Shown here piece by piece: positions 1-64,000 of a stretch of 64,000 nucleotides of DNA. Made by a program: the position numbers and the translations under genes. Below the pieces are notes generated by a model that searched no databases, had not been told where the DNA came from, and saw only the letters and a list, made by a program, of their open reading frames with translations. Origin of the DNA: Microcoleus sp. FACHB-831. GTDB lineage: Bacteria > Cyanobacteriota > Cyanobacteriia > Cyanobacteriales > FACHB-T130. The stretch's first letter is position 1. The number at the start of each line of letters is the position of its first letter. The stretch spans positions 310,001 to 374,000 of the forward strand of contig NZ_JACJON010000067.1 of NCBI RefSeq assembly GCF_014695585.1, written 5' to 3'.

Positions 1-341
1 AATATATCGGCCCTGCTCACGAATGGGTCAATGATTATCTCGGGGATGTTTTATACGAAATTTTTTGGTGTTTGTTCATATTTTTATTAATTCCTACTCG
101 CAAATCACTACGTCAAATTCCTGTGTGGGTATTTGGCGTCACCTGTGCAATTGAATTCCTACAACTTTGGAATCAACCAGCTTTAAATTCATTTCGCTCC
201 ACTCTGCTTGGCAAATTACTGCTGGGAAGTTCTTTCGACTGGCTGGATTTCCCTCATTATGTATTGGGCAGTATTTTAGGTTGGTTGTGGTTGCGACAAA
301 TTGCTAGGTTTCATGAATCTCATCCCAAACCTCGACAATAG
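1..341 (+). CDS. DUF2809 family membrane protein, 5' end missing
   Basis: The reading frame is open from the left edge of the window (frame starting at base 3) to a stop at 339-341, so the start lies outside. The visible 112 residues begin YIGPAHEWVNDYLGDVLYE, continue with a hydrophobic segment, then FGVTCAIEFLQLWNQP and SFDWLDFPHYVLGSILGW near the C-terminus. This is the pattern of DUF2809 (small multi-pass membrane proteins of unknown function, usually about 120-140 residues). An internal TTG at 72 is in frame but is not a sensible start because the conserved part begins upstream. The function is unknown; the family call is from remembered motif patterns. Confidence 0.7.
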   Translation, partial: YIGPAHEWVNDYLGDVLYEIFWCLFIFLLIPTRKSLRQIPVWVFGVTCAIEFLQLWNQPALNSFRSTLLGKLLLGSSFDWLDFPHYVLGSILGWLWLRQIARFHESHPKPRQ

Positions 342-764
342 CTAGGGACGAGGCAGAGAAATTACTCTTTGAGACTTATAGTAGTTTTGCCGCCAATAAC
401 GCTTGCGGCCTAAGTGCAGTCCCTGTGAATTATTTAGTTTGGGTCGCCAGCTTTTCAGCTTTCTTTTTTCCTCTTTTATATACAGGCTGATAGTTATTAG
501 CTGCTCGGCTATTATTATGAGTTTCTCGCTTGCAGCTATTAGCTTATCGCTTATTGTTATCAGCTTATCTACTTTGGTAACTATTTTATTGTTGGTAACA
601 AATAGCTGCTCGCTTGAGGCTATAAGAGCGTGGCTTCTGACTATCACCTCATCTGACTTTGCCGCTAATTCTTTATTCTTCGCACATAGCGCCTTGCTTG
701 CAACTATTAATTCTTGGCTTCTAGCTATCAGCTCAGCTGATTTTTCTGCTATTTGTTCGTTCAT
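342..764 (-). CDS. heptad-repeat coiled-coil protein, hypothetical
   Basis: From ATG 764 the product is about 140 residues. Residues ~4-95 are an almost perfect run of twelve 7-residue units (SAELIAR, SQELIVA, SKALCAK, NKELAAK, SDEVIVR and so on) with hydrophobics at fixed heptad positions, which predicts one long amphipathic helix or coiled coil. The remaining C-terminal part is basic. An in-frame ATG at 815 would add 17 residues, but that stretch is encoded by one arm of a perfect palindrome (775-825), so I prefer 764. No good ribosome binding site is visible. The antisense strand is also open over much of this region, a by-product of the 21-base periodicity. Function unknown; it could be a non-expressed repeat. 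Confidence 0.45.
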   Translation of the reverse strand: MNEQIAEKSAELIARSQELIVASKALCAKNKELAAKSDEVIVRSHALIASSEQLFVTNNKIVTKVDKLITISDKLIAASEKLIIIAEQLITISLYIKEEKRKLKSWRPKLNNSQGLHLGRKRYWRQNYYKSQRVISLPRP

Positions 765-774
765 ATTATAATTT

Positions 775-825
775 TGCTTAGCGAATGACGCCAAACGCTT
801 TGGGTTTGGCGTCATTCGCTAAGCA
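775..825. repeat. 22-bp perfect palindromic repeat (hairpin)
   Basis: The arms at 775-796 and 804-825 are perfectly complementary over 22 bp, with a 7-base loop. The arm core reads GCGAATGACGCCAAA. There is no T-run, so it is not a classical terminator for either neighbour. It looks like a dispersed intergenic palindrome of the kind common in filamentous cyanobacteria. Confidence 0.75.
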
Positions 826-1223
826 GAGCAAGATTTGCTGCTTTCTGTCGCCGCCCTTCGTTTTTAGCCAGGTTTGCAGTTCAGCTTTGGGGAGTTGATA
901 CCTATGGTTTGGGTTGGTTTGAGCCTAAACAAGAGCTTACATTTGCCCTTATAAGGACGAACGATCGCCGTAGAATCTTAGCCTATTTATTCACTCAAGC
1001 CAGTAACAGCCTTTTAGTCGGCTAACTGGATTTTTTGTTTAAAGGCTCACACCTTACTTTAGTTACAATCTAATCGCTATTATTTGACGCAACTTCTATC
1101 CTAAGAGCGAGGTTGAAATTAAGGTTGTCTGTCACTTTATATACCAAATCGCCTAATCATAGCAGAGGTTGGAGGAGGCATCAAATCTGGCGATCGCTCT
1201 TTAGGGCTAATAGCCCAAGTCGT
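826..1223. other. gene-free stretch upstream of the DUF167 gene
   Basis: About 400 bases without a convincing gene. The frame of the following gene is open back to 1113, but the extra 37 residues (rich in R, S and H) have no family resemblance. I see no clear terminator or RNA gene. Confidence 0.5.
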
Positions 1224-1457
1224 ATGAAAAAACAAGTAAAAGTAAAACCAAATTCCAGACAACAAAAAATAGAAGAAGAAACCGATGGTAGCCTGACAGT
1301 ACATCTAAAATCGCCGCCAGTCGATGGCAAGGCAAATGACGAGTTAATTCAAATATTAGCCAAAAAATTTGACGTGCCAAAATCAAGCATCAGAATTAAA
1401 TCTGGTTTATCATCAAAAAATAAGTTAATTGAAATAGATACAGATTCAGAGGATTAG
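1224..1457 (+). CDS. DUF167 / UPF0235 (YggU-like) protein
   Basis: A 77-residue protein starting [18 protein letters not shown], with the family signature [17 protein letters not shown] at about residues 31-47 and [16 protein letters not shown] near the end. The usual length is 70-100 residues, so the ATG at 1224 gives a full-length member; the upstream ATG at 1113 would add an unrelated extension. The family is small and widespread with no settled function. It stands alone on this strand, upstream of the receiver-domain gene by 87 bases. Confidence 0.8.
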
Positions 1458-1544
1458 TAAGATAGTTAAATTACCCAGCCAGTCTTCGTTATAAAATAGA
1501 AAAGTTACGAAATTTTCCCACTTAGCTTATAAAGTAAAACTAAC

Positions 1545-1931
1545 ATGACACAACACGTTTTATTAGTCGATGATGAAGAAGCCTTGCGTACCAGCCTGAG
1601 CTACGCTTTAGTGAAAGAAGGCTATGAAGTCACCACTGCTGCTGATGGGCTGACAGCACTAAAATTGTTTCACAAACAAGTCCCGGACGTTGTTATTTTA
1701 GACTTAATGCTACCTGTAATAGATGGCATGGAGTTTTGTTGGCGCATCCGAGCATTTTCTGACATACCTATCTTGATGCTGACAGCCAAAGACCAAGACA
1801 TTGATAAAGTATGGGGGCTAGAAGCGGGTGCAGATGATTATGTCACTAAACCATTTAATACGAGAGAACTTCTAGCGCGGCTCAAGGCATTGCTGCGCCG
1901 TCGCGGTGCGAGTAAAACAATCGACAAATAG
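1545..1931 (+). CDS. stand-alone response regulator receiver (REC) domain
   Basis: 128 residues made of one receiver domain: acidic pair D9/D10, phospho-acceptor Asp53 in VVILDLMLPVIDG, the conserved Thr in MLTAKD and the conserved Lys in DDYVTKPF. The sequence is closest in style to OmpR/PhoB-type receivers (VWGLEAGADDYVTKPFNTRELLARLKALLRR), yet it stops just after the linker and no winged-helix output domain follows. It is either a CheY-like single-domain regulator or an OmpR regulator that lost its DNA-binding domain. The histidine kinase gene 230 bases downstream on the same strand is the obvious partner. Confidence 0.85.
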   Translation: MTQHVLLVDDEEALRTSLSYALVKEGYEVTTAADGLTALKLFHKQVPDVVILDLMLPVIDGMEFCWRIRAFSDIPILMLTAKDQDIDKVWGLEAGADDYVTKPFNTRELLARLKALLRRRGASKTIDK

Positions 1932-2160
1932 ATTAAAGATTGATGGCGGCATCTAATTGTGCTGTCATCATGCACTTTAGCTGGCAGCTTTACAAGCAAG
2001 AAGTATAAAGAAAAAGCGACAGCTAAGAATAGTGGATTGAAAAAATATAGATTCTCTTCTTTTCTCTAACTAAACTTATTAGCTAGGTGACTATTTTCCC
2101 GTTTTTTAATGAGAAAATAGAAGCCGAGCTAATCGCGCTAAACACTACATAAAAAATCCA

Positions 2161-3606
2161 ATGGGTTTGTTACCAATTCCCATCCGCTTGAATTCGATTT
2201 ACCGCAAACTGTTAGTTACCTACCTGGCACTCACAGCGCTAGGCACATCCTTAATGGCCAGCTACATCCTCTGGTCTTTCTATGGATATTTTATGAGGAC
2301 TAGGCAGGCTGAATTAACTACCTGGACTAATGCTCTAGCCGAAAGCGTAGCTGATGCCTTAGAGGAAAAAGATCTCAAGCGGGTGGAAGTAATAGTTAAA
2401 CGTTACGGCGCACCCGAAGCAATAACGCTGCGCGTTTTCGCACCAGATGGTCGCCTGCTGTCCACTTCCGCCCCCAACTTAGATCGGCAGGTAACTGACT
2501 GGTTGGCTGTTGCTGGGATGAAAGAAGCGCTTCAAAATAACTCAGCGAAAGGAATGGCGAAAGGTATTCTGTCAAACGATGACAGGTTATACGCAGCACA
2601 ACCTATCGTCCGCAATGGTCAGATGCTGGGCGTAGTGCGGATGTCGATAACGCTCGAACAGTTTCAGCGCCAGTTTCGCATAGTCATTTTCACGGTTCTA
2701 GGGACGCTGATACTGACGCTAGTGCTGTGCGCCCTCATTAGCGAACAACTTGCCCGCAATATTGCTCGTCCGATACAGGCTATGTGCAACTTCGCCATCC
2801 AGTTAGGCGGCGGTCATTTAGGCGAGAAGCTGAATATCCGGAAAAGTGATGATGAGCTAGGCCAATTAGCAATTGAGTTGAACCGCATGAGCGAACGGCT
2901 GGCTTCGCTTGATAAGGAGCGGCGGGCTTTCCTTGCTAGCGTATCTCACGAGTTACGCACGCCTGTAAGCAACGTACTGGTAACGCTGGAGGCGCTCGAA
3001 AGCGGAGCGGATGAGGAACCGGAGTTGCGGGGGCGCTTTATGAAGACTGCACAGGACGAAACAAAGCGCTTGTCGGGGCTAATTAAGGATCTGCTGGATC
3101 TCGGAAGGCTAGAAGCGGGGGTAACTTCGCTGGAACAGCAGCCTGTAAAGTTGCGAGATTTAATAGATCGCGCTGTACGAGCAATGGAGTTGCGGATGCG
3201 AGCTAGCGGTATCTCTATCAGGGTGGAGGTTGCTGATCTTCAGCTACAAGGCGATCCAGAGCGGCTCATACAAGCTTTTTTAAATATACTGGACAACGCT
3301 ATTAAGCATTCGATGCCTGATTCTCAGGTGTTTATTTCTGGAAAGGTAGAAGGTACGCAGATTGCGGTGCAAATTATAGATCGGGGAACAGGAATTAGCG
3401 AGGGCGATCTGCCGCGAATTTTTGAACAGTTTTATACAGCAGATCCGTCGCGCAAAGGCAGTGGAACTGGCTTAGGTTTGGCGATCGCGCGGCGAATTGT
3501 CGAAGCCCATAGGGGAACTATTACTGCTAGTAGTTCTGTTGGTAAGGGAGCAACTTTCACTATTCGTCTTCCTCTCAACCCATCCCCTGAAAAACGCAGT
3601 AATTAA
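2161..3606 (+). CDS. membrane sensor histidine kinase (HAMP-HisKA-HATPase)
   Basis: 481 residues. A transmembrane helix lies at about 17-40, then an extracytoplasmic sensor segment (~45-170), a second helix (~172-194), a HAMP linker (~195-250), a HisKA domain with phospho-accepting His263 in SVSHELRTP, and an ATPase domain with N box DNAIKH, G1 DRGTGI, F box EQFY and G2 GTGLGL. All catalytic boxes are intact. It autophosphorylates on His and should pass phosphate to a receiver; the single-domain receiver just upstream is the likely acceptor. The signal it senses cannot be told from the sequence. Confidence 0.9.
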   Translation: MGLLPIPIRLNSIYRKLLVTYLALTALGTSLMASYILWSFYGYFMRTRQAELTTWTNALAESVADALEEKDLKRVEVIVKRYGAPEAITLRVFAPDGRLLSTSAPNLDRQVTDWLAVAGMKEALQNNSAKGMAKGILSNDDRLYAAQPIVRNGQMLGVVRMSITLEQFQRQFRIVIFTVLGTLILTLVLCALISEQLARNIARPIQAMCNFAIQLGGGHLGEKLNIRKSDDELGQLAIELNRMSERLASLDKERRAFLASVSHELRTPVSNVLVTLEALESGADEEPELRGRFMKTAQDETKRLSGLIKDLLDLGRLEAGVTSLEQQPVKLRDLIDRAVRAMELRMRASGISIRVEVADLQLQGDPERLIQAFLNILDNAIKHSMPDSQVFISGKVEGTQIAVQIIDRGTGISEGDLPRIFEQFYTADPSRKGSGTGLGLAIARRIVEAHRGTITASSSVGKGATFTIRLPLNPSPEKRSN

Positions 3607-3759
3607 CCTAAATAGGTAAGTTCCATTAAACGTAGGGTGGGCAATTCCCACCTGAAAAAAATTATAGTATTTTTAAATAAAAATTGTGTTATTAAGCTCT
3701 GGTGGTGTAGATGCAGGGATAATGGAGCGATCGCGCCTTATATCCACCCTAAAATTATT

Positions 3760-4293
3760 TTAGGCTCTAGCTTTAGAAATGCTGAGCTTAATAACGTAGT
3801 CTGATTGTTTCGTCTCTGAAGGTGCGATTGGGTAAGGCTGCACGTCTATCAATTTGAGGCTGTACTTATCCCCGATTGTTTTAACTGCTAACTCTGGCGC
3901 ACCAGGTTTAATTGCCAAAACTACTTCACCCAGATTCTGACCTTTTTCGACAACATTAAGCACAACTGCTGTTTGTCCTGCGGTAATACACATTACATTA
4001 GCCGGACATCTAGAATCTTCAGATACTTTAAGAAAGCTGATTTTCAGATTTTCCCGCGATACGATTCCTTTCTGACCAACTTTTAGGGTAAATTCTTTAT
4101 TCAAGGTAGTAGGAATTGAGTTGCGTTGTTCTTGATTTTTGATTTTGCGATTTTGTGCTACTAGCTGTTCAGTTTTTATAGGTTTAACTTGCAGTTTTAA
4201 CGAACGAGCAAAAGTCGCTTGTTGCAAGCTCAAACCACTTGCACAAATAAAGCCGAAACAAGACAATCCAAGATAGACATATTTTAATTTCAT
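3760..4293 (-). CDS. secreted hypothetical protein with conserved SRCP-C motif
   Basis: From ATG 4293 the protein has 177 residues and begins with a clear signal peptide (MKLKYVYLGLSCFGFICASG). An upstream in-frame ATG at 4350 would put 19 unrelated residues before the signal, so 4293 is preferred. The mature part contains EFTLKVGQ and a two-cysteine motif SEDSRCPANVMCITAGQ, followed by a beta-rich tail. This pattern (DSRCP..V.C..AG) recurs in small exported proteins of cyanobacteria and Bacteroidetes with no known function; the two Cys probably form a disulfide in the periplasm. Confidence 0.65.
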   Translation of the reverse strand: MKLKYVYLGLSCFGFICASGLSLQQATFARSLKLQVKPIKTEQLVAQNRKIKNQEQRNSIPTTLNKEFTLKVGQKGIVSRENLKISFLKVSEDSRCPANVMCITAGQTAVVLNVVEKGQNLGEVVLAIKPGAPELAVKTIGDKYSLKLIDVQPYPIAPSETKQSDYVIKLSISKARA

Positions 4294-4478
4294 AATAAAC
4301 TTACTCCGTGTTTTGCCTACAAAAGTTGCTGCCAAATTGATGACTGCCACGACTCAAAACTCTACACTTTCTATAGCGTAGAGTCGGAGTCAGAGCGTTA
4401 TATTATTACGACAGTCGCTTGGTGTAGGTTGTTCCAAGCAGGAAGGTTTTAAAGTTATGCAAAGTTGAAATGCTTGAA

Positions 4479-5396
4479 CTAAGTTAGTTTGAATGCGATC
4501 GCGCCTTGGTCGAAAATCCGGTTATCGGTGCCAATTCCGCTAATTATCATTTTGTCTGCATACACCTCCACCGCTGCAAAACTCAGCTTTTCTGCTGAAT
4601 ACGCCGTCCACTCAGAAGTACCTACTGGTCGAGTTCCCGCACCCGCACCACAAATTAAATAAGTAGTGCCGTTTATATGTTTGCTGCGCTCATAATGGTG
4701 GTCGTGACCGTTGATCCACAACTGAACTCCATACTTTTTGAAAAGTGGGGTCAACGTGTCAATAAAAGGTTGATTCAACCCATACGCGCCTGATGAATAA
4801 ATCTGGTGATGACCAAATACAACTTTCCAAGGCGCTTTACTGCTGCTGAGTTCTTTTTCTAACCAAGGTAGTTGAGTCTTCCAGTCAGCATTGTGATTGG
4901 TGTCGAGGGCAAAAAATTGCACCGAGTTGCGACGAAATGTGTAGTAGCGCCGCCCGTTCATGTTGAAGCCAGGATAACGAACTTGCAAATCTCCGTTAGC
5001 AGTCCGGATGTCGTGGTTTCCCAAACAAGCTTGAAATTTAACTTTCTTTTTTAGCAAAGCTTGATAAGGGCGCTCAAATACTTCGCCCAGTTTCTCTATC
5101 TCGCCATTGGTATAAATGTTGTCACCACCCAGAATAACTAGGTCGTAGGGATTTTGTCGGTGATAGGCTGTCATAGCATTAGCTACGGCATACTGAGATC
5201 TCGTACCCGTTCCGGTGTCGGCGACGGCGACAAAGCGTAGCAAGGGAGATTTCCCTGGAGTTCTGGCTACTGGCGTAAAACCTGGGCTGATGTCTTTACT
5301 CTGAGCTATTTGAGTGTGAAGTATTTTTGCTAAAACAGCTAAACCGAAACCGCTGAGACTACCTAAAGTTATGAATTGACGGCGTTTGAGGTTCAT
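4479..5396 (-). CDS. Tat-exported metallophosphatase (purple acid phosphatase-like)
   Basis: 305 residues. The N-terminus MNLKRRQFITLGSLSGFG carries a twin-arginine signal, so export in folded form is predicted. The calcineurin-type metal-binding motifs appear in order: VADTGTG, LGGDNIY, CLGNHD, VFGHHQ and INGHDHHYER. Together these bind a dinuclear metal centre that hydrolyses phosphomonoesters. The length fits single-domain tartrate-resistant acid phosphatase-like enzymes of cyanobacteria. It may scavenge phosphate outside the cytoplasm; the exact substrate is not determinable. Confidence 0.85.
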   Translation of the reverse strand: MNLKRRQFITLGSLSGFGLAVLAKILHTQIAQSKDISPGFTPVARTPGKSPLLRFVAVADTGTGTRSQYAVANAMTAYHRQNPYDLVILGGDNIYTNGEIEKLGEVFERPYQALLKKKVKFQACLGNHDIRTANGDLQVRYPGFNMNGRRYYTFRRNSVQFFALDTNHNADWKTQLPWLEKELSSSKAPWKVVFGHHQIYSSGAYGLNQPFIDTLTPLFKKYGVQLWINGHDHHYERSKHINGTTYLICGAGAGTRPVGTSEWTAYSAEKLSFAAVEVYADKMIISGIGTDNRIFDQGAIAFKLT

Positions 5397-5533
5397 GGAG
5401 TACTTGAGGAAAAGTGCAACAAGTTAATTAAAAGCAATGGAACAACAATAGCAAAGTGCTAGATTTAAGGCTGTGAGGGCAGCGATCGCCGATTTTAGCG
5501 CTTTTGCACCCCCTGCCTTGGAGGAGAATATAA

Positions 5534-6751
5534 ATGTCAGACGAAGAACCAAAGCAGCAAGAGCCAGTCAACCCTACACCCCCTTTAGCAAGTGGGGGAC
5601 AAGAGAGTGGTCAGCCGCAACCAGTCAACCCTATACCCCCTTTAGCCAGTGGGGGACAAGAGAGTGGTCAGCCGCAACCAGTCAATCCAACGATACGCCA
5701 GCAGATTCCACCAACCCCACCCTTACCAAAGGGGGGGGCATCGGGGACGACTATTAATAAAGTAACGACGACGCTACAGCAAACTTGGGTTAAAGTTCAA
5801 CCTGTGGTGAAGGCGCAAACTATTAAAGCTTTGCGCGGTACGATTGGGTTGCTAGAAGTGACTGTCGAGAAGCTGGAGGCTTCGCCGCCACCAATCTCTA
5901 CAATAGAGTCGTCAGCCACTACAGGAGCGATCGCGCCTGCGGACGCACTACCAACGCAACCCGCAGTGTCAACTACACCTGCGCCATCTTTATCGCAGAG
6001 GTTTAGTGCTTTTTGGGCGCGTCTTCAAATTTGGTGGAAATTTGCTTTAGAGAAAATTCGCTCTATTTTGCCAGGATCTGTTAATCAAAAGCTGTCTGAT
6101 ACTGCTTTGAGTGGAGCGATCGCAGGTGTTCTCCTGCTCGTACTTTGGACAACCTCTGCCCTTGTACCCGATAAACCTACCCAAGTGGCTCAGGTTCCTC
6201 CTCCACAAATCGACACCCCTGAAGTTGCTCCCCCAGATGCCAGCACTCCTGAAGTTGCTCCCCCAGATGCCAGCACTCCTGAAGTTACTCTCCCAGACAC
6301 CCAAACTCCGGAAGTTACTCCCTCACCCATCGATACACCCAAGGTTCCTCCCACAGGTATCGATACCCCACCTGAATTAACAGCGCCCGAACAGCCGGAA
6401 CCTGTAAAAATTGGTCCGCCCGTAACTACAGATCTCACGCCGGAGCAAAATCTAATTGCGGCAATTCAAAATCAAGTTTCTGAAATAACCAGTGAATATG
6501 CAGAGGGACTGATTCAAGCAATTCAAGCTAACTTCCAAGGTAGCCTTCTGAGCGTTAAGGTAAACAACGCTTGGTATAACCTCAGCCTGGCACAGCAGGA
6601 TAGTTTAGCTTCGGAAATGCTGCAAAGATCTCAAGAACTAGACTTCAGCAAGCTAGAAATAACTGATTCCCAAGGCACGCTCTTAGCCCGCAGCCCTGTC
6701 GTGGGAAGCAACATGATTATCTTGAAGCGAAGCTTGCTTGCAGCTAGTTAA
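5534..6751 (+). CDS. proline-rich single-pass membrane protein, hypothetical
   Basis: 405 residues, with a strong ribosome binding site (GGAGGAG) about 7 bases before the ATG. Residues ~10-55 are low-complexity and include two copies of a 19-residue unit (NP-PPLASGGQESGQPQPV) encoded by a tandem 57-bp DNA repeat. A transmembrane segment (AIAGVLLLVLWTTSALV) is near residues 195-212. It is followed by a Pro/Thr-rich spacer with repeats of PEVAPPDAST, then a globular C-terminus (~305-405) with LIAAIQNQVSEITSEYAEGLIQAIQANFQ. The topology suggests a cytoplasmic N-terminus and a C-terminal domain held outside on a stiff linker. Function unknown; homologues in other filamentous cyanobacteria are likely. 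Confidence 0.75.
   Translation: MSDEEPKQQEPVNPTPPLASGGQESGQPQPVNPIPPLASGGQESGQPQPVNPTIRQQIPPTPPLPKGGASGTTINKVTTTLQQTWVKVQPVVKAQTIKALRGTIGLLEVTVEKLEASPPPISTIESSATTGAIAPADALPTQPAVSTTPAPSLSQRFSAFWARLQIWWKFALEKIRSILPGSVNQKLSDTALSGAIAGVLLLVLWTTSALVPDKPTQVAQVPPPQIDTPEVAPPDASTPEVAPPDASTPEVTLPDTQTPEVTPSPIDTPKVPPTGIDTPPELTAPEQPEPVKIGPPVTTDLTPEQNLIAAIQNQVSEITSEYAEGLIQAIQANFQGSLLSVKVNNAWYNLSLAQQDSLASEMLQRSQELDFSKLEITDSQGTLLARSPVVGSNMIILKRSLLAAS
5564..5677 (+). repeat. tandem 57-bp repeat inside a gene
   Basis: Two near-identical 57-bp units at 5564-5620 and 5621-5677, with a partial third start at 5678. Each contains a CCCCC...GGGGG dyad. The length is a multiple of three, so the reading frame is kept. 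A related CCC...GGGGGGG dyad follows at about 5713-5738. Confidence 0.85.
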
Positions 6752-6766
6752 GTGCTTGTTTTTCAG

Positions 6767-6812
6767 AGTTCGTGGTTTGTTAGTTATTTTAAGAGGCTAT
6801 GAACCACGAACT
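6767..6812. terminator. inverted repeat after the proline-rich protein gene
   Basis: The arms AGTTCGTGGTT (6767-6777) and AACCACGAACT (6802-6812) are perfectly complementary over 11 bp, with a 24-base loop. It sits 15 bases past the stop codon. There is no T-run, so termination is only possible, and it may simply be a dispersed palindrome. Confidence 0.4.
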
Positions 6813-6842
6813 GACAAATAATTTCTGCGAACAGATTGCCCT

Positions 6843-6995
6843 TTACTGTAGCGATGATGATTCTATTTTGCTCCAAGGCTGAACTCTTTCGCTCCGCAGT
6901 GCTGACGTAATCAATAAGCCTTGCAGCACTCCTACTACAGCTACTGCCGATGCAATTGCCGCTACTTTTTTAATTTTCCGCGATCTTATTATCAT
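6843..6995 (-). CDS. small single-pass membrane protein, 50 aa
   Basis: An ATG at 6995 opens a 50-codon frame ending with TAA at 6843-6845. The product starts MIIRSRKIKKVAAIASAVAV: a basic N-terminus, a hydrophobic helix of about 20 residues (VAAIASAVAVVGVLQGLLIT), and a polar tail ending SSSLQ. A GAGG ribosome binding site sits at a suitable distance before the ATG. The positive-inside pattern argues for a real small membrane protein or a signal-anchored peptide, not chance. No family is recognised. Confidence 0.45.
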   Translation of the reverse strand: MIIRSRKIKKVAAIASAVAVVGVLQGLLITSALRSERVQPWSKIESSSLQ

Positions 6996-7204
6996 AATCA
7001 ACCCTCATTTGCTGGCTTTGAGGCCAAACTTGAGTAACTTTGTCGATAGCTACTTTTAAATCAAAGATAGCTAGGGTTTTTGTACTCAGGCATCTACCGC
7101 AAGTTGTACTTACGTGGTTTTACTTAATTTAACATACGGAGTTTTGATGCTGGCAAGGGTATCTGAGAAATTACTTATTTTCCTTTATAAAAAATTAAAA
7201 AGTG

Positions 7205-7897
7205 CTAAAAATTCTGAGGTTCGGTATTAGGAAAAACAGCTCGATAAGCTTTCACGTTATGGTCAATACCAGTAATTGCCGTACCTACTACAACGGCATA
7301 GGCTCCTAGTTCCAAAGCGGATTTTGCCATTTGGGGTGAGGCAATGCCACCTTCACAAATGGCTGGAACGTTTAGCTGTTCTACCATCTGGGTGAGGAGG
7401 TCAAAACCGGGGGGAGATAGATGTTGAGTTTGGGGGGTGTAGCCGTAGAGTGTAGTGCCCACGATATCTGCACCTGCGGCGGTAGCAGCGATCGCCGCCT
7501 CAATAGTATCCACATCCGCCATCACGGGTTTGCCTAATTCATCGTGAATCCGTGCTATCAGAATTTCTACCGATTCACCGTCAGGGCGATTTCTCAGGGT
7601 TGCGTCGATGGCGATGATATCTGCACCGGATCTCGCGATCGCTTCTGCGTGTTTAAACTGAGGTGTAATATATACCTCATATCCTGGGATCTGTTGCTTC
7701 CAAAGACCGATAATCGGGGCGTTAACCCGCGATCGCACCGCACTTACATGAGCCGGGGTATCTATACGCAACCCAACAGCACCTTGATTAACAGCAGCAC
7801 AGGCGATCGCGGCAATTACCCCAGGCTCGTGCAACGGCGAGGATTCAGGTGCTTGACACGAGACAATCAAACCTTTTGGTAACTGGTAATTGGTCAT
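7205..7897 (-). CDS. nanE: putative N-acetylmannosamine-6-phosphate 2-epimerase
   Basis: 230 residues, the normal NanE length. Motifs include GLIVSCQAPESSPLH at the N-terminus, GAVGLRIDTPAHV, PIIGLWKQ, DIIAIDATLRNRP with the catalytic-region Asp, ADVDTIEAA, ADIVGTTLYGYT and the phosphate-binding CEGGIASPQMAKSALELGAYAVVVGTAITG. The family interconverts ManNAc-6-phosphate and GlcNAc-6-phosphate in a TIM-barrel fold. No other amino-sugar genes lie next to it, so its role here (sugar recycling or surface polysaccharide supply) is open. Confidence 0.9.
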   Translation of the reverse strand: MTNYQLPKGLIVSCQAPESSPLHEPGVIAAIACAAVNQGAVGLRIDTPAHVSAVRSRVNAPIIGLWKQQIPGYEVYITPQFKHAEAIARSGADIIAIDATLRNRPDGESVEILIARIHDELGKPVMADVDTIEAAIAATAAGADIVGTTLYGYTPQTQHLSPPGFDLLTQMVEQLNVPAICEGGIASPQMAKSALELGAYAVVVGTAITGIDHNVKAYRAVFPNTEPQNF

Positions 7898-7988
7898 TTA
7901 GTTTGTAGAGATGCCGATTTATCGCGTCTTGAGCGGACCAGGAGACTCTCCGCCTCCGGTTTTGGGTTTAATTTAAGGATATGCGCCA

Positions 7989-10436
7989 TCACCCATTACG
8001 CATTAGCAATTGTATTTTATGCAATAACTGCTCTGGTTGCACGGGTTTAGCCAGATAATCATCTACACCCGCAGCCAGGAAGCTTTGTTGGTCTTGTAAC
8101 ATCTCTAGCGCCGTTAAAACTAGAACCTTAATATGTTGAGTCGGGGGGGAATTACGCAGAGAATAACTAATTTCCAACCCGTCGATACCTGGTAATTGCC
8201 TATCAACAATTACTGCAATCGGCATTAACAGTTCAATTTGCCTAACAGCAGCGTAACCATCCATCAGCCATACTACTTGGTATTCAGCCGCCGTGAGAAT
8301 ATCGCAAATGAAAGTAGCAACTTCCTCCTGTTCTTCCACCAAGACGATGCTACCGTGTGGATAGCCAGTCGTCCGTTGTTGGTCGTCGCTAGAATTTTTT
8401 CGTGCTAAAGCAGGCTGGCCGGGCAACCAAACTGTGAAAGTAGAACCATCACCAACAGTAGATTCTACTTCAATGCGGCCTCCATGAAGTTCTACCAGTT
8501 GTTTAGTTAAAGCCAAACCCAAACCAGTACCTTCGTAGGTGCGTTGGATTAAAGGCTCCAACTGCTGAAATTTTTGAAATATGAGCGATCGCTGATGTTC
8601 AGGGATGCCAATTCCCGTATCTTCCACTTGAAAAACTGCGGTACCATTTTCTCGCCAAACTCTGAGCAGAACCTGCCCGCCATCGGGGGTAAATTTGATA
8701 GCATTACTCAACAAATTCATAAGAATTTGTCTAGCACGGTTTTGGTCTGCTAAAAAGCGATCTCCAACACTGTCTAGTTTTAGATCTAATTCCAGTTTGA
8801 CTGCCTTGAGTCTAGCGCTTTCTGCTAGTGTTTGTATGCTCTGTCGCGCTAGTTTACCAAGGGAAAATTCGCTGATATTTAAAATAGCTTTTCCCGCTTC
8901 TACTTCAGACAAATCGAGAATATCGTTGATTAGCCCTAGCAAGTGTTGCCCGCTATTGTGGATAGTTTGCAAATAATTTTGCTGTTTTTGGGCGGATAAA
9001 ACATAACCTGTCGGTAGCTGACCGAGATAGGAGCGCAAGAGAGTAGCAGACAACCCAATAATAGAAGTCAAAGGAGTCCGCAACTCATGGCTCATAGTAG
9101 CTAAGAATTCACTCTTGGCTTGGCTGGCTGCTTCTGCGGCTAAAAGGGCATCGTGGAGAGCTTGCGTGCGCTCTATTACTCGCTGTTCTAAATTTTGTTT
9201 TTGCTGTTGCAATTCGGCATAAACAAGGCTCTGATCGATGGCGATCGCTAAATGTTCGGCAATATGTTTTAGAAAGTTTTTTTCACCCTCCGACCACTGG
9301 CGCGTCTCGAAGCACTGATGAGCAATTAACAGTCCCCACAGTTCTTCTTGCACCACAATTGGAGCTACTAATTTTGCTTTTACTTGTGTTTGCCGCATTA
9401 ACTCTAATAAGCAGTTGGGAAATTCATAAGCAGTTTCAATATCTTCTATTGCTAAGGTGAAACCTTTGCGATATTTTTCTGTATAAGAAGGCGTATCCCG
9501 GAAGCAGGTTACTCCCTCATTTAAATGCAGCACAGAGAGTACAGCATCATCCGCTCTCGCTTCGTAGGTAATGCGACCGTAGCCTTCTATTTTAGAGGTA
9601 GATTTTTTTATTTGGGAGGGTAATGAAGTTGCAGGCAATGTTTCTAAACTTTCACCGTCTGTTTCCTGGACGGGCATTAGCAAATCATAATTTTTTACAG
9701 CATTTTGGCCTAAATTTACCTTGTCATTTGCCGAGCGATCGCCCGAATCTTTGGCATCTATAAATTGATAAATAACTAATCTATCTACTTGCAGGAAATG
9801 CCGTACCTGCTCGACCGCTGTTTCCAAAATCATAGGTAATTGTAAACTTTGGCGAATTTGAACAATCACTTGATTCAATAGTCGCTCTTGTTCAACTTGT
9901 TGGCGCAACGCATCTTCCACAGGTTGGCAAACTGAAACGTGAGGATATATCGGCGCGGCTGTTGAATCTGAGTTGTCATCCAAAGAAATAATTTCTAGCA
10001 ATGAAAGCGTAAACTCACTCTGGAGCAAAGCATCGTTGACTTGGATAGTTTGACAAATGGTATCTAAAAATAAGCGCGTGTCGGAATTGCTATCGAGTTG
10101 AGTAGCAAGGTTGCTGAGGAAGGATGCGATCGCATCTTTACTGAAGCTAATCCCCACCTCAATTTTATATTTTGGATTTTGGATTTTTAACGCATCATTA
10201 CCTTCACTTCCTGTCTGTCCCAGCAGCAGAACGCTAAACCTCTCTGACACCAAAAGCGTAAACTTTTCTCTAGTAGGCTCACCTGAAGGTATCTCCCCCA
10301 AAGTTAGGATATCTTCTGTCAGAACCACAGTTCCTGCTCCAAGCCTATGCGCCATCTGCTGTAACAGCTCGCGCAGTAGCTCAAAAGCTTTATTAGGCAA
10401 ATTCCGACGTAATATGGAAGCTTGAAAACTAGACAT
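7989..10436 (-). CDS. GAF-containing hybrid histidine kinase with C-terminal receiver
   Basis: 815 residues. An N-terminal region of ~180 residues is not assigned. It is followed by a phytochrome-type GAF domain (~195-400, with [18 protein letters not shown]). No Cys-His chromophore motif is seen where phytochromes have one, so bilin binding is doubtful. A HisKA domain has its His at about 449 in MSHELRTP; the HATPase domain has [15 protein letters not shown] and GTGLGL; a receiver domain (~690-815) has its acceptor Asp in [12 protein letters not shown]. No transmembrane helix is apparent, so it is soluble. Residues near 85-95 ([11 protein letters not shown]) are encoded by an intergenic-type heptanucleotide repeat. 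It is divergent from cobN. Confidence 0.88.
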
Positions 10437-10705
10437 TTCCCACGTCTGTTGATAGCAAATCTGCGCTAGGCGGGCAAAATTACCTCACCTCTGTTCAACC
10501 ATGCTTGTAAATTTTCTCTATTTTCGCACCCTCTGATAAAAACCTGGGAACATTAAGCCTTACAGTATAATTCGGCACGAGCGCGCCTGTCGCGACACCT
10601 ATCAGCTTTTTGTTTGAATATCGCCAATGAGGGTAAGCCGCTCTTGGAAGATTGATTCTACTTAGTTTAATGTTGGTATTCAGCCTACGCTTCTAGGAGA
10701 ACATA

Positions 10706-13700
10706 ATGCATCGTTTGGCAGCAACCCCAGGAGGGTGGAATCCTCAATCAGAAGGCGTCATTTTTATTGAACAGACCCCTGCTCCCATAATACTTCTCAC
10801 GGCTGCCGATACCGACATTCAAACTCTGGCGGCGGCAATTTCTACATTACCCCACTCAGTTCCCGCGAATTCCCCTCTTTCTCCCCGCAATGGGGAGAAC
10901 ACAAAAAAGAAAATTGTTAACGGTGAAGACTTAGAAATAGATAATTTTCCCTTAGTAAGAGTTGTTAATTTATTGCAATTGCAGCAACAACTCAGTATAG
11001 ATACTTATGCTGAAGACGTTTTGGAGTCGGCACGAGTAATTATTGTAAGGCTGCTGGGAGGACGTTCTTATTGGTCTTACGGCTTAGAAGTAGTGCGAGA
11101 AACCGCTGCTAGAACCAACGCTGCACTAATTGTATTACCTGGGGACGATCGTCCAGAGCCAGAGTTAATTAGCCACTCGAATGTCTCTCTATCAGCAGCT
11201 AATCAACTGTGGCGCTATTTTACAGAAGGTGGTGTAGAAAATTTTGTCAACGCTCTCAAATTTGTCGCCAATCTTTGGCTGGAAAAAGATTACAATCCAG
11301 CACCGCCTCAACAAGTACCTCGCGTCGGCCTTTATCCTTGTAAGCGGGGAAGGAAACAGGAGAATAATCAATACAAAATCGGGTTGCTTTTCTATCGCGC
11401 TCATTACTTAGCTGGAAACACAGCGCCAATTGATGCTTTATGTCAATCTTTAGCCGAGCGAAATCTAGAACCCGTCCCCGTTTTTGTTTCTTCGCTGCGC
11501 GATGTTGAGGTACAAGCAGAGTTATTGCAATACTTCCAACCGAAAGATTCAGAACCAATACAACTTTTAATTAATACAACAAGTTTTTCTATTGCTAACC
11601 CAATTTTTGGCTTTGGTATTGCTAATGAAAAAGTAGAATTTAATGATTCAAAATTTAACGCTTTGCCCCCTCTTATCAAGAGTAATGAAAACTTAAAATT
11701 GGATGTTCCCACATTGCAGGTAATCCTCAGCGGCGGGACTTTAGAACAGTGGGAATCGGGGTTTCAAGGACTATCGCCGCGAGATATGGCAATGAATGTG
11801 GCTCTACCGGAGGTAGATGGGAGAATTATTACTAGAGCTGTTTCTTTTAAGGCGATACAGGCTAGAAATTCGCAGCTAGAAACAGATGTGGTAGTTTATG
11901 AACCAGCAAGCGATCGCATTTCTTTTGTTGCTGACTTAGCTGCAAACTGGGTGCGACTGCGCCAAACTCCTCCATCGCAGCGGCGAATTGCACTAATTTT
12001 AGCTAATTATCCCACCCGCGACGGGCGTCTCGCTAATGGGGTTGGGTTGGATACTCCTGCTAGTTGTGTAGAAATTCTCAATGCTTTGCAAGAAGCTGGG
12101 TATCAATTAGAAAATATCCCAGCAACGGGAGAGGAGTTGATTGCACGTTTAACTTCTGGGGTGACGAACGATCCTGAAGGGCAAGAATTACGCACCATCC
12201 GAAATTTTGTTTCTCAAGAAGAGTATCAGCAATATTTTGCTACGTTACCCGATGAAGTACAGAAAAAAATATGCGATCGCTGGGGAATTTTTTTGGAAAC
12301 GAACCCGCCCCGCGCCGAGAAAACTGAGAAAGATGGTAGATATTTTGCTATTTCTGGAATTCAATTAGGTAATGTTTTTGTGGGGATTCAGCCAGCGAGA
12401 GGTTATGATATTGACCCTAGTTTAAATTATCATGCTCCAGATTTAGAGCCTCCCCATAATTATCTTGCTTTCTACTATTGGGTGCGGCAAAAATTTGGCT
12501 CTGATGCCATAGTTCATGTGGGCAAACACGGTAATTTAGAATGGTTGCCGGGAAAAAGTGTGGCTCTCTCAAGTAATTGTTATCCTGAAGTGACTTTAGG
12601 CGCACTTCCTCATTTTTATCCTTTTATTGTCAACGATCCTGGTGAAGGTTCGCAAGCAAAACGCCGCGCTCAGGCTGTAATTATAGATCACTTAACGCCG
12701 CCGATGACAAGGGCTGAATTATATGGCCCTTTGCAACAATTGGAAGGTTTAATTGATGAATATTATGAAGCTCAAAGTTTAGATCCGTCGCGGTTGTCTG
12801 CGATAAGCGATCGCATTGCTCAGCTAGTTCTACAAGAAAATCTCCACCAAGATCTTGGCGTGGATTTAGAGGATGGGGAAGATATTGAATCCACAAAATT
12901 TTTAATCCAAAACCCAGAATCTAAAATTAAAAGTTTTCTCGCCGTTGCTGATGGCTATTTGTGCGAATTGAAGGAAGCTCAAATTAGAGATGGGTTGCAT
13001 ATTTTTGGTCAATGTCCGCAAGGGAGACAGTTAAGGGATTTGATAGTAGCGATCGCGCGTCATCCCGGTAACGGTAGGCTGGGTTTAACAAGAGCGATCG
13101 CTCAAGATTGCGGTTGGGACTTTGACCCTCTTACGACTGATTTTGGATTGCCGATTTCAGGTTTTAGATTGGGGAATATTGATGATAATACCCAGTTTTC
13201 GATAATTGAAGATCAACCTGATAATCCAAAATCCAAAATCCAAAATCTAAAATCAATTGGTGATGGCGTTGAACTATTAGAACAACAAGCAGCTAACTTA
13301 GTTGAACAGCTCATCCACAATCCAGAATTCACAATTCAAAATCCAAAATCCAAAATCGCTTGTGAGTTGAATTGGATACGCGATCGCCTCCTTCCTTCTC
13401 TCCTACAAACTAACCAAGAAATTACTAACTTGTTGTTAGGATTAGACGGTCGTTTTGTACCTCCCGGTGCATCTGGCGCACCCACGCGAGGACGCCCGGA
13501 AGTTCTGCCTACTGGTCGCAATTTTTACTCTGTTGATATCCGCGCCATCCCTACGGAGACGGCTTGGCTCGTAGGACGTAAAGCGGCAGACGCTTTAATT
13601 GAACGCTACGTTCAAGATAATGGCGAGTATCCCAAAACACTTGCTATTTCAGTATGGGGCACGAGTACTATGCGAACTGGCGGCGATGATTTAGCCCAGT

Positions 13701-14767
13701 CGTTGTGGTTGCTGGGAGTGCAGCCAGTATGGGATGGACTATCGCGGCGGGTGGTAGATTTTGAAATATTGCCAGTTTCAGTTTTAGGGCGTCCCCGCGT
13801 GGATGTTACGCTGCGGATTTCTGGCTTTTTCCGCGATGCTTTTGCTAATTTAATCGATTTATTTGATAAGGCTGTGGCGGCTGTGGCGGCTTTGGATGAA
13901 TCGGAAGAAGAAAACCCCTTAGCTGCACGAGTAAAAAAAGAAACTGAATATTGGCAAGGAGTTGGAGTTAGTAAGGAAGAGGCAAAGATGCGATCGCGTT
14001 ATCGCATTTTTGGCTCTAAACCAGGTGCTTACGGTGCTGGATTGCAAGGCTTAATTGAAGCCCAAAACTGGACGGATGACGAAGATTTAGCCCGTGCTTA
14101 CATCAACTGGAGCAGTTATGCTTACACCAGTGCTGAAACTAATGGAAGGGAGCCATCTTCCTCTCCTTTAGCAGGTGGACTAGGGGGGGTTGCAGCACCG
14201 GAAGCTTTTGAGCAACGCCTGCGCCAGATGCAAATAGTTTTGCACAATCAAGATAACCGCGAACACGACTTATTAGATTCTGATGATTACTATCAATTTC
14301 AAGGTGGTTTAACAGCAGCGGTGCGGGGGCTAACAGGCAAAAATCCTCATACTTATTTTGGCGATAATTCTATTCCTCAAAATCCAAAAGTGCGGCAATT
14401 GAAAGAGGAAATTGCGCGGGTGTATCGTTCGCGAGTGGTAAATCCTAAATGGATTGCTGGAGTTATGCGTCATGGTTATAAAGGCGCGTTTGAAATGGCG
14501 GCGACGGTGGATTATTTATTCGCCTACGATGCAACAGCTAACTGCGTAGAAGATTTCATGTATGCAGGAGTAGCAGAAGCCTATTTATTCGCTCCAGACG
14601 TACAGGAGTTTATTCAACAGAAAAATCCTTGGGCGTTGCGAGATATGGCAGAAAGATTGTTAGAAGCAAATCAGCGGGGATTGTGGCAAGGAGTTGATGA
14701 AGAGATGGTGGAGAAATTGAGAGCGATCGCCCATCAAGCCGAAGCCGTTATTGAGGGATTTTCTTAG
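10706..14767 (+). CDS. cobN: CobN-like cobaltochelatase large subunit
   Basis: 1353 residues, starting at ATG 10706 after AGGAGA. The CobN/BchH superfamily signatures are present: YPTRDGRLANGVGLDTPAS, GNLEWLPGKSVALS, the block GASGAPTRGRPEVLPTGRNFYSVD, and VWGTSTMRTGGDD. CobN inserts cobalt into the corrin ring during aerobic B12 synthesis, with an AAA partner; cyanobacteria often use ChlI/ChlD for that. No cobalamin riboswitch is recognised upstream. Several loops carry low-complexity peptides encoded by intergenic-type repeats: IQNPESKIK near 12905, IQNLKS near 13240, IQNPKSKI near 13340, and SSSPLAGGLGG near 14160. They keep the frame and lie between conserved blocks. Confidence 0.92.
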   Translation: MHRLAATPGGWNPQSEGVIFIEQTPAPIILLTAADTDIQTLAAAISTLPHSVPANSPLSPRNGENTKKKIVNGEDLEIDNFPLVRVVNLLQLQQQLSIDTYAEDVLESARVIIVRLLGGRSYWSYGLEVVRETAARTNAALIVLPGDDRPEPELISHSNVSLSAANQLWRYFTEGGVENFVNALKFVANLWLEKDYNPAPPQQVPRVGLYPCKRGRKQENNQYKIGLLFYRAHYLAGNTAPIDALCQSLAERNLEPVPVFVSSLRDVEVQAELLQYFQPKDSEPIQLLINTTSFSIANPIFGFGIANEKVEFNDSKFNALPPLIKSNENLKLDVPTLQVILSGGTLEQWESGFQGLSPRDMAMNVALPEVDGRIITRAVSFKAIQARNSQLETDVVVYEPASDRISFVADLAANWVRLRQTPPSQRRIALILANYPTRDGRLANGVGLDTPASCVEILNALQEAGYQLENIPATGEELIARLTSGVTNDPEGQELRTIRNFVSQEEYQQYFATLPDEVQKKICDRWGIFLETNPPRAEKTEKDGRYFAISGIQLGNVFVGIQPARGYDIDPSLNYHAPDLEPPHNYLAFYYWVRQKFGSDAIVHVGKHGNLEWLPGKSVALSSNCYPEVTLGALPHFYPFIVNDPGEGSQAKRRAQAVIIDHLTPPMTRAELYGPLQQLEGLIDEYYEAQSLDPSRLSAISDRIAQLVLQENLHQDLGVDLEDGEDIESTKFLIQNPESKIKSFLAVADGYLCELKEAQIRDGLHIFGQCPQGRQLRDLIVAIARHPGNGRLGLTRAIAQDCGWDFDPLTTDFGLPISGFRLGNIDDNTQFSIIEDQPDNPKSKIQNLKSIGDGVELLEQQAANLVEQLIHNPEFTIQNPKSKIACELNWIRDRLLPSLLQTNQEITNLLLGLDGRFVPPGASGAPTRGRPEVLPTGRNFYSVDIRAIPTETAWLVGRKAADALIERYVQDNGEYPKTLAISVWGTSTMRTGGDDLAQSLWLLGVQPVWDGLSRRVVDFEILPVSVLGRPRVDVTLRISGFFRDAFANLIDLFDKAVAAVAALDESEEENPLAARVKKETEYWQGVGVSKEEAKMRSRYRIFGSKPGAYGAGLQGLIEAQNWTDDEDLARAYINWSSYAYTSAETNGREPSSSPLAGGLGGVAAPEAFEQRLRQMQIVLHNQDNREHDLLDSDDYYQFQGGLTAAVRGLTGKNPHTYFGDNSIPQNPKVRQLKEEIARVYRSRVVNPKWIAGVMRHGYKGAFEMAATVDYLFAYDATANCVEDFMYAGVAEAYLFAPDVQEFIQQKNPWALRDMAERLLEANQRGLWQGVDEEMVEKLRAIAHQAEAVIEGFS

Positions 14768-15172
14768 TTTATGGCGCAGGTGAAGGCGAGCTGTATTAGG
14801 TATTAATACTTAATTGCCACGTCTGATAAGTTTAACCCCCATAAGTATTTGTACTGGAAAAGCTCGATTTTTTAGTTGTAGTGTATGCAAATCAAAGATT
14901 GATATACTCAGCGCCAATTGCGCTAGAGACGATATCTGATGGTTCCATAACCATAGTCTTACCCTTTACCAGTTCCAGTTTTAGTAGTCCAAGTTTTTCC
15001 AACGTCGGAGGTTGTGAGAGACAGCTCTAAGGGTGGGCGATCGCTTGGATGAACGAGGAACCTGTTGCACCCAGCTAGTCAATGCCAAAGCGCAATGTGT
15101 GCGATTCCTGACAAGAATGGGTTTAGATTAGTTGCATAATATAAACTCGTTGTTTTGCTGGATGAAAAATAA
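14768..15172. other. gene-free spacer between cobN and argG
   Basis: 405 bases with no convincing open frame. The part before argG should hold its promoter and leader. I see no tRNA, known riboswitch or strong terminator; one HIP1 site lies near 15038. Confidence 0.5.
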
Positions 15173-16375
15173 ATGGGTCGTGCTACCAAAGTTGTGCTGG
15201 CATATTCTGGCGGAGTCGATACTTCCGTCTGCATCCCCTACCTGAAAAACGAGTGGGGAGTTGAAGAAGTTATCACCCTAGCGGCAGATTTAGGTCAGGG
15301 AGATGAACTGGAGCCAATTAAGGAAAAAGCACTGAAATCGGGTGCTAGCGAATCGCTCGTGATCGACGTGATCGAACGATTCGTCAAAGACTATGGGTTC
15401 CCAGCGATTCAGGCGAACGCTTTGTACGAAAATCGCTATCCTCTGGCGACTGCTCTGGCTCGTCCGCTGATTGCAAAAATATTGGTAGAAGCTGCGGAGA
15501 AATACGGTGCTGATGCGATCGCTCACGGTTGCACTGGCAAGGGTAACGATCAGGTACGCTTTGATGTATCGATTGGCGCACTCAACCCAAATCTCAAAAT
15601 CCTCGCACCAGCCAGAGAATGGGGCATGAGCCGCGAGGAAACGATCGCTTACGGTGAGAAATACGGAATTCCCTCACCTGTGAAAAAGTCTTCTCCGTAT
15701 AGCCTAGACCGCAATTTGCTAGGGTTGGCGATTGAGGCTGGCCCTCTAGAAGATCCTTACACAGAACCGCCCGAAGAAATCTTCGTACTGACCAAGGCGA
15801 TCGCCGATACGCCCAACGAGCCAGAATATATTGATATTGGCTTTGAAAAAGGCCTCCCCACCAGCCTCAACGGTCAGGCGCACGACGGTGTTGCTCTGAT
15901 TACCAAACTCAACGAGCTAGCTGGAAATCATGGCGTCGGACGCATTGACATGATAGAAAACCGCCTCGTGGGTATCAAATCGCGGGAAGTCTACGAATCT
16001 CCGGCAATGGTGGTATTAGTCCACGCTCACCGCGACCTCGAAAGCCTTACGCTAACAGCAGATGTCACCCGCTACAAGCGCGGCATTGAAGAAACTTACA
16101 GCCAGTTAGTTTATAACGGTCTGTGGTACAGTCCGCTAAAAGGCGCTCTCGATGCCTTCATCCAGCAAACACAAGAGCGGGTAACGGGAACTGTAAGGGT
16201 TAAACTCTTTAAGGGCAATGCCACTATTGTGGGGCGCAAGTCTGACAACTCTCTCTACAGCTATGACTTAGCCACCTACGGTGCAGAAGACCAGTTCGAT
16301 CACAGAGCTGCTGAAGGCTTTATCTACGTTTGGGGATTGCCCACAAGGGTTTGGTCGCAGAAAGCTAAAGGTTAA
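15173..16375 (+). CDS. argG: argininosuccinate synthase
   Basis: 400 residues, the standard length. It begins [19 protein letters not shown], giving the N-type ATP pyrophosphatase P-loop SGGVDTS at residues ~12-18. Other family blocks are [24 protein letters not shown] and the C-terminal [21 protein letters not shown]. It condenses citrulline and aspartate using ATP, the penultimate step of arginine synthesis, in the cytoplasm. It is not in an arginine operon here. Confidence 0.97.
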
Positions 16376-16384
16376 GCATTCTCG

Positions 16385-16458
16385 TTCCCAGGCTCCAGCC
16401 TGGGAATGCTGACAGGAGGCTCTGCCTCCGATCTCCATAACGGGAGGCCGAGCCTCCC
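16385..16458. repeat. cluster of dispersed palindromes
   Basis: Three consecutive hairpins: TTCCCAGGCT/AGCCTGGGAA at 16385-16406, GGAGGC/GCCTCC at 16415-16429, and GGGAGGC/GCCTCCC at 16442-16458, followed by a diverged CGTTCCC...GGGAACG pair to about 16492. The first unit recurs at 22176-22196. It lies between the convergent argG and DedA genes and could also stop transcription from either side. Confidence 0.75.
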
Positions 16459-16501
16459 CTACTTCGTTCCCAGGCAGAGCCGGGGAACGAGGGGATTACA
16501 A

Positions 16502-17131
16502 CTATTCGCCGATTTCCCGCTTGGCTTCGCGAGATTCTAGCCAAATAGGGACTGCAATCCAAGCGAATACAAGAATTAGAGCGACTATCCCAAATTTAGT
16601 TACCCAACTCACCAATTGGTCTAAGGGTACGATTCGCCCTGCAAAAAATGATAATGTCACCATTACGGATGCCCACGCCGCTGCCCCAGCCAAGTTATAA
16701 GCCATAAATTTGAGGAAGGGCATTTCTGCAATCCCGGCTAAAGGGCTGGCAAATATTCGCAGCAGGGCTAGAAAGCGACCGAGGAATACGGCTTTTCCGG
16801 CATTTTCGCTAAACTGAGCTTTCAACTTCAAGAGTCTTTCTTCGCGGACGCGGAAGACTTTCCCTATAGTCAGTAGCAAGGGCCAGCCGCCTTTTCTGCC
16901 AATCCAATAGCCGCAAATACCGCCGAGAACTGCACCAGCGATCGCGCTTAGTAGCACGAACCAGTAATTCAGTTCCTTACTGCCTGCCAGAAATCCTCCG
17001 GCTATGGTAATGGTTTCACCAGGTAGGGGAAGGCCAAGATTTTCTAGCAAAATCCCTAAAAAAACTGCCCAGTAACCATAATGGTGGGCAATTTCCTGGA
17101 TCTTCTCCAGCGATACAAATTCTAAAGACAT
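16502..17131 (-). CDS. DedA family membrane protein
   Basis: 209 residues, typical for DedA/SNARE-associated proteins. It shows the family pattern: N-terminal ENLGLPLPGETITIAGGFLAG, several hydrophobic helices, GYWIGRKGG, and FLGRFLALLRIFASPLAGIAEMPFLKFMAYNLAGAAAWA, the conserved re-entrant and arginine region. DedA proteins are inner-membrane proteins; members have been linked to phospholipid or undecaprenyl-phosphate flipping and membrane potential, but this one cannot be assigned further. Confidence 0.88.
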   Translation of the reverse strand: MSLEFVSLEKIQEIAHHYGYWAVFLGILLENLGLPLPGETITIAGGFLAGSKELNYWFVLLSAIAGAVLGGICGYWIGRKGGWPLLLTIGKVFRVREERLLKLKAQFSENAGKAVFLGRFLALLRIFASPLAGIAEMPFLKFMAYNLAGAAAWASVMVTLSFFAGRIVPLDQLVSWVTKFGIVALILVFAWIAVPIWLESREAKREIGE

Positions 17132-17280
17132 TTATCTGAGTCTTTACAGAGTTTTACACTTCTATGATAGTGGCTCTATTGCTCTAAGAGTTAGAAATGC
17201 AGGCGGCTGAGGTTGGACTAGGCATTGCTCTGGAAGTGCAAACCTTCGAGCGAGTAGGAAGGCATAGCTTACCAATGGCA

Positions 17281-17697
17281 CTACTGCCATTGCTGACATT
17301 CTATTTCCAAAGCGACTTTGAATTTCTCATATTCGGCAGATAAAAGCCACAGAATCTCTGGAGCATCTGGTATGACGCCAAGGCATCCCATTGATTCTAG
17401 TTGCTGACACACTTGCGATAAAGTCCTTGCACCAAGGGCAGCGCTGCTTGACTTGAGTTTTTGCGCCTTCTCTTTGAGCGCTACGGCATCGCCTTTGGCA
17501 ACAGCAACAGCGATCGCCCGTAGCAGTTGGGGAGCTTCTTGGAAATAAATGCCACTTACCTTACGCAGAAATTTTGAAGCGTTTTCGCCTAATGCATACT
17601 TCCAATTTTGTAAAACCTGAGTGTTGATGGCTTCTCCAGCTTCTGTGGCTGAGTATAAATTCTTGGTAGTAGCTTGCATCCTGGTCTTAGCTCCCAT
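17281..17697 (-). CDS. HPt-domain protein lacking the phospho-histidine
   Basis: 138 residues. The region ~25-125 has the four-helix HPt pattern with VSGIYFQEAPQLLRAIAVAVAKGD and KLKSSSAALGARTLSQVCQQLE. In active HPt domains the motif reads A-H-x-L-K-(S/G)-S-S-A-x-L-G-A. Here it is AQKLKSSSAALGA: Gln79 (codon CAA) stands where the phosphorylated His should be. The rest of the motif is well kept, so the protein probably still folds and binds a receiver or kinase but cannot carry phosphate. It stands alone between DedA and ycf34. Confidence 0.75.
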   Translation of the reverse strand: MGAKTRMQATTKNLYSATEAGEAINTQVLQNWKYALGENASKFLRKVSGIYFQEAPQLLRAIAVAVAKGDAVALKEKAQKLKSSSAALGARTLSQVCQQLESMGCLGVIPDAPEILWLLSAEYEKFKVALEIECQQWQ

Positions 17698-17909
17698 CTG
17701 AATTTAAAGATTGTATGAAGCTTTCCTCTATATTTTCAAGGTACTTTGAAGAAGTTTATAAAAACCACCGAAATTTTACGGAACATCACCTTCAGTAAAT
17801 TGCCCTAGACGCCAAAGGCAACGAGAGGGGGAAAGCATAGATTTCAATTGGCCTCTACACCTGCGCCCCTCGGTTTACCAGCACGCGCCAACACGCCAAA
17901 ACACCATTT

Positions 17910-18158
17910 TCAGGTAGGAACTAGCTCGCCAGGGCGTAGTTTCGCCCATTTGCCAGTTTCCCTCTTGAAACTCAGGCAACCTACAACATCCCATTCCATC
18001 TCAACATAGTCTTGATGCGGTCGGATGTTGACGTTAATAGAAGGTTCAGTAGCTTCAAAATCTGGTGTTTCAGTCAGGTGCGGCACTTCATGCTGAGTTT
18101 CTACGGCGTGATAGGTGGTGCAGCGATCTACATAGTGGCAGTTTACGCAAATACACAT
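17910..18158 (-). CDS. ycf34: Ycf34 family protein
   Basis: 82 residues, matching the conserved cyanobacterial and plastid Ycf34 throughout: MCICVNCHYVDRCTTYHAVE at the start with four Cys, PHLTETPDFEA in the middle, and EWDVVGCLSFKRETGKW near the end. The conserved cysteines (3, 7, 13 and one in VGC) fit reports that Ycf34 binds an iron-sulfur cluster and affects photosynthetic electron transport. It is a strong marker of cyanobacterial origin. Confidence 0.95.
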   Translation of the reverse strand: MCICVNCHYVDRCTTYHAVETQHEVPHLTETPDFEATEPSINVNIRPHQDYVEMEWDVVGCLSFKRETGKWAKLRPGELVPT

Positions 18159-18346
18159 ATGACAAACTCCACAGGCTTTTCTGTTACTCTAGCTCAGGCA
18201 ACGCGGTTGTTGATTTACTGTTAGGTTGATTTTTATTGCAATTGCGTCCATTGTGCCTAAATTGGTGGTTTGGCGTGTTTGCGAACAAAGGCTGCGTTAG
18301 TCGCTGACATACAAAATTTTATACACGCCTTAGCTAGATAATTATT

Positions 18347-18393
18347 GCGATAGCGTCAGCGAAGCGAAGCCCTTGGCGTTAGCGCAGATCGCT
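18347..18393. repeat. dispersed GC-rich repeat (gcgtcagcgaagcgaagccc type)
   Basis: A stretch rich in AGCGAAGC and GCGTTAGCGC words in the spacer upstream of the CCA enzyme gene. Related words recur at about 26735-26830. Such sequences are typical intergenic repeats of filamentous cyanobacteria. The rest of the spacer 18159-18447 holds nothing I recognise. Confidence 0.4.
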
Positions 18394-18447
18394 ATGCCAG
18401 CAAATATGTTTAATTTAGTCCTGCTCTACTAAGCGTAGGTATTCCAG

Positions 18448-19710
18448 ATGCACTTAAACACAGAATCCTCGGCTTTATCTCCCGAAAATTGGCCTTTTAG
18501 TCTAGAATTGCTTCCCCAACCTGCTTATTTAGTCGGGGGCGCGGTGCGCGATGCTTTGCTGGAGCGCCGCCGCGAGTATCTGGATTTAGATTTTGTCATC
18601 CCTACTGATGCGGTAAATACTGCTCGGAAAATTGCCGCTCATTACAATGCTGGATTTGTGTTGCTTGATGCGGATCGTCAAATTGCCAGAGTTGTGTTTA
18701 AGCACGCTACAGCTGATTTTGCTCAAGCCGAGGGCGGGAGCCTGGAAGCAGATTTGTACAGGCGGGACTATAGGATGAATGCGATCGCTTACAATCCCCG
18801 CACTGGTGAAATTATCGACCCCCTTGAAGGTTATGCCGATTTACAACAAGGCATTATTAGGATGGTTTCCGCTAAAAATCTACAAGACGACCCTTTAAGA
18901 TTGCTGCGGGGTTATCGCCAAGCTGCCCAACTAAATTTTAATATCGAGCCAGAAACTCGCTCCGCGATTAGTAAATTAGCACCGTTGCTATCTCAAATAG
19001 CAGCAGAGCGAGTGCGTGTAGAATTTAGCTATCTTTTGGGCATTCCGTTGGGGACTGTGTGGATAACTGCTGCTTTTTGGGATGGGTTACTACCAGTTTG
19101 GTTTCCTAATGTCACCCCAGAAAGTTTAGAGAAAATGGCAGCCGTTGACAGTTGGGCTGTGGCGCTGGCCGAAAGTTGGCCTGAGTTAAAAGCTGAGCTT
19201 TCTGCGGATATTCGCGGCACTATTAAAACAACTTTGTGGAGCGTTGCTAAACTTGCTACTTTGCTACCAGCATCACCCGAAGTAGCAGAAGAACAACTGT
19301 TCCGTTTAAAGTACAGTCGTGTTGAAATCCGGGCTGTTACTACTGTAATTAAATGTTTGCCGACTTTAATAAGCGGTGGAAATCCATCTGAGATGCCGTT
19401 GAGAGAACAATATTTTTTCTTTCGCGGGGCTGAAACAAATTTTTTGGCGATCGCTCTCTTGGCTGTAACATCTGGCGTGGAAGTTGATAGTATTGCTGGC
19501 CTAATTAATCGCTATCTTAATCCAGATGACCAAGTTGCCCATCCCACTCCACTTATTACGGGCAACGAGTTGATGGAAGCCCTAAAAATACCATCTGGAC
19601 AGCTAGTGGGTCAAATTTTGGGCGAGATCCAAGCTTCACGCGCCGAGGGCAAAATCTCCACTCCAGCAGAAGCTTTGGAATTTGCTTCCCAGCTACTTGA
19701 CACCAAGTAA
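18448..19710 (+). CDS. cca: CCA tRNA nucleotidyltransferase / poly(A) polymerase family
   Basis: 420 residues. Class II nucleotidyltransferase motifs: YLVGGAVRDALLERR (residues ~27-41), the metal-binding LDLDFVIP, the YRRDYRMNAIAYNP strand-helix and LQDDPLRLLRGYRQAAQLNF. The family adds or repairs the 3' CCA of tRNAs, or adds poly(A) tails in some paralogues; cyanobacteria may split A- and CC-adding activities. The stop is only 57 bases before the first of four tRNA-like RNA genes on the same strand, and two of the five RNAs of this locus lack an encoded 3' CCA, so a functional link is plausible but unproven. Confidence 0.9.
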   Translation: MHLNTESSALSPENWPFSLELLPQPAYLVGGAVRDALLERRREYLDLDFVIPTDAVNTARKIAAHYNAGFVLLDADRQIARVVFKHATADFAQAEGGSLEADLYRRDYRMNAIAYNPRTGEIIDPLEGYADLQQGIIRMVSAKNLQDDPLRLLRGYRQAAQLNFNIEPETRSAISKLAPLLSQIAAERVRVEFSYLLGIPLGTVWITAAFWDGLLPVWFPNVTPESLEKMAAVDSWAVALAESWPELKAELSADIRGTIKTTLWSVAKLATLLPASPEVAEEQLFRLKYSRVEIRAVTTVIKCLPTLISGGNPSEMPLREQYFFFRGAETNFLAIALLAVTSGVEVDSIAGLINRYLNPDDQVAHPTPLITGNELMEALKIPSGQLVGQILGEIQASRAEGKISTPAEALEFASQLLDTK

Positions 19711-19766
19711 TCTATATACTACATTAGTAATACAAACAGGTTTTCAAGTAGGAGTTAGCGTTTTTT

Positions 19767-19899
19767 GTGGCGGGTAGCTCAATTGGTTAGAGCGCCATCC
19801 TTGCCTTGACGGGCCGATATGTCGAGGGTTATCAATAGAATTAAAAATCCTTGACATACTTCCGGAGGCTGCGGGTTCGAGTCCCGTTCCGCTACACCA
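19767..19899 (+). ncRNA. tRNA-like Y RNA, copy 1
   Basis: The 5' strand GTGGCGGG pairs with TCCGCTAC (19888-19895) as an 8-bp acceptor stem, followed by A and encoded CCA (19897-19899). The D arm GCTC/GAGC (19777-19793) and the T arm GCGGG-TTCGAGT-CCCGT (19871-19887) are canonical. About 77 bases stand where an anticodon arm and variable loop should be: CTTGCC (19800-19805), GGGCCGA (19811-19817), then TGTCGAGG pairing with CCTTGACA (19820-19827/19849-19856) and carrying the conserved GAGGGTTATC. GCC/GGC and TCC/GGA pairs close this insert. No anticodon loop exists, so it cannot decode. The motifs resemble the Ro-binding part of Y RNAs and the Ro gene is downstream. Alternative: a tRNA remnant. 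Confidence 0.8.
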
Positions 19900-19905
19900 A
19901 ATAAC

Positions 19906-19945
19906 TTTAGATTTTAGATTGAAGCTAAAATCTAAAATCCAAAAT
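19906..19945 (+). repeat. heptanucleotide-repeat hairpin between RNA copies 1 and 2
   Basis: TTTAGATTTTAG (19906-19917) pairs over 12 bp with CTAAAATCTAAA (19925-19936), followed by more AAAATCC units. Closely related hairpins follow copy 2 (about 20091-20136) and copy 3 (about 20306-20330). The same word family (AATCCAAAATCC) also appears inside cobN and the 815-residue kinase gene. In the RNA cluster these hairpins could act as processing or pausing signals. Confidence 0.7.
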
Positions 19946-19957
19946 CGCAAATTTCAT

Positions 19958-20087
19958 GTGGCGGGTAGCTCAGTTGGTAGAGTTCCAAACATCCTTAATT
20001 CATAACTTGTCCGAAAGGGCCGACGATTTGAGGGTTATCGACTATTAATCGAGGGGTCGCGGGTTCGAGTCCCGCCCCGCTACACCA
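19958..20087 (+). ncRNA. tRNA-like Y RNA, copy 2
   Basis: The 8-bp acceptor stem GTGGCGGG/CCCGCTAC is followed by A and encoded CCA (20085-20087). The D arm is GCTC-AGTTGGTA-GAGT; the T arm GCGGG-TTCGAGT-CCCGC is perfect. The insert replacing the anticodon arm has CTT (20006-20008), then GTCC-GAAA-GGGC as a 4-bp stem with a GNRA tetraloop (20009-20020), the CG step and then A, and the conserved GAGGGTTATC (20030-20039). CGATT/AATCG pair around that block. No anticodon is present. It lies 58 bases after copy 1 and is probably co-transcribed with the Ro gene. Confidence 0.8.
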
Positions 20088-20159
20088 AACAATTTTAGAT
20101 TTTAGATTTTAGATTGTGGCTAAAATCCAAAATCTTCAATTCCTAATACAAAATATCAT

Positions 20160-20297
20160 GTGGTGGGTAGCCAAGCGGTAAGGCAGCGGACTGGTTCGCC
20201 AGTCATTCCTCGATCGACTCTTGCCTTAAGGGCCGAAAGATTGAGGGTTATCTTTGGGTGACGCGATCGCAGGTTCAAATCCTGCCCCACTACACCA
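20160..20297 (+). ncRNA. tRNA-like Y RNA, copy 3 (tRNA-Gln-like body)
   Basis: The acceptor stem GTGGTGGG/CCCACTAC is followed by A and encoded CCA. The D arm (GCCAAGCGGTAAGGC) and the following AGCGGACT look like a tRNA-Gln body. A perfect 6-bp hairpin GACTGG-TTCG-CCAGTC (20189-20204) stands where the anticodon arm belongs, but its loop is the stable UUCG tetraloop, so there is no anticodon. The Ro-type module sits in the variable-arm position: CTTGCC (20220-20225), GGCCGAAAG (20231-20239), GAGGGTTATC (20243-20252), closed by CGATCG/CGATCG (20211-20216/20264-20269). The T arm GCAGG-TTCAAAT-CCTGC is canonical. This copy matches the Y RNA core words best. Confidence 0.82.
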
Positions 20298-20348
20298 ATT
20301 AATTTTAGATTTTAGATTGGGGCTAAAATCCACGATCGCAAATTTCAT

Positions 20349-20476
20349 GTGGCGGGTAGCTCAGTTGGTAGAGCGCCAAAAACATCCTTAATTCACACCT
20401 TGTCCGAAATGGCCGAAGAGTTGAGGGTTATCGACTCAAAATCGGGTAGTCGCAGGTTCAAGTCCTGCTCCGCCAC
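20349..20476 (+). ncRNA. tRNA-like Y RNA, copy 4
   Basis: The 8-bp acceptor stem GTGGCGGG/TCCGCCAC ends at 20476 and is followed directly by TTTTT; there is no encoded CCA. The D arm GCTC-AGTTGGTA-GAGC and T arm GCAGG-TTCAAGT-CCTGC are canonical. The insert has CTTGTC (20399-20404), a short loop, GGCCGAAG (20411-20418) and GAGTTG-AGGGTTAT-CGACTC (20418-20437), a hairpin that displays the conserved GGGTTAT in its loop. The Ro gene starts 38 bases later. A CCA would have to be added by an enzyme if one is present at all. Confidence 0.8.
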
Positions 20477-20514
20477 TTTTTATTATTGCCCCAATGGGGC
20501 CGGGAGAGTGACAA

Positions 20515-22119
20515 ATGAACTATAAATTCTTCACTCAAAAGAAGACTGGAACACCACAAACTCAGCCGATTCCTGGACGCGAATCAGAGATGATTCAGGG
20601 ACGTTCGGGCGGGTTTATGTTCGATGCTGGTAGCTGGAATATGGTGCGGCGCGGCCTCTTGATTGGTACGGCAAAAAGCACATATTATGCTGGCAAGCGG
20701 GAATTAACTGAGGATTTTGTAGAAGTTTTAAAGGGAGCGATCGCAGAAAATCCCAGCCGAGTTGCAGAAGAAATTATCTACGCTAGCGACGGACGCGCCA
20801 TCAACAACAGCGCCCCCATTTTTGCCCTCGTTTTGCTATCAATGGGAGAAACACCCGAAGCAAAAAAGGCATTTCAAGAAATCTTCCCCGCTGTCGTCCG
20901 TACTGGAAGCCACTTCTACGAATGGCTGAACTACACCAAATCCATGCGCGGATTTGGTAAAGTTATTCGCGAAGTTGGTAAAACTTGGCTATCGCGTGAA
21001 GATATCCAAGGTTTAGCTTACCAACTGTTGAAATATCAGCAGCGTCAAGGCTTCTCGCACCGCGATGCATTGCGACTCTTCCACGTCAAACCAGATACAG
21101 AAGAGCGCAGACAACTGTTTGAATGGGTTGTCAAAGGTTGGGAAGAATTGCCAGCCGAAATACCCTCACCAGCGTTAGCTCAAATTTGGTGGTACGAGTG
21201 GTTGAAGCGCAATCCCGAACAAACCCATCAAGCCATTTCCCAAGGTCATCTTACCCACGAAATGGCCGCACCTGTTGGCAAAATGGACAAGCAAGCATGG
21301 CAGTTGTTGTTCAACGAAATGCCAATCGGTGCAATGCTTCGCCACTTGGGTTCGCTAACTGAAATTGGAGTATTGCGGACAGATGAACCAGCAAATATAG
21401 ACCGCGTTGAAGCTATTCTCAACGACAAAGAACGTCTGCGAAAAGGCCGCATTCACCCAATTGACGTATTAAAAGCCCTCAAAACTTATAAGTCAGGGGG
21501 ACGATTGGGACGAAGCCAGAAAAATTGGAATCCCGTAAGCCGAATTGGGGACATTTTGGAAAAGGCAGTTGAGTTGTCTTTTGATGTTGTAGAACCAACT
21601 GGCAAAGTCTTCATGCACGCCGTAGATATTTCTGGATCGATGTCTGGTGGTGTGGTGAATTCAGTTAATTTGAGTTGCTGCGAGATTGCTACAACAATGG
21701 CACTCGTAACAGCAAAAACCGAGAAAAATTACATGATTCGCGGCTTCTCTACCGAGTTCCGCGACTTGGATATAACTGCCAAGGATAGCTTTAGTTCGGC
21801 TGTTGCAAAAGCTAGCAACCAAAGCTTCGGAGGAACTGATGCTTCTGTTGCTTACAAATGGATGACTAAGAATAAGTTCAAGGCAGATGTAATCTGTTTT
21901 TGGACAGACTCAGAATCATGGGCGGGAAATAGTCATCCTAGTCAAGCGTTGGCTGAGTATCGCAAGAAAGTCAACAAAGACATCAAAGCTGTCTATGTCA
22001 CTCTTGCGCCTTATCAACTCACGCTAGTAGATCCTAAAGATCCCCTTTCTTGGGATTTGGGTGGATTCGACCCAGGCGCACCGCGCCTCATCCAAATGTT
22101 AGCAACAGATGGGCTTTAA
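20515..22119 (+). CDS. rsr: Ro60 orthologue Rsr (TROVE + vWA domains)
   Basis: 534 residues. It begins MNYKFFTQKKTGTPQTQPIPGRE after a GGGAG ribosome binding site. Residues ~20-350 form the TROVE HEAT-repeat ring (typical RFLIGTAKSTYYAGKREL-type segment near 50, and TEIGVLR, IHPIDVLKALKTYKSG). A von Willebrand A domain follows with the MIDAS motif DISGSMS at ~370 and GGTDAS at ~440. Ro proteins bind Y RNAs on the outer ring surface and misfolded RNA ends in the cavity, acting in RNA quality control and stress survival. The four tRNA-like RNAs directly upstream and one downstream are the likely Y RNA partners. The match over the whole length makes this call very secure. Confidence 0.95.
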   Translation: MNYKFFTQKKTGTPQTQPIPGRESEMIQGRSGGFMFDAGSWNMVRRGLLIGTAKSTYYAGKRELTEDFVEVLKGAIAENPSRVAEEIIYASDGRAINNSAPIFALVLLSMGETPEAKKAFQEIFPAVVRTGSHFYEWLNYTKSMRGFGKVIREVGKTWLSREDIQGLAYQLLKYQQRQGFSHRDALRLFHVKPDTEERRQLFEWVVKGWEELPAEIPSPALAQIWWYEWLKRNPEQTHQAISQGHLTHEMAAPVGKMDKQAWQLLFNEMPIGAMLRHLGSLTEIGVLRTDEPANIDRVEAILNDKERLRKGRIHPIDVLKALKTYKSGGRLGRSQKNWNPVSRIGDILEKAVELSFDVVEPTGKVFMHAVDISGSMSGGVVNSVNLSCCEIATTMALVTAKTEKNYMIRGFSTEFRDLDITAKDSFSSAVAKASNQSFGGTDASVAYKWMTKNKFKADVICFWTDSESWAGNSHPSQALAEYRKKVNKDIKAVYVTLAPYQLTLVDPKDPLSWDLGGFDPGAPRLIQMLATDGL

Positions 22120-22151
22120 CTAACATTTTGCACCATTATTTCGACACTGGA

Positions 22152-22220
22152 GAGGCAGCAGACCATTGAGCATCGTTCCCAGGTTCAGCCTGGGAATGAG
22201 AATTAGTGGGCTGCTGCCTC
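22152..22220. repeat. two-tier palindrome after rsr
   Basis: GAGGCAGCAG (22152-22161) pairs with CTGCTGCCTC (22211-22220), and inside lies TTCCCAGG/CCTGGGAA (22176-22183/22189-22196), the same palindrome as at 16385-16406. It lies between the Ro gene and RNA copy 5 and could form a strong transcript hairpin, although no T-run follows. Confidence 0.6.
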
Positions 22221-22259
22221 AATGTGCCAATGGTGTTAGATATGGGCTATAACAGAATT

Positions 22260-22530
22260 GTGGCGGGTGGCGAAAATGGAACAGACCCCTTGGTTCGCCC
22301 CTTGCCCTTACGGGCCGCAGATTTGAGGGTTATTTCAATCCCTGATAGGGATTGTTACATTGCCACCTTAGCCCCAATAATTTAACCCCTGATAGGTATT
22401 TAAGAATATCCTACCATATCCCCCGGCTTGGGAAGGCCAGCTATATCCAAATGAAAACCCCTATAACGCGAAGGACTCAGAATCCTTTGAGCGCAAGTCT
22501 GTGCAGGTTCAAATCCTGCCCCGCCGCACC
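22260..22530 (+). ncRNA. tRNA-Leu(CAG)-like Y RNA, copy 5
   Basis: The 5' GTGGCGGG pairs with CCCGCCGC at the 3' end (8 bp). A Leu-type D region (TGGCGAAAATGGAACAGAC) follows, then about 180 inserted bases, then a full tRNA-Leu 3' part: anticodon stem AAGGA/TCCTT (22471-22487) with loop CTCAGAA and anticodon CAG, a class II variable arm (TGAGCGCAAGTCTG), and T arm GCAGG-TTCAAAT-CCTGC. The insert starts with the Ro-type module: CTT-GCCC-TTAC-GGGC (22301-22315), CG, then GAGGGTTAT (22325-22333). The remaining ~130 bases are unexplained and include an AATCCCT/AGGGATT hairpin. No CCA is encoded. It could be a Y RNA, or a tRNA-Leu from which the insert is removed. Confidence 0.7.
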
Positions 22531-22540
22531 TAAATTTTGA

Positions 22541-22867
22541 CTATCAGCTAATAATTTTTATAGGCGATAAGTGGTTTTATTATCATGAATAGAAAAATGA
22601 TATTTCCCCTAATATTTTTACTATTTCAAATACTTTATCTTTGCAAGAGCGTGCGGATTATATTGCTTTAACAGAAAGTATTGGCTACACAGATGCTCCT
22701 ATAAATACAGGTAGTAAATTTGATATAAACTCAAATATTCGCAACACTACCCGCAGAATTATTGATAATCAAGGACGTACAGCCAATTTGCCGATTCATG
22801 TGGCATATTATGTCCCCAATACTATAGATAATTGGCGTGCAATCGGTTTTAACGAGCGCTTGTGTTT
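22541..22867 (+). other. unassigned stretch with an open frame of unknown meaning
   Basis: Between RNA copy 5 and the GrpB gene. A frame open from 22593 reads into the GrpB 3' end on the other strand; its residues include QERADYIALTESIGYTDAP and NLPIHVAYYVPNTIDNW, which look protein-like in composition. There is no ATG or ribosome binding site at its beginning. It may be a fragment of a decayed gene. No family recognised. Confidence 0.25.
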
Positions 22868-23383
22868 TTACGCTTCTTGTCGCCACTTTCTAGCCTTAGC
22901 AAGCAACTCGATAATTAAAGGTGCTTTGCTACTGATGTAACCTTCCCTATCCAGTTGAAAGGGTACAGCTAACTTTCGCTTCAATGCTTCATATTCCTTC
23001 GCCGCTTCTGGGTGCGTTCTGAGAAAGTCACGAAACAGAAGCTGATATTCCCAAACCTCATTTCCCAATTTCACAAAATGTAAATGGTGCGTGCGGGGCA
23101 TCCCTTTGCGAAAAAAGCGCCGCCCTGGAACACCCGCCTCGCCTTCGTAAACATAGCCGAGTTTCTCTAGGGCTTTGATGTGCGTGTCGCTTGGTTGTAG
23201 TTGCTTCGCGCCCACCAAAATGTCGATAATGGGTTTGGCTGCAAGTCCTGGCACTGAGGTACTGCCAATGTGTTGGATGTCTAAGATGGCATCACCGAGG
23301 GCGTTGAGAATATGCGGCTTTTCTTGCTCAAATTGTATAGGCCAAAAATCGTCGTAATCAACGACTTGAATGATATCTTCCAT
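22868..23383 (-). CDS. GrpB / UPF0157 family protein
   Basis: 171 residues with the family pattern: YDDFWPIQFEQEKPHI near the start, the nucleotidyltransferase-like core IQHIGSTSVPGLAAKPIIDILV (residues ~37-58), GRRFFRKG and HHLHFVKLGNEVWEYQLLFRDFLRTHPEAAKEYEALKR. GrpB proteins have a nucleotidyltransferase fold; the substrate is not known for most. It ends convergent with the RNA cluster and is followed 22 bases on by a flavoprotein gene on the same strand. Confidence 0.88.
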   Translation of the reverse strand: MEDIIQVVDYDDFWPIQFEQEKPHILNALGDAILDIQHIGSTSVPGLAAKPIIDILVGAKQLQPSDTHIKALEKLGYVYEGEAGVPGRRFFRKGMPRTHHLHFVKLGNEVWEYQLLFRDFLRTHPEAAKEYEALKRKLAVPFQLDREGYISSKAPLIIELLAKARKWRQEA

Positions 23384-23405
23384 ACCACTAGCACACCATT
23401 TTAAA

Positions 23406-24473
23406 CTATGCGATCGCTTCCCAAAAACTATCTCCCGATAAGGGCAAATGTTGCAGTTTACTGTTAATCTGAACGGCAGCAGCTAATCCAGAATTCATAG
23501 CACTTTCAATTAAATTTACCCCACACCAATCGCCACAACAAACTAGGGGTAATGTTGTCGCCGCATCTAGGCAATCCCGATCCAAAGGGCTACTAGGAAA
23601 TGCATAACGCCAGCGGTGGATTTGCAACCAATCTGGAGAATCAAGCCAAGGAACTAGCAACTCCGCTGCACGAGATAACATTTCTTGTGCAACTGGATTT
23701 AAATCTTCGGAATCCAAGTAACGATTAGCAAATTCAGCGCTACTTTGCAAAACAAAAACAGGCGACTGTGAATCTAAGCGTTTGCTGCTATCTAAACCTA
23801 TCCAACCTAAGTGAGAATCGTTAGTAAAAGTAATTGCTTTCCACCCTAAATTTTCCGTACTTTGCCCTGAATAACCAGCCATTACACTAAGGCTGGGATA
23901 AAATTCGACAGACCGCAGACTATCTAGAAATGCTGATGATAAACTAGCTTCCGCTAAAGGTTCTAGTAACATCAAAGCTTGAGGCGCTGGAATAGCTACC
24001 ACTACCGCCGCTGCTGTTAATTCCTTGGATATTTCATCTGTGGAATCGAAAGTGAAATGCCAAGTATTTTTATCGGTAGGATTAATAGCCTGAACTCGTT
24101 GATTGAAGCGAATATCTAAATCTGTAGCGAGAAATTTAGCGATCGCACTCATCCCCATCGGTGCTACATATCTAGGATATTGCTTTCCCGGTTGCAACTG
24201 GCGATCGCTTCCCATCTCATAAACAGTATCCGTCCAAACTCGACATATCGACTTAGCACACAACACCTCAACCAGCTTTTGCACCAACTCGCCTTGAGGC
24301 TTAAGGTAGCACGCCCCATGATCCGCGAAGGTTCCGTGCAATCGCCTCGTAGCAACACGTCCACCAACTCCGCGAGACTTGTCAACAACGACAACACTAT
24401 AGCCAGCTTGCTGCAACTGCTTGGCGCAAGTCAACCCAGCTATACCAGCACCAATCACCACTACATCAGACAC
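23406..24473 (-). CDS. renalase-like FAD-dependent amine oxidase family protein
   Basis: 355 residues. The N-terminal Rossmann FAD motif is VVIGAGIAGLTCAKQLQQAGYSVVVVDKSRGVGGRVATRR (residues ~4-43). The body has the amine oxidase pattern and the C-terminus LPLVCCGDWCGVNLIESAMNSGLAAAVQI closes the FAD site. Bacterial renalase-like enzymes oxidise isomeric dihydro-NAD(P)H or act on unknown amines; the substrate here is not determined. Cytoplasmic, no signal peptide. It is divergent from the YaaW-type gene. Confidence 0.85.
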   Translation of the reverse strand: MSDVVVIGAGIAGLTCAKQLQQAGYSVVVVDKSRGVGGRVATRRLHGTFADHGACYLKPQGELVQKLVEVLCAKSICRVWTDTVYEMGSDRQLQPGKQYPRYVAPMGMSAIAKFLATDLDIRFNQRVQAINPTDKNTWHFTFDSTDEISKELTAAAVVVAIPAPQALMLLEPLAEASLSSAFLDSLRSVEFYPSLSVMAGYSGQSTENLGWKAITFTNDSHLGWIGLDSSKRLDSQSPVFVLQSSAEFANRYLDSEDLNPVAQEMLSRAAELLVPWLDSPDWLQIHRWRYAFPSSPLDRDCLDAATTLPLVCCGDWCGVNLIESAMNSGLAAAVQINSKLQHLPLSGDSFWEAIA

Positions 24474-24546
24474 AAGTAATATCCCTCTCTGTTCTAATTA
24501 GTAGAATAAGGGACAGAAGACCGCTGGGGTTTGGGAGGACTAAACA

Positions 24547-25389
24547 TTGGACGAACTGAGATCGGCGCTAGAGTTAGCTACAGAAGAAGAGTTGCAGGGA
24601 TTGACGGAAATTTTGTTCCGTCGCCAGTTTAACCCCCTCGATTACGTGCAGACACCTGAACCGATAGATGTCCAAAGCCTAGATCGCGAAGAATGGATGG
24701 ATGCTATTGAGGAGAGATATCGCTTTTTGGCAGCAGATGGGTTAACGGTACTGCGGGGACGCACAAGCGAAGTAAGCTATCGGCAAACTTTGATTCAGGT
24801 GTGTCGTTACCTGAAAATTCCCTACTCCAGAAGGCTTTCGACGACGGATATAGAGGCTGAGATATTCCTCAACCTGATGGGTAGGGCGTGGAAGCAAATG
24901 CCCAACAAAGAGAAGAGAAGCTTGACGGCAAGAGTACAGCGATCGCTACAAGAATCGCAACTCGCCCACCCCTTGCCAGTGCATTTGCAGCACGATCCGA
25001 TGGCTTTACTGGCAAAAGGTGGCAGCGCGATCGCTGTTAGTTCTATACTCAAGCCCATACTACTAAAGCAAATGGCTAGCCAGTTTGCCATTCATTTCGC
25101 TACCTACCAAGTTGCCAAAGATGCCGTCGTCGCTGGTGGCGCAGCAGTAGCAAACCAGTTTCAGCATTACCTCGCGCTTCAGACAGCGAAGCGGGGGATG
25201 GCGGTGAGTGCAGCGCGTTATGGTGCGGCGCGGAGTGTGTTGGCCTTGTTGGGGCCAGCGATGTGGGGATGGTTTTTTGCAGATTTAGGATGGAGAGCGA
25301 TCGCTACCAACTACGGTCGCATCATCCCGATCATCTTCACCCTAGCTCAAATTCGCCTTACCCGTTCCGAGTGTTGGGAATTAGCATAA
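24547..25389 (+). CDS. YaaW-type (UPF0174) protein
   Basis: 280 residues, starting at TTG 24547, preceded by GGGAGG at a good distance. The N-terminal part (DELRSALELATEEELQGLTEILFRRQFNPLDY) and the middle EAEIFLNLMGRAWKQMPNKEK match the YaaW/DUF3944-like family. The C-terminal half is rich in small hydrophobic residues (AKDAVVAGGAAVANQ, SVLALLGPAMWGWFFADLGWRAI), suggesting membrane association. The function is unknown. It is 10 bases from the next gene and likely co-transcribed. Confidence 0.75.
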   Translation: MDELRSALELATEEELQGLTEILFRRQFNPLDYVQTPEPIDVQSLDREEWMDAIEERYRFLAADGLTVLRGRTSEVSYRQTLIQVCRYLKIPYSRRLSTTDIEAEIFLNLMGRAWKQMPNKEKRSLTARVQRSLQESQLAHPLPVHLQHDPMALLAKGGSAIAVSSILKPILLKQMASQFAIHFATYQVAKDAVVAGGAAVANQFQHYLALQTAKRGMAVSAARYGAARSVLALLGPAMWGWFFADLGWRAIATNYGRIIPIIFTLAQIRLTRSECWELA

Positions 25390-25399
25390 ATACATTTGA

Positions 25400-26734
25400 G
25401 TGTTGATGCCATTGAATTTATTTCGGCTGCAAAAGCATTCTGACCCCAGTTTACAAGCGTCTTGGAATTACGCCCAACTGGGGTTTCTTATCTTCCCCTG
25501 GTTCCCCATACTAGGCGCGATTGGCATATTTCTAGGATTAGTTGGCAGTTGCAGGCGCAAGTACCGCACTATTATCCGCCGTCCCATCAACTGGGGAATA
25601 GCAATATTTACCCTTTGGCTAATTATTAGCGCCTGTTTTGCCTTTAACCCCTCTGAAGCTTTCTTGGGCTTGGCTAATTTCTTACCGTTTTTTATATTTT
25701 TTGCAGCTTATAACGCCCTAATTCAAACACCCGCACAATTAAGACAGCTAGCCTGGATTTTGGTGCTGCCTTCTGTACCGATAGTCATTCTTGGCATCGG
25801 TCAGCTATTTTTGGGTTGGGCTACCCCAGCGCTAATACAAAGTATCTTTGGTTGGGTGCTTGAACCAAAAGGAAATCCGGTTGGTAGGATGGCTTCTGTC
25901 TTCATGTACGCCAACATTTTGGCAGGCTATCTCTCAATAGTTTTTATTCTGGCGCTGGGATTGTGGATTGAAGAAAGCAAAAGGCGATCGCCTCAATCCC
26001 CCTTAACAAGGAAGGTTAAACGCGATCGCTTTCCCCTCACCCCCCGCATGGCCTTTTTAAGCGCTGCGGTTATTTTGAGCGGAATTGGGCTAATTTTTAC
26101 CAATTCTCGCAATGCGTGGGGAATTGCTCTTATCGGCTGTCTTGCATTTGCTATTTATCTCGGTTGGCGCTGGCTTATAGGTGCAGTCGCCTTCGTTGCA
26201 GGTAGCATCCTCTGGTCGGCTTTTGGCCCCTCTCCCGTCCGCGAATGGCTGCGCGTCATAGTTCCACCTTTCTTTTGGGCGCGACTCACCGACCAGATGT
26301 ATCCCGACCGACCGCAAGCCCTCGAACGGGTAACTCAGTGGCAGTTTGCTTGGTCGATGACGCAAGAACGCCCCTGGACGGGTTGGGGTTTAAGGAATTT
26401 TACACCGCTTTACCAGGCCAAAATGAACCTCTGGCTGGGTCATCCACACAGTTTGTTCCTGATGTTGAGCGCTGAAACTGGAATTCCAGGAACAATTTTA
26501 TTTTGTGGATTAGTAGGCTGGATTTTTGCTCAAGGTATGTTGCTATTAGCAAACTTACCATTAGAGCGAAGTGAGGATAAATTAATCCTTTTCAGCTTTT
26601 TAGTTGCTTTTGGCGCTATTACACTATTTAATACCGCAGACGTGTCAATGTTTGATTTGCGGGTTAATACACTGGGGTGGTTGCTGTTAGCGGCAATTTG
26701 TGGAGTGGGATATAAAAAGCCTGACAAGCATTAA
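25400..26734 (+). CDS. O-antigen ligase-like (Wzy_C) membrane protein
   Basis: 444 residues (GTG 25400 or ATG 25406), with about 10-12 hydrophobic helices. A Wzy_C-type core is present: NPVGRMASVFMYANILAGYLSIV, IFTNSRNAWGIALIG, and the periplasmic-loop region GWGLRNFTPLYQ...WLGHPHSLFLMLSAETGIPG, with the conserved His. Related cyanobacterial proteins include the IctB group, once proposed as bicarbonate transporters and now seen as ligase or polymerase-like. Which polymer it handles is unknown. Residues ~195-215 (RRSPQSPLTRKVKRDRFPLTPR) sit in a loop and are encoded by HIP1 and CCCCCTTAA-type repeats. Confidence 0.82.
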   Translation: MLMPLNLFRLQKHSDPSLQASWNYAQLGFLIFPWFPILGAIGIFLGLVGSCRRKYRTIIRRPINWGIAIFTLWLIISACFAFNPSEAFLGLANFLPFFIFFAAYNALIQTPAQLRQLAWILVLPSVPIVILGIGQLFLGWATPALIQSIFGWVLEPKGNPVGRMASVFMYANILAGYLSIVFILALGLWIEESKRRSPQSPLTRKVKRDRFPLTPRMAFLSAAVILSGIGLIFTNSRNAWGIALIGCLAFAIYLGWRWLIGAVAFVAGSILWSAFGPSPVREWLRVIVPPFFWARLTDQMYPDRPQALERVTQWQFAWSMTQERPWTGWGLRNFTPLYQAKMNLWLGHPHSLFLMLSAETGIPGTILFCGLVGWIFAQGMLLLANLPLERSEDKLILFSFLVAFGAITLFNTADVSMFDLRVNTLGWLLLAAICGVGYKKPDKH

Positions 26735-27105
26735 CGTGGGCTTCGCTAATACCTTTTTATATTTTGTCAGCTTCGCCAGTAGGTAGTAGAGACGCTTTAG
26801 CGAAGCCCCCATTAGCGTCAGCGGTAGGAAGTGCAGCATAATTCCGCATCTCTACTTCCACCCCACAATTCTAAACTAAAATGGTATAAACACAGTTCTT
26901 TCATTCCATATCTAGCTTCTAGTTTCTCCTCTCCCTTTTCTCTTCCCTCTTCCCTTGGCGTCCCTGGCGTCCTTGGCGGTTCATTATTCTTAAAATCAAA
27001 ATCCACAAGTCCGCTATCGTTTATTTTCCCCTTACAATAGGTGAAATTATATCAGCGGTGAATTGTTGTTCTACTATTTCTTTAGAACAGGTTGAGGCCA
27101 GGGCT
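26735..27105. other. spacer with dispersed repeats
   Basis: No gene. The spacer holds GCTTCGCTAA/TTAGCGAAGC-type repeat words (26742-26830) and, at about 26925-26985, a CTCTTCCC...TTGGCGTCCCTGGCGTCCTTGGCGGTTC-style stretch, which is a familiar intergenic repeat of filamentous cyanobacteria. Small open frames here are by-products of these repeats. Confidence 0.5.
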
Positions 27106-27300
27106 ATGTTAGTCAAGTACAAAAATTTTCTGATAATCACCGATATAGCTGAGAAATCTATCATAGTCCATCTCTGGGAAGGGACTCGTTACATAGGATG
27201 GGATATGGGTTTCAAAAGCCATGCAGATGCGATCGCTAGAGTGAAAAGCTTAATAGAAAGTGGCGATGACAACTGGAGGCTCGAACTCGTCCCCTTTTAA
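27106..27300 (+). CDS. small conserved-looking hypothetical protein, 64 aa
   Basis: From ATG 27106 (GAGG ribosome binding site 8 bases upstream) the product is MLVKYKNFLIITDIAEKSII..., with VHLWEGTRYIGWDMGFKSHADAIARVKSLIESGDDNW. It has a compact alpha/beta composition with no membrane segment. An in-frame start at 27058 exists but would add a repeat-flanked N-terminus without resemblance. I do not recognise a family. Confidence 0.55.
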   Translation: MLVKYKNFLIITDIAEKSIIVHLWEGTRYIGWDMGFKSHADAIARVKSLIESGDDNWRLELVPF

Positions 27301-27339
27301 CCAAACTCGCCCCAAAATAGCGATCGCTTGCTTTCAAAA

Positions 27340-28278
27340 TTAACCTGGCATCTGTTGACGTAAGTCACTTGCGGCAATCCGCAATACTCGCCCCGAACTA
27401 TCATTAACTTCGTGGGCAACTTCCAAATTCCCAGTTTGGTTGCTGTGCAGCAATGTATCAGCTTGTCGCAAATAAAAATAACCTCCTACCCAACCGCTGT
27501 TTACGTTCCACACTTGGATAGCCGCACCCGGTTGTAATATTCCCTCTGCTGAATTTGGCTTTTCCTTCTGCTTTTGCTCGTCGCGCTCTACAATCGCGTT
27601 AATCCGATTTCGTTCCTCGGCTGTCAGCAGCTTGTTCCAAACAATTTTAGGGCGATCGCCGCCATATGATTGTTTTAGCTCCTTGAGTTCTTCCAAAGTC
27701 TCCGCTGCCAAAAATCGACTTTTCAACTCCTGCAAAATTTTGTTTTCCCACAACTCATCTGTAGGATCGCATTTCTGTTCCGCCTCGATATCTTCGCTGT
27801 CGCACCCAGCCGCTGCAACATCGTCCTCGCCTTGTAGCTGAGTTTCGTGGGCTTTCTCTAGAGCGATCGCTCGCTGAGTCTCTAAGTCTAAAACCTGACT
27901 CGTCGTTTCAGGTTCAGCTATCATCTCTGACACTCGGCTACTATCTACTCTACGTTCCGCTTCGGTTTCGGCTATTTCTGCCTCCTCGCCTTGAAATTGC
28001 AGTTCCCACTCGCGGATTGGCTTAAACCGAAACGGCAACAATCCCTCCAAGGCTGTCATTGCCTTTCGCAATGTACTCCGGCTTATGCCCAAATGCTGCA
28101 TAACCTCTGTTGGCTGGAAGCGGATGGCGTCGTTGCTAGAACTTGATTGGGTCTTGAAATACAGGTAAACCTTGAACGCTGTGTAATTCAGTTTTCTGCC
28201 CAACTCAAAAATTTCTTTTGCTGTAATGGCATAGTAAACCTGAGAAGGCTGCTGGAAAGTCCCATTTGCTGCTATCAT
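27340..28278 (-). CDS. winged-helix / helix-turn-helix protein, hypothetical
   Basis: 312 residues. Residues ~15-95 look like a winged-helix domain (YYAITAKEIFELGRKLNYTAFKVYLYFKTQS, then EVMQHLGISRSTLRKAMTALEG), similar in style to replication-initiator or GntR-like DNA-binding folds. The middle (~100-180) is acidic and low-complexity. The C-terminus has EELKELKQSYGGDRPKIVWNKLLTAEERNRINAIV and a small beta domain (GAAIQVWNVNSGWVGGYFYL). No nearby replication or phage genes support a specific role. DNA binding is an inference. Confidence 0.6.
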   Translation of the reverse strand: MIAANGTFQQPSQVYYAITAKEIFELGRKLNYTAFKVYLYFKTQSSSSNDAIRFQPTEVMQHLGISRSTLRKAMTALEGLLPFRFKPIREWELQFQGEEAEIAETEAERRVDSSRVSEMIAEPETTSQVLDLETQRAIALEKAHETQLQGEDDVAAAGCDSEDIEAEQKCDPTDELWENKILQELKSRFLAAETLEELKELKQSYGGDRPKIVWNKLLTAEERNRINAIVERDEQKQKEKPNSAEGILQPGAAIQVWNVNSGWVGGYFYLRQADTLLHSNQTGNLEVAHEVNDSSGRVLRIAASDLRQQMPG

Positions 28279-28580
28279 AGTGATTGTATTTTACTTTTGT
28301 TTACAGAGATGGAAGGCTTGATTGAACCTTGGGCCTGTCCATCTTTTTTGTTGTTTGACTATGCATTATAACAGACGCGGTGACTATAAACTACTGCTAA
28401 CGCGCTGAAGCTACCGCATATCACAATATAAATTTGTTTTTAGCACGGACACGATCGCAGAAATAAAGCTGAGTCAATATACTTAAAAAAAATACTTAAG
28501 CAGCGATCGCGAATTTAGAGTGCCCAAGCTTAGTTAAAATGATCGAAAAAGATTGATAACCTACCCAGAGTAGAACTGCG
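28279..28580. other. divergent intergenic region
   Basis: About 300 bases between the winged-helix gene (minus) and the J-domain gene (plus). It is AT-rich with two HIP1-like sites. It should contain both promoters, but I cannot mark boxes with confidence. Confidence 0.4.
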
Positions 28581-29171
28581 GTGGCTGAAAATAGGGCAAA
28601 ACCAGAAAACTCGAATCGAGGGATGCCATACCAAACAACATTGGCCACCAGTTATTATGCTCTACTGGGGCTGCATCCTTCAGCATCGGTGGTGGAAATC
28701 CGGCGGGCTTACCGGGAATTAAGTAAGCGCTACCATCCCGATACGACTGAACTACCACAAGCTCAAGCTACGGCTAACTTCCAAAAACTCAACGAAGCCT
28801 ACGCTACCCTCAGCAATCCAGAACGCCGAACTGCTTACGATCTCAAAATTGGCTATTCGCGCTTGAATATAATTCAGGCTCCGTCAAACTTGAATCACCC
28901 AGTTTCCCAGAAGCGACCAAGTTATTCCTCCAACGCTTACCTCGACCCAAATGACCGACCCCTTTCTGCGGGGGAAATATTTGCGCTGTTCATAATGGGA
29001 TTAACATTGTTGGGTTGTTTACTGCTAGCGATCGCCATTGGGTTAACACGCCCAGAAGCAGCTTTTCAAGTTTCTGCACCTCAAGGCGTCAGCGTACACG
29101 AGCAGTTGACTCCTAATCTTCCTCTGAAGACACCAGACGCAACGGTGCGATCGCCAATCAACAATGAATAG
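28581..29171 (+). CDS. J-domain protein with C-terminal membrane anchor
   Basis: 196 residues from GTG 28581. A J domain at ~25-90 has TSYYALLGLHPSASVVEIRRAYRELSKRYHPDTTE, including the HPD tripeptide needed to stimulate DnaK ATPase, and ANFQKLNEAYATLSNPERRTAYDLKIG. A single transmembrane helix follows (ALFIMGLTLLGCLLLAIAIGL, ~133-155) with a short tail. It therefore likely recruits an Hsp70 to a membrane. Zinc-finger and C-terminal DnaJ domains are absent. DUF3143 follows 59 bases downstream, a pairing I recall from other cyanobacteria. Confidence 0.88.
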   Translation: MAENRAKPENSNRGMPYQTTLATSYYALLGLHPSASVVEIRRAYRELSKRYHPDTTELPQAQATANFQKLNEAYATLSNPERRTAYDLKIGYSRLNIIQAPSNLNHPVSQKRPSYSSNAYLDPNDRPLSAGEIFALFIMGLTLLGCLLLAIAIGLTRPEAAFQVSAPQGVSVHEQLTPNLPLKTPDATVRSPINNE

Positions 29172-29230
29172 TTATTAGCAATTCTGGTTCATCGCCATCA
29201 ACACTAACAAATCACAATTAACAACTATTT

Positions 29231-29503
29231 ATGACTCTCCCAACTGCTGATACCCCCCTATACAACCATCCCCTTCCTGATATTGAGCAATGGCTCCAAG
29301 CACTAGGATGTCAGCAAGACCGCAACGATCTTCACTGCTGGAACGTAGCACGCCCTTCCTGGAAGGCGGAGCTGTGTTTGGATGTAGAGGAACTAACCGT
29401 GCGCTATCTCCAAGCTGGAGAAGCAGGACGCGATATTTTGCGCTCTTTTAAATACTCCCTCAGCCGTCAGGATATTGAAGACGCAGTTTTTGCTGGCCCC
29501 TAG
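29231..29503 (+). CDS. DUF3143 family protein
   Basis: 90 residues with the cyanobacterial DUF3143 pattern: TPLYNHPLPDIEQWLQALGCQQD, LHCWNVARPSWKAELCLDVEELTVRYL and FKYSLSRQDIEDAVFAGP. Soluble, function unknown. It follows the J-domain gene and probably forms an operon with it. Confidence 0.85.
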   Translation: MTLPTADTPLYNHPLPDIEQWLQALGCQQDRNDLHCWNVARPSWKAELCLDVEELTVRYLQAGEAGRDILRSFKYSLSRQDIEDAVFAGP

Positions 29504-29587
29504 AAAAGGCAAAAGTAAAAAAGAAAGAGAAAGAAAAAGGAAAAGATCAAAAAGCAGAGTCTTGTTCTTTCTCTTTGTTTTTAGTTA

Positions 29588-30349
29588 TTATTTTTGATTT
29601 TTGACTTTCCCAAAGCGGCGATCGCGCTTCTGGTAATCGCATAAGGCACGATGAAACTCCGCTCGGTCAAAATCTGGCCAGAGAGTTTCAGTAATATACA
29701 TTTCCGAGTATGCCAATTGCCAAAGTAGGAAGTTGCTGATACGCATTTCCCCGCTGGTGCGAATTAGTAAATCTGGGTCGCCCACTGAGGCGGTGTAGAG
29801 GTGGCGTGAAAACAGAGCCTCATCAATGTCGTCCGGTTGCAGAAGACCTTGCTGCACTTGGAGGGCGATCGCGCGACAAGCTTGGACAATTTCCTGGCGT
29901 CCGCCATAATTCGTTGCGACGGTGAACCGGGTGCCTGGATTGCACTTTGTTTCGCTCATCGAACGTTCGATCTCTGCCTGGAGCGATCGCGGCAATGCCC
30001 CTAAGTTTCCCACAAACTGGATCTGTACATTCTCCTGCACCATCTCTTCGAGTTCTCGACGCAATACCCGCTCAAACAGCGTCATCAAAAAATCAACTTC
30101 TTCGAGCGGTCTTCCCCAATTTTCTGTAGAAAAAGCATAAGCAGTAAGGGCTGGTATTCCCCAATCTTTACAGCAGCGGAGCAGATCCTTCAGCGCATCT
30201 ACGCCCCGCCGATGACCCATAATCCGGGGTAGCCCTTGGCGCTTTGCCCAACGCCCATTTCCATCCATAATTACCGCCACATGCTTGGGCAGTAGCTGTC
30301 GATCGAGGTCAGCAGGTAGATCTTGTAACAAACTTTGCTTTGCAGTCAT
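29588..30349 (-). CDS. uppS: isoprenyl transferase (undecaprenyl diphosphate synthase)
   Basis: 253 residues. The cis-prenyltransferase signature is at the N-terminus: [27 protein letters not shown] (residues ~23-49), with the catalytic Asp in MDGNGRW. Further blocks are [30 protein letters not shown] and [24 protein letters not shown]. It makes C55-PP, the lipid carrier for peptidoglycan and other polymers. Its ATG overlaps the 3' end of cdaA by 4 bases, so the two are translationally coupled. Confidence 0.97.
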
Positions 30350-31248
30350 TTCTTATCTTCAGGAAGACGGAGGACACGGCGTACCACTACCCGTACCTTA
30401 GACCCAATCTGGCGGCCCAAACTTAGGAGGCCGGGAGCAACTGCCTCGCGGTCTACGGCTGGGGAGAATCGCGCCTCTAGCAGTTCTTTAAGTTTACTGC
30501 TGGTCAATGGTCTATTTAGTATTCCCCTTTCCGCCATAGAAATAGAACCTGTCTCTTCAGATACAACCACGCACAGGCAATTTCCGACACGTTCCGTAAT
30601 TCCCATTGCAGCCCGGTGGCGCGTACCTAGCTGCCGAGAAGCAGTGCGATCGCTCAGGGGCAAAATCACCCCAGCGGCTACAACGCGGGAGCCACTAATG
30701 TACACCGCCCCGTCGTGCAATAGCGTAGTTGTCTGAAAGATGGTTTGTAGCAGTTCTTTGGAAACCTCAGCATTCAACTTAACCCCCGGAACGGAAAAAT
30801 CCCGATCGTCCATCGGTCCAGTTGTTTCCAAAATCAATAGAGCGCCGATGCGGTTTTGGGAAAGCTCTTTTACAGCATCCACAATTTCATCAATTACACT
30901 GTCTGGCTTGGGGAGCGTGCGACGGACGGGGCGAAACAACTGCACAACTTCTCCCCGCCCTAGTTGTTCTAGGAATCGTCGAAACTCGGACTGTAAGATG
31001 ATTGCCATTGCCACAGCAGAGCCAATCACCAACTTATCCAAGACAAAATGCAACAGCGTCAGCTTTAGTTTGTTACTCGCCGCCGCTGCCAGCATTAGGA
31101 TAATCAACCCCCGAACCATCCACAGGGTACGCCGCTCCCCAATGATGAGGAGTACAAGATAGGTGAGGGCCAGAACCAATCCCACATCGACGCTGTTAAG
31201 CAGCAAGGACTGAGTCCAGCTAGGGTCAGAACCAGGACCCAAAGGCAT
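30346..31248 (-). CDS. cdaA: diadenylate cyclase (c-di-AMP synthase) CdaA
   Basis: 300 residues. Three transmembrane helices lie in the first ~95 residues, then a DAC domain with the catalytic DGA motif ([23 protein letters not shown]) and the RHR motif ([13 protein letters not shown]). It converts two ATP to cyclic di-AMP, a messenger that controls potassium and osmotic balance in cyanobacteria. It is upstream of and overlaps uppS; this cdaA-uppS order is recurrent in cyanobacteria. Confidence 0.95.
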
Positions 31249-31478
31249 GGAACGTTTTTATTAATTAGCTAAATGGTTTTTGCTGTTCTCTGGCTTGATT
31301 TTAACCTTCCAGGCGTCATGAGAAATGGGGAATAGCAAATGGGGAATGGCGAACGGGGAACTCCGATCGCCCTCTGGGGATTAGAGGCAATGGCGAATAG
31401 GGAATTATAAACTCAAAACTCAACACTTTCTTCCCCAATCCTTTTCTTCCCAATGCCCAATTACCAATTACCCTTTTC

Positions 31479-32873
31479 CTAGATAAGCCTTTCTGGTAAA
31501 CGATCTTGTCGAATTAAATCCTGATAAGTTTCCCGCTGCAAAATCAGGTTTGGTTCTCCATTGCTGACTAAAACAGCCGCAGGCCGGGGCAAGCGATTGT
31601 AATTAGAAGCCATGCTGTAATTGTAGGCTCCCGTTGCCATAACGACGAGGGTATCTCCCGGCTCTGTTTTAGGCAGAGTGGCATTTTTGATCAAAATGTC
31701 TCCTGACTCGCAGTGTTTACCAGCAATTGTGACGGTTTCGGTTAATGGAGCCGACATCCGATTGGCTACGACGGTGCGATAAACAGAGCCGTAGGTAATA
31801 GGACGGGGATTATCAGACATACCACCATCAATTGCTAGATAAGTCCGCATTTCTGGGATAACTTTTTGACTGCCGATAGTGTAGGCTGTGACACACGCAG
31901 TCCCAACGAGCGATCGCCCTGGTTCGCTCAATAACTTAGGTAGATCGATTTGTCTAGCTTGGCAAGCATTCGCTACACTTTCGCTTACTACTTTCACCCA
32001 CTCATCAATGCTGGGGGGATCGTCCGATTCCGTGTAACGAATTCCTAAGCCGCCGCCTATATTTAACTCCGAACAGGTCAATCCATAAGTGGCTGCTTTA
32101 GCCAACCAATCTACCATTACTCCACCAAGATCTTGATGGGGTTGGCGTTCAAAAATTTGGGAGCCAATGTGAGCGTGCAGACCAATGCAATTAAGAAAAG
32201 TATGCTTGCTTAAATAGGCAAAAACTTCTTCAAGTTGGTTGGGATCGAAGCCAAACTTGCTGTCTAGGTGTCCGGTGCGGATGTATTCGTGAGTGTGACA
32301 CTCGATGCCTGGAGTAACCCGCAGCATGATTCGGGTTGGTTTGTTAGAGTTGTCTTGGGTCATTTCTGCAAGAGTTTGCAACTCTAACCAGTTGTCAACA
32401 ACGATGGTGCAGCCAGTCTCGACAGCCATCTGGAGTTCTTGGCGAGATTTATTATTGCCGTGAAAATAGATTTTATCTGGGCTGACGCCAGCATTAACAG
32501 CTGTGTAAAGTTCGCCGCCAGAAACGACATCTATTCCCAAGCCTTCTTGACGAGCGATCGCGCATACAGCTAGACAACTCCAAGCTTTTGAGGCATACAG
32601 CACCTGCGATTCACCGCTATAGTAGCGAGTAAAGGCATCCCGGTACTGACGACAAGCCGCCCGCAGCGTTTCTTCGTCCACAATATACAGAGGCGAACCA
32701 AATTGCTGTACGAGTGTCGTTACATCGCACCCGCCAATCTCTAGGCTGTCTCGGTTGTTAACCCGCGCCGTTAGGGGTAAAAGTTGCTGATTGGGCGAGG
32801 GATTCTCGTCACCGCTAGGTAGATACTGAGTGCCAGAATTTTGAACCCCGACATTAGTTGTCGATAGCATCAT
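31479..32873 (-). CDS. lysA: diaminopimelate decarboxylase
   Basis: About 464 residues from ATG 32873 (AAGGA upstream); a frame extending to 32933 would overlap the divergent gene's leader and add an unrelated N-terminus. Fold-type III PLP motifs: VLYASKAWSCLAVC with the PLP lysine, LHAHIGSQIFE, LNIGGGLGIRYTE, EPGRSLVG and the active-site Cys in GKHCESGDIL. It makes L-lysine from meso-DAP, the last step of the pathway. The divergent partner is the acetyltransferase gene. Confidence 0.95.
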   Translation of the reverse strand: MMLSTTNVGVQNSGTQYLPSGDENPSPNQQLLPLTARVNNRDSLEIGGCDVTTLVQQFGSPLYIVDEETLRAACRQYRDAFTRYYSGESQVLYASKAWSCLAVCAIARQEGLGIDVVSGGELYTAVNAGVSPDKIYFHGNNKSRQELQMAVETGCTIVVDNWLELQTLAEMTQDNSNKPTRIMLRVTPGIECHTHEYIRTGHLDSKFGFDPNQLEEVFAYLSKHTFLNCIGLHAHIGSQIFERQPHQDLGGVMVDWLAKAATYGLTCSELNIGGGLGIRYTESDDPPSIDEWVKVVSESVANACQARQIDLPKLLSEPGRSLVGTACVTAYTIGSQKVIPEMRTYLAIDGGMSDNPRPITYGSVYRTVVANRMSAPLTETVTIAGKHCESGDILIKNATLPKTEPGDTLVVMATGAYNYSMASNYNRLPRPAAVLVSNGEPNLILQRETYQDLIRQDRLPERLI

Positions 32874-32942
32874 CTGATATTTTTCCTTGGTTGCGTGCCT
32901 GGGGGGAATTGTGTCTCGTTTTTTAGTGTACAATTGAAAACT

Positions 32943-33650
32943 GTGACTTTTTTAGAACTCAAACCGCTGACAGCAGAACAGTTACCAGAAGTAGTGGAAC
33001 TTGACAAAATTTGTTTGGGCGGAATTTGGACTCTGGAGGGTTATCAAAGAGAATTAGGCAGTCCTAGTAGCGATTTGCTGGTAGTGAGTGTAGGTAACGA
33101 TTTTGTACCAGAGCCGATTTTCGATCTGGAATTAGGGGGAGACGCCATAAACAGACGACTCTACGAGACATCCGAAATTGTCCAATCGGATCGGCAATCT
33201 GATAATTCAAAATCGTATTCACCGACCTCTGCGCCGGAAGCTCAAAATACCGACTCTGTTGTGGGTTTAGGTTGTTTGTGGTCAATTTTAGATGAAGCGC
33301 ACATAACATTATTGGCGGTTCATCCAAAATACCAGCGTGGAGGGCTGGGTACGCTACTGCTTACTGCTTTGCTGCGGCGGGCGGTTTTGCGGGGACTGGA
33401 ACGAGCAACGCTGGAAGTGCGTGCGTCTAATGAGGCGGCGCGATCGCTCTACGCAAAGTTTGGCTTTCAGGAAGCTGGGCGGCGTCGCCACTATTACAAA
33501 GATACGGGCGAAGATGCCTTAATTCTTTGGCGCGGAGGTCTAAAAACCCCTGATCTGGCCGCTACTCTAGAGGAAATGCACAAATTTGTGCGCTCCCGAT
33601 TTGCCTCACTCGGATGGAATCTCAAAGAAGTTAGGAATTTTGAATTATGA
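32943..33650 (+). CDS. rimI: GNAT N-acetyltransferase, RimI-like
   Basis: About 235 residues from GTG 32943. The N-terminus LKPLTAEQLPEVVELDKICLGGIWTLEGYQREL and the acetyl-CoA site VHPKYQRGGLGTLLLTALLRRAVLRGLERATLEVRASNEAARSLYAKFGFQEAGRRRHYY are typical of ribosomal-protein-alanine acetyltransferases. Between these is an insertion (~50-100; EIVQSDRQSDNSKSYSPTSAPEAQ) that is low-complexity and varies in this family. It acetylates protein N-termini, classically ribosomal protein S18. The assignment to RimI rather than another GNAT is moderate. Confidence 0.82.
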   Translation: MTFLELKPLTAEQLPEVVELDKICLGGIWTLEGYQRELGSPSSDLLVVSVGNDFVPEPIFDLELGGDAINRRLYETSEIVQSDRQSDNSKSYSPTSAPEAQNTDSVVGLGCLWSILDEAHITLLAVHPKYQRGGLGTLLLTALLRRAVLRGLERATLEVRASNEAARSLYAKFGFQEAGRRRHYYKDTGEDALILWRGGLKTPDLAATLEEMHKFVRSRFASLGWNLKEVRNFEL

Positions 33651-33873
33651 AGGCGAAAGCACGATAATTCAGCATTTCAGCATTTTTAATTACAATCACG
33701 AAAGTAAAAATGATGGAAAGTTTCTAACCTCAGACAGAAGGCAGAGGATTAGCTTACAACTTTGGCAGGGAAAACCCAACTTTAATTGCGGCATGGTTGT
33801 ATCTAGACCATCAGTCGCACAAATACCCTATGTTAGAATCACCTTACAGGCAAGCAGCAGGTGATGGTACGCC

Positions 33874-36369
33874 ATGTTTGAACGCTTCACAGAAAAAGCA
33901 ATTAAGGTAATCATGCTGGCCCAGGAAGAAGCCCGTCGCCTGGGACATAACTTCGTAGGCACAGAGCAAATCCTTCTGGGTCTAATTGGCGAAGGAACGG
34001 GCGTCGCAGCCAAAGTCCTGAAATCGATGGGAGTAAATCTCAAAGATGCCCGGATTGAAGTTGAAAAAATTATCGGAAGGGGTTCTGGCTTCGTGGCGGT
34101 GGAAATCCCATTCACCCCAAGAGCCAAGCGCGTTCTGGAGCTATCCCTGGAAGAAGCACGGCAACTGGGGCATAACTACATCGGCACGGAACACCTGCTT
34201 CTGGGCCTGATCCGGGAAGGGGAAGGCGTGGCAGCAAGAGTGCTGGAGAATTTGGGTGTTGACCTATCGAAGGTCAGAACTCAAGTTATTAGGATGCTGG
34301 GAGAAACGGCAGAAGTCAGTACAGGAACAAGTCAGGGTCGCACGAAAACGCCAACACTGGACGAGTTCGGCTCTAATTTAACCCAGATGGCGGCTGATGG
34401 CAAGCTTGACCCCGTAGTGGGACGCCAAAAAGAAATTGAGCGGGTGATTCAGATTTTGGGTCGCCGTACAAAAAATAACCCCGTACTGATTGGTGAGCCA
34501 GGGGTCGGTAAGACAGCGATCGCGGAAGGGTTAGCCCAACGCATCGCCAACAACGACATCCCGGACATCCTCGAAGATAAGCGAGTCGTTACTCTAGATA
34601 TCGGCTTGTTAGTCGCAGGTACTAAGTACCGGGGTGAATTTGAAGAGCGCCTCAAAAAAATCATGGATGAGATTCGCTCTGCCGGGAACGTGATCCTGGT
34701 GATTGACGAAGTTCACACCCTGATCGGTGCAGGTGCTGCCGAAGGTGCTATAGACGCAGCAAACATCCTCAAACCAGCTCTTGCACGAGGCGAATTGCAG
34801 TGCATCGGTGCGACCACGCTGGATGAATACCGGAAGCACATTGAGCGGGATGCCGCACTAGAGCGCCGATTCCAGCCAGTAATGGTGGGCGAACCGACCG
34901 TTGCTGAGACAATTGAGATTTTGTATGGGTTGCGCGATCGCTACGAACAACACCACAAGCTGAAAATCTCCGACATGGCTCTGGAAGCAGCGGCAAAGCT
35001 CTCAGACCGTTATATTTCCGACCGCTATTTACCGGATAAGGCGATTGACTTGGTGGATGAAGCGGGTTCCAGAGTGCGTTTGATAAACGCCCAACTGCCA
35101 CCAGCAGCCAAGGAACTGGACAAAGAACTGCGGAGTGTTTTGAAAGAGAAAGACGACGCAGTACGGAGCCAGGACTTTGACCGAGCCGGAGAATTGCGCG
35201 ATCGCGAGATGGAAATCAAGGCAGAGATCAGAGCGATCGCTAACAGCAAAAAGCAGGCAGCCGAAGCCAAAGCCGGAAGTGAGACTAAGGGTGAAGAGCC
35301 AGTAGTCACAGAAGAGGATATTGCTCAAATTGTCGCTTCTTGGACTGGCGTCCCCGTAAACAAGCTGACCGAATCCGAATCCGAGAAGCTGCTGCACATG
35401 GAAGATACCCTGCACCAGCGTCTTATCGGTCAACAGGAAGCTGTTACAGCCGTCTCTCGTGCCATTCGTCGCGCCAGAGTTGGCTTGAAGAATCCCAACC
35501 GACCAATTGCTTCTTTCATCTTCTCTGGCCCTACCGGGGTTGGTAAGACTGAATTGGCTAAGTCCTTGGCTTCTTACTTCTTCGGGTCAGAAGAAGCGAT
35601 GATTCGCCTGGATATGTCGGAATACATGGAGCGCCACACCGTCTCCAAGTTAATTGGTTCTCCTCCGGGATATGTGGGTTACAACGAAGGCGGTCAGCTG
35701 ACAGAAGCTGTGCGGCGTCGTCCTTACACCGTCGTGCTGTTCGATGAAATCGAGAAAGCACACCCCGATGTCTTCAACATGCTGCTGCAAATTTTGGAAG
35801 ACGGTCGTCTGACTGACGCTAAGGGTCGGACGGTAGACTTCAAGAACACCTTGCTGATCATGACCTCCAACATCGGTTCTAAGGTGATTGAGAAGGGCGG
35901 TACTGGCCTTGGTTTCTTTGACGTTACCGAGAAAACCCAAGCGGAAACCCAGTACAACCGAATTCGCACGCTGGTGAACGAGGAACTGAAGAATTACTTC
36001 CGTCCTGAGTTTCTCAACCGTCTCGATGAGATCATTGTCTTCCGTCAATTGACGAAGGAAGAGGTGAAGGAAATCTCCGACATCATGCTCAAAGAGGTGT
36101 TTGGTCGCTTGGCCGAACAGGGAATCACCTTGGAAGTAACCACACGCTTCAAGGATCGTTTGGTGGAAGAGGGTTACAGTCCTTCTTACGGTGCGCGTCC
36201 GCTGCGTCGGGCAATTATGCGCCTGTTGGAAGATGTCCTGGCTGAGGAAATCCTCTCGGGTCGCATCAAGGATGGAGACACCGCTATTTGCGATGTAGAT
36301 GAGGCTACGAAGGAAGTGAAAGTGCTGCAAGGTGAAAAGCGAGAATTGCAGCCTCAAGCTGGTTCGTAA
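33874..36369 (+). CDS. clpC: Clp protease ATP-binding subunit ClpC
   Basis: 831 residues, full length. Two N-terminal Clp_N repeats ([37 protein letters not shown] and a second [19 protein letters not shown]), AAA1 with Walker [14 protein letters not shown], a UVR motif region in the middle domain ([32 protein letters not shown]), and AAA2 with [22 protein letters not shown]. It unfolds substrates for ClpP and is essential in cyanobacteria. The strong ATG follows GTGATGGTAC; a terminator follows. Confidence 0.97.
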
Positions 36370-36431
36370 TCTAAAATAATCGCTGCCCCAAACTTGGGCA
36401 GTGGAAAATTTAGAATCTAAAATTAACTAAA

Positions 36432-36460
36432 GGTAGAGATTGATTTCTCTACCTTTTTTT
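36432..36460 (+). terminator. Rho-independent terminator of clpC
   Basis: GGTAGAGA (36432-36439) pairs with TCTCTACC (36446-36453) around a 6-base loop, followed at once by seven T. It lies 63 bases after the clpC stop. Confidence 0.9.
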
Positions 36461-36586
36461 GTGCCGTAATGAGTTTAATAATCTACGAAAGCGTATTTTT
36501 TTAAGAGAGCGATCGCCTCCCAAAACTCATATCTTTTAAACAGCGTTATCTATTGGAAATGCAAACAAAATATTATTAGAAATCAG

Positions 36587-36629
36587 CATAAAAAAGACGC
36601 TGGCTATTAATATCAATCTCCAGCGTCTT
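36587..36629 (-). terminator. terminator of the alkaline phosphatase gene
   Basis: The arms AAGACGCTGG (36594-36603) and CCAGCGTCTT (36620-36629) form a 10-bp stem. Read on the minus strand it is followed by a T-rich run (complement of 36588-36595). It lies just past the stop of the minus-strand phosphatase gene. Confidence 0.85.
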
Positions 36630-36654
36630 AACCTAAATATGTATTAACTAAGCC

Positions 36655-38448
36655 TTATCGGACTCTAGGCTTTGCATTGAGTGCAGCGTTCATCACTTCA
36701 AAAATGTGAGTCTGATCCATTGCAGTAGGAGTACCGGGCACAGTAGAGCCATAGGCTGTAATACCCCGGCCTACATAGTTAGCAAGGCTTATAGGGCCGC
36801 CCTGGTAGTAAACTGGCACCATGCGGTTGGTGTGGTTGCCCCAGCCATACTTAATGCTAGAATCCGAACCCCAGAAGTGGCCTGCACCTGCGGGATTATG
36901 CTCTGTATAAGTTAGCGCTTCAGCGCCCTTTTGTGCCAACAACTCAGGGAAGTTGGGGTTAAGCGTGAGATAGTGGTCGTGGTCGGCGGTGACAATCAAC
37001 ATATTCTTGCTCCAGCCGCCATTTTGGTTAATCCAGTTGATGACAGTTTGAATGGCTTTATCGAAGTCGTTCATCGTGCCAATGAGGTTGTCCATGTTAT
37101 TGTCATGGCAAGCCCAGTCAACGTCGCCACCTTCAACCATCAGCCAGAACCCATCGGGATCTTTACTCAAAACTGTAAGCGCGGCTTGGGTCATATCCGC
37201 GAGGGTGGGGTTCTCATTCACCTCTCTAGCTATAAACTGAGCATCAGTTTCCCCAGGAGCCAGAGGACGAACAGTGTCAGGCTTTGGAACTTGTTTATTA
37301 GCAGCAGCCGTAGCGTACAGAGAGAAGTTATCAAAACCAGTGCTGCTGTAGTCGCCGTTGGCTGTACTGATGGGGATGTTGCCGTTTTGTCCCCTTGCAC
37401 CGTACAAGCCTAGTAACCTTTGTCCAGCATTGGGATCTACGGTGGTGGCGGCGTTTAGTAACGATGCGGCAGCATTAGGGCTGCGCTCTAGGAATCTGTA
37501 GCCGTAGCGGTTAGAAGTGGGCTTTGTTCTCAGTTCGTCGTAGGTTGACTTCCTGATGTAGGTGTACTTAAAGACTGGCCCGACGTTACTGGTGTTCTCA
37601 AAATCCAGGGGATGACCGCCACCCATCAACACTGTGGGCAGGTATCCCTGGTCAGGGCGAAGAGCCTCTTGAAGAATGTTGTCTAAAGCAGGAAAGTCGT
37701 TGTCGTACTTGGCTCGACGGTTAACGCTGGATGCGGCAGCTCCCGGAGTTGCATGGCTGATGGGGACTGAGGTGACTAAGCCTGTGGATTTACCTTTTTT
37801 GGCAGCTTTTTGCAGAATTGTCTGCTGGGCTTGCTCCAAGAGGTCTACGCCCATTGCGTTGTTGAAACTCTTGATGCCCGTGTACATCGTCGTTGCGGTG
37901 TTGGCTGAGTCTGGGTAGCTCCACTTGATGTACTCTTTGTCGTTCCCCGGCGTCCAAGGATTGGGGCCACCCCGCGCTGGGTCGTAGCCTACAAGGTTGC
38001 CTCCAGAGGTACTGCCTCCAGTTGAAGTGTTACCGGGATTGAAGGCAGGATTGAAGACAAAGCCAGGGCGGATGGGGCTTTCGCCCGTCACGGGTTTAGA
38101 GTCGTCCCGTGCAGAGTTGCCAGTTGAGAACGTGCCGTTATTACCTTTAACGGTCGTGCCGTAGGTGGTCATGTAGGTGTAGCCGGACAGGGTTTGCAAG
38201 CTTAGACCTTGACCCCTGCCGCTAGCATAAGGGGGAGCGCCTTTAGCAAGTGCGGCGGCGCGAGCCATTTCCCAACCCATGCCGTCGCCAATCATCAAGA
38301 TAACGTTAATGTCGTTGGTAGCGGCTTGAGTTAAACCAGACTGCTGCCAAACTATTGGCAGGCCAAAGGTAAATAAGGCAGTACAGGCTAAACCAGCCAC
38401 AAACCAAGTTAGCCACTGTTTGTAGCTTCTAAGTAATGAGAGCATCAC
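36655..38448 (-). CDS. alkaline phosphatase (PhoA superfamily), exported
   Basis: 597 residues. The N-terminus MMLSLLRSYKQWLTWFVAGLACTALFTFGLP is a signal sequence. The metal and active-site blocks of the alkaline phosphatase superfamily follow: ILMIGDGMGWEMARAA, SANTATTMYTG (nucleophile region), GLVTSVPISHATPGA, MVEGGDVDWACHDNN, MLIVTADHDHY and GWGNHTNRMVPVYYQG. It releases phosphate from organic esters in the periplasm or outside. Low-complexity Gly/Ser residues (NTSTGGSTSGG) occur near 150. Phosphate control is likely but no Pho box was identified. Confidence 0.92.
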   Translation of the reverse strand: MMLSLLRSYKQWLTWFVAGLACTALFTFGLPIVWQQSGLTQAATNDINVILMIGDGMGWEMARAAALAKGAPPYASGRGQGLSLQTLSGYTYMTTYGTTVKGNNGTFSTGNSARDDSKPVTGESPIRPGFVFNPAFNPGNTSTGGSTSGGNLVGYDPARGGPNPWTPGNDKEYIKWSYPDSANTATTMYTGIKSFNNAMGVDLLEQAQQTILQKAAKKGKSTGLVTSVPISHATPGAAASSVNRRAKYDNDFPALDNILQEALRPDQGYLPTVLMGGGHPLDFENTSNVGPVFKYTYIRKSTYDELRTKPTSNRYGYRFLERSPNAAASLLNAATTVDPNAGQRLLGLYGARGQNGNIPISTANGDYSSTGFDNFSLYATAAANKQVPKPDTVRPLAPGETDAQFIAREVNENPTLADMTQAALTVLSKDPDGFWLMVEGGDVDWACHDNNMDNLIGTMNDFDKAIQTVINWINQNGGWSKNMLIVTADHDHYLTLNPNFPELLAQKGAEALTYTEHNPAGAGHFWGSDSSIKYGWGNHTNRMVPVYYQGGPISLANYVGRGITAYGSTVPGTPTAMDQTHIFEVMNAALNAKPRVR

Positions 38449-38528
38449 AGTTTCTCAATAAGTAATGAATTACCCTGGGTCAAAAGCGAGATGTTGATTG
38501 CCGATGAAGGCAAGTTGCGACCATCTAG

Positions 38529-38795
38529 TTAGTCGTAAAAATTAGGCGCTCGATGAGAGGAGTTAAACTCATTTAAGGCATCTGAGCTATCAGAATTAGC
38601 GGCGTCTTGTTGGTCAAAAATATTGAAGCGATCGCTCTCCAGAGGAGAAGTAACTCGCGGTACGCTTGTTTCCTCTGCCGTGATTAAGCTGCCTTCGTTA
38701 TCTGACATTGCGAATGCGATCGCACTAGCAAATAGCAACGCAGTCACTAATACAACTAGCCACTTTCTGTATCTTCTAAGTAAAGTCATCATCAC
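38529..38795 (-). CDS. small secreted protein ending in PNFYD
   Basis: 88 residues, upstream of the phosphatase on the same strand. It begins MMMTLLRRYRKWLVVLVTALLFAS, clearly similar to the phosphatase's own leader (MMLSLLRSYKQWLTWFVAGL). The mature part is short, polar and disordered and ends HRAPNFYD. The upstream neighbour ends EPNFFD. No known domain. It may have arisen by duplication of the leader region. Confidence 0.7.
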   Translation of the reverse strand: MMMTLLRRYRKWLVVLVTALLFASAIAFAMSDNEGSLITAEETSVPRVTSPLESDRFNIFDQQDAANSDSSDALNEFNSSHRAPNFYD

Positions 38796-38878
38796 CTTAA
38801 CTATCTATCTTTTGGTCAATTGTCAAAATTAAACTATCTAGTTTCTAAACAACCAACAGTAATTATTCTTTTTTGATA

Positions 38879-39361
38879 TCAATCAAAAAAGTTAGGTTCC
38901 TGGTGAGTAGTAGCAGCTAATTGCTCTTTTTCAACAGCATTAGGTTGTTTTGTTACTATTGGCCTCGGTTGTTGAAGCTGTATAAAGCCCAATAGCAACC
39001 CAGCATTGCGTAAATATTGCGTCCAAAGCTGAATTTTTGGTTGTTTCTGCCAGTTCGATCGCGATACTGTTGCAGAGATAACTTGAGCTTCCTGGCCATT
39101 ACGCTCACCCACAACTTTGACCGAGACTGCGGTCATTTGGGAGTTTTCTGCAAAGGCGCGATTTATCGACTCGCTAGCTAAAGATTCTGCCTGCTCGATG
39201 AACTCGGCAAAACTTTGATTGCAGCATGAACTGAGAATGAAATTAAACTGTTTAGTTTCTGCCGCCGCTGGAGTAGCTAGAGCATTACTTAAACAAGTTA
39301 TCGCTAGCAAACTACTCAGAATTGAAAACGCACCCTGCCTTATCCACCTATGGATAACCAT
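38879..39361 (-). CDS. secreted hypothetical protein ending in PNFFD
   Basis: 160 residues. A signal peptide (MVIHRWIRQGAFSILSSLLAITCLSNALATPAAA) is followed by a small domain with SCCNQSFAEFIEQAESLASESINRAFAENSQMTAVSVKVVGERNGQEAQVISATVSRSNWQ, then a Pro/Gln-rich tail ending EPNFFD. Together with the 88-residue gene it probably forms a cluster with the phosphatase. Function not recognised. Confidence 0.72.
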   Translation of the reverse strand: MVIHRWIRQGAFSILSSLLAITCLSNALATPAAAETKQFNFILSSCCNQSFAEFIEQAESLASESINRAFAENSQMTAVSVKVVGERNGQEAQVISATVSRSNWQKQPKIQLWTQYLRNAGLLLGFIQLQQPRPIVTKQPNAVEKEQLAATTHQEPNFFD

Positions 39362-39425
39362 CTTATTTGAAAGTTTGAACGCACATTCATAAAACTTCCA
39401 AACTATATCACTACTAATTGAAACG

Positions 39426-40436
39426 TCAGGGTGTTCTGGATAACATGGAAATTAAATTTTGGTTAAATAAAGGATGAAGCGGAATTGCGGCTTTAGAGTT
39501 CGGGCTAGTTAGTTGCAAAATCGCCTCTAAAATCCCAAACTCCTGATGCAGGTAGGCTTGCAATTGCCTAAGTAATCGGTCTCTTTGTTCAGCAGTTGAG
39601 GATTCGACAGTAAGATCGGCACACAGCATCACCATGCCTGAATTAATAGTCCAAATGTGTAACTTTTCTACATCCAAAACACCAGGAAAGGATTTCAAAG
39701 CAGCTTCCACTTTACTTGGCTCAATTGAACTTGGCGCATATTCAAGTAAAATTTTCAGACTTTCCCCGACTAGCGGTAAAGCACTCAGGCCAGTTAAACT
39801 AGCAACCAGCAAACTAACGGCTGCATCTGCCCAGAACCAATTTAAGAAATGAACTGCCAAGGCAGCTATAATAACGCCAACGGAACTGGCAGTATCAGCA
39901 ACGACATGGAGGAAGGCTCCGCGCAGGTTTAGATCGTGGTGGCTGTGTTGGTGGAGTAAGTTGATATTGAGCAGATTTACAACTAAACCAACAGCAGCGA
40001 TCGCCAACATCGGCAAGCCTAAAACTTCCTCTGGCGATTGGAAACGATGAATTGCTTCCCAGCAGATAAGAGCAGCGATCGCTAGTAAACTACAACCATT
40101 AACCAAAGCTGCCAAAATTTCTACGCGGCGATGTCCAAATGTAGCTATCCCAGCAGCAGGTTTTTGTGCCAACCAACTTGCTAGCAAGGATATCCCCAAA
40201 GCTGCTACATCCGAAAGGATATGTCCCGCATCTGCTTGTAGAGATAAAGCATGACTCCACAGACCGACACTCCACTCAGCCACAAAAAAGCCAGTCAGCA
40301 ATCCTACAACAATCCACAATAACTGAGTTTTTTGTCGGCTTTGGCTTCCAGGAACAGACTTATTTAAAGGCAAGCATTCGCACCCAGAATGGATAACTGC
40401 ACGGTGACTGCCAAAAGGCTCTTTAGCTGAAAGCAT
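39426..40436 (-). CDS. cation diffusion facilitator metal transporter
   Basis: 336 residues. It has six predicted transmembrane helices with the CDF metal-site signatures: HALSLQADAGHILSDVAALGISLLA in helix 2 and AFLHVVADTASSVGVIIAAL in helix 5, plus a cytosolic C-terminal domain (EAALKSFPGVLDVEKLHIWTINSGMVMLCADLTV). A His-rich segment HQHSHHDLN lies between helices 4 and 5, as in zinc exporters. It exports Zn2+ or a similar ion by proton antiport. The precise metal is not determinable. The extra N-terminal ~30 residues include Cys and His that might bind metal. Confidence 0.92.
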   Translation of the reverse strand: MLSAKEPFGSHRAVIHSGCECLPLNKSVPGSQSRQKTQLLWIVVGLLTGFFVAEWSVGLWSHALSLQADAGHILSDVAALGISLLASWLAQKPAAGIATFGHRRVEILAALVNGCSLLAIAALICWEAIHRFQSPEEVLGLPMLAIAAVGLVVNLLNINLLHQHSHHDLNLRGAFLHVVADTASSVGVIIAALAVHFLNWFWADAAVSLLVASLTGLSALPLVGESLKILLEYAPSSIEPSKVEAALKSFPGVLDVEKLHIWTINSGMVMLCADLTVESSTAEQRDRLLRQLQAYLHQEFGILEAILQLTSPNSKAAIPLHPLFNQNLISMLSRTP

Positions 40437-40554
40437 GACGCAAAGATACCTGGTGTAAATTACAGCGATGGTGTTATTAGTCTACAGTCCTTTATCCAAG
40501 GGTAATAGGTAGTAGTCCGTAGAAATTACCCAATACCCATTACCTAATGACTTA

Positions 40555-43500
40555 TTAAGGTAATGGACAAGTTCCACTCGCCACAGAGGAAAACTCTGTT
40601 GGTAGTGTTGTTGGATTTAAAGTTGGAGCAGTAATCAGCGATTCTACCTTGAAAGTGCCAGTATTCAGCGACAGAGATTCTATCTGGAATGTAGCCACAG
40701 AAGGATTGCCGTTGTAAACACTAAAATCAAGATTGTTTTTGTTTCCCGTACCTATGTTACTGCTTAGCGCCACGCATACTTTAGGGCTGGTTCCAAGAGA
40801 ATTTGGATCTGCCTCGACTGCAAAAGCGCTCGGTGCTTCAGGATTTTGGACGTTATTATTGTTAGTCAGGTTGTTGTTTCGAGCTACTACGGATACATTT
40901 GAATTATCAAAAGCATAAGTAGATATTCCTGCTCCACCGCTGCCGCTAATTGTGTTATTTTCCAGTAACAGCCGGAGGGTGGAAGAATCTTTCGCGTCTG
41001 GTTCAATGCCTCTACCGCCAGAAGTGGTGTTGCCAGAATTAGTGTTGGAAATAGTGTTGCCAGAAATTCTTAGACTTAAAACAGCATTGCCAGATACATT
41101 CGGGTCGATGGCAATAGTTTTTGCACTATCAATAGTGTTGCCCGATATAGTGAATTGAGAGTTAGAGCGATCGCTAGCTTCAATACCTATACCTCTACCA
41201 GCAATACTGCGGATTTGATTGTTGCTAATCGTCACGTTTGTCTTAGCATCATCAAAAGCACGGAAGACCAAGCCTTCTATAGAAGTAGGAGTGCCGCTAA
41301 TCGTATTGCCCCTTATAGTAGCTGATGTTAGATTAGCAGTTTCACTTACTCGCAGTTCCAGCGCAGTTCCCGTAGTAGTTATGGGGTTATTCTCCACTAC
41401 TACTGTTCCTTGAGCATTACCCGATAAGCTAATTGCAACTCCATTAGAGTTAGCAATATTATTGCCTGAAACAGTTACGTTAACTACTCCCTTACTATTT
41501 CGCAGAATTGCAGCGTTATTAGTATTATTGGCGCTACCGCTAATGGTGTTGTTATTGATAAGGACTGTGCCAGCAGCTTCCGTCAGACTGATGCTTTCTT
41601 TAGCGGAAGCGGTGATATTGTTACTGGTGATAGTAGCAGACTCGGTGACATTTTCCAGCTTGATGGCTTGATTGGCAGAAGCAGAGATGGTGTTACCTCG
41701 GATCGTTGCTGATGCAGCAGTGGCGAGTCGAATTCCATCAGCAGAACTATTACTAATGATATTTGACTCGATCGTGGCGCGAGTTACAGCGCGATCGTTA
41801 GCCTGTATATCAATACCGCGATCGCCTGAACTACCATTACCGCTTTTATTAATTGTATTGCTAGCAATCGTTACTGTTAAATCTGCTCGATCTGCAAGCT
41901 CAAAATCAATACCATCATTGTCAGTCGTATCAAGAGTATTGCCTGTAATAGTAAACTGCGTCTTAGTAGTATTAAACAAATTAACAGCAGGAGCGATCGC
42001 AGAGTCGGGCTTAAACAAATCCACTTCAATACCGCTATCGCCCACGCTGCGAACCGTGTTGTTAGTTATCGTAAACGTTCCCACAGCATTAGCAACAGCC
42101 CCAATAGATACACCTTCATCGGGAATTTTACTAAGTTGGTTGCCACTAATAATAAACTCTGCTGTGGCAAAATTCCCCAAATTGAGATCTATCCCATCAG
42201 CGCCGCCTGCAATTGTGCCATTGTGAGCAATAACGTTATCCAAAATTCTGACTGTAGCTTTAGAAGGGGCAGTGCAAGGTTTAGGAACAAAAAGTGCATC
42301 AACATCCCGACAAACGTTAACTTCAATACCATCAATCCTATAGTTAGTAGCATTGAAATTCGTCTCAACCCTGTTGTTTGAAATTGTTATATCGGCATCA
42401 CCCTTATAGTTCCAAATGAAAATACCGCTTTCCAGGCTGGTGTCTGTCTCTGGGTTGCGCGTATCTCTTACTATGTTGTTGCTAATCAGGACTTTTCCAG
42501 TAGCATTTTCCAGAAAAATGCCTTCACTAAATGCATTTGTTATAGTGTTATCCCGAATTGTGACATTGTTGACGTTTGTGCCTTTAATGCCGTTTACTTG
42601 TTCGCTACCTGCGACTTGAATTGCAAAGCCAGAGAGAACGCTATCGCTCCCCATGGTAACAATTCCATTCCCCGCTGCAACGGTTCCGGTGACTGTGGGT
42701 AACACGCCAGTACCAGATCCCAGCAATTGTATATTACCTAACTGTACCGTATCTATTCGCTGCACTGGGCCAGTAGAAAGCACCTGCACGCCGTTAGGAA
42801 TTGTGAAAGCTGGAATACCAGGATTTGTACCTGCTTGCACGTAGACAATATCATTGGCTTGAGCAACAGCAAGTGCAGCTTCAAGAGTTCCAGCAGGACT
42901 TTCAAAAGTGCCGTTACCCGTACCCATTCCTAAGTTAACGTGTCGGAAAAATAGCGGCTGATTTGTAGTAGGATTAATTGCGAATATTGCCGATGGTAAT
43001 AGGAAGGACTCAGATTCAAATTGCTCATCGACTGCGATATTAGCCATCCGGGTGACAGATTCTCCCATACGAGCTAATACGCGATCTTCTTGCGTTGCTC
43101 CTCTAGGGCGGGTACCGGGGAAATTAGCACCTAAACTGAGAACCAAATTAGTGCCAAAAATTCCGTCGCTGGAGAGGGTTAAACCCAGCCTGAAATTATC
43201 AGTTGGACGAGCTTCTATGCGAGCGCGTCCGCCTAAAGTATCCTCACCGCCGGGAACATCATAGTAATAAATTCCACCGTAACCGCGCACGTCGCCTGTT
43301 CTACCTAGCGAGGCGATTTTCAAGCCACCTTCAACATCAAATCCACTCATTGCTGCTTCAAAGCGGCGATCGATGCGGCGTTGTTGATTTGCGATCGCTA
43401 AATAATTGCTCTGAAAGCGCGGTTGTGCGAACGGGATTACTGAATCAAAAATATTTTCCTGCGTCTGTTTGCGCGTTTCCCCAACAGGAATATAAGCGTT

Positions 43501-44079
43501 TGCTAAAATATCCCAAAATTCCCCTAAGCTTTCAAATCCTGCACCCAGTTGACCAAAACTAGCATTTTCAGTGTTGCGCGTGTCGTATGCAACGTAGCCC
43601 CCCAAAATGCGTTTATCTTGCGAAAGGTAAGAGCGATATCCTAGCAGGAGGTTGCTGCTGAGGTTAGAATCATCTGTCGAAAGTAGCAACTTTCCTTGTA
43701 AAAACGCGAGGTTGCTCCCCGGAGTTTGCAGTAGGGGAACAAAGCCTTCAATTCCAGTAAAAGAGCTTTCGTAACCCACGCCCGCACCAGTCGTGAAACT
43801 CGCGCCAATGCGGGGAGAAATTCGCAGCGATCGCCTTTGAGCTTGTTCTGTGTTTTGTGCTGTTTTCGGGTTAATTGTTTGTTGGGTTGGTGTTATTTTA
43901 GGTTGGAGCGTCTCGGAGAGAAAACCCGCTTCAGCTAAAGTTTTAGCACCCCCTGCGATCGCTTCTTTAGGTTGCGACTCAACAGTTTGCGAAGAAGCGA
44001 TCGCTGTCTGCGTTCCTACCAGCAGCCATGTAATCCATGCCAAATATCTCGACTTTCTCACGGACGCCCCTCTTAACAC
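40555..44079 (-). CDS. inverse-autotransporter-like barrel with beta-helix passenger
   Basis: 1174 residues. A signal peptide (YLAWITWLLVGTQTAIAS) is followed by a Gln/Thr-rich linker, then ~90-330 with the inverse autotransporter barrel style (LRISPRIGASFTTGAGVGYESSFTGIEGFVPLLQ, GGYVAYDTRNTENASFGQLGAGFESLG, RLGLTLSSDGIFGTN). From ~370 to the end is a right-handed parallel beta-helix with dozens of repeats of the type TISGNTI and IISNNTI. GTG 44079 is the longest start; GTG 44061, just after AGAGGGG, is also possible. The likely location is the outer membrane with the helix displayed outside. Role unknown; adhesion or surface enzyme are possibilities. Confidence 0.78.
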   Translation of the reverse strand: MLRGASVRKSRYLAWITWLLVGTQTAIASSQTVESQPKEAIAGGAKTLAEAGFLSETLQPKITPTQQTINPKTAQNTEQAQRRSLRISPRIGASFTTGAGVGYESSFTGIEGFVPLLQTPGSNLAFLQGKLLLSTDDSNLSSNLLLGYRSYLSQDKRILGGYVAYDTRNTENASFGQLGAGFESLGEFWDILANAYIPVGETRKQTQENIFDSVIPFAQPRFQSNYLAIANQQRRIDRRFEAAMSGFDVEGGLKIASLGRTGDVRGYGGIYYYDVPGGEDTLGGRARIEARPTDNFRLGLTLSSDGIFGTNLVLSLGANFPGTRPRGATQEDRVLARMGESVTRMANIAVDEQFESESFLLPSAIFAINPTTNQPLFFRHVNLGMGTGNGTFESPAGTLEAALAVAQANDIVYVQAGTNPGIPAFTIPNGVQVLSTGPVQRIDTVQLGNIQLLGSGTGVLPTVTGTVAAGNGIVTMGSDSVLSGFAIQVAGSEQVNGIKGTNVNNVTIRDNTITNAFSEGIFLENATGKVLISNNIVRDTRNPETDTSLESGIFIWNYKGDADITISNNRVETNFNATNYRIDGIEVNVCRDVDALFVPKPCTAPSKATVRILDNVIAHNGTIAGGADGIDLNLGNFATAEFIISGNQLSKIPDEGVSIGAVANAVGTFTITNNTVRSVGDSGIEVDLFKPDSAIAPAVNLFNTTKTQFTITGNTLDTTDNDGIDFELADRADLTVTIASNTINKSGNGSSGDRGIDIQANDRAVTRATIESNIISNSSADGIRLATAASATIRGNTISASANQAIKLENVTESATITSNNITASAKESISLTEAAGTVLINNNTISGSANNTNNAAILRNSKGVVNVTVSGNNIANSNGVAISLSGNAQGTVVVENNPITTTGTALELRVSETANLTSATIRGNTISGTPTSIEGLVFRAFDDAKTNVTISNNQIRSIAGRGIGIEASDRSNSQFTISGNTIDSAKTIAIDPNVSGNAVLSLRISGNTISNTNSGNTTSGGRGIEPDAKDSSTLRLLLENNTISGSGGAGISTYAFDNSNVSVVARNNNLTNNNNVQNPEAPSAFAVEADPNSLGTSPKVCVALSSNIGTGNKNNLDFSVYNGNPSVATFQIESLSLNTGTFKVESLITAPTLNPTTLPTEFSSVASGTCPLP

Positions 44080-44277
44080 GCACGATTTTTCTGCTCATGG
44101 TGACTCTAGCTGTCCTGGGTTAATACTAGGTAATGTTACGGTTAATCTTGTTACGCCAAGGAAATGCGCTTGCTACGACAGCGTGAAAATATGCACGCAA
44201 CCCCGCAACCGTCGGGCGATCGCCAGCGTCTTATCCCAAATGTTGGATACTGGAAAGGTAATGCGAGGGGGTAAATA

Positions 44278-45207
44278 GTGTTTTTCAGCGTTGTCATTCC
44301 AACTTATAATCGCAAGCCGATTCTAGAGAAATGCCTCAGAGCAATAGAAAATCAGCATTTTACTGATGGTAGTGTTGTCGCTGGCTATGAAGTTGTCCTC
44401 GTGGATGATGGTTCGACGGATGGCACATTGGAATGGTTAGAGGAACACAAAAGTGAGTTTCCCCACGTGCGATCGCTTTGCCAAAATCACCAAGGGCCAG
44501 CCGCAGCGCGTAATCTAGGAGTAGAACAAGCGAAGGGTGACTATATCGTTTTTATTGATAGCGATTTAGTCGTTACTTCTCATTTCCTGCAAGCTCATGC
44601 TGATGCGTTGGTTCAAGCTGAGAGCGATCGCGTGTTTACTTATGGCTGGGTTATTAATACCAATAATTTCGATAACCCAACATCAGAACCTTACAAAATA
44701 ACCGATTTTTCAGCAGCTTATTTTGCTACGGGAAATGTCGCGATCGCCCGCCAATGGTTAGAAAAAGCTGGACTATTCGACACCCGCTTTCAACTCTACG
44801 GCTGGGAAGATTTAGAACTAGGTGTCAGGCTCAAAGAATTAGGCTTAAAACTGATTAAATGTCCAGCAGCAGTTGGCTATCACTGGCATCCACCCTTTGC
44901 CTTAGACCAAATTCCCCCAATGATAGACAGAGAAATTCAACGGGGACGCATGGGTGTTTTGTTTTATGAAAAACACCCCACTTGGGACGTGCGAATGATG
45001 ATCCAAATGACTTTGCTGCACCGTATCCTCTGGGGATTACTATCTCTAGGCGGGACTCTTAACGAGCGCACTATGGCTCCTTTCTTGCAATGGCTAATTA
45101 ATCAAGGTAAGCCACAATTAGCCTTAGAAATTGCCAGAATTTTCCTTAACTGGTATAACGTTAAAGGCGTTTACGCTGCTTACTATGATGCGCGGCAGAA
45201 AGCCTAA
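44278..45207 (+). CDS. glycosyltransferase family 2
   Basis: 309 residues from GTG 44278. GT-A fold motifs: FFSVVIPTYNRKPILEKCLRAIE, EVVLVDDGSTDGT, GPAAARNLGVEQAKGDYIVFIDSDLV (DxD-type metal site), and LYGWEDLELGVRLKELGLKL (the acceptor-side ED motif). It transfers a sugar from a nucleotide sugar to an unknown acceptor, probably in surface polysaccharide synthesis. No membrane helix. Confidence 0.9.
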   Translation: MFFSVVIPTYNRKPILEKCLRAIENQHFTDGSVVAGYEVVLVDDGSTDGTLEWLEEHKSEFPHVRSLCQNHQGPAAARNLGVEQAKGDYIVFIDSDLVVTSHFLQAHADALVQAESDRVFTYGWVINTNNFDNPTSEPYKITDFSAAYFATGNVAIARQWLEKAGLFDTRFQLYGWEDLELGVRLKELGLKLIKCPAAVGYHWHPPFALDQIPPMIDREIQRGRMGVLFYEKHPTWDVRMMIQMTLLHRILWGLLSLGGTLNERTMAPFLQWLINQGKPQLALEIARIFLNWYNVKGVYAAYYDARQKA

Positions 45208-45475
45208 CCCATATGCAGTGTTACCCAAGGCTTTAGTATTGATTTTTAAGCACATTTGAGATTGGTTTTCTATTGCTTGGTAGCGTTGCTAACTTGCTGC
45301 GATCGCGACTACAGCCTTAAAACCCCTGGAGCGATCTCCGGCAAAATTTATTTCAAAAGTAGCGATAGCCGTGCTACCCTAGAAGGGTTGTCTAAATTCC
45401 GCACATTCAGGGTTTCGGGTGTTTCTTAAAGAAATACGCCTGGATGGAGGATTAACCCGAAAGGAGTTCAAAAAT

Positions 45476-46270
45476 ATGCCAGTTGTTTCATTGGCTCAAA
45501 TGATGGAGTCAGGCGTTCACTTCGGGCACCAAACCCGTCGGTGGAACCCGAAGATGGATCAGTATATTTTCACCGCCCGCAACGGCGTCCACATCATTGA
45601 CTTGGTGCAAACAGCACAGTTAATGGAAGACGCATACGCCTATATGCGTACAGCATCCGAGCAGGGCAAGAAATTTTTATTCATCGGCACCAAGCGGCAA
45701 GCAGCAGGAATTGTTGCTCAAGAAGCCGTCCGTTGTGGCTCCTATTTCATCAACCAACGCTGGCTGGGGGGAATGCTCACCAACTGGGCGACCATTAAAA
45801 CCCGTGTAGAAAGGTTGAAAGAATTGGAGCGTCGCGAAGAAAGCGGTGCGTTGGATTTGTTGCCCAAAAAAGAAGCATCCGTCCTGCGCCGCGAAATGAC
45901 AAAACTCCAGAAATACCTGGGCGGCATTAAGCTGATGCGGAAAGTTCCCGACATTGTGGTGATTGTAGACCAGCGCCGGGAATATAACGCAGTTCAAGAA
46001 TGCCAAAAATTGGGAATTCCTATCGTATCGCTGCTAGATACAAACTGCGATCCCGATGTGGTTGATATCCCCATTCCAGCTAACGACGATGCTATTCGGT
46101 CGATTAAGCTAATAGTGGGTAAATTGGCAGACGCCATTTATGAAGGTCGTCACGGTCAACTGGAAGCTGAAGAAGAATACGAAGATTACGAAGGCGCTGA
46201 AGACGAACTCGACTATGAAGAAGAAGAATTCATAGCCGAAAATAATGACGAGGAAACCGAAGAGTCATAA
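45476..46270 (+). CDS. rpsB: 30S ribosomal protein S2
   Basis: 264 residues from ATG 45476, preceded by AAGGAG; the frame is open further upstream, but [27 protein letters not shown] is the conserved S2 start. Conserved blocks: [46 protein letters not shown] and [15 protein letters not shown]. The C-terminal ~40 residues are strongly acidic ([23 protein letters not shown]), an extension found in cyanobacteria. First gene of the rpsB-tsf operon. Confidence 0.97.
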
Positions 46271-46312
46271 GCGCGATCGCAAAGTGTTGATAAAGTAGGG
46301 ATGAGAGACAAC

Positions 46313-46975
46313 ATGGCGGAAATATCTGCACAGACTGTTAAAGAGCTGCGCGACAAAACAGGCGCTGGCATGATGGACTGCAAAAAAGCTCTGAAAGAAA
46401 CCAGCGGCGATATAACCAAAGCTATGGAATGGCTGCGGCAAAAAGGGCTGGCTAAAGCTGGTAACAAAGAAGGAAACGTAACCGCCGAAGGACTTGTAGG
46501 TAGCTACATCCACACAGGCGGTCGCGTTGGCGTCTTGGTTGAAGTAAACTGCCAGACAGACTTTGTTGCCCGTAACGAAGCTTTCCAAGGCTTGGTGCGG
46601 AACATCGCGATGCAAATTGCGGCTTGCCCTAACGTCGAGTACGTTAAAGTAGACGACATCCCTGCTGATATCGTTGCCAAGGAAAAAGAAATCGAAATGG
46701 GCAAGGATGATTTGGCCAATAAGCCAGATAACATCAAAGAAAAGATCGTTCAGGGCCGGATTGAAAAACGCCTGAAAGAAATGACTTTGTTGGATCAGCC
46801 CTACATTAAGGATCAAAGTATCAACGTCGAAGAGTTGGTTAAGCAAAATGTTGCTACTTTAGGTGAAAACATCCAAGTCCGTCGCTTTGTACGGTTCGTA
46901 CTCGGCGAAGGGATCGAAAAGAAAGAAAGCAATTTTGCTGAAGAAGTTGCAGCTCAAATTGGCGGCAATAAGTAA
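46313..46975 (+). CDS. tsf: elongation factor Ts
   Basis: 220 residues from ATG 46313 ([27 protein letters not shown], the standard EF-Ts start; an ATG 12 bases earlier is less likely). The [16 protein letters not shown] domain and the [13 protein letters not shown] core of the dimerisation domain are intact. It exchanges GDP for GTP on EF-Tu. It lies 42 bases after rpsB and is followed by a strong terminator. Confidence 0.97.
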
Positions 46976-47004
46976 TAGTTGACTGGGCAATATTGAGCGT
47001 TCAT

Positions 47005-47036
47005 AAACCCGTTTTATTAAATAAAACGGGTTTTTT
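47005..47036 (+). terminator. Rho-independent terminator of rpsB-tsf
   Basis: AAACCCGTTTTAT (47005-47017) pairs perfectly with ATAAAACGGGTTT (47021-47033) around a 3-base loop, and a T-run follows (47031-47036). It lies 30 bases after tsf. Confidence 0.95.
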
Positions 47037-47195
47037 AAATTCATTTGCTTGGCGCGGGAAAATCATTGCCAATCGTCTAGTTAACTAGGAACGCTCGAAG
47101 AAGGTGGGCACTGCCTAACCTACCTGACTTTTAGGTATCGTTTAATATAGGTACATCTGTACTACCGTAACGTAGCTCGACAGCAGTAGAAAGTT

Positions 47196-47951
47196 ATGGC
47201 GAGAGCAATTGAGTTGATAGAGCGGGATATTGCAGCGCTAGAGGAAGCGATCGCAACGCTGACATCTGAATTTCAGCAAACCTACGAGCGTTACCTCAAC
47301 GCACTAGGACAAGCTGTGCTACAGCAGTTAATCCTAGCCAGCTATCATGTTTGCACCCAAGGTTATCCCGACACTTTCTTAAGCTTCTCCTTTCAAGAAC
47401 GGCAAGAATTGCAGCAAAGTCTGCGCGAGTTGGGTTCATACGCTCGTCAACAGTTGCTTTCACACATTCAATTACCATTGCCTACAGAGAATCCCACCAC
47501 AAAGTTAAATCCAGAGGATTTGGCAACTTGGCAGGAACAGTTGGAAAAAGCCATTAATCAAACCTTGCCAACGATATCTCGCGAAACAAACCGACTTTTA
47601 CAAGAAAAAGGTATTTTACCCAAAAAATTGCCCGAAGCCGTACTCGAAGTAGCGGCGAAAGCCGACCCCGCTACAGAGGTCGTGGGTGGGCCGCCCAATC
47701 TTTTAAACTTGTTGATTGAAGCAGAAAATTCGCCAGAAAAGGAAAACTCAGAGGTGACGCATATAGTTGCCGTTAATCTGCGGTTGTTGGAGATTGAGTT
47801 TGCAGACCAGGCGGTGATGGCTGGGCGCAACCAGTTGCGAAACCTTGTCGCAAGGTTAAGCACGTTTAGGCGCGAGTACCGCAAAAAACACCGTGAAAGA
47901 GCGATCGCCCTCGCCGAAGCAGCTTGGCGTGCCAGTTGGTATGAAGAATAA
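47196..47951 (+). CDS. conserved cyanobacterial hypothetical protein upstream of recG
   Basis: 251 residues, largely helical with predicted coiled-coil at the start (ARAIELIERDIAALEEAIATLTSEFQQTYERYLNALGQAV). The middle is acidic and variable; the C-terminus ends VNLRLLEIEFADQAVMAGRNQLRNLVARLSTFRREYRKKHRERAIALAEAAWRASWYEE. No enzyme motif. The gap to recG is 115 bases on the same strand, a neighbourhood I recall from related genomes. Confidence 0.75.
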   Translation: MARAIELIERDIAALEEAIATLTSEFQQTYERYLNALGQAVLQQLILASYHVCTQGYPDTFLSFSFQERQELQQSLRELGSYARQQLLSHIQLPLPTENPTTKLNPEDLATWQEQLEKAINQTLPTISRETNRLLQEKGILPKKLPEAVLEVAAKADPATEVVGGPPNLLNLLIEAENSPEKENSEVTHIVAVNLRLLEIEFADQAVMAGRNQLRNLVARLSTFRREYRKKHRERAIALAEAAWRASWYEE

Positions 47952-48066
47952 GGCAAAAGGAAAAATTGGGGATTGGGAAAAAGAGTTTTGAGTTGAATTC
48001 TTTAATTGAGAACTCAGAACTATTCCCAGCCTCTTTTTACTGTTTACTTTCTGTAGGGGAAACACA

Positions 48067-50577
48067 GTGCAAACAGAATTACCAGATTGGGCGCGATTAA
48101 ACAAAGCCTTTGCTGTCGAAACAGAACGCGGCTTCATTGACCTGCAAGGGAAACAATACCGCTTCAGTGAGTTTCTCTGTCTGGAGTTCGGCAAACCTCC
48201 AACTACCCTACCGCTAAAGTTGCGACGCCAGTGGCAGCAGATGGCTGTCCAGTTTTCCCGTTATGCGAATCTGACGCTAGAAGAACGGCAGTACCTGCTA
48301 GCAGAAGCCCGCCAGTTTCTCGACCAGCAGAAACAGCTCCTGGAATCAGGGGATTACGACAGCAAAGACGCACGAAGGGGGGATAACGCAACTACAGCAG
48401 AACAGAAAACTAGGAAACCCCCAACCAACAAAATAAAAACTCCAAAAACCGCGCCTTTGGGTGAATTTAACGTTGCTAGTATTTCCCTTGACCAGCAACT
48501 TAGTAGTTTGCCAGATGTGGGGCCGAGAAAGGGCGATTCTTTAGCCAAGCTAGGTCTTTCGACAGTTAAGGATCTTCTGTTTTACTATCCCCGCGACCAC
48601 ATTGATTATGCCCGTCAGGTAAGTATCGCCAACCTCATACCCGGTGAGACAGTTACTTTAATAGGAACTATCAAACGCTGTAATTGTTTTAGCAGTCCGA
48701 AAAACAATAAATTAACAATATTACAAGTAGTGCTAAAAGACGGCCCCGATCAAATTTCCCTCAGCCGATTTTTTGCAGGAAATTACTCTCGCGGCTGGCA
48801 GGAAGTTTTAAAGCGACGCTATGTACAGGGCGCAGTCGTAGCGGCTTCTGGGTTAGTTAAAGAAAGCAAATATGGTCTGACTCTAGACAACCCAGAACTA
48901 GAAGTTTTGGCAAATCCAGGAGATGCGATCGATTCTTTAACCATCGGTCGGGTAGTGCCGATTTATCCGCTAACGGAGGGGGTGGCGGCGGATATGGTGA
49001 GGAAGGCAGTTATTGCGGCGCTACCAGCCGCGAAAAAGCTAAAAGACCCGCTGCCAGCTCCATTGCGAGACAAGTATGAGTTAATGGAGTTGAAGGATGC
49101 GATCGCTAACATCCACTTCCCCGCCGATAGCGCTGCCAAAGAAGTCGCCCGTCGCCGCCTAGTCTTCGATGAATTCTTCTACCTCCAGCTAGGATTCCTC
49201 AAGCGTCGCCAAACTTTACGCCAAGCACAAGCTAGCGCAATATTAGCCCCCAAAGGCAAACTCATCGAGCAGTTTAACCAAGTATTGCCCTTTAAGCTAA
49301 CTAACGCCCAGCAACGAGTAATTAACGACATCCTCAACGACTTGCAAAAGCCAGAAGCAATGAACCGCTTAGTTCAAGGCGATGTCGGCTCAGGTAAAAC
49401 AGTAGTAGCCGTCGTTGCCATACTCGCCGCAATTCAAGCTGGCTACCAAGCAGCGCTTATGGCTCCCACAGAAGTTCTGGCAGAACAGCACTATCGCAAA
49501 TTGGTCAGTTGGTTCAACCTCCTGCATCTGCCCGTCGAACTGCTCACAGGTTCCACCAAAACCGCCAAGCGCCGCGAAATCCACTCCCAGTTGGAAACCG
49601 GAGAATTGCCCCTCCTAGTGGGTACTCATGCCTTGATTCAAGAAAAAGTGAATTTTCAGCGGCTGGGTTTGGTAGTAATTGACGAGCAGCATAGATTTGG
49701 CGTACAGCAGCGGGCACTATTGCAGCGAAAAGGCGAACAACCCCACGTGCTAACAATGACAGCCACTCCTATCCCCCGCACCCTAGCGTTGACATTGCAC
49801 GGGGATTTGGAAGTTAGCCAGATTGATGAAATGCCCCCAGGTAGACAAGCAATTCAGACGACAGCGCTGACGGGGAGGGAACGCACTCATGCTTATGACC
49901 TCATCCGCCGCGAAATTGCTCAAGGGCGTCAAGCTTATATAGTTTTCCCTTTAGTTGAAGAGTCAGAAAAGCTGGATGTTCGAGCCGCTGTTGAAGAGCA
50001 TCAACAGTTGCAGGAGAGCATTTTTCCTGAGTTTAAAGTGGGGTTGCTGCACGGTCGCATGAGTTCAGCAGAAAAAGAGGAAGCGATTAATCTATTCCGC
50101 GATAACAACACGCAAATCCTCGTTTCTACAACTGTAATTGAAGTGGGCGTGGATGTACCGAATGCGACAGTAATGATGATTGAGAATGCAGAGAGGTTTG
50201 GTTTATCGCAACTCCACCAATTACGCGGTCGTGTTGGTCGTGGTGCAGCGCAATCTTTTTGTTTGCTTATGAGCAGTTCTAAAACAGCCGATGCTCGTCA
50301 GCGCTTGAATGTGTTGGAACAATCGCAGGATGGCTTTTTTATTGCAGAGATGGATATGCGTTTGCGCGGGCCAGGTCAAGTGCTGGGAACTCGTCAATCT
50401 GGGGTGCCAGATTTTGCCTTAGCGAGTTTGGTAGAGGATGGAGAGGTTTTAATATTAGCGCGAGAGGCAGCGGAAAAGGTGATTATGAGGGATGAAACTT
50501 TGCAAAGTTGGCCGTTGTTGAAGGACGAGTTGAAATATCGATATGAGCGGCTGATGGGTGGGGCGATTTTGACGTGA
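48067..50577 (+). CDS. recG: ATP-dependent DNA helicase RecG
   Basis: 836 residues from GTG 48067 (GGGGAAAC upstream). The N-terminal ~130 residues are a cyanobacterial extension; the wedge/OB domain follows (VGPRKGDSLAKLGLSTVKDLLFYYPRDHIDY). Helicase motifs: GDVGSGKTVVAVVAILAAI (Walker A), DEQHRFGVQQR, TATPIPRTLALTLHGDL, STTVIEVGVDVPNATVM and QLHQLRGRVGRG. It remodels stalled replication forks and Holliday junctions. Confidence 0.96.
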   Translation: MQTELPDWARLNKAFAVETERGFIDLQGKQYRFSEFLCLEFGKPPTTLPLKLRRQWQQMAVQFSRYANLTLEERQYLLAEARQFLDQQKQLLESGDYDSKDARRGDNATTAEQKTRKPPTNKIKTPKTAPLGEFNVASISLDQQLSSLPDVGPRKGDSLAKLGLSTVKDLLFYYPRDHIDYARQVSIANLIPGETVTLIGTIKRCNCFSSPKNNKLTILQVVLKDGPDQISLSRFFAGNYSRGWQEVLKRRYVQGAVVAASGLVKESKYGLTLDNPELEVLANPGDAIDSLTIGRVVPIYPLTEGVAADMVRKAVIAALPAAKKLKDPLPAPLRDKYELMELKDAIANIHFPADSAAKEVARRRLVFDEFFYLQLGFLKRRQTLRQAQASAILAPKGKLIEQFNQVLPFKLTNAQQRVINDILNDLQKPEAMNRLVQGDVGSGKTVVAVVAILAAIQAGYQAALMAPTEVLAEQHYRKLVSWFNLLHLPVELLTGSTKTAKRREIHSQLETGELPLLVGTHALIQEKVNFQRLGLVVIDEQHRFGVQQRALLQRKGEQPHVLTMTATPIPRTLALTLHGDLEVSQIDEMPPGRQAIQTTALTGRERTHAYDLIRREIAQGRQAYIVFPLVEESEKLDVRAAVEEHQQLQESIFPEFKVGLLHGRMSSAEKEEAINLFRDNNTQILVSTTVIEVGVDVPNATVMMIENAERFGLSQLHQLRGRVGRGAAQSFCLLMSSSKTADARQRLNVLEQSQDGFFIAEMDMRLRGPGQVLGTRQSGVPDFALASLVEDGEVLILAREAAEKVIMRDETLQSWPLLKDELKYRYERLMGGAILT

Positions 50578-50585
50578 TGATTGCA

Positions 50586-50635
50586 AAACAAGCGATCGCT
50601 TGTTTAATGCATAAAACGCACCTATAGAATAGGTG
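50586..50635. repeat. HIP1-centred palindrome and adjacent hairpin after recG
   Basis: A 20-bp perfect palindrome is centred on GCGATCGC at 50586-50605, with AAACAA/TTGTTT flanks. A second hairpin, CACCTAT/ATAGGTG, lies at 50619-50635. Either may help end the recG transcript. Confidence 0.6.
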
Positions 50636-50825
50636 TATTATTTCCTGGTTTGTTTAAATTATTTTGATTAACTGGTTGTACTACAGCTTTGAGTGTGGCT
50701 TCCGATCTGTTTACCAATGACCCTAGCTGAGACAAGCAATAGCTGGGGATAAAACTAGGGAGCGATCGCTCTTCTATTTAAATTATTAGTAATAGTTGGC
50801 GATCGCTGCAATTGTCCTTAATGTA

Positions 50826-51179
50826 TCATTCCACACCAAATATTTCGGCGATTTGCGGTAAAACCTGATTAAACGATGTAATCAGCGTAGTCGTCTTGGG
50901 TAACTCTGCGATCGTACTTCTCAAAGCTTCAATAGCCGTCTGTGCTTGCTTTTGATTTTCCCCTACTTGAGCGTTCTTCCCCGTTTCGGCTAAAACCTGC
51001 ACTTGCTTTAGTGCAGAGGCTTTATCCTCTGGTTGCAAGCTATCGTCAGCTTGAATTACTGTTTGCAATTGGGCGAGCAATTCCTTAATTCCAGGTAAAC
51101 CCCCTTGATTAGACTCTGGTAACTCATTAACAGCATTCGTCACTTTTTGGTTGATGGTATCGATGTTATTTTCAGCCAT
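50826..51179 (-). CDS. stand-alone cyanobacterial helical domain protein
   Basis: 117 residues, all helical: GIKELLAQLQTVIQADDSLQPEDKASALKQVQVLAETGKNAQ, then QTAIEALRSTIAELPKTTTLITSFNQVLPQIAEIFGVE. I recognise the pattern as the C-terminal domain often attached to pentapeptide-repeat and effector-type proteins of filamentous cyanobacteria. Here it is alone, without the usual partner domains. Function unknown; a protein-interaction module is the likely role. Confidence 0.6.
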   Translation of the reverse strand: MAENNIDTINQKVTNAVNELPESNQGGLPGIKELLAQLQTVIQADDSLQPEDKASALKQVQVLAETGKNAQVGENQKQAQTAIEALRSTIAELPKTTTLITSFNQVLPQIAEIFGVE

Positions 51180-51539
51180 TAGTTATCCTTGATGTTGATA
51201 GCTTATTGGATAACAACCAGGTTACTTGAACATCGCTAGTGTGGAAACCCTCAAAAGTTGATTTATATTGGCCTGGGAGTAAGAGTATTATTAAAAACAG
51301 ATGCTCGGGAAAGATTTTGTTTGCAGAATTAAGACAAGCGATCGCTACATATCCTTTCTTATTTGTCGGCAATTCATATTCAAGTATTAAAAGCGCGGCA
51401 AGGATTAAAATTTAACTTAAAAACCGGATAATCGAGTTGCACCGCTTTTCAAAATCAGTCCTACAAGGTACTGGTTTTGAAGTAGAAATTAATAGCAATT
51501 TTCCGGGATTTTATTTGAGGCGGAGTGGTATAGCGATCG
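51180..51539. other. gene-free spacer, possible gene fragment
   Basis: 360 bases without a full gene. On the plus strand, about 51316-51414 encodes FAELRQAIATYPFLFVGNSY-like residues ending at a stop, which looks like a fragment of a former protein. Otherwise AT-rich with one HIP1 site. Confidence 0.35.
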
Positions 51540-52220
51540 CTACCCCCGTCTGCCATCTTTAACTTTTGGCTTAACGGCTCTAGACTCAATAGTAAACTTA
51601 GGGATTTCCCCCAGTTCATCTTCCTCTAAACTGTATTGTTCGCACACTAAACTAAGTCTTTCACCCGAACTTTTGACTTGATTTACCGAATGAGTCAAAT
51701 CGCCTTGAAAGTAAACCAACGTGTTAGCCGCAGGCTGAATTTGGCCAACTTTCTTTTTATTACATTGCAGCACTAATTCTCCTCCAACTAAACCATCCGG
51801 TACTTGCACATAAAGCACGCTGACTACAACTGGAGGCTCAATTGTCTTGCAGTACGATCGCAGACTGCGATCTATATGCGGATCTACGCGGGAGCCATCC
51901 TTTAGCAATAATGGATTGAGGTAAAAAGCATTGCAGCTTGGCTGTAAAGCCGTGCGAAGATAAGGTTTGAAGAAGGGAAAGCGTCTTTCCACTTCCCCCA
52001 AGCCCTCGCGCTGGAATACGACGGAAAATCCCTTAGTTCCTATAAAGTCGCGGTTTAGGTTGTTGACGGCGAAATAAGAGCAAGCGCGGATTTCTCCCTG
52101 CAAGTCACTGAGGTAGTCCGGCTCAAAAACATTGTGTGAGGTGCGATAGTAGCTCAAGGAAATCTGCTGTGTAAAAGTTAATTCTATAGTTTCAATCCCT
52201 ATTAGGGATTTTGACGGCAC
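51540..52220 (-). CDS. 2OG-Fe(II) oxygenase family protein
   Basis: 226 residues from ATG 52220. The HxD of the iron triad is in DGSRVDPHIDRSLRSY and the distal His and Arg in LVYFQGDLTHSVNQVKSSGERLSLVCEQY. The conserved part seems to begin at SYYRTSHNVFEPDYLSDL, so the true start may be TTG 52157; the first ~21 residues are coded by and next to a CRISPR-repeat-like hairpin. Neither start has a good ribosome binding site. Such enzymes hydroxylate or oxidise a substrate using 2-oxoglutarate; substrate unknown. Confidence 0.78.
   Translation of the reverse strand: MPSKSLIGIETIELTFTQQISLSYYRTSHNVFEPDYLSDLQGEIRACSYFAVNNLNRDFIGTKGFSVVFQREGLGEVERRFPFFKPYLRTALQPSCNAFYLNPLLLKDGSRVDPHIDRSLRSYCKTIEPPVVVSVLYVQVPDGLVGGELVLQCNKKKVGQIQPAANTLVYFQGDLTHSVNQVKSSGERLSLVCEQYSLEEDELGEIPKFTIESRAVKPKVKDGRRG
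52189..52215. repeat. orphan CRISPR-repeat-like sequence
   Basis: GTTTCAATCCCTATTAGGGA (52189-52208) followed by TTTTGAC: the GTTTCAATCCCT.AT.AGGGAT core of many cyanobacterial CRISPR repeats. Only one copy is present and no array follows. It overlaps the proposed ATG region of the 2OG oxygenase. Confidence 0.55.
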
Positions 52221-52461
52221 CCAGCTTAAATTTTAAACCGACCAGGCGGATGGGTCTATTGATGAACCACACATTTTAAGCTTTAGCGATCGCTCTATAC
52301 CATACTATATGCTACATCTTCAACCGTATTAATGCTGGTAAGTATTAATAAGATATCCACCTCTCTACTCTTGACTAATAAGCCTTTTTGCCTGTTATTG
52401 CACGAAATCGCAGGTTGTAGAATAATGCCTTTGACTACATTCAGGTAAAATCGAGAACTTC

Positions 52462-53529
52462 GTGCAAACTAGCCCTGTAAAGTTAAGCTATCCAGCAGAA
52501 TTGGCAGAACCGCCATTTACCCTCGCGCAAATAAAGGCGGCCATTCCTGCGTCTTGCTTTGAACCCTCCGTCTGGAAATCGTTATCCTACTTTTTCCTGG
52601 ATGTCTCTGTCATCAGCATCCTTTACGCGGCTGCGTACTACCTAAATTCTTGGTTTTTCTGGCCAATTTTCTGGCTGATGCAAGGGACGATGTTCTGGGC
52701 TTTGTTTGTCGTAGGACACGATTGCGGTCACGGTTCTTTTTCTAAAAAGAAATGGCTGAATGATTTGATCGGGCATCTGTCTCATACGCCCATACTCGTT
52801 CCCTATCATGGCTGGCGCATCAGCCATAGAACCCACCACCAAAATACTGGAAATATAGATACCGATGAAAGTTGGTATCCCGTCACCGAGTCCAAATATA
52901 AGCAGATGGCTTGGTGGGAAAAGTACCTCCGCTTCGATCTAGCGCTGCTGTTTGTCTATCCGCTGTACCTATTTAAACGTTCTCCTGAAAGACCGGGTGG
53001 ATCTCACTTTCACCCCGGTAGCCCGCTTTTTAAGCCATCGGAAAAATGGGATGTGCTAACCAGCACTGCTTGTTTGACTTTGATGATAGGCTTGCTAGGT
53101 TTCCTGACCTATGAATGGGGGTGGATGTGGCTAGTTAAATATTATCTAGGGCCATACGTTGTTTTTGTTGTCTGGCTTGACTTAGTAACATTTCTGCACC
53201 ACACCGACCCAGAAATACCTTGGTATCGCGGCAAAGATTGGTATTTTCTCAAAGGTGCTTTGTCTACGATTGACCACGATTATGGGTTTATTAATAACAT
53301 CCACCACAACATTGGAACCCATGTGGCTCACCACATATTTCTGAATATGCCTCACTACCATTTGAAGACTGCAACTGAGGCAATAAAACCAATTTTGGGA
53401 GACTATTACCGTAAATCGGAGCGGTCAGTTTTCTCAGCCTTTCTGCGCTCGTACAAAACCTGTCATTTTGTCAAGGATACTGGCTCTAAGGTTTACTACA
53501 CACCAAAATCCGAGTTGGAAAAAGGCTAA
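52462..53529 (+). CDS. desB: omega-3 acyl-lipid desaturase DesB
   Basis: 355 residues from GTG 52462. The three histidine clusters of membrane fatty-acid desaturases are present: VVGHDCGHGSFS (~90), ISHRTHHQNTGN (~122) and THVAHHIFLNMPHYH (~293). The sequence style (CFEPSVWKSLSYFFLDV, WKSL) matches DesB/Delta15 enzymes rather than DesA or DesC. It introduces the omega-3 double bond into membrane lipids; such genes are usually cold-induced. A hairpin follows. Confidence 0.9.
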   Translation: MQTSPVKLSYPAELAEPPFTLAQIKAAIPASCFEPSVWKSLSYFFLDVSVISILYAAAYYLNSWFFWPIFWLMQGTMFWALFVVGHDCGHGSFSKKKWLNDLIGHLSHTPILVPYHGWRISHRTHHQNTGNIDTDESWYPVTESKYKQMAWWEKYLRFDLALLFVYPLYLFKRSPERPGGSHFHPGSPLFKPSEKWDVLTSTACLTLMIGLLGFLTYEWGWMWLVKYYLGPYVVFVVWLDLVTFLHHTDPEIPWYRGKDWYFLKGALSTIDHDYGFINNIHHNIGTHVAHHIFLNMPHYHLKTATEAIKPILGDYYRKSERSVFSAFLRSYKTCHFVKDTGSKVYYTPKSELEKG

Positions 53530-53558
53530 TACTTAATAGTTTTAGGCGGGTTGTAGAT

Positions 53559-53589
53559 AGTAGGGTGGGCAATTATTGCCCACCCTACT
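53559..53589. terminator. 14-bp hairpin after desB
   Basis: AGTAGGGTGGGCAA (53559-53572) pairs with TTGCCCACCCTACT (53576-53589) around TTA. It is related to the AGGGTG repeat family also seen near 3635 and at 61438-61475. It likely ends the desB transcript, or it is a dispersed palindrome. Confidence 0.6.
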
Positions 53590-53691
53590 TGTTTATTGCT
53601 GGGTGCGTGGGACTACGCGGTAGGCTTCTCACCGAAGCGCTTCGCCAGATTGTAAACTTGTGTTAAGTTCAAGTTTTCAGTTTGCACTATC

Positions 53692-54246
53692 ATGTTCCGT
53701 CGTACCTTCCTCAACATTTTATTTGCCAGTTGCCTTGCTCTAGTGGCTTGGTTTAACTTGTCACCTGCGGCGTCTGCACTCGGCGGGAAACTCCCCTCTG
53801 TCAATCAACCCGCACCAGAATTCACGCTACCAACGAACACAGGCGATCGCGCAATTTCCCTCTCCGATTACAAGGGTAAGTGGGTGGTTCTCTACTTCTA
53901 CCCCAAAGACTTCACCTCTGGTTGCACGCTGGAAGCTCGTCGGTTTCAGCAAGATTTGCCAAAATACCGTAGCAAGAATACTCAAATTATCGGTGTCAGT
54001 GCTGATTCTGTTGATTCCCATGCTAAGTTCTGCGATTCCGAAGGTTTGAAATTTCCCTTGTTAGCTGATGTTGATGGCAAAGTCAGTAAAGCCTACGGTT
54101 CGTGGATTGGCTATGTCTCTATGCGTCATACCTTTATTGTTGACCCGAAGGGTATTCTGCGCGAGACCTATACAGGGGTAAATCCCTCAATTCACAGTGC
54201 TGAGGTGCTGGCTCGTCTCAATGAATTGCAATCCGCTGCATCTTAA
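53692..54246 (+). CDS. exported peroxiredoxin, PrxQ/BCP type
   Basis: 184 residues. A signal or transit segment (MFRRTFLNILFASCLALVAWFNLSPAASA) precedes the AhpC/TSA fold: PAPEFTLPTNTGDRAISLSDYKGKWVVLYFYPKDFTSGCTLEARRFQQ. The peroxidatic Cys is the C of SGCT. The usual PrxQ resolving Cys five residues later is absent (GCTLEARR); a second Cys lies further on (HAKFCDSEG). It reduces hydroperoxides, probably in the thylakoid lumen or periplasm. Confidence 0.9.
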   Translation: MFRRTFLNILFASCLALVAWFNLSPAASALGGKLPSVNQPAPEFTLPTNTGDRAISLSDYKGKWVVLYFYPKDFTSGCTLEARRFQQDLPKYRSKNTQIIGVSADSVDSHAKFCDSEGLKFPLLADVDGKVSKAYGSWIGYVSMRHTFIVDPKGILRETYTGVNPSIHSAEVLARLNELQSAAS

Positions 54247-54282
54247 GTATTTAGTAGTTGTTAAATACCTAAAATAAAGAAA

Positions 54283-54306
54283 CCCTTTTTCTTCTGGGAA
54301 AAAGGG
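54283..54306. terminator. hairpin after the peroxiredoxin gene
   Basis: CCCTTTTTC (54283-54291) pairs with GAAAAAGGG (54298-54306), with T-rich flanks on both strands. It may serve both the peroxiredoxin gene and the convergent small-protein gene. Confidence 0.65.
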
Positions 54307-54462
54307 CTTCTCTATTTCTATTACTAGAGACAGTTATGCAGCACAAATGCGAAGCGAATACAGAAATACTGGCGAACATCATGCCCACCAGTACTCTAGA
54401 AATTATGCTTTAGCAATCAACCATCAACGTAAGTAGCGACACCATTCAAGCGCCATTGTTAC

Positions 54463-54747
54463 TTAGCGGCGAGTTCCGCCGGAGGTCATTACATCGTCGC
54501 GGGATGACACGCGGTCGTTACCTTTCTTCTTAGCCAAACCAGCCAGACCAGCCAAACCGAGCAAACCTAACCAACCCAAATTAAAGTCATTATCCCGTGT
54601 GTTATTAACATCTTCCCTGGTAGTATCATAAGTACCAGTATTAGAATTATTGGTTTGAGCAACGGCTGGGTTAGTCAAAGATGCAATCGACAAACTAGCA
54701 GCAAGAACGCCAGCTCCAACAAATTTGTACACGTTTGAAGTTTTCAT
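54463..54747 (-). CDS. WGxxGxxG-type small exported protein (paralogue 1)
   Basis: 94 residues: a signal segment (MKTSNVYKFVGAGVLAASLSIASL), an Asn/Thr-rich spacer, then NLGWLGLLGLAGLAGLAKKK, the WGxxGxxG hydrophobic anchor with a basic stop, and a polar tail. AGAGGA lies 8 bases before the ATG. The neighbouring minus-strand gene is a close paralogue with a similar leader. The family is of unknown function; the Gly-rich anchor resembles sorting tags. Confidence 0.8.
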   Translation of the reverse strand: MKTSNVYKFVGAGVLAASLSIASLTNPAVAQTNNSNTGTYDTTREDVNNTRDNDFNLGWLGLLGLAGLAGLAKKKGNDRVSSRDDVMTSGGTRR

Positions 54748-55269
54748 TATTAAAATCCTCTTTTCTATATTTATAATCTATCAAGTTTAAATAAAATATA
54801 AATCAACCTCTAGCTATAAAACTAGCGCTCTATATGTTCTCTCTAGAGGGGTATAAACAGCAATTTTACGACTTTAATTTCTAACGCTTTAGCAGGAGTG
54901 GTCAGTGGTAAGCGAGTAAAAAGTTACAAGCGCCCCCAATCCTACCAGGGCTTTGCTTCCCAGGATATTGGGGTAAGACAGGCTGTTATGCCAAATAAAC
55001 AAAAGCTATGCACTTTATGACTGTTTTGCCAGTACTTAGAGATAATTAAATGTGGCACAGCTTAATACGAAGGTGGTACTGGGCTATTAATCCCTGAAAA
55101 ACCCTAAATTATCCATTATTAATTTTTAGCCTTCGCTTAATATAACAATTTTGAATTCAGTAGAATCTATCTTTAAAGGCGCATTTGCGGCTTTACTCAA
55201 ACCTAGAAGTTCGAGTTATAAGTGCTATAAATTTTATCCACGTAGATTTAATAGGCCATAAAAAGCCAT
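54748..55269. other. intergenic region between the two WGxxGxxG genes
   Basis: No gene is supported here. The part next to 54748-54850 resembles the leader of the paralogue at about 55720-55810 (AAATC-ACCT-TAGCT words and a CTCTCTAGAGG/CTCCTGGAGAGG block), which implies a shared 5' region. The rest is AT-rich without recognised elements. Confidence 0.5.
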
Positions 55270-55297
55270 AAAAAAAGGTGGACATTAATAGTCCACC
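55270..55297 (-). terminator. terminator of WGxxGxxG paralogue 2
   Basis: GGTGGAC (55277-55283) and GTCCACC (55291-55297) form a 7-bp stem. On the minus strand it is followed by a run of T (complement of 55270-55276). Confidence 0.85.
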
Positions 55298-55367
55298 AGC
55301 AACCTAGAAGTTTTTCTTAAAAACCCAACATTGAAATTAATTTCCCACTAGGAAAATCTAATTTGGT

Positions 55368-55700
55368 CTACCGCCGATAGGTAGAGGAAGATGCTTCATC
55401 GGGTTCGCGGTAACGGGTAGGCTCTTCGTTTTTCTTACCAGCCAAACCAGCCAAACCAGCAAGACCCAACAAGCCTAACCATCCCCAATCGAATCCGTTA
55501 TCGCGGTTGTCGGTTGCAGTATTAACGCCTTGGCCAGTTGTTGTATCAGTTGTCCCAGTTGTTCCAGTTGTTGTAGTGGTATTGGAACTATCGGTACCAG
55601 GGGTGCTTTGAGCGGAAGCAGGTTGTGTTAAAGCGGCCATCGACAAACTAGCTGCAAGAACGCTAGCACCAGCAAATTTGGACAGGTTGGAAAATTTCAT
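55368..55700 (-). CDS. WGxxGxxG-type small exported protein (paralogue 2)
   Basis: 110 residues from ATG 55700, which follows AGGAG by 8 bases; an earlier ATG at 55721 would lie before that site. The signal MKFSNLSKFAGASVLAASLSMAALTQPASA is close to paralogue 1. A Thr-rich linker (TTTTTGTTGTTDTTTGQ) leads to DWGWLGLLGLAGLAGLAGKKNEE and a tail. The two proteins surely share ancestry. Function unknown. Confidence 0.82.
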   Translation of the reverse strand: MKFSNLSKFAGASVLAASLSMAALTQPASAQSTPGTDSSNTTTTTGTTGTTDTTTGQGVNTATDNRDNGFDWGWLGLLGLAGLAGLAGKKNEEPTRYREPDEASSSTYRR

Positions 55701-55868
55701 TTTTAAATCTCCTCTTTTCATGTTCTTAATGTATCAATTTCCAACACTATCCAAATCCACCTATAGCTGGAAACTAAACATCATCTCAGTTCTCCTGGAG
55801 AGGTAGAAAAACCTGCTGGTAAGTTGAGTCTATACAGCTAAAGCCATATCTATTTGGTGGCAAGCCCC

Positions 55869-56918
55869 TTATTTGTTGTCACCCAGGCGTCGCTGTAGCT
55901 GTTTGAGAGTTTGATACATTTCAGGGAGGCGTTGGTATACGGCCGCTGCTTTGAGAAAAACTTTGTGGGGAATAGCTGGAGTTCCGGTGACAATAGCTCC
56001 TGGTGCAACATCATTGTGGATGCCTGTTTTGGCAGTTGCGATCGCGCCATCTCCAATATGTGCCTGATTCGCTATCCCTACCTGTCCCGCCAATAGCACC
56101 CCATTCCCAACTTTGACTCCTCCCGCCATACCTACCTGACCCGCCAAAGCACAGTTAGCACCGACTTTACAGCCGTGACCGATATGCACTAAGTTGTCAA
56201 TTTTCGTATTGTGTGAAACCCTGGTTTCTCCAACAGAGGGACGGTCAATCGTGCTGTTGCACCCAACTTCGACGCCATCTTCTAATATGGTGTAGCCAGA
56301 CTGCTCCATTTTGAACCAGCCAGTGGGTGTGGGGACAAAACCAAAACCTTCTGCACCGATGACAGCACCGCTGTGAATAACGCAATGCGAGCCGATGCGC
56401 GATCGCTCGTGGATAGTGCAGTTAGCGTGTAATGTAGTGCGATCGCCTATTTGAACTTCTGGATAAATCACTACGTTGGGATGAATGCAAACATGGTTGC
56501 CAATCTTCACCCCCGCTTCAATTACCGCATGAGCGCCGATGTAAACTTCTTGACCAACTTCAGCCGAGGGGTGAATTACCGCCGTCGGATGGATTTGGGG
56601 GGAAGGATGGAAAGGTTTGTAGAATAGAGCGATCGCCGCAGCAAACAACAATCGCGGATCTGCTCCCGTAACCCAAGCTATACCTCGTTCTGTCGCTTGT
56701 GCCTGTAGTGCCTCATCGCGAGGCAAAATTAAAGCGCTAGCAGACGTTTTCCCCACAAAATGGGCGAATTTTCCCCCCTCAATATAGCTGAGAGTGCCGC
56801 TGCCAGCCTCATCAACCGCTGCAACCCCCGTAATTTCTGGGTCGCAGTCTGCATTCGATGTCAGGCTAGTGGAGACAGCAGCAGAGTCAAGTTTTTGGAC
56901 AATTTCGCTAAATTTCAT
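55869..56918 (-). CDS. lpxD: UDP-3-O-acylglucosamine N-acyltransferase LpxD
   Basis: 349 residues. N-terminal uridine-binding domain (ITGVAAVDEAGSGTLSYIEGGKFAHFV), then left-handed beta-helix hexapeptide repeats (IHPSAEVGQEVYIGAHAVIEAGVKIGNHVCIHPNVVIY...), with the catalytic-region His in NLVHIGHGCKVG and a C-terminal helix (FLKAAAVYQRLPEMYQTLKQLQRRL). It adds the second acyl chain in lipid A synthesis. Other lpx genes are not in this window. Confidence 0.93.
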   Translation of the reverse strand: MKFSEIVQKLDSAAVSTSLTSNADCDPEITGVAAVDEAGSGTLSYIEGGKFAHFVGKTSASALILPRDEALQAQATERGIAWVTGADPRLLFAAAIALFYKPFHPSPQIHPTAVIHPSAEVGQEVYIGAHAVIEAGVKIGNHVCIHPNVVIYPEVQIGDRTTLHANCTIHERSRIGSHCVIHSGAVIGAEGFGFVPTPTGWFKMEQSGYTILEDGVEVGCNSTIDRPSVGETRVSHNTKIDNLVHIGHGCKVGANCALAGQVGMAGGVKVGNGVLLAGQVGIANQAHIGDGAIATAKTGIHNDVAPGAIVTGTPAIPHKVFLKAAAVYQRLPEMYQTLKQLQRRLGDNK

Positions 56919-57190
56919 CGCAATCCAGGCAGGCTTTTTTTGTGTAAATCCAGACTAAGCAAGTCAAAAGTTAAAGGGCAAAAGGCAAAAGAAAGGAAAG
57001 CGCCTAGTCGGCAAATTAAATATCGAACAGCTTAGCAAGCGCTTGCGATCGCCTTCCAATGTTCAAAACTTGAACATTTAACCCCTTTCCCGATTATTTT
57101 TTCACAATCCGGACTGAGGTAGCTTCTGCGCGATCGCTACAAACTAAGCACAAAACAGAGTTAGCCTTGCCACTGCCTCGAAAATTCAAC

Positions 57191-58483
57191 TCAATTAGCC
57201 ATTGCTTGTCCGGCTAACCATGCTGTAGTCCAAGCACTTTGAAAGTTAAAACCGCCCGTTACGCCGTCAATATCCAGAATTTCGCCAGCAAAATAAAGCC
57301 CCGGACAGCACTTACTTTCCATTGTCTTGAAATCTACTTCTTTCAAATTAACGCCGCCACAGGTAACAAATTCTTCCTTAAATACTCCCTTGCCCTTAAT
57401 TTGGTATTCGCCCTGAGTGAGTTCTTGCACTAGCTGATTTAAGACTTTATTAGATAAACCCGCCCAAGTGTCTTCTGCACCAATACCAACATAGGCCGCT
57501 AAATGCTGCCATAGTCGTTTGGGAACGGGAATTGGGCAGCTAGTGGAAATTGCGCGTCGAGGCAATTGGGATCTAACAGCCTGTAGCAGCGATCGCAAGT
57601 TTTCTGGATTGTACTGGGGAAGCCAATTTATCTGCAAAGATGCTTGATATTCAGCATCGTGCAGAACTCTAGCGCTCCAAGCCGAGAGTTTGAGAATCGC
57701 TGGGCCACTTAGTCCCCAGTGCGTGATAAGTAGCGGCCCCGTTTGCTCTAGCTTGGTTTTATCCGCACTTAGCAACCGCACGCGAACATTCTCGGCGCTT
57801 ACCCCAGCCAAATCTTCTAAACGAGGATCTTTCACATTAAAAGTAAAGAGCGAGGGGACTGGCGGTTCAAGAGTGTGACCTAGATCTTTTGCCCAGCGAT
57901 ATCCGTGCGGATTACTACCAGTAGCAATAAGAATGCGATCGCACTTAATTACCTCTCCCGATTTCAAATTAATCTCAAACTCCTCTTGTTCCCCGCCTTT
58001 ATAAGTAGGGGTTAAGAGGGGATCTTCCGTGATATTGGCATCTCGACCGCCCCGAACAATTGAAACCACAGGTGCATTAGTGCGAAGCTTAACCCCAGCC
58101 TCCTTAGCGGCATAGATTAAACAATCGACAATAGTTTCTGAATTATCAGTAACCGGAAACATCCGCCCATCCGCCTCAGTTTTTAGCTGAACGCCTTGGG
58201 CGGCAAACCAGGCGACTGTATCCTTAGATTGGAACCTACTAAAAGCACCCCGCAGAGCTTTACCTCCACGAGGATAATTTGGGACTAAACCAGCAGGATC
58301 GAAGCAAGCGTTAGTGACATTACAACGCCCCCCGCCAGATATGCGAACTTTAGTCAGGAATTCGCGCCCTGCTTCTAACAAAGTAACTTGGGCGTGGGGG
58401 CTGGATTGGGCACAGGCGATCGCGCCAAAAAACCCAGCCGCCCCACCGCCAATCGCAACTACTCTTAGCGATGCCTGTGACAC
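57191..58483 (-). CDS. NAD(P)/FAD-dependent oxidoreductase, HI0933/BaiN family
   Basis: 430 residues. N-terminal FAD motif VVAIGGGAAGFFGAIACAQ, the family block RISGGGRCNVTNAC, ILIATGSNPHGYRWAKDLGHTL and C-terminal YFAGEILDIDGVTGGFNFQSAWTTAWLAGQA. The family (formerly HI0933-like) contains flavoproteins of mostly unknown substrate. It ends 15 bases upstream of the rubredoxin stop on the same strand, so the two may be transcribed together as redox partners; that is an inference. Confidence 0.88.
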   Translation of the reverse strand: MSQASLRVVAIGGGAAGFFGAIACAQSSPHAQVTLLEAGREFLTKVRISGGGRCNVTNACFDPAGLVPNYPRGGKALRGAFSRFQSKDTVAWFAAQGVQLKTEADGRMFPVTDNSETIVDCLIYAAKEAGVKLRTNAPVVSIVRGGRDANITEDPLLTPTYKGGEQEEFEINLKSGEVIKCDRILIATGSNPHGYRWAKDLGHTLEPPVPSLFTFNVKDPRLEDLAGVSAENVRVRLLSADKTKLEQTGPLLITHWGLSGPAILKLSAWSARVLHDAEYQASLQINWLPQYNPENLRSLLQAVRSQLPRRAISTSCPIPVPKRLWQHLAAYVGIGAEDTWAGLSNKVLNQLVQELTQGEYQIKGKGVFKEEFVTCGGVNLKEVDFKTMESKCCPGLYFAGEILDIDGVTGGFNFQSAWTTAWLAGQAMAN

Positions 58484-58498
58484 TGAATATTTACTTAC

Positions 58499-58663
58499 CT
58501 ACTCTTCGGATTCTTCAAAATCTTCTTTTGTCACCCCACAAACCGGGCAAACCCAGTCTTCGGGGATGTCTTCAAACGCCGTACCGGGCGCAATATCTGA
58601 ATCTGGATCGCCTTCTGCTGGATCGTAGACGTATCCACAAATAGTGCATTTATACTTTTTCAT
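58499..58663 (-). CDS. rubredoxin
   Basis: 54 residues from ATG 58663, which follows GAGGAG. The frame is open to 58708 but the conserved start [19 protein letters not shown] is at 58663. Two CxxC iron-binding pairs: CTICG and CPVCG. It is soluble and lacks the C-terminal membrane anchor of the photosystem-linked RubA. It carries one electron at a single iron. The acidic C-terminus (EDFEESEE) is typical. Confidence 0.93.
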
Positions 58664-58760
58664 TGTAGTTCGCTCCTCATCATTTGCCTGTAATATTACA
58701 AGCCCCAACGTTGATTAAGTCAGTGTAGTATAATATACTTCACGATTAACGAGTATTAAG

Positions 58761-58955
58761 TTAATAACGCCTGGTTTTCTGAACGCCGTAAGCTAAGCCA
58801 GTGACAATAGAAAGCAGGAACAGCACCAGGTACACAGCACCAGGAAGAGAGGTGAGAACGCCGAACCCTCTGAGGAGATATATGACAATACTGAGAGTCA
58901 GTACGATACTAAACACGTAACCAAGCGTTCGGGTTTCAGAATTGGGTTGAGTCAC
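58761..58955 (-). CDS. small two-helix membrane protein, hypothetical
   Basis: 64 residues with two predicted membrane helices (LGYVFSIVLTLSIVIYLLRGFGVL and GAVYLVLFLLSIVTGLAYGV) joined by a short loop, and a basic end (QKTRRY). The ATG at 58955 follows AAAGGAAATTC. The pattern is common in cyanobacterial hypothetical proteins of this size. No function known. Confidence 0.72.
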   Translation of the reverse strand: MTQPNSETRTLGYVFSIVLTLSIVIYLLRGFGVLTSLPGAVYLVLFLLSIVTGLAYGVQKTRRY

Positions 58956-59198
58956 AAGAATTTCCTTTAAAGGGCGATCGCATCCACGTCATATAATATT
59001 GCAACCTCAGATAAATATTTTTGCGATCGGGGGCTTAGAGTGTATACCCGTGCAAGCGGATAGGTCTAATAAATATGTTGGGTTGCAACTAAAAGCAAAA
59101 TTTTAGGTCATTATGGTGGGGATTCGGGAAAATTTATTTTTTTAGCAGTAGTAAGCTGTATTGCTTCTATTGTTTATATAGGAGTGGCGTAAACCAGC

Positions 59199-59771
59199 AT
59201 GACTGGAAATATTTCCTTAACTTCAATGGATGCCGCGTCAGACTTACCGCAGAGTAAAAACCAATTTGCGGCAATATTACAAGGCGAGATTTTAGTAGAA
59301 ACGCGATCGCACTCGGCGTGGGGGGGTGCGGTGACGGCGCAAATGTACTTACCGCTAGGGCGATCGCACGTTTGGCAGCAATTGACAGACTATCCCCGTT
59401 GGGTGCAGTATTTCCCAGATGTAAGACGTTCTGAGGTACTAAACACCAAAGACGGATTAACTCAGGGTTGCAAGCGTCTGTACCAAGTTGCCGATAAATC
59501 TTTCCTATTTCTAAGCCTTCAAGTCGAAGTTTACTTGAACGTTTTGGAAGTTTCAGGGCAAAGAATCCAGTTCCTGCTGGAAAAAGGCACTTTTGCTGAC
59601 TTTACCGCCGACTTACAACTGCAAGATTGCTCTATGGGGACTTTGCTCACCTACACGGTACAGGCGACGCCACTTATTCCCGTACCTTCCGTTTTCATCG
59701 AACAAGCAATGAAATTAGAATTACCCGCCAATATGCGAACAATGCGGCGGGTTATTTGTGGGAATTGCTAA
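59199..59771 (+). CDS. SRPBCC (START-like) lipid/ligand-binding protein
   Basis: 190 residues. The polyketide-cyclase/dehydrase pattern begins at ~45: VTAQMYLPLGRSHVWQQLTDYPRWVQYFPDVRRSEVL, with a hydrophobic pocket expected in the central sheet, and the C-terminal helix PVPSVFIEQAMKLELPANMRTMRRVI. No signal peptide. Ligand unknown. The ATG follows GGAGTGGCG. Related cyanobacterial proteins are widespread. Confidence 0.85.
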   Translation: MTGNISLTSMDAASDLPQSKNQFAAILQGEILVETRSHSAWGGAVTAQMYLPLGRSHVWQQLTDYPRWVQYFPDVRRSEVLNTKDGLTQGCKRLYQVADKSFLFLSLQVEVYLNVLEVSGQRIQFLLEKGTFADFTADLQLQDCSMGTLLTYTVQATPLIPVPSVFIEQAMKLELPANMRTMRRVICGNC

Positions 59772-59832
59772 CTACTGATGATTCATTGTTCATTATTAGA
59801 TGGGATAAACATTAATACTGAACAATGAACCA

Positions 59833-60126
59833 TTAGGTATTATTAATTTCCAATTCCAAGTCTTCCTTTATAATCCTTAGTATTCGTTCGAGATAAACTT
59901 GCCGCCACTGCTCTCGCTCGTTTAGCACTTGTTCATCCGGCTTGTACGTCTCAATCTCCTCCAGAGAAATTAGACTTTTTGACGAGGCCAAACGTTCAAT
60001 AGTATCGAGACGTTCCCGCAGAACCGATACTTCTCCCGCTAGCGCCAGCACCATCGCCAGTAACTTGTCGGTTTCTGGATTGTCAAAGTAAACAGGACGT
60101 TTTCCCTTAGCCTTTTTTGTCGTCAC
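59833..60126 (-). CDS. small helical hypothetical protein
   Basis: 97 residues from GTG 60126, preceded by GGGGGAAG; an ATG at 60189 would add 21 residues without resemblance. The sequence (VTTKKAKGKRPVYFDNPETDKLLAMVLALAGEVSVLRERLDTIERL) suggests a basic head, a helical core and a coiled coil, and ends ERILRIIKEDLELEIN. It follows the methyltransferase gene by 96 bases on the same strand, probably in one transcript. No known family. Confidence 0.6.
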   Translation of the reverse strand: MTTKKAKGKRPVYFDNPETDKLLAMVLALAGEVSVLRERLDTIERLASSKSLISLEEIETYKPDEQVLNEREQWRQVYLERILRIIKEDLELEINNT

Positions 60127-60222
60127 AAATGCTTCCCCCGCGCGATTTTGGATGAGGAAATTACTGCCGATAAATAGATAAATGGGCAATAATTGCTAAG
60201 TTTAAGCTAAAACAAAAGGAAA

Positions 60223-61365
60223 TCATTTACTTGCAACTAACACAGACCAATTGCCCCGGCTGCCAAAACCGCCACTTTGCCCGCTATTTTTCCAAGCCCC
60301 ATTAGCGGCAACAGTAGGAATAATTTTATCTGGCTCAAAACCAGCCTTAATTGTCATTTCAACTAAATCTAAATCGCGCATAGCACTCCACCAAGGTTCG
60401 TTATTGTTTTGAGTTTCCCAATCAAACATGAACGCACTGTAGGCATCCATATTGTTATATTGGGGAGCCTCTGCATGAACCATCAACCCGCCGGGAACTA
60501 GCAGGCGGTGACATTCGCGAAGGATGTTAGCGATCGCGCCTGGTGAAGCTTCGTGCAACAAAATATGAGAGACAATTAAATCGAACGACTCATCTGGGAA
60601 GTTTGTATGCTCCGCATTCTGCTGGGAAAAGTGTACCCGCTTCTGCAAAGCTTCAGCCCTAGCATGGGCGTAACGCAGCATCGGGGAAGCTACATCAATA
60701 GCATAAACTTCCGCATCGGGGTAAGCATCCACGTAAGGGAGAGTGCTGTGACCGACGGAACACCCCATATCAAGAATTTTGGCGGGACGGAAGTTGGGAT
60801 GCTGCGGCTGTAAGTAGTTGCGAACCACTGACTGACCCATATCGTCGTTAAGTGGCCCCAAGCGACCCATGACATAAACATAAACACCGCGATCGTAGAT
60901 TGCTCCAGCAGCAACATCATCTTGTATATATTCGCTGTGGTAGCCACCAGGCATACAGTGGATATCTACTGCGGTGTGGTAAGCAGGTATTTTTAAATCC
61001 GGGTTGAGGGTTAAAGAACCGCAGGCGCTAGCCTTATCTTGTGCTTGCTCAATTAAATCGTTAATTTGCCGTTCAACACTAATATTGACAGCATCCCACA
61101 ACATCTCTTGAGTAGTACGCCGCAACGCACCCCACATTCGATAAGACGGTTCGTGCTGCATCAAACGACGAACTTCATAACGATCTTTGGGAGGGCGTTG
61201 ATTTTCTTGCTCAAATCGGGGTTTAAGCTGCTTTTCGTAAAGCTCTTTATTCCCTGGAGAAATCTGACTACCAATGTAGCCTTTCAAGCTATTTACAAAA
61301 TTTTGACGTGCTAACTCATCGTGGGTAGCTTCAGGCAGCATGCGGTGTTGGAATTGCTCGTCCAT
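60223..61365 (-). CDS. SAM-dependent methyltransferase, class I
   Basis: 380 residues. The C-terminal half is a Rossmann methyltransferase: KILDMGCSVGHSTLPYVDAYPDAEVYAIDVASPML (motif I), then FPDESFDLIVSHILLHEASPGAIANILRECHRLLVPGGLMVHAEAP. The N-terminal ~180 residues (DEQFQHRMLPEATHDELARQNFVNSLKGYI) are a separate helical region typical of one cyanobacterial subgroup. Substrate unknown. Likely co-transcribed with the small gene downstream. Confidence 0.85.
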   Translation of the reverse strand: MDEQFQHRMLPEATHDELARQNFVNSLKGYIGSQISPGNKELYEKQLKPRFEQENQRPPKDRYEVRRLMQHEPSYRMWGALRRTTQEMLWDAVNISVERQINDLIEQAQDKASACGSLTLNPDLKIPAYHTAVDIHCMPGGYHSEYIQDDVAAGAIYDRGVYVYVMGRLGPLNDDMGQSVVRNYLQPQHPNFRPAKILDMGCSVGHSTLPYVDAYPDAEVYAIDVASPMLRYAHARAEALQKRVHFSQQNAEHTNFPDESFDLIVSHILLHEASPGAIANILRECHRLLVPGGLMVHAEAPQYNNMDAYSAFMFDWETQNNNEPWWSAMRDLDLVEMTIKAGFEPDKIIPTVAANGAWKNSGQSGGFGSRGNWSVLVASK

Positions 61366-61437
61366 AACCTTATCTTTTTATCCATTAGTTACAAATTTAG
61401 CAAGCTGCTTTCCGGTATTAGGCTTTTGTTGCAAATT

Positions 61438-61475
61438 AAGTAGGGTGCGTTAGTAAAAATTAACGCACCCTACTT
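61438..61475. repeat. AAGTAGGGTGCGTTA palindrome
   Basis: The arms 61438-61452 and 61461-61475 are complementary over 15 bp with an 8-base loop. It lies between the clpB stop and the methyltransferase start. Relatives of the AGGGTG word occur at 53559 and near 3635; it may act as the clpB terminator. Confidence 0.65.
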
Positions 61476-61484
61476 GATTTGAAC

Positions 61485-64000
61485 TTAGCTAGATTTTGAA
61501 GTTAACAACTCCGATGCCAATCGCTTGAAGGCAAGGCGCTCGTTTTCTACATCTACATAGATAGTGTCGCCGTCATGAAATTCGCCGCGCAAGATAGCCT
61601 TAGCAATTTGCGTTTCTAGTTCTCGCTGGATTGCTCGTTTCAAAGGCCGTGCCCCATAAACTGGGTCGTAACCTATATCAGCTACAAAATCAAGCGCTGC
61701 TTCAGAGAGTTTGAGAGCAATTTTGCGATCGCTCAAGCGCTTCTCCAATCTAGCAACTTGCAACTTAACAATCTGCCGCAGTTCCGATTTCCGCAAGCTG
61801 TGGAAGATAATCATCTCATCAATGCGGTTGAGGAACTCCGGACGGAAGCTAGAACGCATCGATTCCATCACTCGATTTCGCATTTCATCATAGCGAGAAT
61901 CATCGCCACCAATATCAATGATGTACTGCGAACCGATATTGCTGGTCATAATAATGATGGTGTTCTTGAAATCCACCTTCCGACCTTGAGAATCGGTAAC
62001 GCGACCATCATCTAAAATTTGCAGCATGATGTTAAACACATCCGGGTGTGCCTTTTCGATTTCATCGAATAGCACGACAGCATACGGACGACGGCGAATT
62101 GCTTCAGTTAGCTGTCCGCCTTCATCGTAACCGACGTATCCAGGAGGCGCACCAATCATGCGAGAAACGTTGTGTTTCTCCATGTATTCCGACATATCAA
62201 TTCGCACGACTGCTTCTTCAGTGTCGAACAAGTAAGAAGCAAGCGCTTTTGCTAATTCCGTCTTGCCAACACCAGTAGGGCCGAGGAAAATAAAGCTAGC
62301 AATCGGGCGATTGGGGTCAGACAAACCAGCACGCGATCGCTGTATTGCATCTGCAACAGCCGTCACCGCTTCATCTTGTCCGATAACTCGCTTGTGCAGT
62401 TCATCTTCCAAGTGCAGCAGTTTTTCCATCTCAGATTCCACTAGCTTGCTGATAGGAATTCCCGTCCACTTGGAAATAATTTCCGCGATATCAGATTCAG
62501 TGACTTCTTCCCTTAAGAGAGACTTGCCACTCTTCTGAGTTTGAACTAATTGCTTCTCAGTCTCTTCTAACTGTTTTTGCAATTCAGTTAATTTGCCATA
62601 CTTTAACTCAGCGGCGCGGTTAAGATTATATTCTCTTTCCGCTTGTTGAACTTCAACATTAACCCTGTCGATTTCTTCTTTCAGGCTTTTACGCTTATCG
62701 AGAACATCTTTTTCAGCTTGCCACTGAGTATTAAGCGAGCGCTGTTCTTCTTTAAGATCGGCGAGTTCTTTTTCAATTCTTCCCAACCTTTCCCTAGAAG
62801 CTGGAGCGCTTTCTTTTTGAAGTGATAGCCGCTCCATTTCCAACTGTAAAATTTTGCGGTCGATTTCGTCTAGTTCCTCTGGCTTAGAGGTACTTTCCAT
62901 TTTTAACCTGGCGGCGGCTTCATCAACTAAGTCAATCGCTTTATCTGGCAAGAAGCGATCGCTAATATATCTTGTAGACAATGCTGCCGCAGCTACTAAT
63001 GCGCTATCAGAGATCTTAACGTTATGGTGCGTTTCGTAGCGGTCTTTCAAACCACGCAGAATCGAGATAGTATCTTCTACGCTTGGTTGATCGATATATA
63101 CCTGTTGAAAGCGTCGTTCTAGAGCCGCATCTTTTTCGATATACTTGCGGTATTCATCTAGAGTCGTCGCACCGATACACCGCAACTCACCCCGCGCCAG
63201 CATGGGTTTGAGCAAGTTCCCAGCATCCATCGCGCCTTGAGTTGCGCCAGCACCAACAACGGTGTGAATCTCATCAATAAATAGGATTATTGTGCCTTGG
63301 GAGTCGGTAACTTCTTTGAGAACTGCTTTCAGACGTTCTTCAAATTCGCCTCGGTATTTAGCGCCAGCAATAAGAGCGCCCATATCGAGGGCGATTAGCT
63401 TGCGATCGCGCAACGATTCAGGTACATCACCGCTGACAATGCGTTGGGCTAAACCTTCAGCGATCGCGGTTTTACCTACCCCAGGTTCACCAATTAAAAC
63501 CGGATTATTTTTAGTGCGCCGCGACAAAATTTGAATAGTACGACGAATTTCATCATCGCGCCCAATTACAGGATCTAACTTACCCCCGCGAGCAAATTCA
63601 GTTAAATCGCGCCCGTATTTTTCCAGCGATTCGTACTTGCCTTCTGGATTTTGGTCAGTCACTTTTTGGCTACCACGAATTTGTGTAACAATATTTTTGA
63701 GTTTGGCTTCATCTAGTTTAAATTCTTGAAATAAACCTTTACCAAAACGGTCGTCTTTGGCATAGCCTAAAACTAGATGCTCGATTGAAATAAATTCATC
63801 GCCAAACTCTTTGCGATAAGCATCAGCCCGATCTAAGAGGCTATCTACACTGCGTCCCCAATATGCAGAACCAGCGCCGCCAGAAACCTTGGGTTGACGG
63901 CGGATAAAGGTTTCGATGTAATCGCGCAGGCGCTGCAAGTTAACGCCAGCTTTATTAAAAATGCTGTTAGTTAGACCCTCTTGTTCGAGGAGAGATTTAA
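61485..64000 (-). CDS. clpB: ATP-dependent chaperone ClpB, 5' end beyond the window
   Basis: The reading frame continues through the right edge: residues [39 protein letters not shown] belong to the ClpB N-domain, so the start lies outside. Visible are AAA1 with [13 protein letters not shown], the long middle coiled-coil ([21 protein letters not shown]... [20 protein letters not shown]), AAA2 with [19 protein letters not shown], and the C-terminal end. The M-domain separates it from ClpC. It disaggregates proteins with DnaK. Confidence 0.96.

What the first reader, a model, noticed from the sequence alone, without database searches (positions are those of the whole stretch)
22260..22530. tRNA-Leu(CAG) split by a ~180-base insert between D arm and anticodon arm
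The 3' part is a textbook tRNA-Leu with a 5-bp anticodon stem, loop CTCAGAA and a class II variable arm. The 5' part is Leu-like up to the D arm. The insert starts with the Ro-type module and continues with ~130 unexplained bases. Bacterial tRNA introns known to me lie in the anticodon arm, not at this junction. It may show how a tRNA became a Y RNA, or be a tRNA processed by an unknown route.
Basis: partly seen in the sequence, partly recalled or inferred. Interest (0 to 1): 0.85.

Follow-up and report, generated by a model that had tools for sequence, protein, structure and literature searches.

The report
tRNA-shaped Y RNA split by repeat
The odd 'split tRNA' looks like a small RNA gene for partnering the Ro protein: its body is a complete tRNA shape with a Ro-type hairpin built in, and in this cyanobacterium a 133-base repeat has landed inside it; related cyanobacteria carry arrays of such RNAs, which look like the known bacterial Y RNA with its parts in rotated order.

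Summary
The Leu-like halves are real, but this is neither an intron-bearing tRNA nor a lone relic. It is the fifth of a set of Y RNA genes around a Ro60/Rsr gene (20515-22119), each a tRNA shape with the Ro-type hairpin inserted. Two relatives have the same Leu-type RNA downstream of ro, 137 and 140 nt long, without the '130 unexplained bases'. Those 133 bases (22334-22466) belong to a dispersed repeat that starts like this genome's CRISPR repeat. An intact tRNA-Leu(CAG) exists elsewhere.

The wider result is more interesting: 79 of 82 stretches around cyanobacterial ro genes carry 1-7 Y motifs; 40 aligned units share an 8-bp acceptor stem, D, T and anticodon-like arms (21 of 34 pairs with compensatory change). 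U33 is kept (157 of 163 loops) while the anticodon triplet varies (34 kinds). A model of these units, cut and rejoined at the Ro hairpin, finds Y RNAs beside phage Ro genes, so they appear to be a circular permutation of YrlA. Transcription, processing and Ro binding are inferred; whether the split copy still works is open. The key 2014 and 2018 Y RNA papers were not available to me.

The parts
22260..22527 (+). Leu-type tRNA-shelled Y RNA gene, interrupted copy (without the 3' end)
   Evidence: 8-bp acceptor 22260-22267/22520-22527; aligned with uninterrupted copies in G036 (L162) and L046
22286..22333 (+). Y (Ro-type) hairpin module, intact up to GGGTTAT; the next conserved CG reads TT
   Evidence: 84% identical to G036 over 76 nt (22258-22333); motif class found at 295 sites in 79 of 82 stretches
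22334..22466 (+). 133-nt insert: copy of a dispersed repeat (which itself seems to run from TATTTCAATCCCTGATAGGGATT, about 22331, to CTATAAC, about 22467)
   Evidence: absent from G036 and L046; 83% match to C76:506-597; further copies; CRISPR-DR5 match 22353-22333, 29.8 bits, below the gathering score of 40
22471..22487 (+). anticodon arm, loop CTCAGAA (CAG); CAA in L046 and G036
22488..22502 (+). degraded variable arm (one A.C mismatch)
22503..22519 (+). T arm GCAGG-TTCAAAT-CCTGC
19767..19895 (+). upstream tRNA-shelled Y RNA unit 1
   Evidence: R1 54.5 bits; Rfam tRNA 37.4 bits with insert
19958..20083 (+). upstream unit 2
   Evidence: R1 122.4 bits, part of the training set; Rfam tRNA 39 bits with insert
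20160..20293 (+). upstream unit 3
   Evidence: R1 65.1 bits; Rfam tRNA 37.9 bits with insert
20349..20476 (+). upstream unit 4
   Evidence: R1 125.4 bits, part of the training set; Rfam tRNA 27.7 bits, under the cut-off of 29
20486..20506 (+). Y-like hairpin and ribosome-binding-site-like GGGAG in the leader of the ro mRNA (candidate autoregulation site)
   Evidence: loose pattern in 81 of 82 leaders against 553 of 10276 ATGs in the same loci
20515..22119 (+). ro (Rsr, Ro60 orthologue), 534 aa
   Evidence: Pfam vWA_Ro60 1e-38, TROVE 2e-16
19697..19725 (+). promoter-like site TTGACA-17-TACATT before unit 1
   Evidence: 6 such sites found in 19600-22700, 4.3 expected, so weak
18448..19710 (+). 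CCA-adding enzyme/poly(A) polymerase-type gene beside the array
   Evidence: Pfam; a homologue is in 5 of 80 named ro loci; a similar C-terminal stretch lies before the G036 array by inspection

Best explanation
The element is a Y RNA gene whose RNA folds as a complete tRNA body (8-bp acceptor, D, anticodon-like and T arms) with a Ro-type hairpin built in. It belongs to a set of such units that flank the ro gene in cyanobacteria, and in this strain it is interrupted by a 133-nt dispersed repeat. Most likely working (inferred): the units are transcribed, perhaps with ro; tRNA end-processing enzymes (RNase P, 3' processing, CCA addition) cut out and finish each unit; Ro/Rsr binds the hairpin; the tRNA-shaped body is the handle by which the RNP meets tRNA-binding partners (PNPase, or tRNA-modifying or tRNA-cleaving enzymes). 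The 8+5 bp acceptor/T stack, as in tRNA-Sec, would keep it out of EF-Tu and translation, so no splicing is needed and the 'insert' is the working part. The units are the circularly permuted counterpart of YrlA: same helices, but ends at the acceptor instead of at the Ro stem. Shown here: architecture, conservation, covariation, co-occurrence with ro, the empty site, the repeat family, the rotated-model match. Not shown: transcription, processing, Ro binding, partner.
For: 295 Y motifs in 79 of 82 ro stretches, 288 fitting an acceptor + T arm. In 161 of 295 where both arms were found without using pairing, 122 have 8/8 acceptor pairs; mean 6.98 against 6.02 shuffled (maximum 6.23 of 1000); better than with the next unit in 65 of 88, equal in 10, worse in 13. 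40 aligned units: 98.3% of cells paired, 21 of 34 pairs with double changes, 0 of 500 shuffles as high, slid controls 39-50%. Removing the Y module turns 0 of 40 into 40 of 40 ARAGORN tRNAs, 6 of them without a clear anticodon. U33 in 157 of 163 loops, 34 triplets. R1 above 60 bits in 22 of 244 genomes, the same 22 that hold the 120-145-bit Ro type; in 8 genomes asked for by handle, the 4 with ro have units at 107 bits or more beside it. Uninterrupted orthologues G036 and L046 fold into this shape as their minimum-energy structure. Repeat copies elsewhere. Rotated model R2 finds Y RNAs beside three phage Ro genes at 56.7-58.3 bits against at most 32.4 at tRNA-array junctions of this genome.
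Against: No expression data. The window copy scores only 26.5 bits with R1, misaligned into the insert, and has lost GGTAGA of the D loop and one variable-arm pair, so it may be a relic. The downstream Leu-type RNA is patchy: of the five same-family genomes G001-G005 only G002 has ro, with two upstream units and no R1 match in the 1.5 kb after ro; the downstream units of L086 and G092 are of another type. Single-sequence folds of two upstream window units are only mildly better than shuffles (z -1.2 and -2.6), and that of unit 2 does not give the clover leaf. The rotated model meets the one Rfam-certified YrlA at only 36.7 bits, and phage Myrna and the Bosea plasmid at 36.3 and 34.7, little above the tRNA-junction background of 32.4; it gives 27.6 for G143 and nothing beside two other Ro genes, L224 and L225. 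3 of 82 stretches had no motif by this pattern (L101 holds only 167 bases upstream; L078 and L101 do show the 3' end of a unit); 7 of 295 motifs were not fitted.
Confidence: 0.85

Rival explanations
1. Dead relic (compatible with the best explanation for the rest of the set): the downstream Leu-type Y RNA of this strain was inactivated by the repeat and is decaying, while the four upstream units still work.
For: Lost GGTAGA, A.C mismatch in the variable arm, GGGTTAT followed by TT instead of CG; the model cannot bridge the insert; the Leu-type unit is patchy among relatives.
Against: Acceptor 8/8, anticodon stem 5/5, T stem 5/5 and Y hairpin still intact; short repeats sit in the T loops of other Y units (5 of the 7 unfitted motifs by inspection), so such genes can carry inserts, though these too may be dead.
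Confidence: 0.5
2. A tRNA with an intron removed by an unknown route and used in translation (the first reader's second idea; also the published 'group I intron' reading of similar genes).
For: ARAGORN calls tRNAs when the Y part is taken out; [quoted passage not shown]
Against: The insert is a conserved Ro-type hairpin beside ro; intact tRNA-Leu(CAG) exists; anticodon triplets vary (34 kinds in 163); the Y hairpin sits at different joints (D loop, D/anticodon junction and, by inspection, the anticodon loop); 22-49 nt is far too short for a group I intron (established knowledge), and the motifs listed there occur in order in 19 of 295 of our Y modules.
Confidence: 0.04
3. The functional RNAs of the array are YrlA-form RNAs running from the Ro loop of one unit to the Ro loop of the next, and the tRNA-form reading is an artefact of tandem arrangement.
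For: Rfam YrlA matches across units 3 and 4 of the window (32 bits, cut-off 69).
Against: Acceptor strands pair better within the unit than with the next in 65 of 88 (worse in 13); spacers between units are tens to hundreds of bases whereas caps of YrlA-type RNAs seen here are a few bases; units stand downstream of ro in 46 of 80 loci, and 9 of 82 stretches have a single upstream unit; YrlA over its cut-off in 0 of 244 genomes.
Confidence: 0.06

Closest known systems
YrlA (Y RNA-like A, Rfam RF02553), the tRNA-mimicking bacterial Y RNA
   Same: Beside ro; Ro-binding stem with a similar sequence signature; D arm, T arm and acceptor-like helix; rotated model R2 recognises such RNAs beside phage Ro genes.
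   Different: YrlA has its 5' and 3' ends in the Ro stem (PMC8394870, passages) and a capped acceptor helix in the Rfam model; the units here have their ends at the acceptor and a closed Ro hairpin; RF02553 scores them below cut-off.
Transfer RNA (class I shells upstream; class II Leu shell downstream)
   Same: Acceptor, D arm, anticodon-loop U33, T arm; ACCA follows the stem in 58 of 174 units.
   Different: 8-bp acceptor, Y hairpin inserted, free anticodon triplet; not called by ARAGORN as they stand (0 of 40).
Cyanobacterial tRNA 'group I introns' of PMC5733544
   Same: The conserved motifs TTxxC, CTTGxCT, AAGxC, GAAGAAT, GG listed for two of the three introns occur in that order in 19 of 295 Y modules: these two are very probably Y hairpins. 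Inference; the genes themselves were not fetched.
   Different: They were read as introns; here as the functional part. The third (tRNA-Arg, 22 nt) shares no motif and is not explained.
Vertebrate Y RNA lower stem (Ro-binding site)
   Same: Bulged stem with CCGA and GUUAU-like strands (resemblance recalled, not tested by a model).
   Different: Here the stem is closed by a hairpin loop and the rest of the RNA is a tRNA.

Membership tests
YrlA (RF02553) | score above the Rfam gathering cut-off | tested here: not met
   32 and 28.5 bits against 69 in the window; 0 of 244 genomes over the cut-off, with the stricter filters used for over 40 genomes
YrlA (RF02553) | 5' and 3' ends form the Ro-binding stem, acceptor-like helix capped | tested here: not met
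   acceptor strands lie at the two ends of each unit and covary; Ro hairpin closed by a loop
YrlA (RF02553) | homologous helices and Ro motif irrespective of strand order | tested here: met
   rotated model R2: 58.3, 57.9, 57.6, 56.7 bits beside three phage Ro genes; but only 36.7 bits for the Rfam-certified YrlA of L234, with tRNA-junction background up to 32.4
YrlA (RF02553) | encoded next to ro/rsr | tested here: met
   79 of 82 stretches; 22 of 22 genomes
Y RNA (any) | binds Ro60/Rsr | not testable with these tools
   needs pull-down or gel shift
functional tRNA | recognised as tRNA as it stands | tested here: not met
   ARAGORN 0 in window, 0 of 40 units; against this, Rfam's tRNA model matches three of the four upstream window units above its cut-off (37.4-39 bits) by treating the Y part as an insertion
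functional tRNA | anticodon fixed and read | tested here: not met
   34 different triplets in 163 loops; U33 kept in 157
group I intron tRNA | group I intron core in the anticodon loop | tested here: not met
   no group I intron family among the Rfam matches of the window at gathering score (2 matches) or of 19700-22600 up to E 5 (12 matches)
CRISPR array | several repeats with regular spacers | tested here: not met
   one repeat-like core plus an 83% alike 23-mer 47 nt further on; arrays with this core are on C28 and C42

The most novel reading that the evidence does not exclude
Cyanobacterial Ro RNPs use a class of tRNAs withdrawn from translation: complete tRNA bodies with an 8-bp acceptor, a kept U33 but free anticodon, and a built-in Ro hairpin. 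The same RNA exists in nature in two circular permutations (this one and YrlA). A tandem array of either form contains the other form across its junction (one weak example of each seen here), which gives a simple route for one to turn into the other. The varied anticodon loops may serve as decoys for, or baits of, tRNA-cleaving or tRNA-modifying enzymes, and the ro mRNA leader carries the same hairpin tip for feedback control.
Probability: 0.5. Interest if true: 0.82.

Novelty: new variant of a known kind. Interest (0 to 1): 0.62.

Why it matters
Bacterial Y RNAs are known to mimic tRNA, but how a tRNA and a Y RNA came to share one molecule is open. A family in which the tRNA is whole, and which relates to YrlA by circular permutation, makes that question testable by mapping ends and by tandem-array genetics. 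It also offers a new reading of two cyanobacterial tRNA 'introns' in print, points to a laboratory strain (Picosynechococcus sp. PCC 7002, three candidate units before the Ro gene on plasmid pAQ7) where it can be tested, and warns that such genes are missed by ARAGORN and score below cut-off with the current Rfam YrlA model.

Tried and rejected
Considered and rejected: tRNA intron or split tRNA (see rivals); a CRISPR array in the insert; an insert specific to the Leu RNA's function (absent from both relatives). Single-sequence folds against shuffles are not decisive for the upstream units. The CCA-enzyme neighbour looked meaningful but was found in only 5 of 80 named loci. The promoter scan is barely above chance. 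The first unit-fitting script fitted 204 of 287 and chose some wrong acceptors; it was replaced (288 of 295). A stricter leader pattern gave 50 of 82; the looser one 81 of 82, with 553 of 10276 control ATGs; the looser pattern was chosen after seeing the first result.

Papers: Chen 2014, Wang 2018 and Sim 2018 are not held; the 2013 Cell and 2020 review papers of the same group were not looked up. PMC7790460, PMC8394870, PMC9569102, PMC4726728, PMC8058203: passages only. PMC5733544: passages and section 12. Nine searches listed, by title and start of abstract, no paper on tRNA-shelled Y RNAs in cyanobacteria; a description in the papers I could not read cannot be excluded.

Dropped rows: from 156 units with 8/8 acceptor, TTCRANT-type loop and 112-140 nt (of 288 fitted), 74 were kept after removing near-duplicates, 46 were class I by pattern, and 40 of those 46 were aligned (left out by hand as different in type: window unit 1, L066:3520, L072:634, L075:3467, L076:3440, L117:3278). 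Window units 1 and 3 and the Leu types are therefore not in the model. The 163 loops are those of the 288 units that fit a 7-nt loop closed by a pair.

Full report
What the finding is. The window lies in a cyanobacterium (named relatives). A Ro60/Rsr gene (20515-22119; Pfam vWA_Ro60 1e-38, TROVE 2e-16) is preceded by four tRNA-like elements (19767-19895, 19958-20083, 20160-20293, 20349-20476) and followed by the element of the finding (22260-22527). All five contain the same kind of hairpin, with a CCTT/CCTC...TTG.C strand and a GGCCG...GAGGGTTAT strand. Default ARAGORN sees none. Rfam's tRNA model sees two at its cut-off with a large insert and a third in a narrower search; the fourth has 27.7 bits against 29.

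The extra bases. A DNA search of 120 whole genomes (the own one and relatives) with the element gave, besides the window itself, one orthologue matching in two pieces: query 19-94 and 228-289, which are only 8 bases apart in genome G036. It lies downstream of ro there too. A second orthologue is in L046 (Cyanobacteria bacterium UBA11370). Aligned, both lack 133 bases (22334-22466) and have instead CGGTAGA(C), the second half of the D loop. The 133 bases match 83% over 93 nt to C76 of the same genome. Further copies that begin TATTTCAATCCCTGATAGGGATT or nearly so were seen on C40, C80, C32, C45, C58 (two), C62, C48 and C81 and in G001 and G004. C76, C40 and C80 end in GCTATAAC and C48 in GCATAAC, like CCTATAAC in the window; the others resemble it mainly at the start. 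TTTCAATCCCTGATAGGGATT (21 bases) is also in the repeat of this genome's CRISPR array on C28, and its 17-base palindrome recurs in an array on C42. Rfam gives a sub-threshold CRISPR-DR5 match (29.8 bits against 40). I read it as insertion of a dispersed repeat whose start resembles the CRISPR repeat.

The uninterrupted gene. L046 (137 nt) and G036 (140 nt) have as their minimum-energy fold a Leu-type clover leaf with the Y hairpin inside the D loop (-50 and -49.5 kcal/mol, z -2.5 and -2.2). The anticodon is CAA in both and CAG in the window. The genome has its own tRNA-Leu(CAG) at C52:15132-15215 and an array-type copy on C29, so this element is not needed for decoding. The Leu-type unit is not general: of the same-family genomes G001-G005 only G002 has ro, with two upstream units and no R1 match in the 1.5 kb after ro; the downstream units of L086 and G092 are of another type, without a D arm.

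The family. In 80 named cyanobacterial ro loci plus the window and G036, 295 Y motifs were found in 79 of 82 stretches; 288 could be fitted to an acceptor stem and T arm. The fit favours pairing, so acceptor strands were also located without using pairing: in the 161 of 295 units where both were found, 122 pair in 8 of 8 positions, the mean is 6.98 against 6.02 for shuffled partners (maximum 6.23 in 1000), and pairing is better within the unit than with the next unit in 65 of 88, equal in 10, worse in 13 (25 of the 161 pair in 4 or fewer positions, where the D-arm pattern seems to have caught a wrong place). Forty units were aligned. The structure (8-bp acceptor, D stem, Ro stem with bulges, anticodon-like arm, T stem) holds in 98.3% of cells; 21 of 34 pairs show double changes; 0 of 500 shuffles reach any of the five measures; sliding the partners drops pairing to 39-50%. 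RNAalifold on its own predicts 31 pairs, 21 with compensatory change. With the Y part deleted, ARAGORN calls a tRNA in 40 of 40 (6 with no clear anticodon); with it, 0 of 40. In 163 units with a closed 7-nt loop, U33 is kept in 157, while the triplet at 34-36 takes 34 forms. The stem is followed by ACCA in 58 of 174 units. Units lie downstream of ro in 46 of the 80 stretches with 900 bases or more there.

Distribution. In 244 genomes drawn from the phylum, model R1 exceeds 60 bits in 22 (scored with stricter filters, 14 first-look candidates a genome); ordinary tRNAs in the list reach 58.6. The vWA_Ro60 family is over its cut-off in 28 of 244; the 22 genomes whose Ro scores 120-145 bits are exactly the 22 with R1 above 60, each best hit on the same contig within about 2.5 kb of the Ro domain. 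The other Ro carriers (G216, G135, G151, G153 with 203-229 bits; G133 and G143 weak) are of other types. Rfam's YrlA is over its cut-off in 0 of 244. A named laboratory strain, Picosynechococcus sp. PCC 7002, has three candidate units before ro on plasmid pAQ7: 83.9 bits, and 50.6 and 47.6 bits, which lie within the range of ordinary tRNAs but show the Y hairpin by inspection; the gene table I saw omits RNA genes.

Relation to YrlA. The Rfam YrlA model reads Ro strand, T arm, capped acceptor, D arm, Ro strand; it matches the window across units 3 and 4 (20229-20409, 32 bits, cut-off 69). To test permutation directly, 20 units were cut in the Ro loop and rejoined at the acceptor, and a model R2 was built. 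R2 finds full-length matches beside Ro in Gordonia phage Cashline (58.3 and 57.9 bits), Microbacterium phage FuzzBuster (57.6), Mycobacterium phage Sparky (56.7), a Rhizobium plasmid (49.6 and 36.7, the latter being the place Rfam certifies as YrlA with 98.4 bits), G216 (49.1), G153 (46.3), phage Myrna (36.3) and a Bosea plasmid (34.7), and a partial one in G149 (41.7). Background at junctions of ordinary tRNAs in the same call reaches 32.4 bits (L031); G143's YrlA-like RNA scores only 27.6, below that; L224 and L225 gave none. In the six phage and plasmid stretches scanned, only that one place on the Rhizobium plasmid passes Rfam's YrlA cut-off, so the phage RNAs are YrlA-like by their order of arms, not by Rfam. 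The unrotated R1 on the same set gives its best scores to ordinary tRNAs; it also gives a match across Cashline's two tandem YrlA-like RNAs (41.8 bits) and a 126-nt tRNA-form candidate in G153 (44.9 bits), both within the range of ordinary tRNAs (up to 55.7). By inspection the G153 candidate has an 8-bp acceptor and a Y-like hairpin, so G153 may carry both forms near one ro gene. A tandem array of either form thus contains something like the other form across the junction, the usual route for circular permutation. Direction of change is not determined.

The leader of ro. Before the ro start codon, the mRNA has TTGCC-loop-GGGCCGGGAG (20486-20506), like the tip of the Y hairpin joined to a ribosome-binding-site-like GGGAG. 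A loose pattern for it is present in 81 of 82 leaders against 553 of 10276 ATGs in the same loci; a stricter one in 50 of 82. Feedback by Ro is a hypothesis.

A published reading to revise. PMC5733544 (section 12) reports group I introns of 22-49 nt in three cyanobacterial tRNA genes. For two of them (tRNA-Gly of Nostoc sp. PCC 7107, tRNA-Lys of Gloeocapsa sp. PCC 73106) it lists conserved motifs TTxxC, CTTGxCT, AAGxC, GAAGAAT, GG. These occur in this order in 19 of 295 Y modules (24 without the first; 27 hits of the latter in all 738 kb searched). I infer that these two 'introns' are Y hairpins; I did not fetch the genes.

How it most likely works. Shown: the anatomy, its conservation with ro, the covariation and the empty site. 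Inferred from established knowledge: RNase P and 3' enzymes recognise the acceptor/T domain and would mature the ends; an 8+5-bp stack as in tRNA-Sec disfavours EF-Tu. Rsr and Y RNA in Deinococcus join PNPase (PMC7790460 and PMC8394870, passages). Whether the interrupted window copy is still used I put at even odds: acceptor, T and anticodon stems and Y hairpin are intact, but the D loop lost GGTAGA and the variable arm has a mismatch.

Noticed in passing
window 20486-20506 and the leaders of 81 of 82 ro loci: Y-like hairpin next to the ribosome-binding site of ro, a possible autoregulation site.
   Followed up: partly
window 22331-22467; C76:506-597, C40:193212, C80:2023, C48:11434, C58:6652 and 6777, C32, C45, C62, C81: Dispersed repeat family whose start equals the core of the genome's CRISPR repeat; origin (mobile element or stray CRISPR repeat) unknown.
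   Followed up: partly
L068:3445, L075:3682, L075:3874, L094:3694, L094:3877 (also L050 near 3412 by inspection): Nostocales Y units with a short repeat-like insert in the T loop: recurrent insertion into these RNAs.
   Followed up: no
L226 (G216:C31:42500-47500): A different type of Ro gene inside a dense tRNA array, with a YrlA-form RNA beside it (49.1 bits with R2); Mycobacterium phage Sparky also has tRNAs next to its Ro.
   Followed up: no
L224:4031-4096 and 4171-4236: Next to a Ro gene, two near-threshold matches to a nematode sRNA family (RF01656, 37.4 bits against 38, and 31.3).
   Followed up: no
G092:C10:73181-75527 (L238, L239): A ro gene in two pieces (residues 1-253 and 257-532) about 760 bases apart, so apparently interrupted, with units still around it.
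   Followed up: no
G000:C29:1000-9200 (L031): A separate array with 38 tRNA genes in the same genome, including a class I-like tRNA-Leu(CAG).
   Followed up: no
window 22152-22220: Long inverted repeat (32-nt arms, 78%) between ro and the Leu-type Y RNA.
   Followed up: no
minus strand of Y units, e.g. window 20406-20473: Sub-threshold matches to the 'Plastid-ycf2' Rfam family, which looks like an antisense tRNA model.
   Followed up: no
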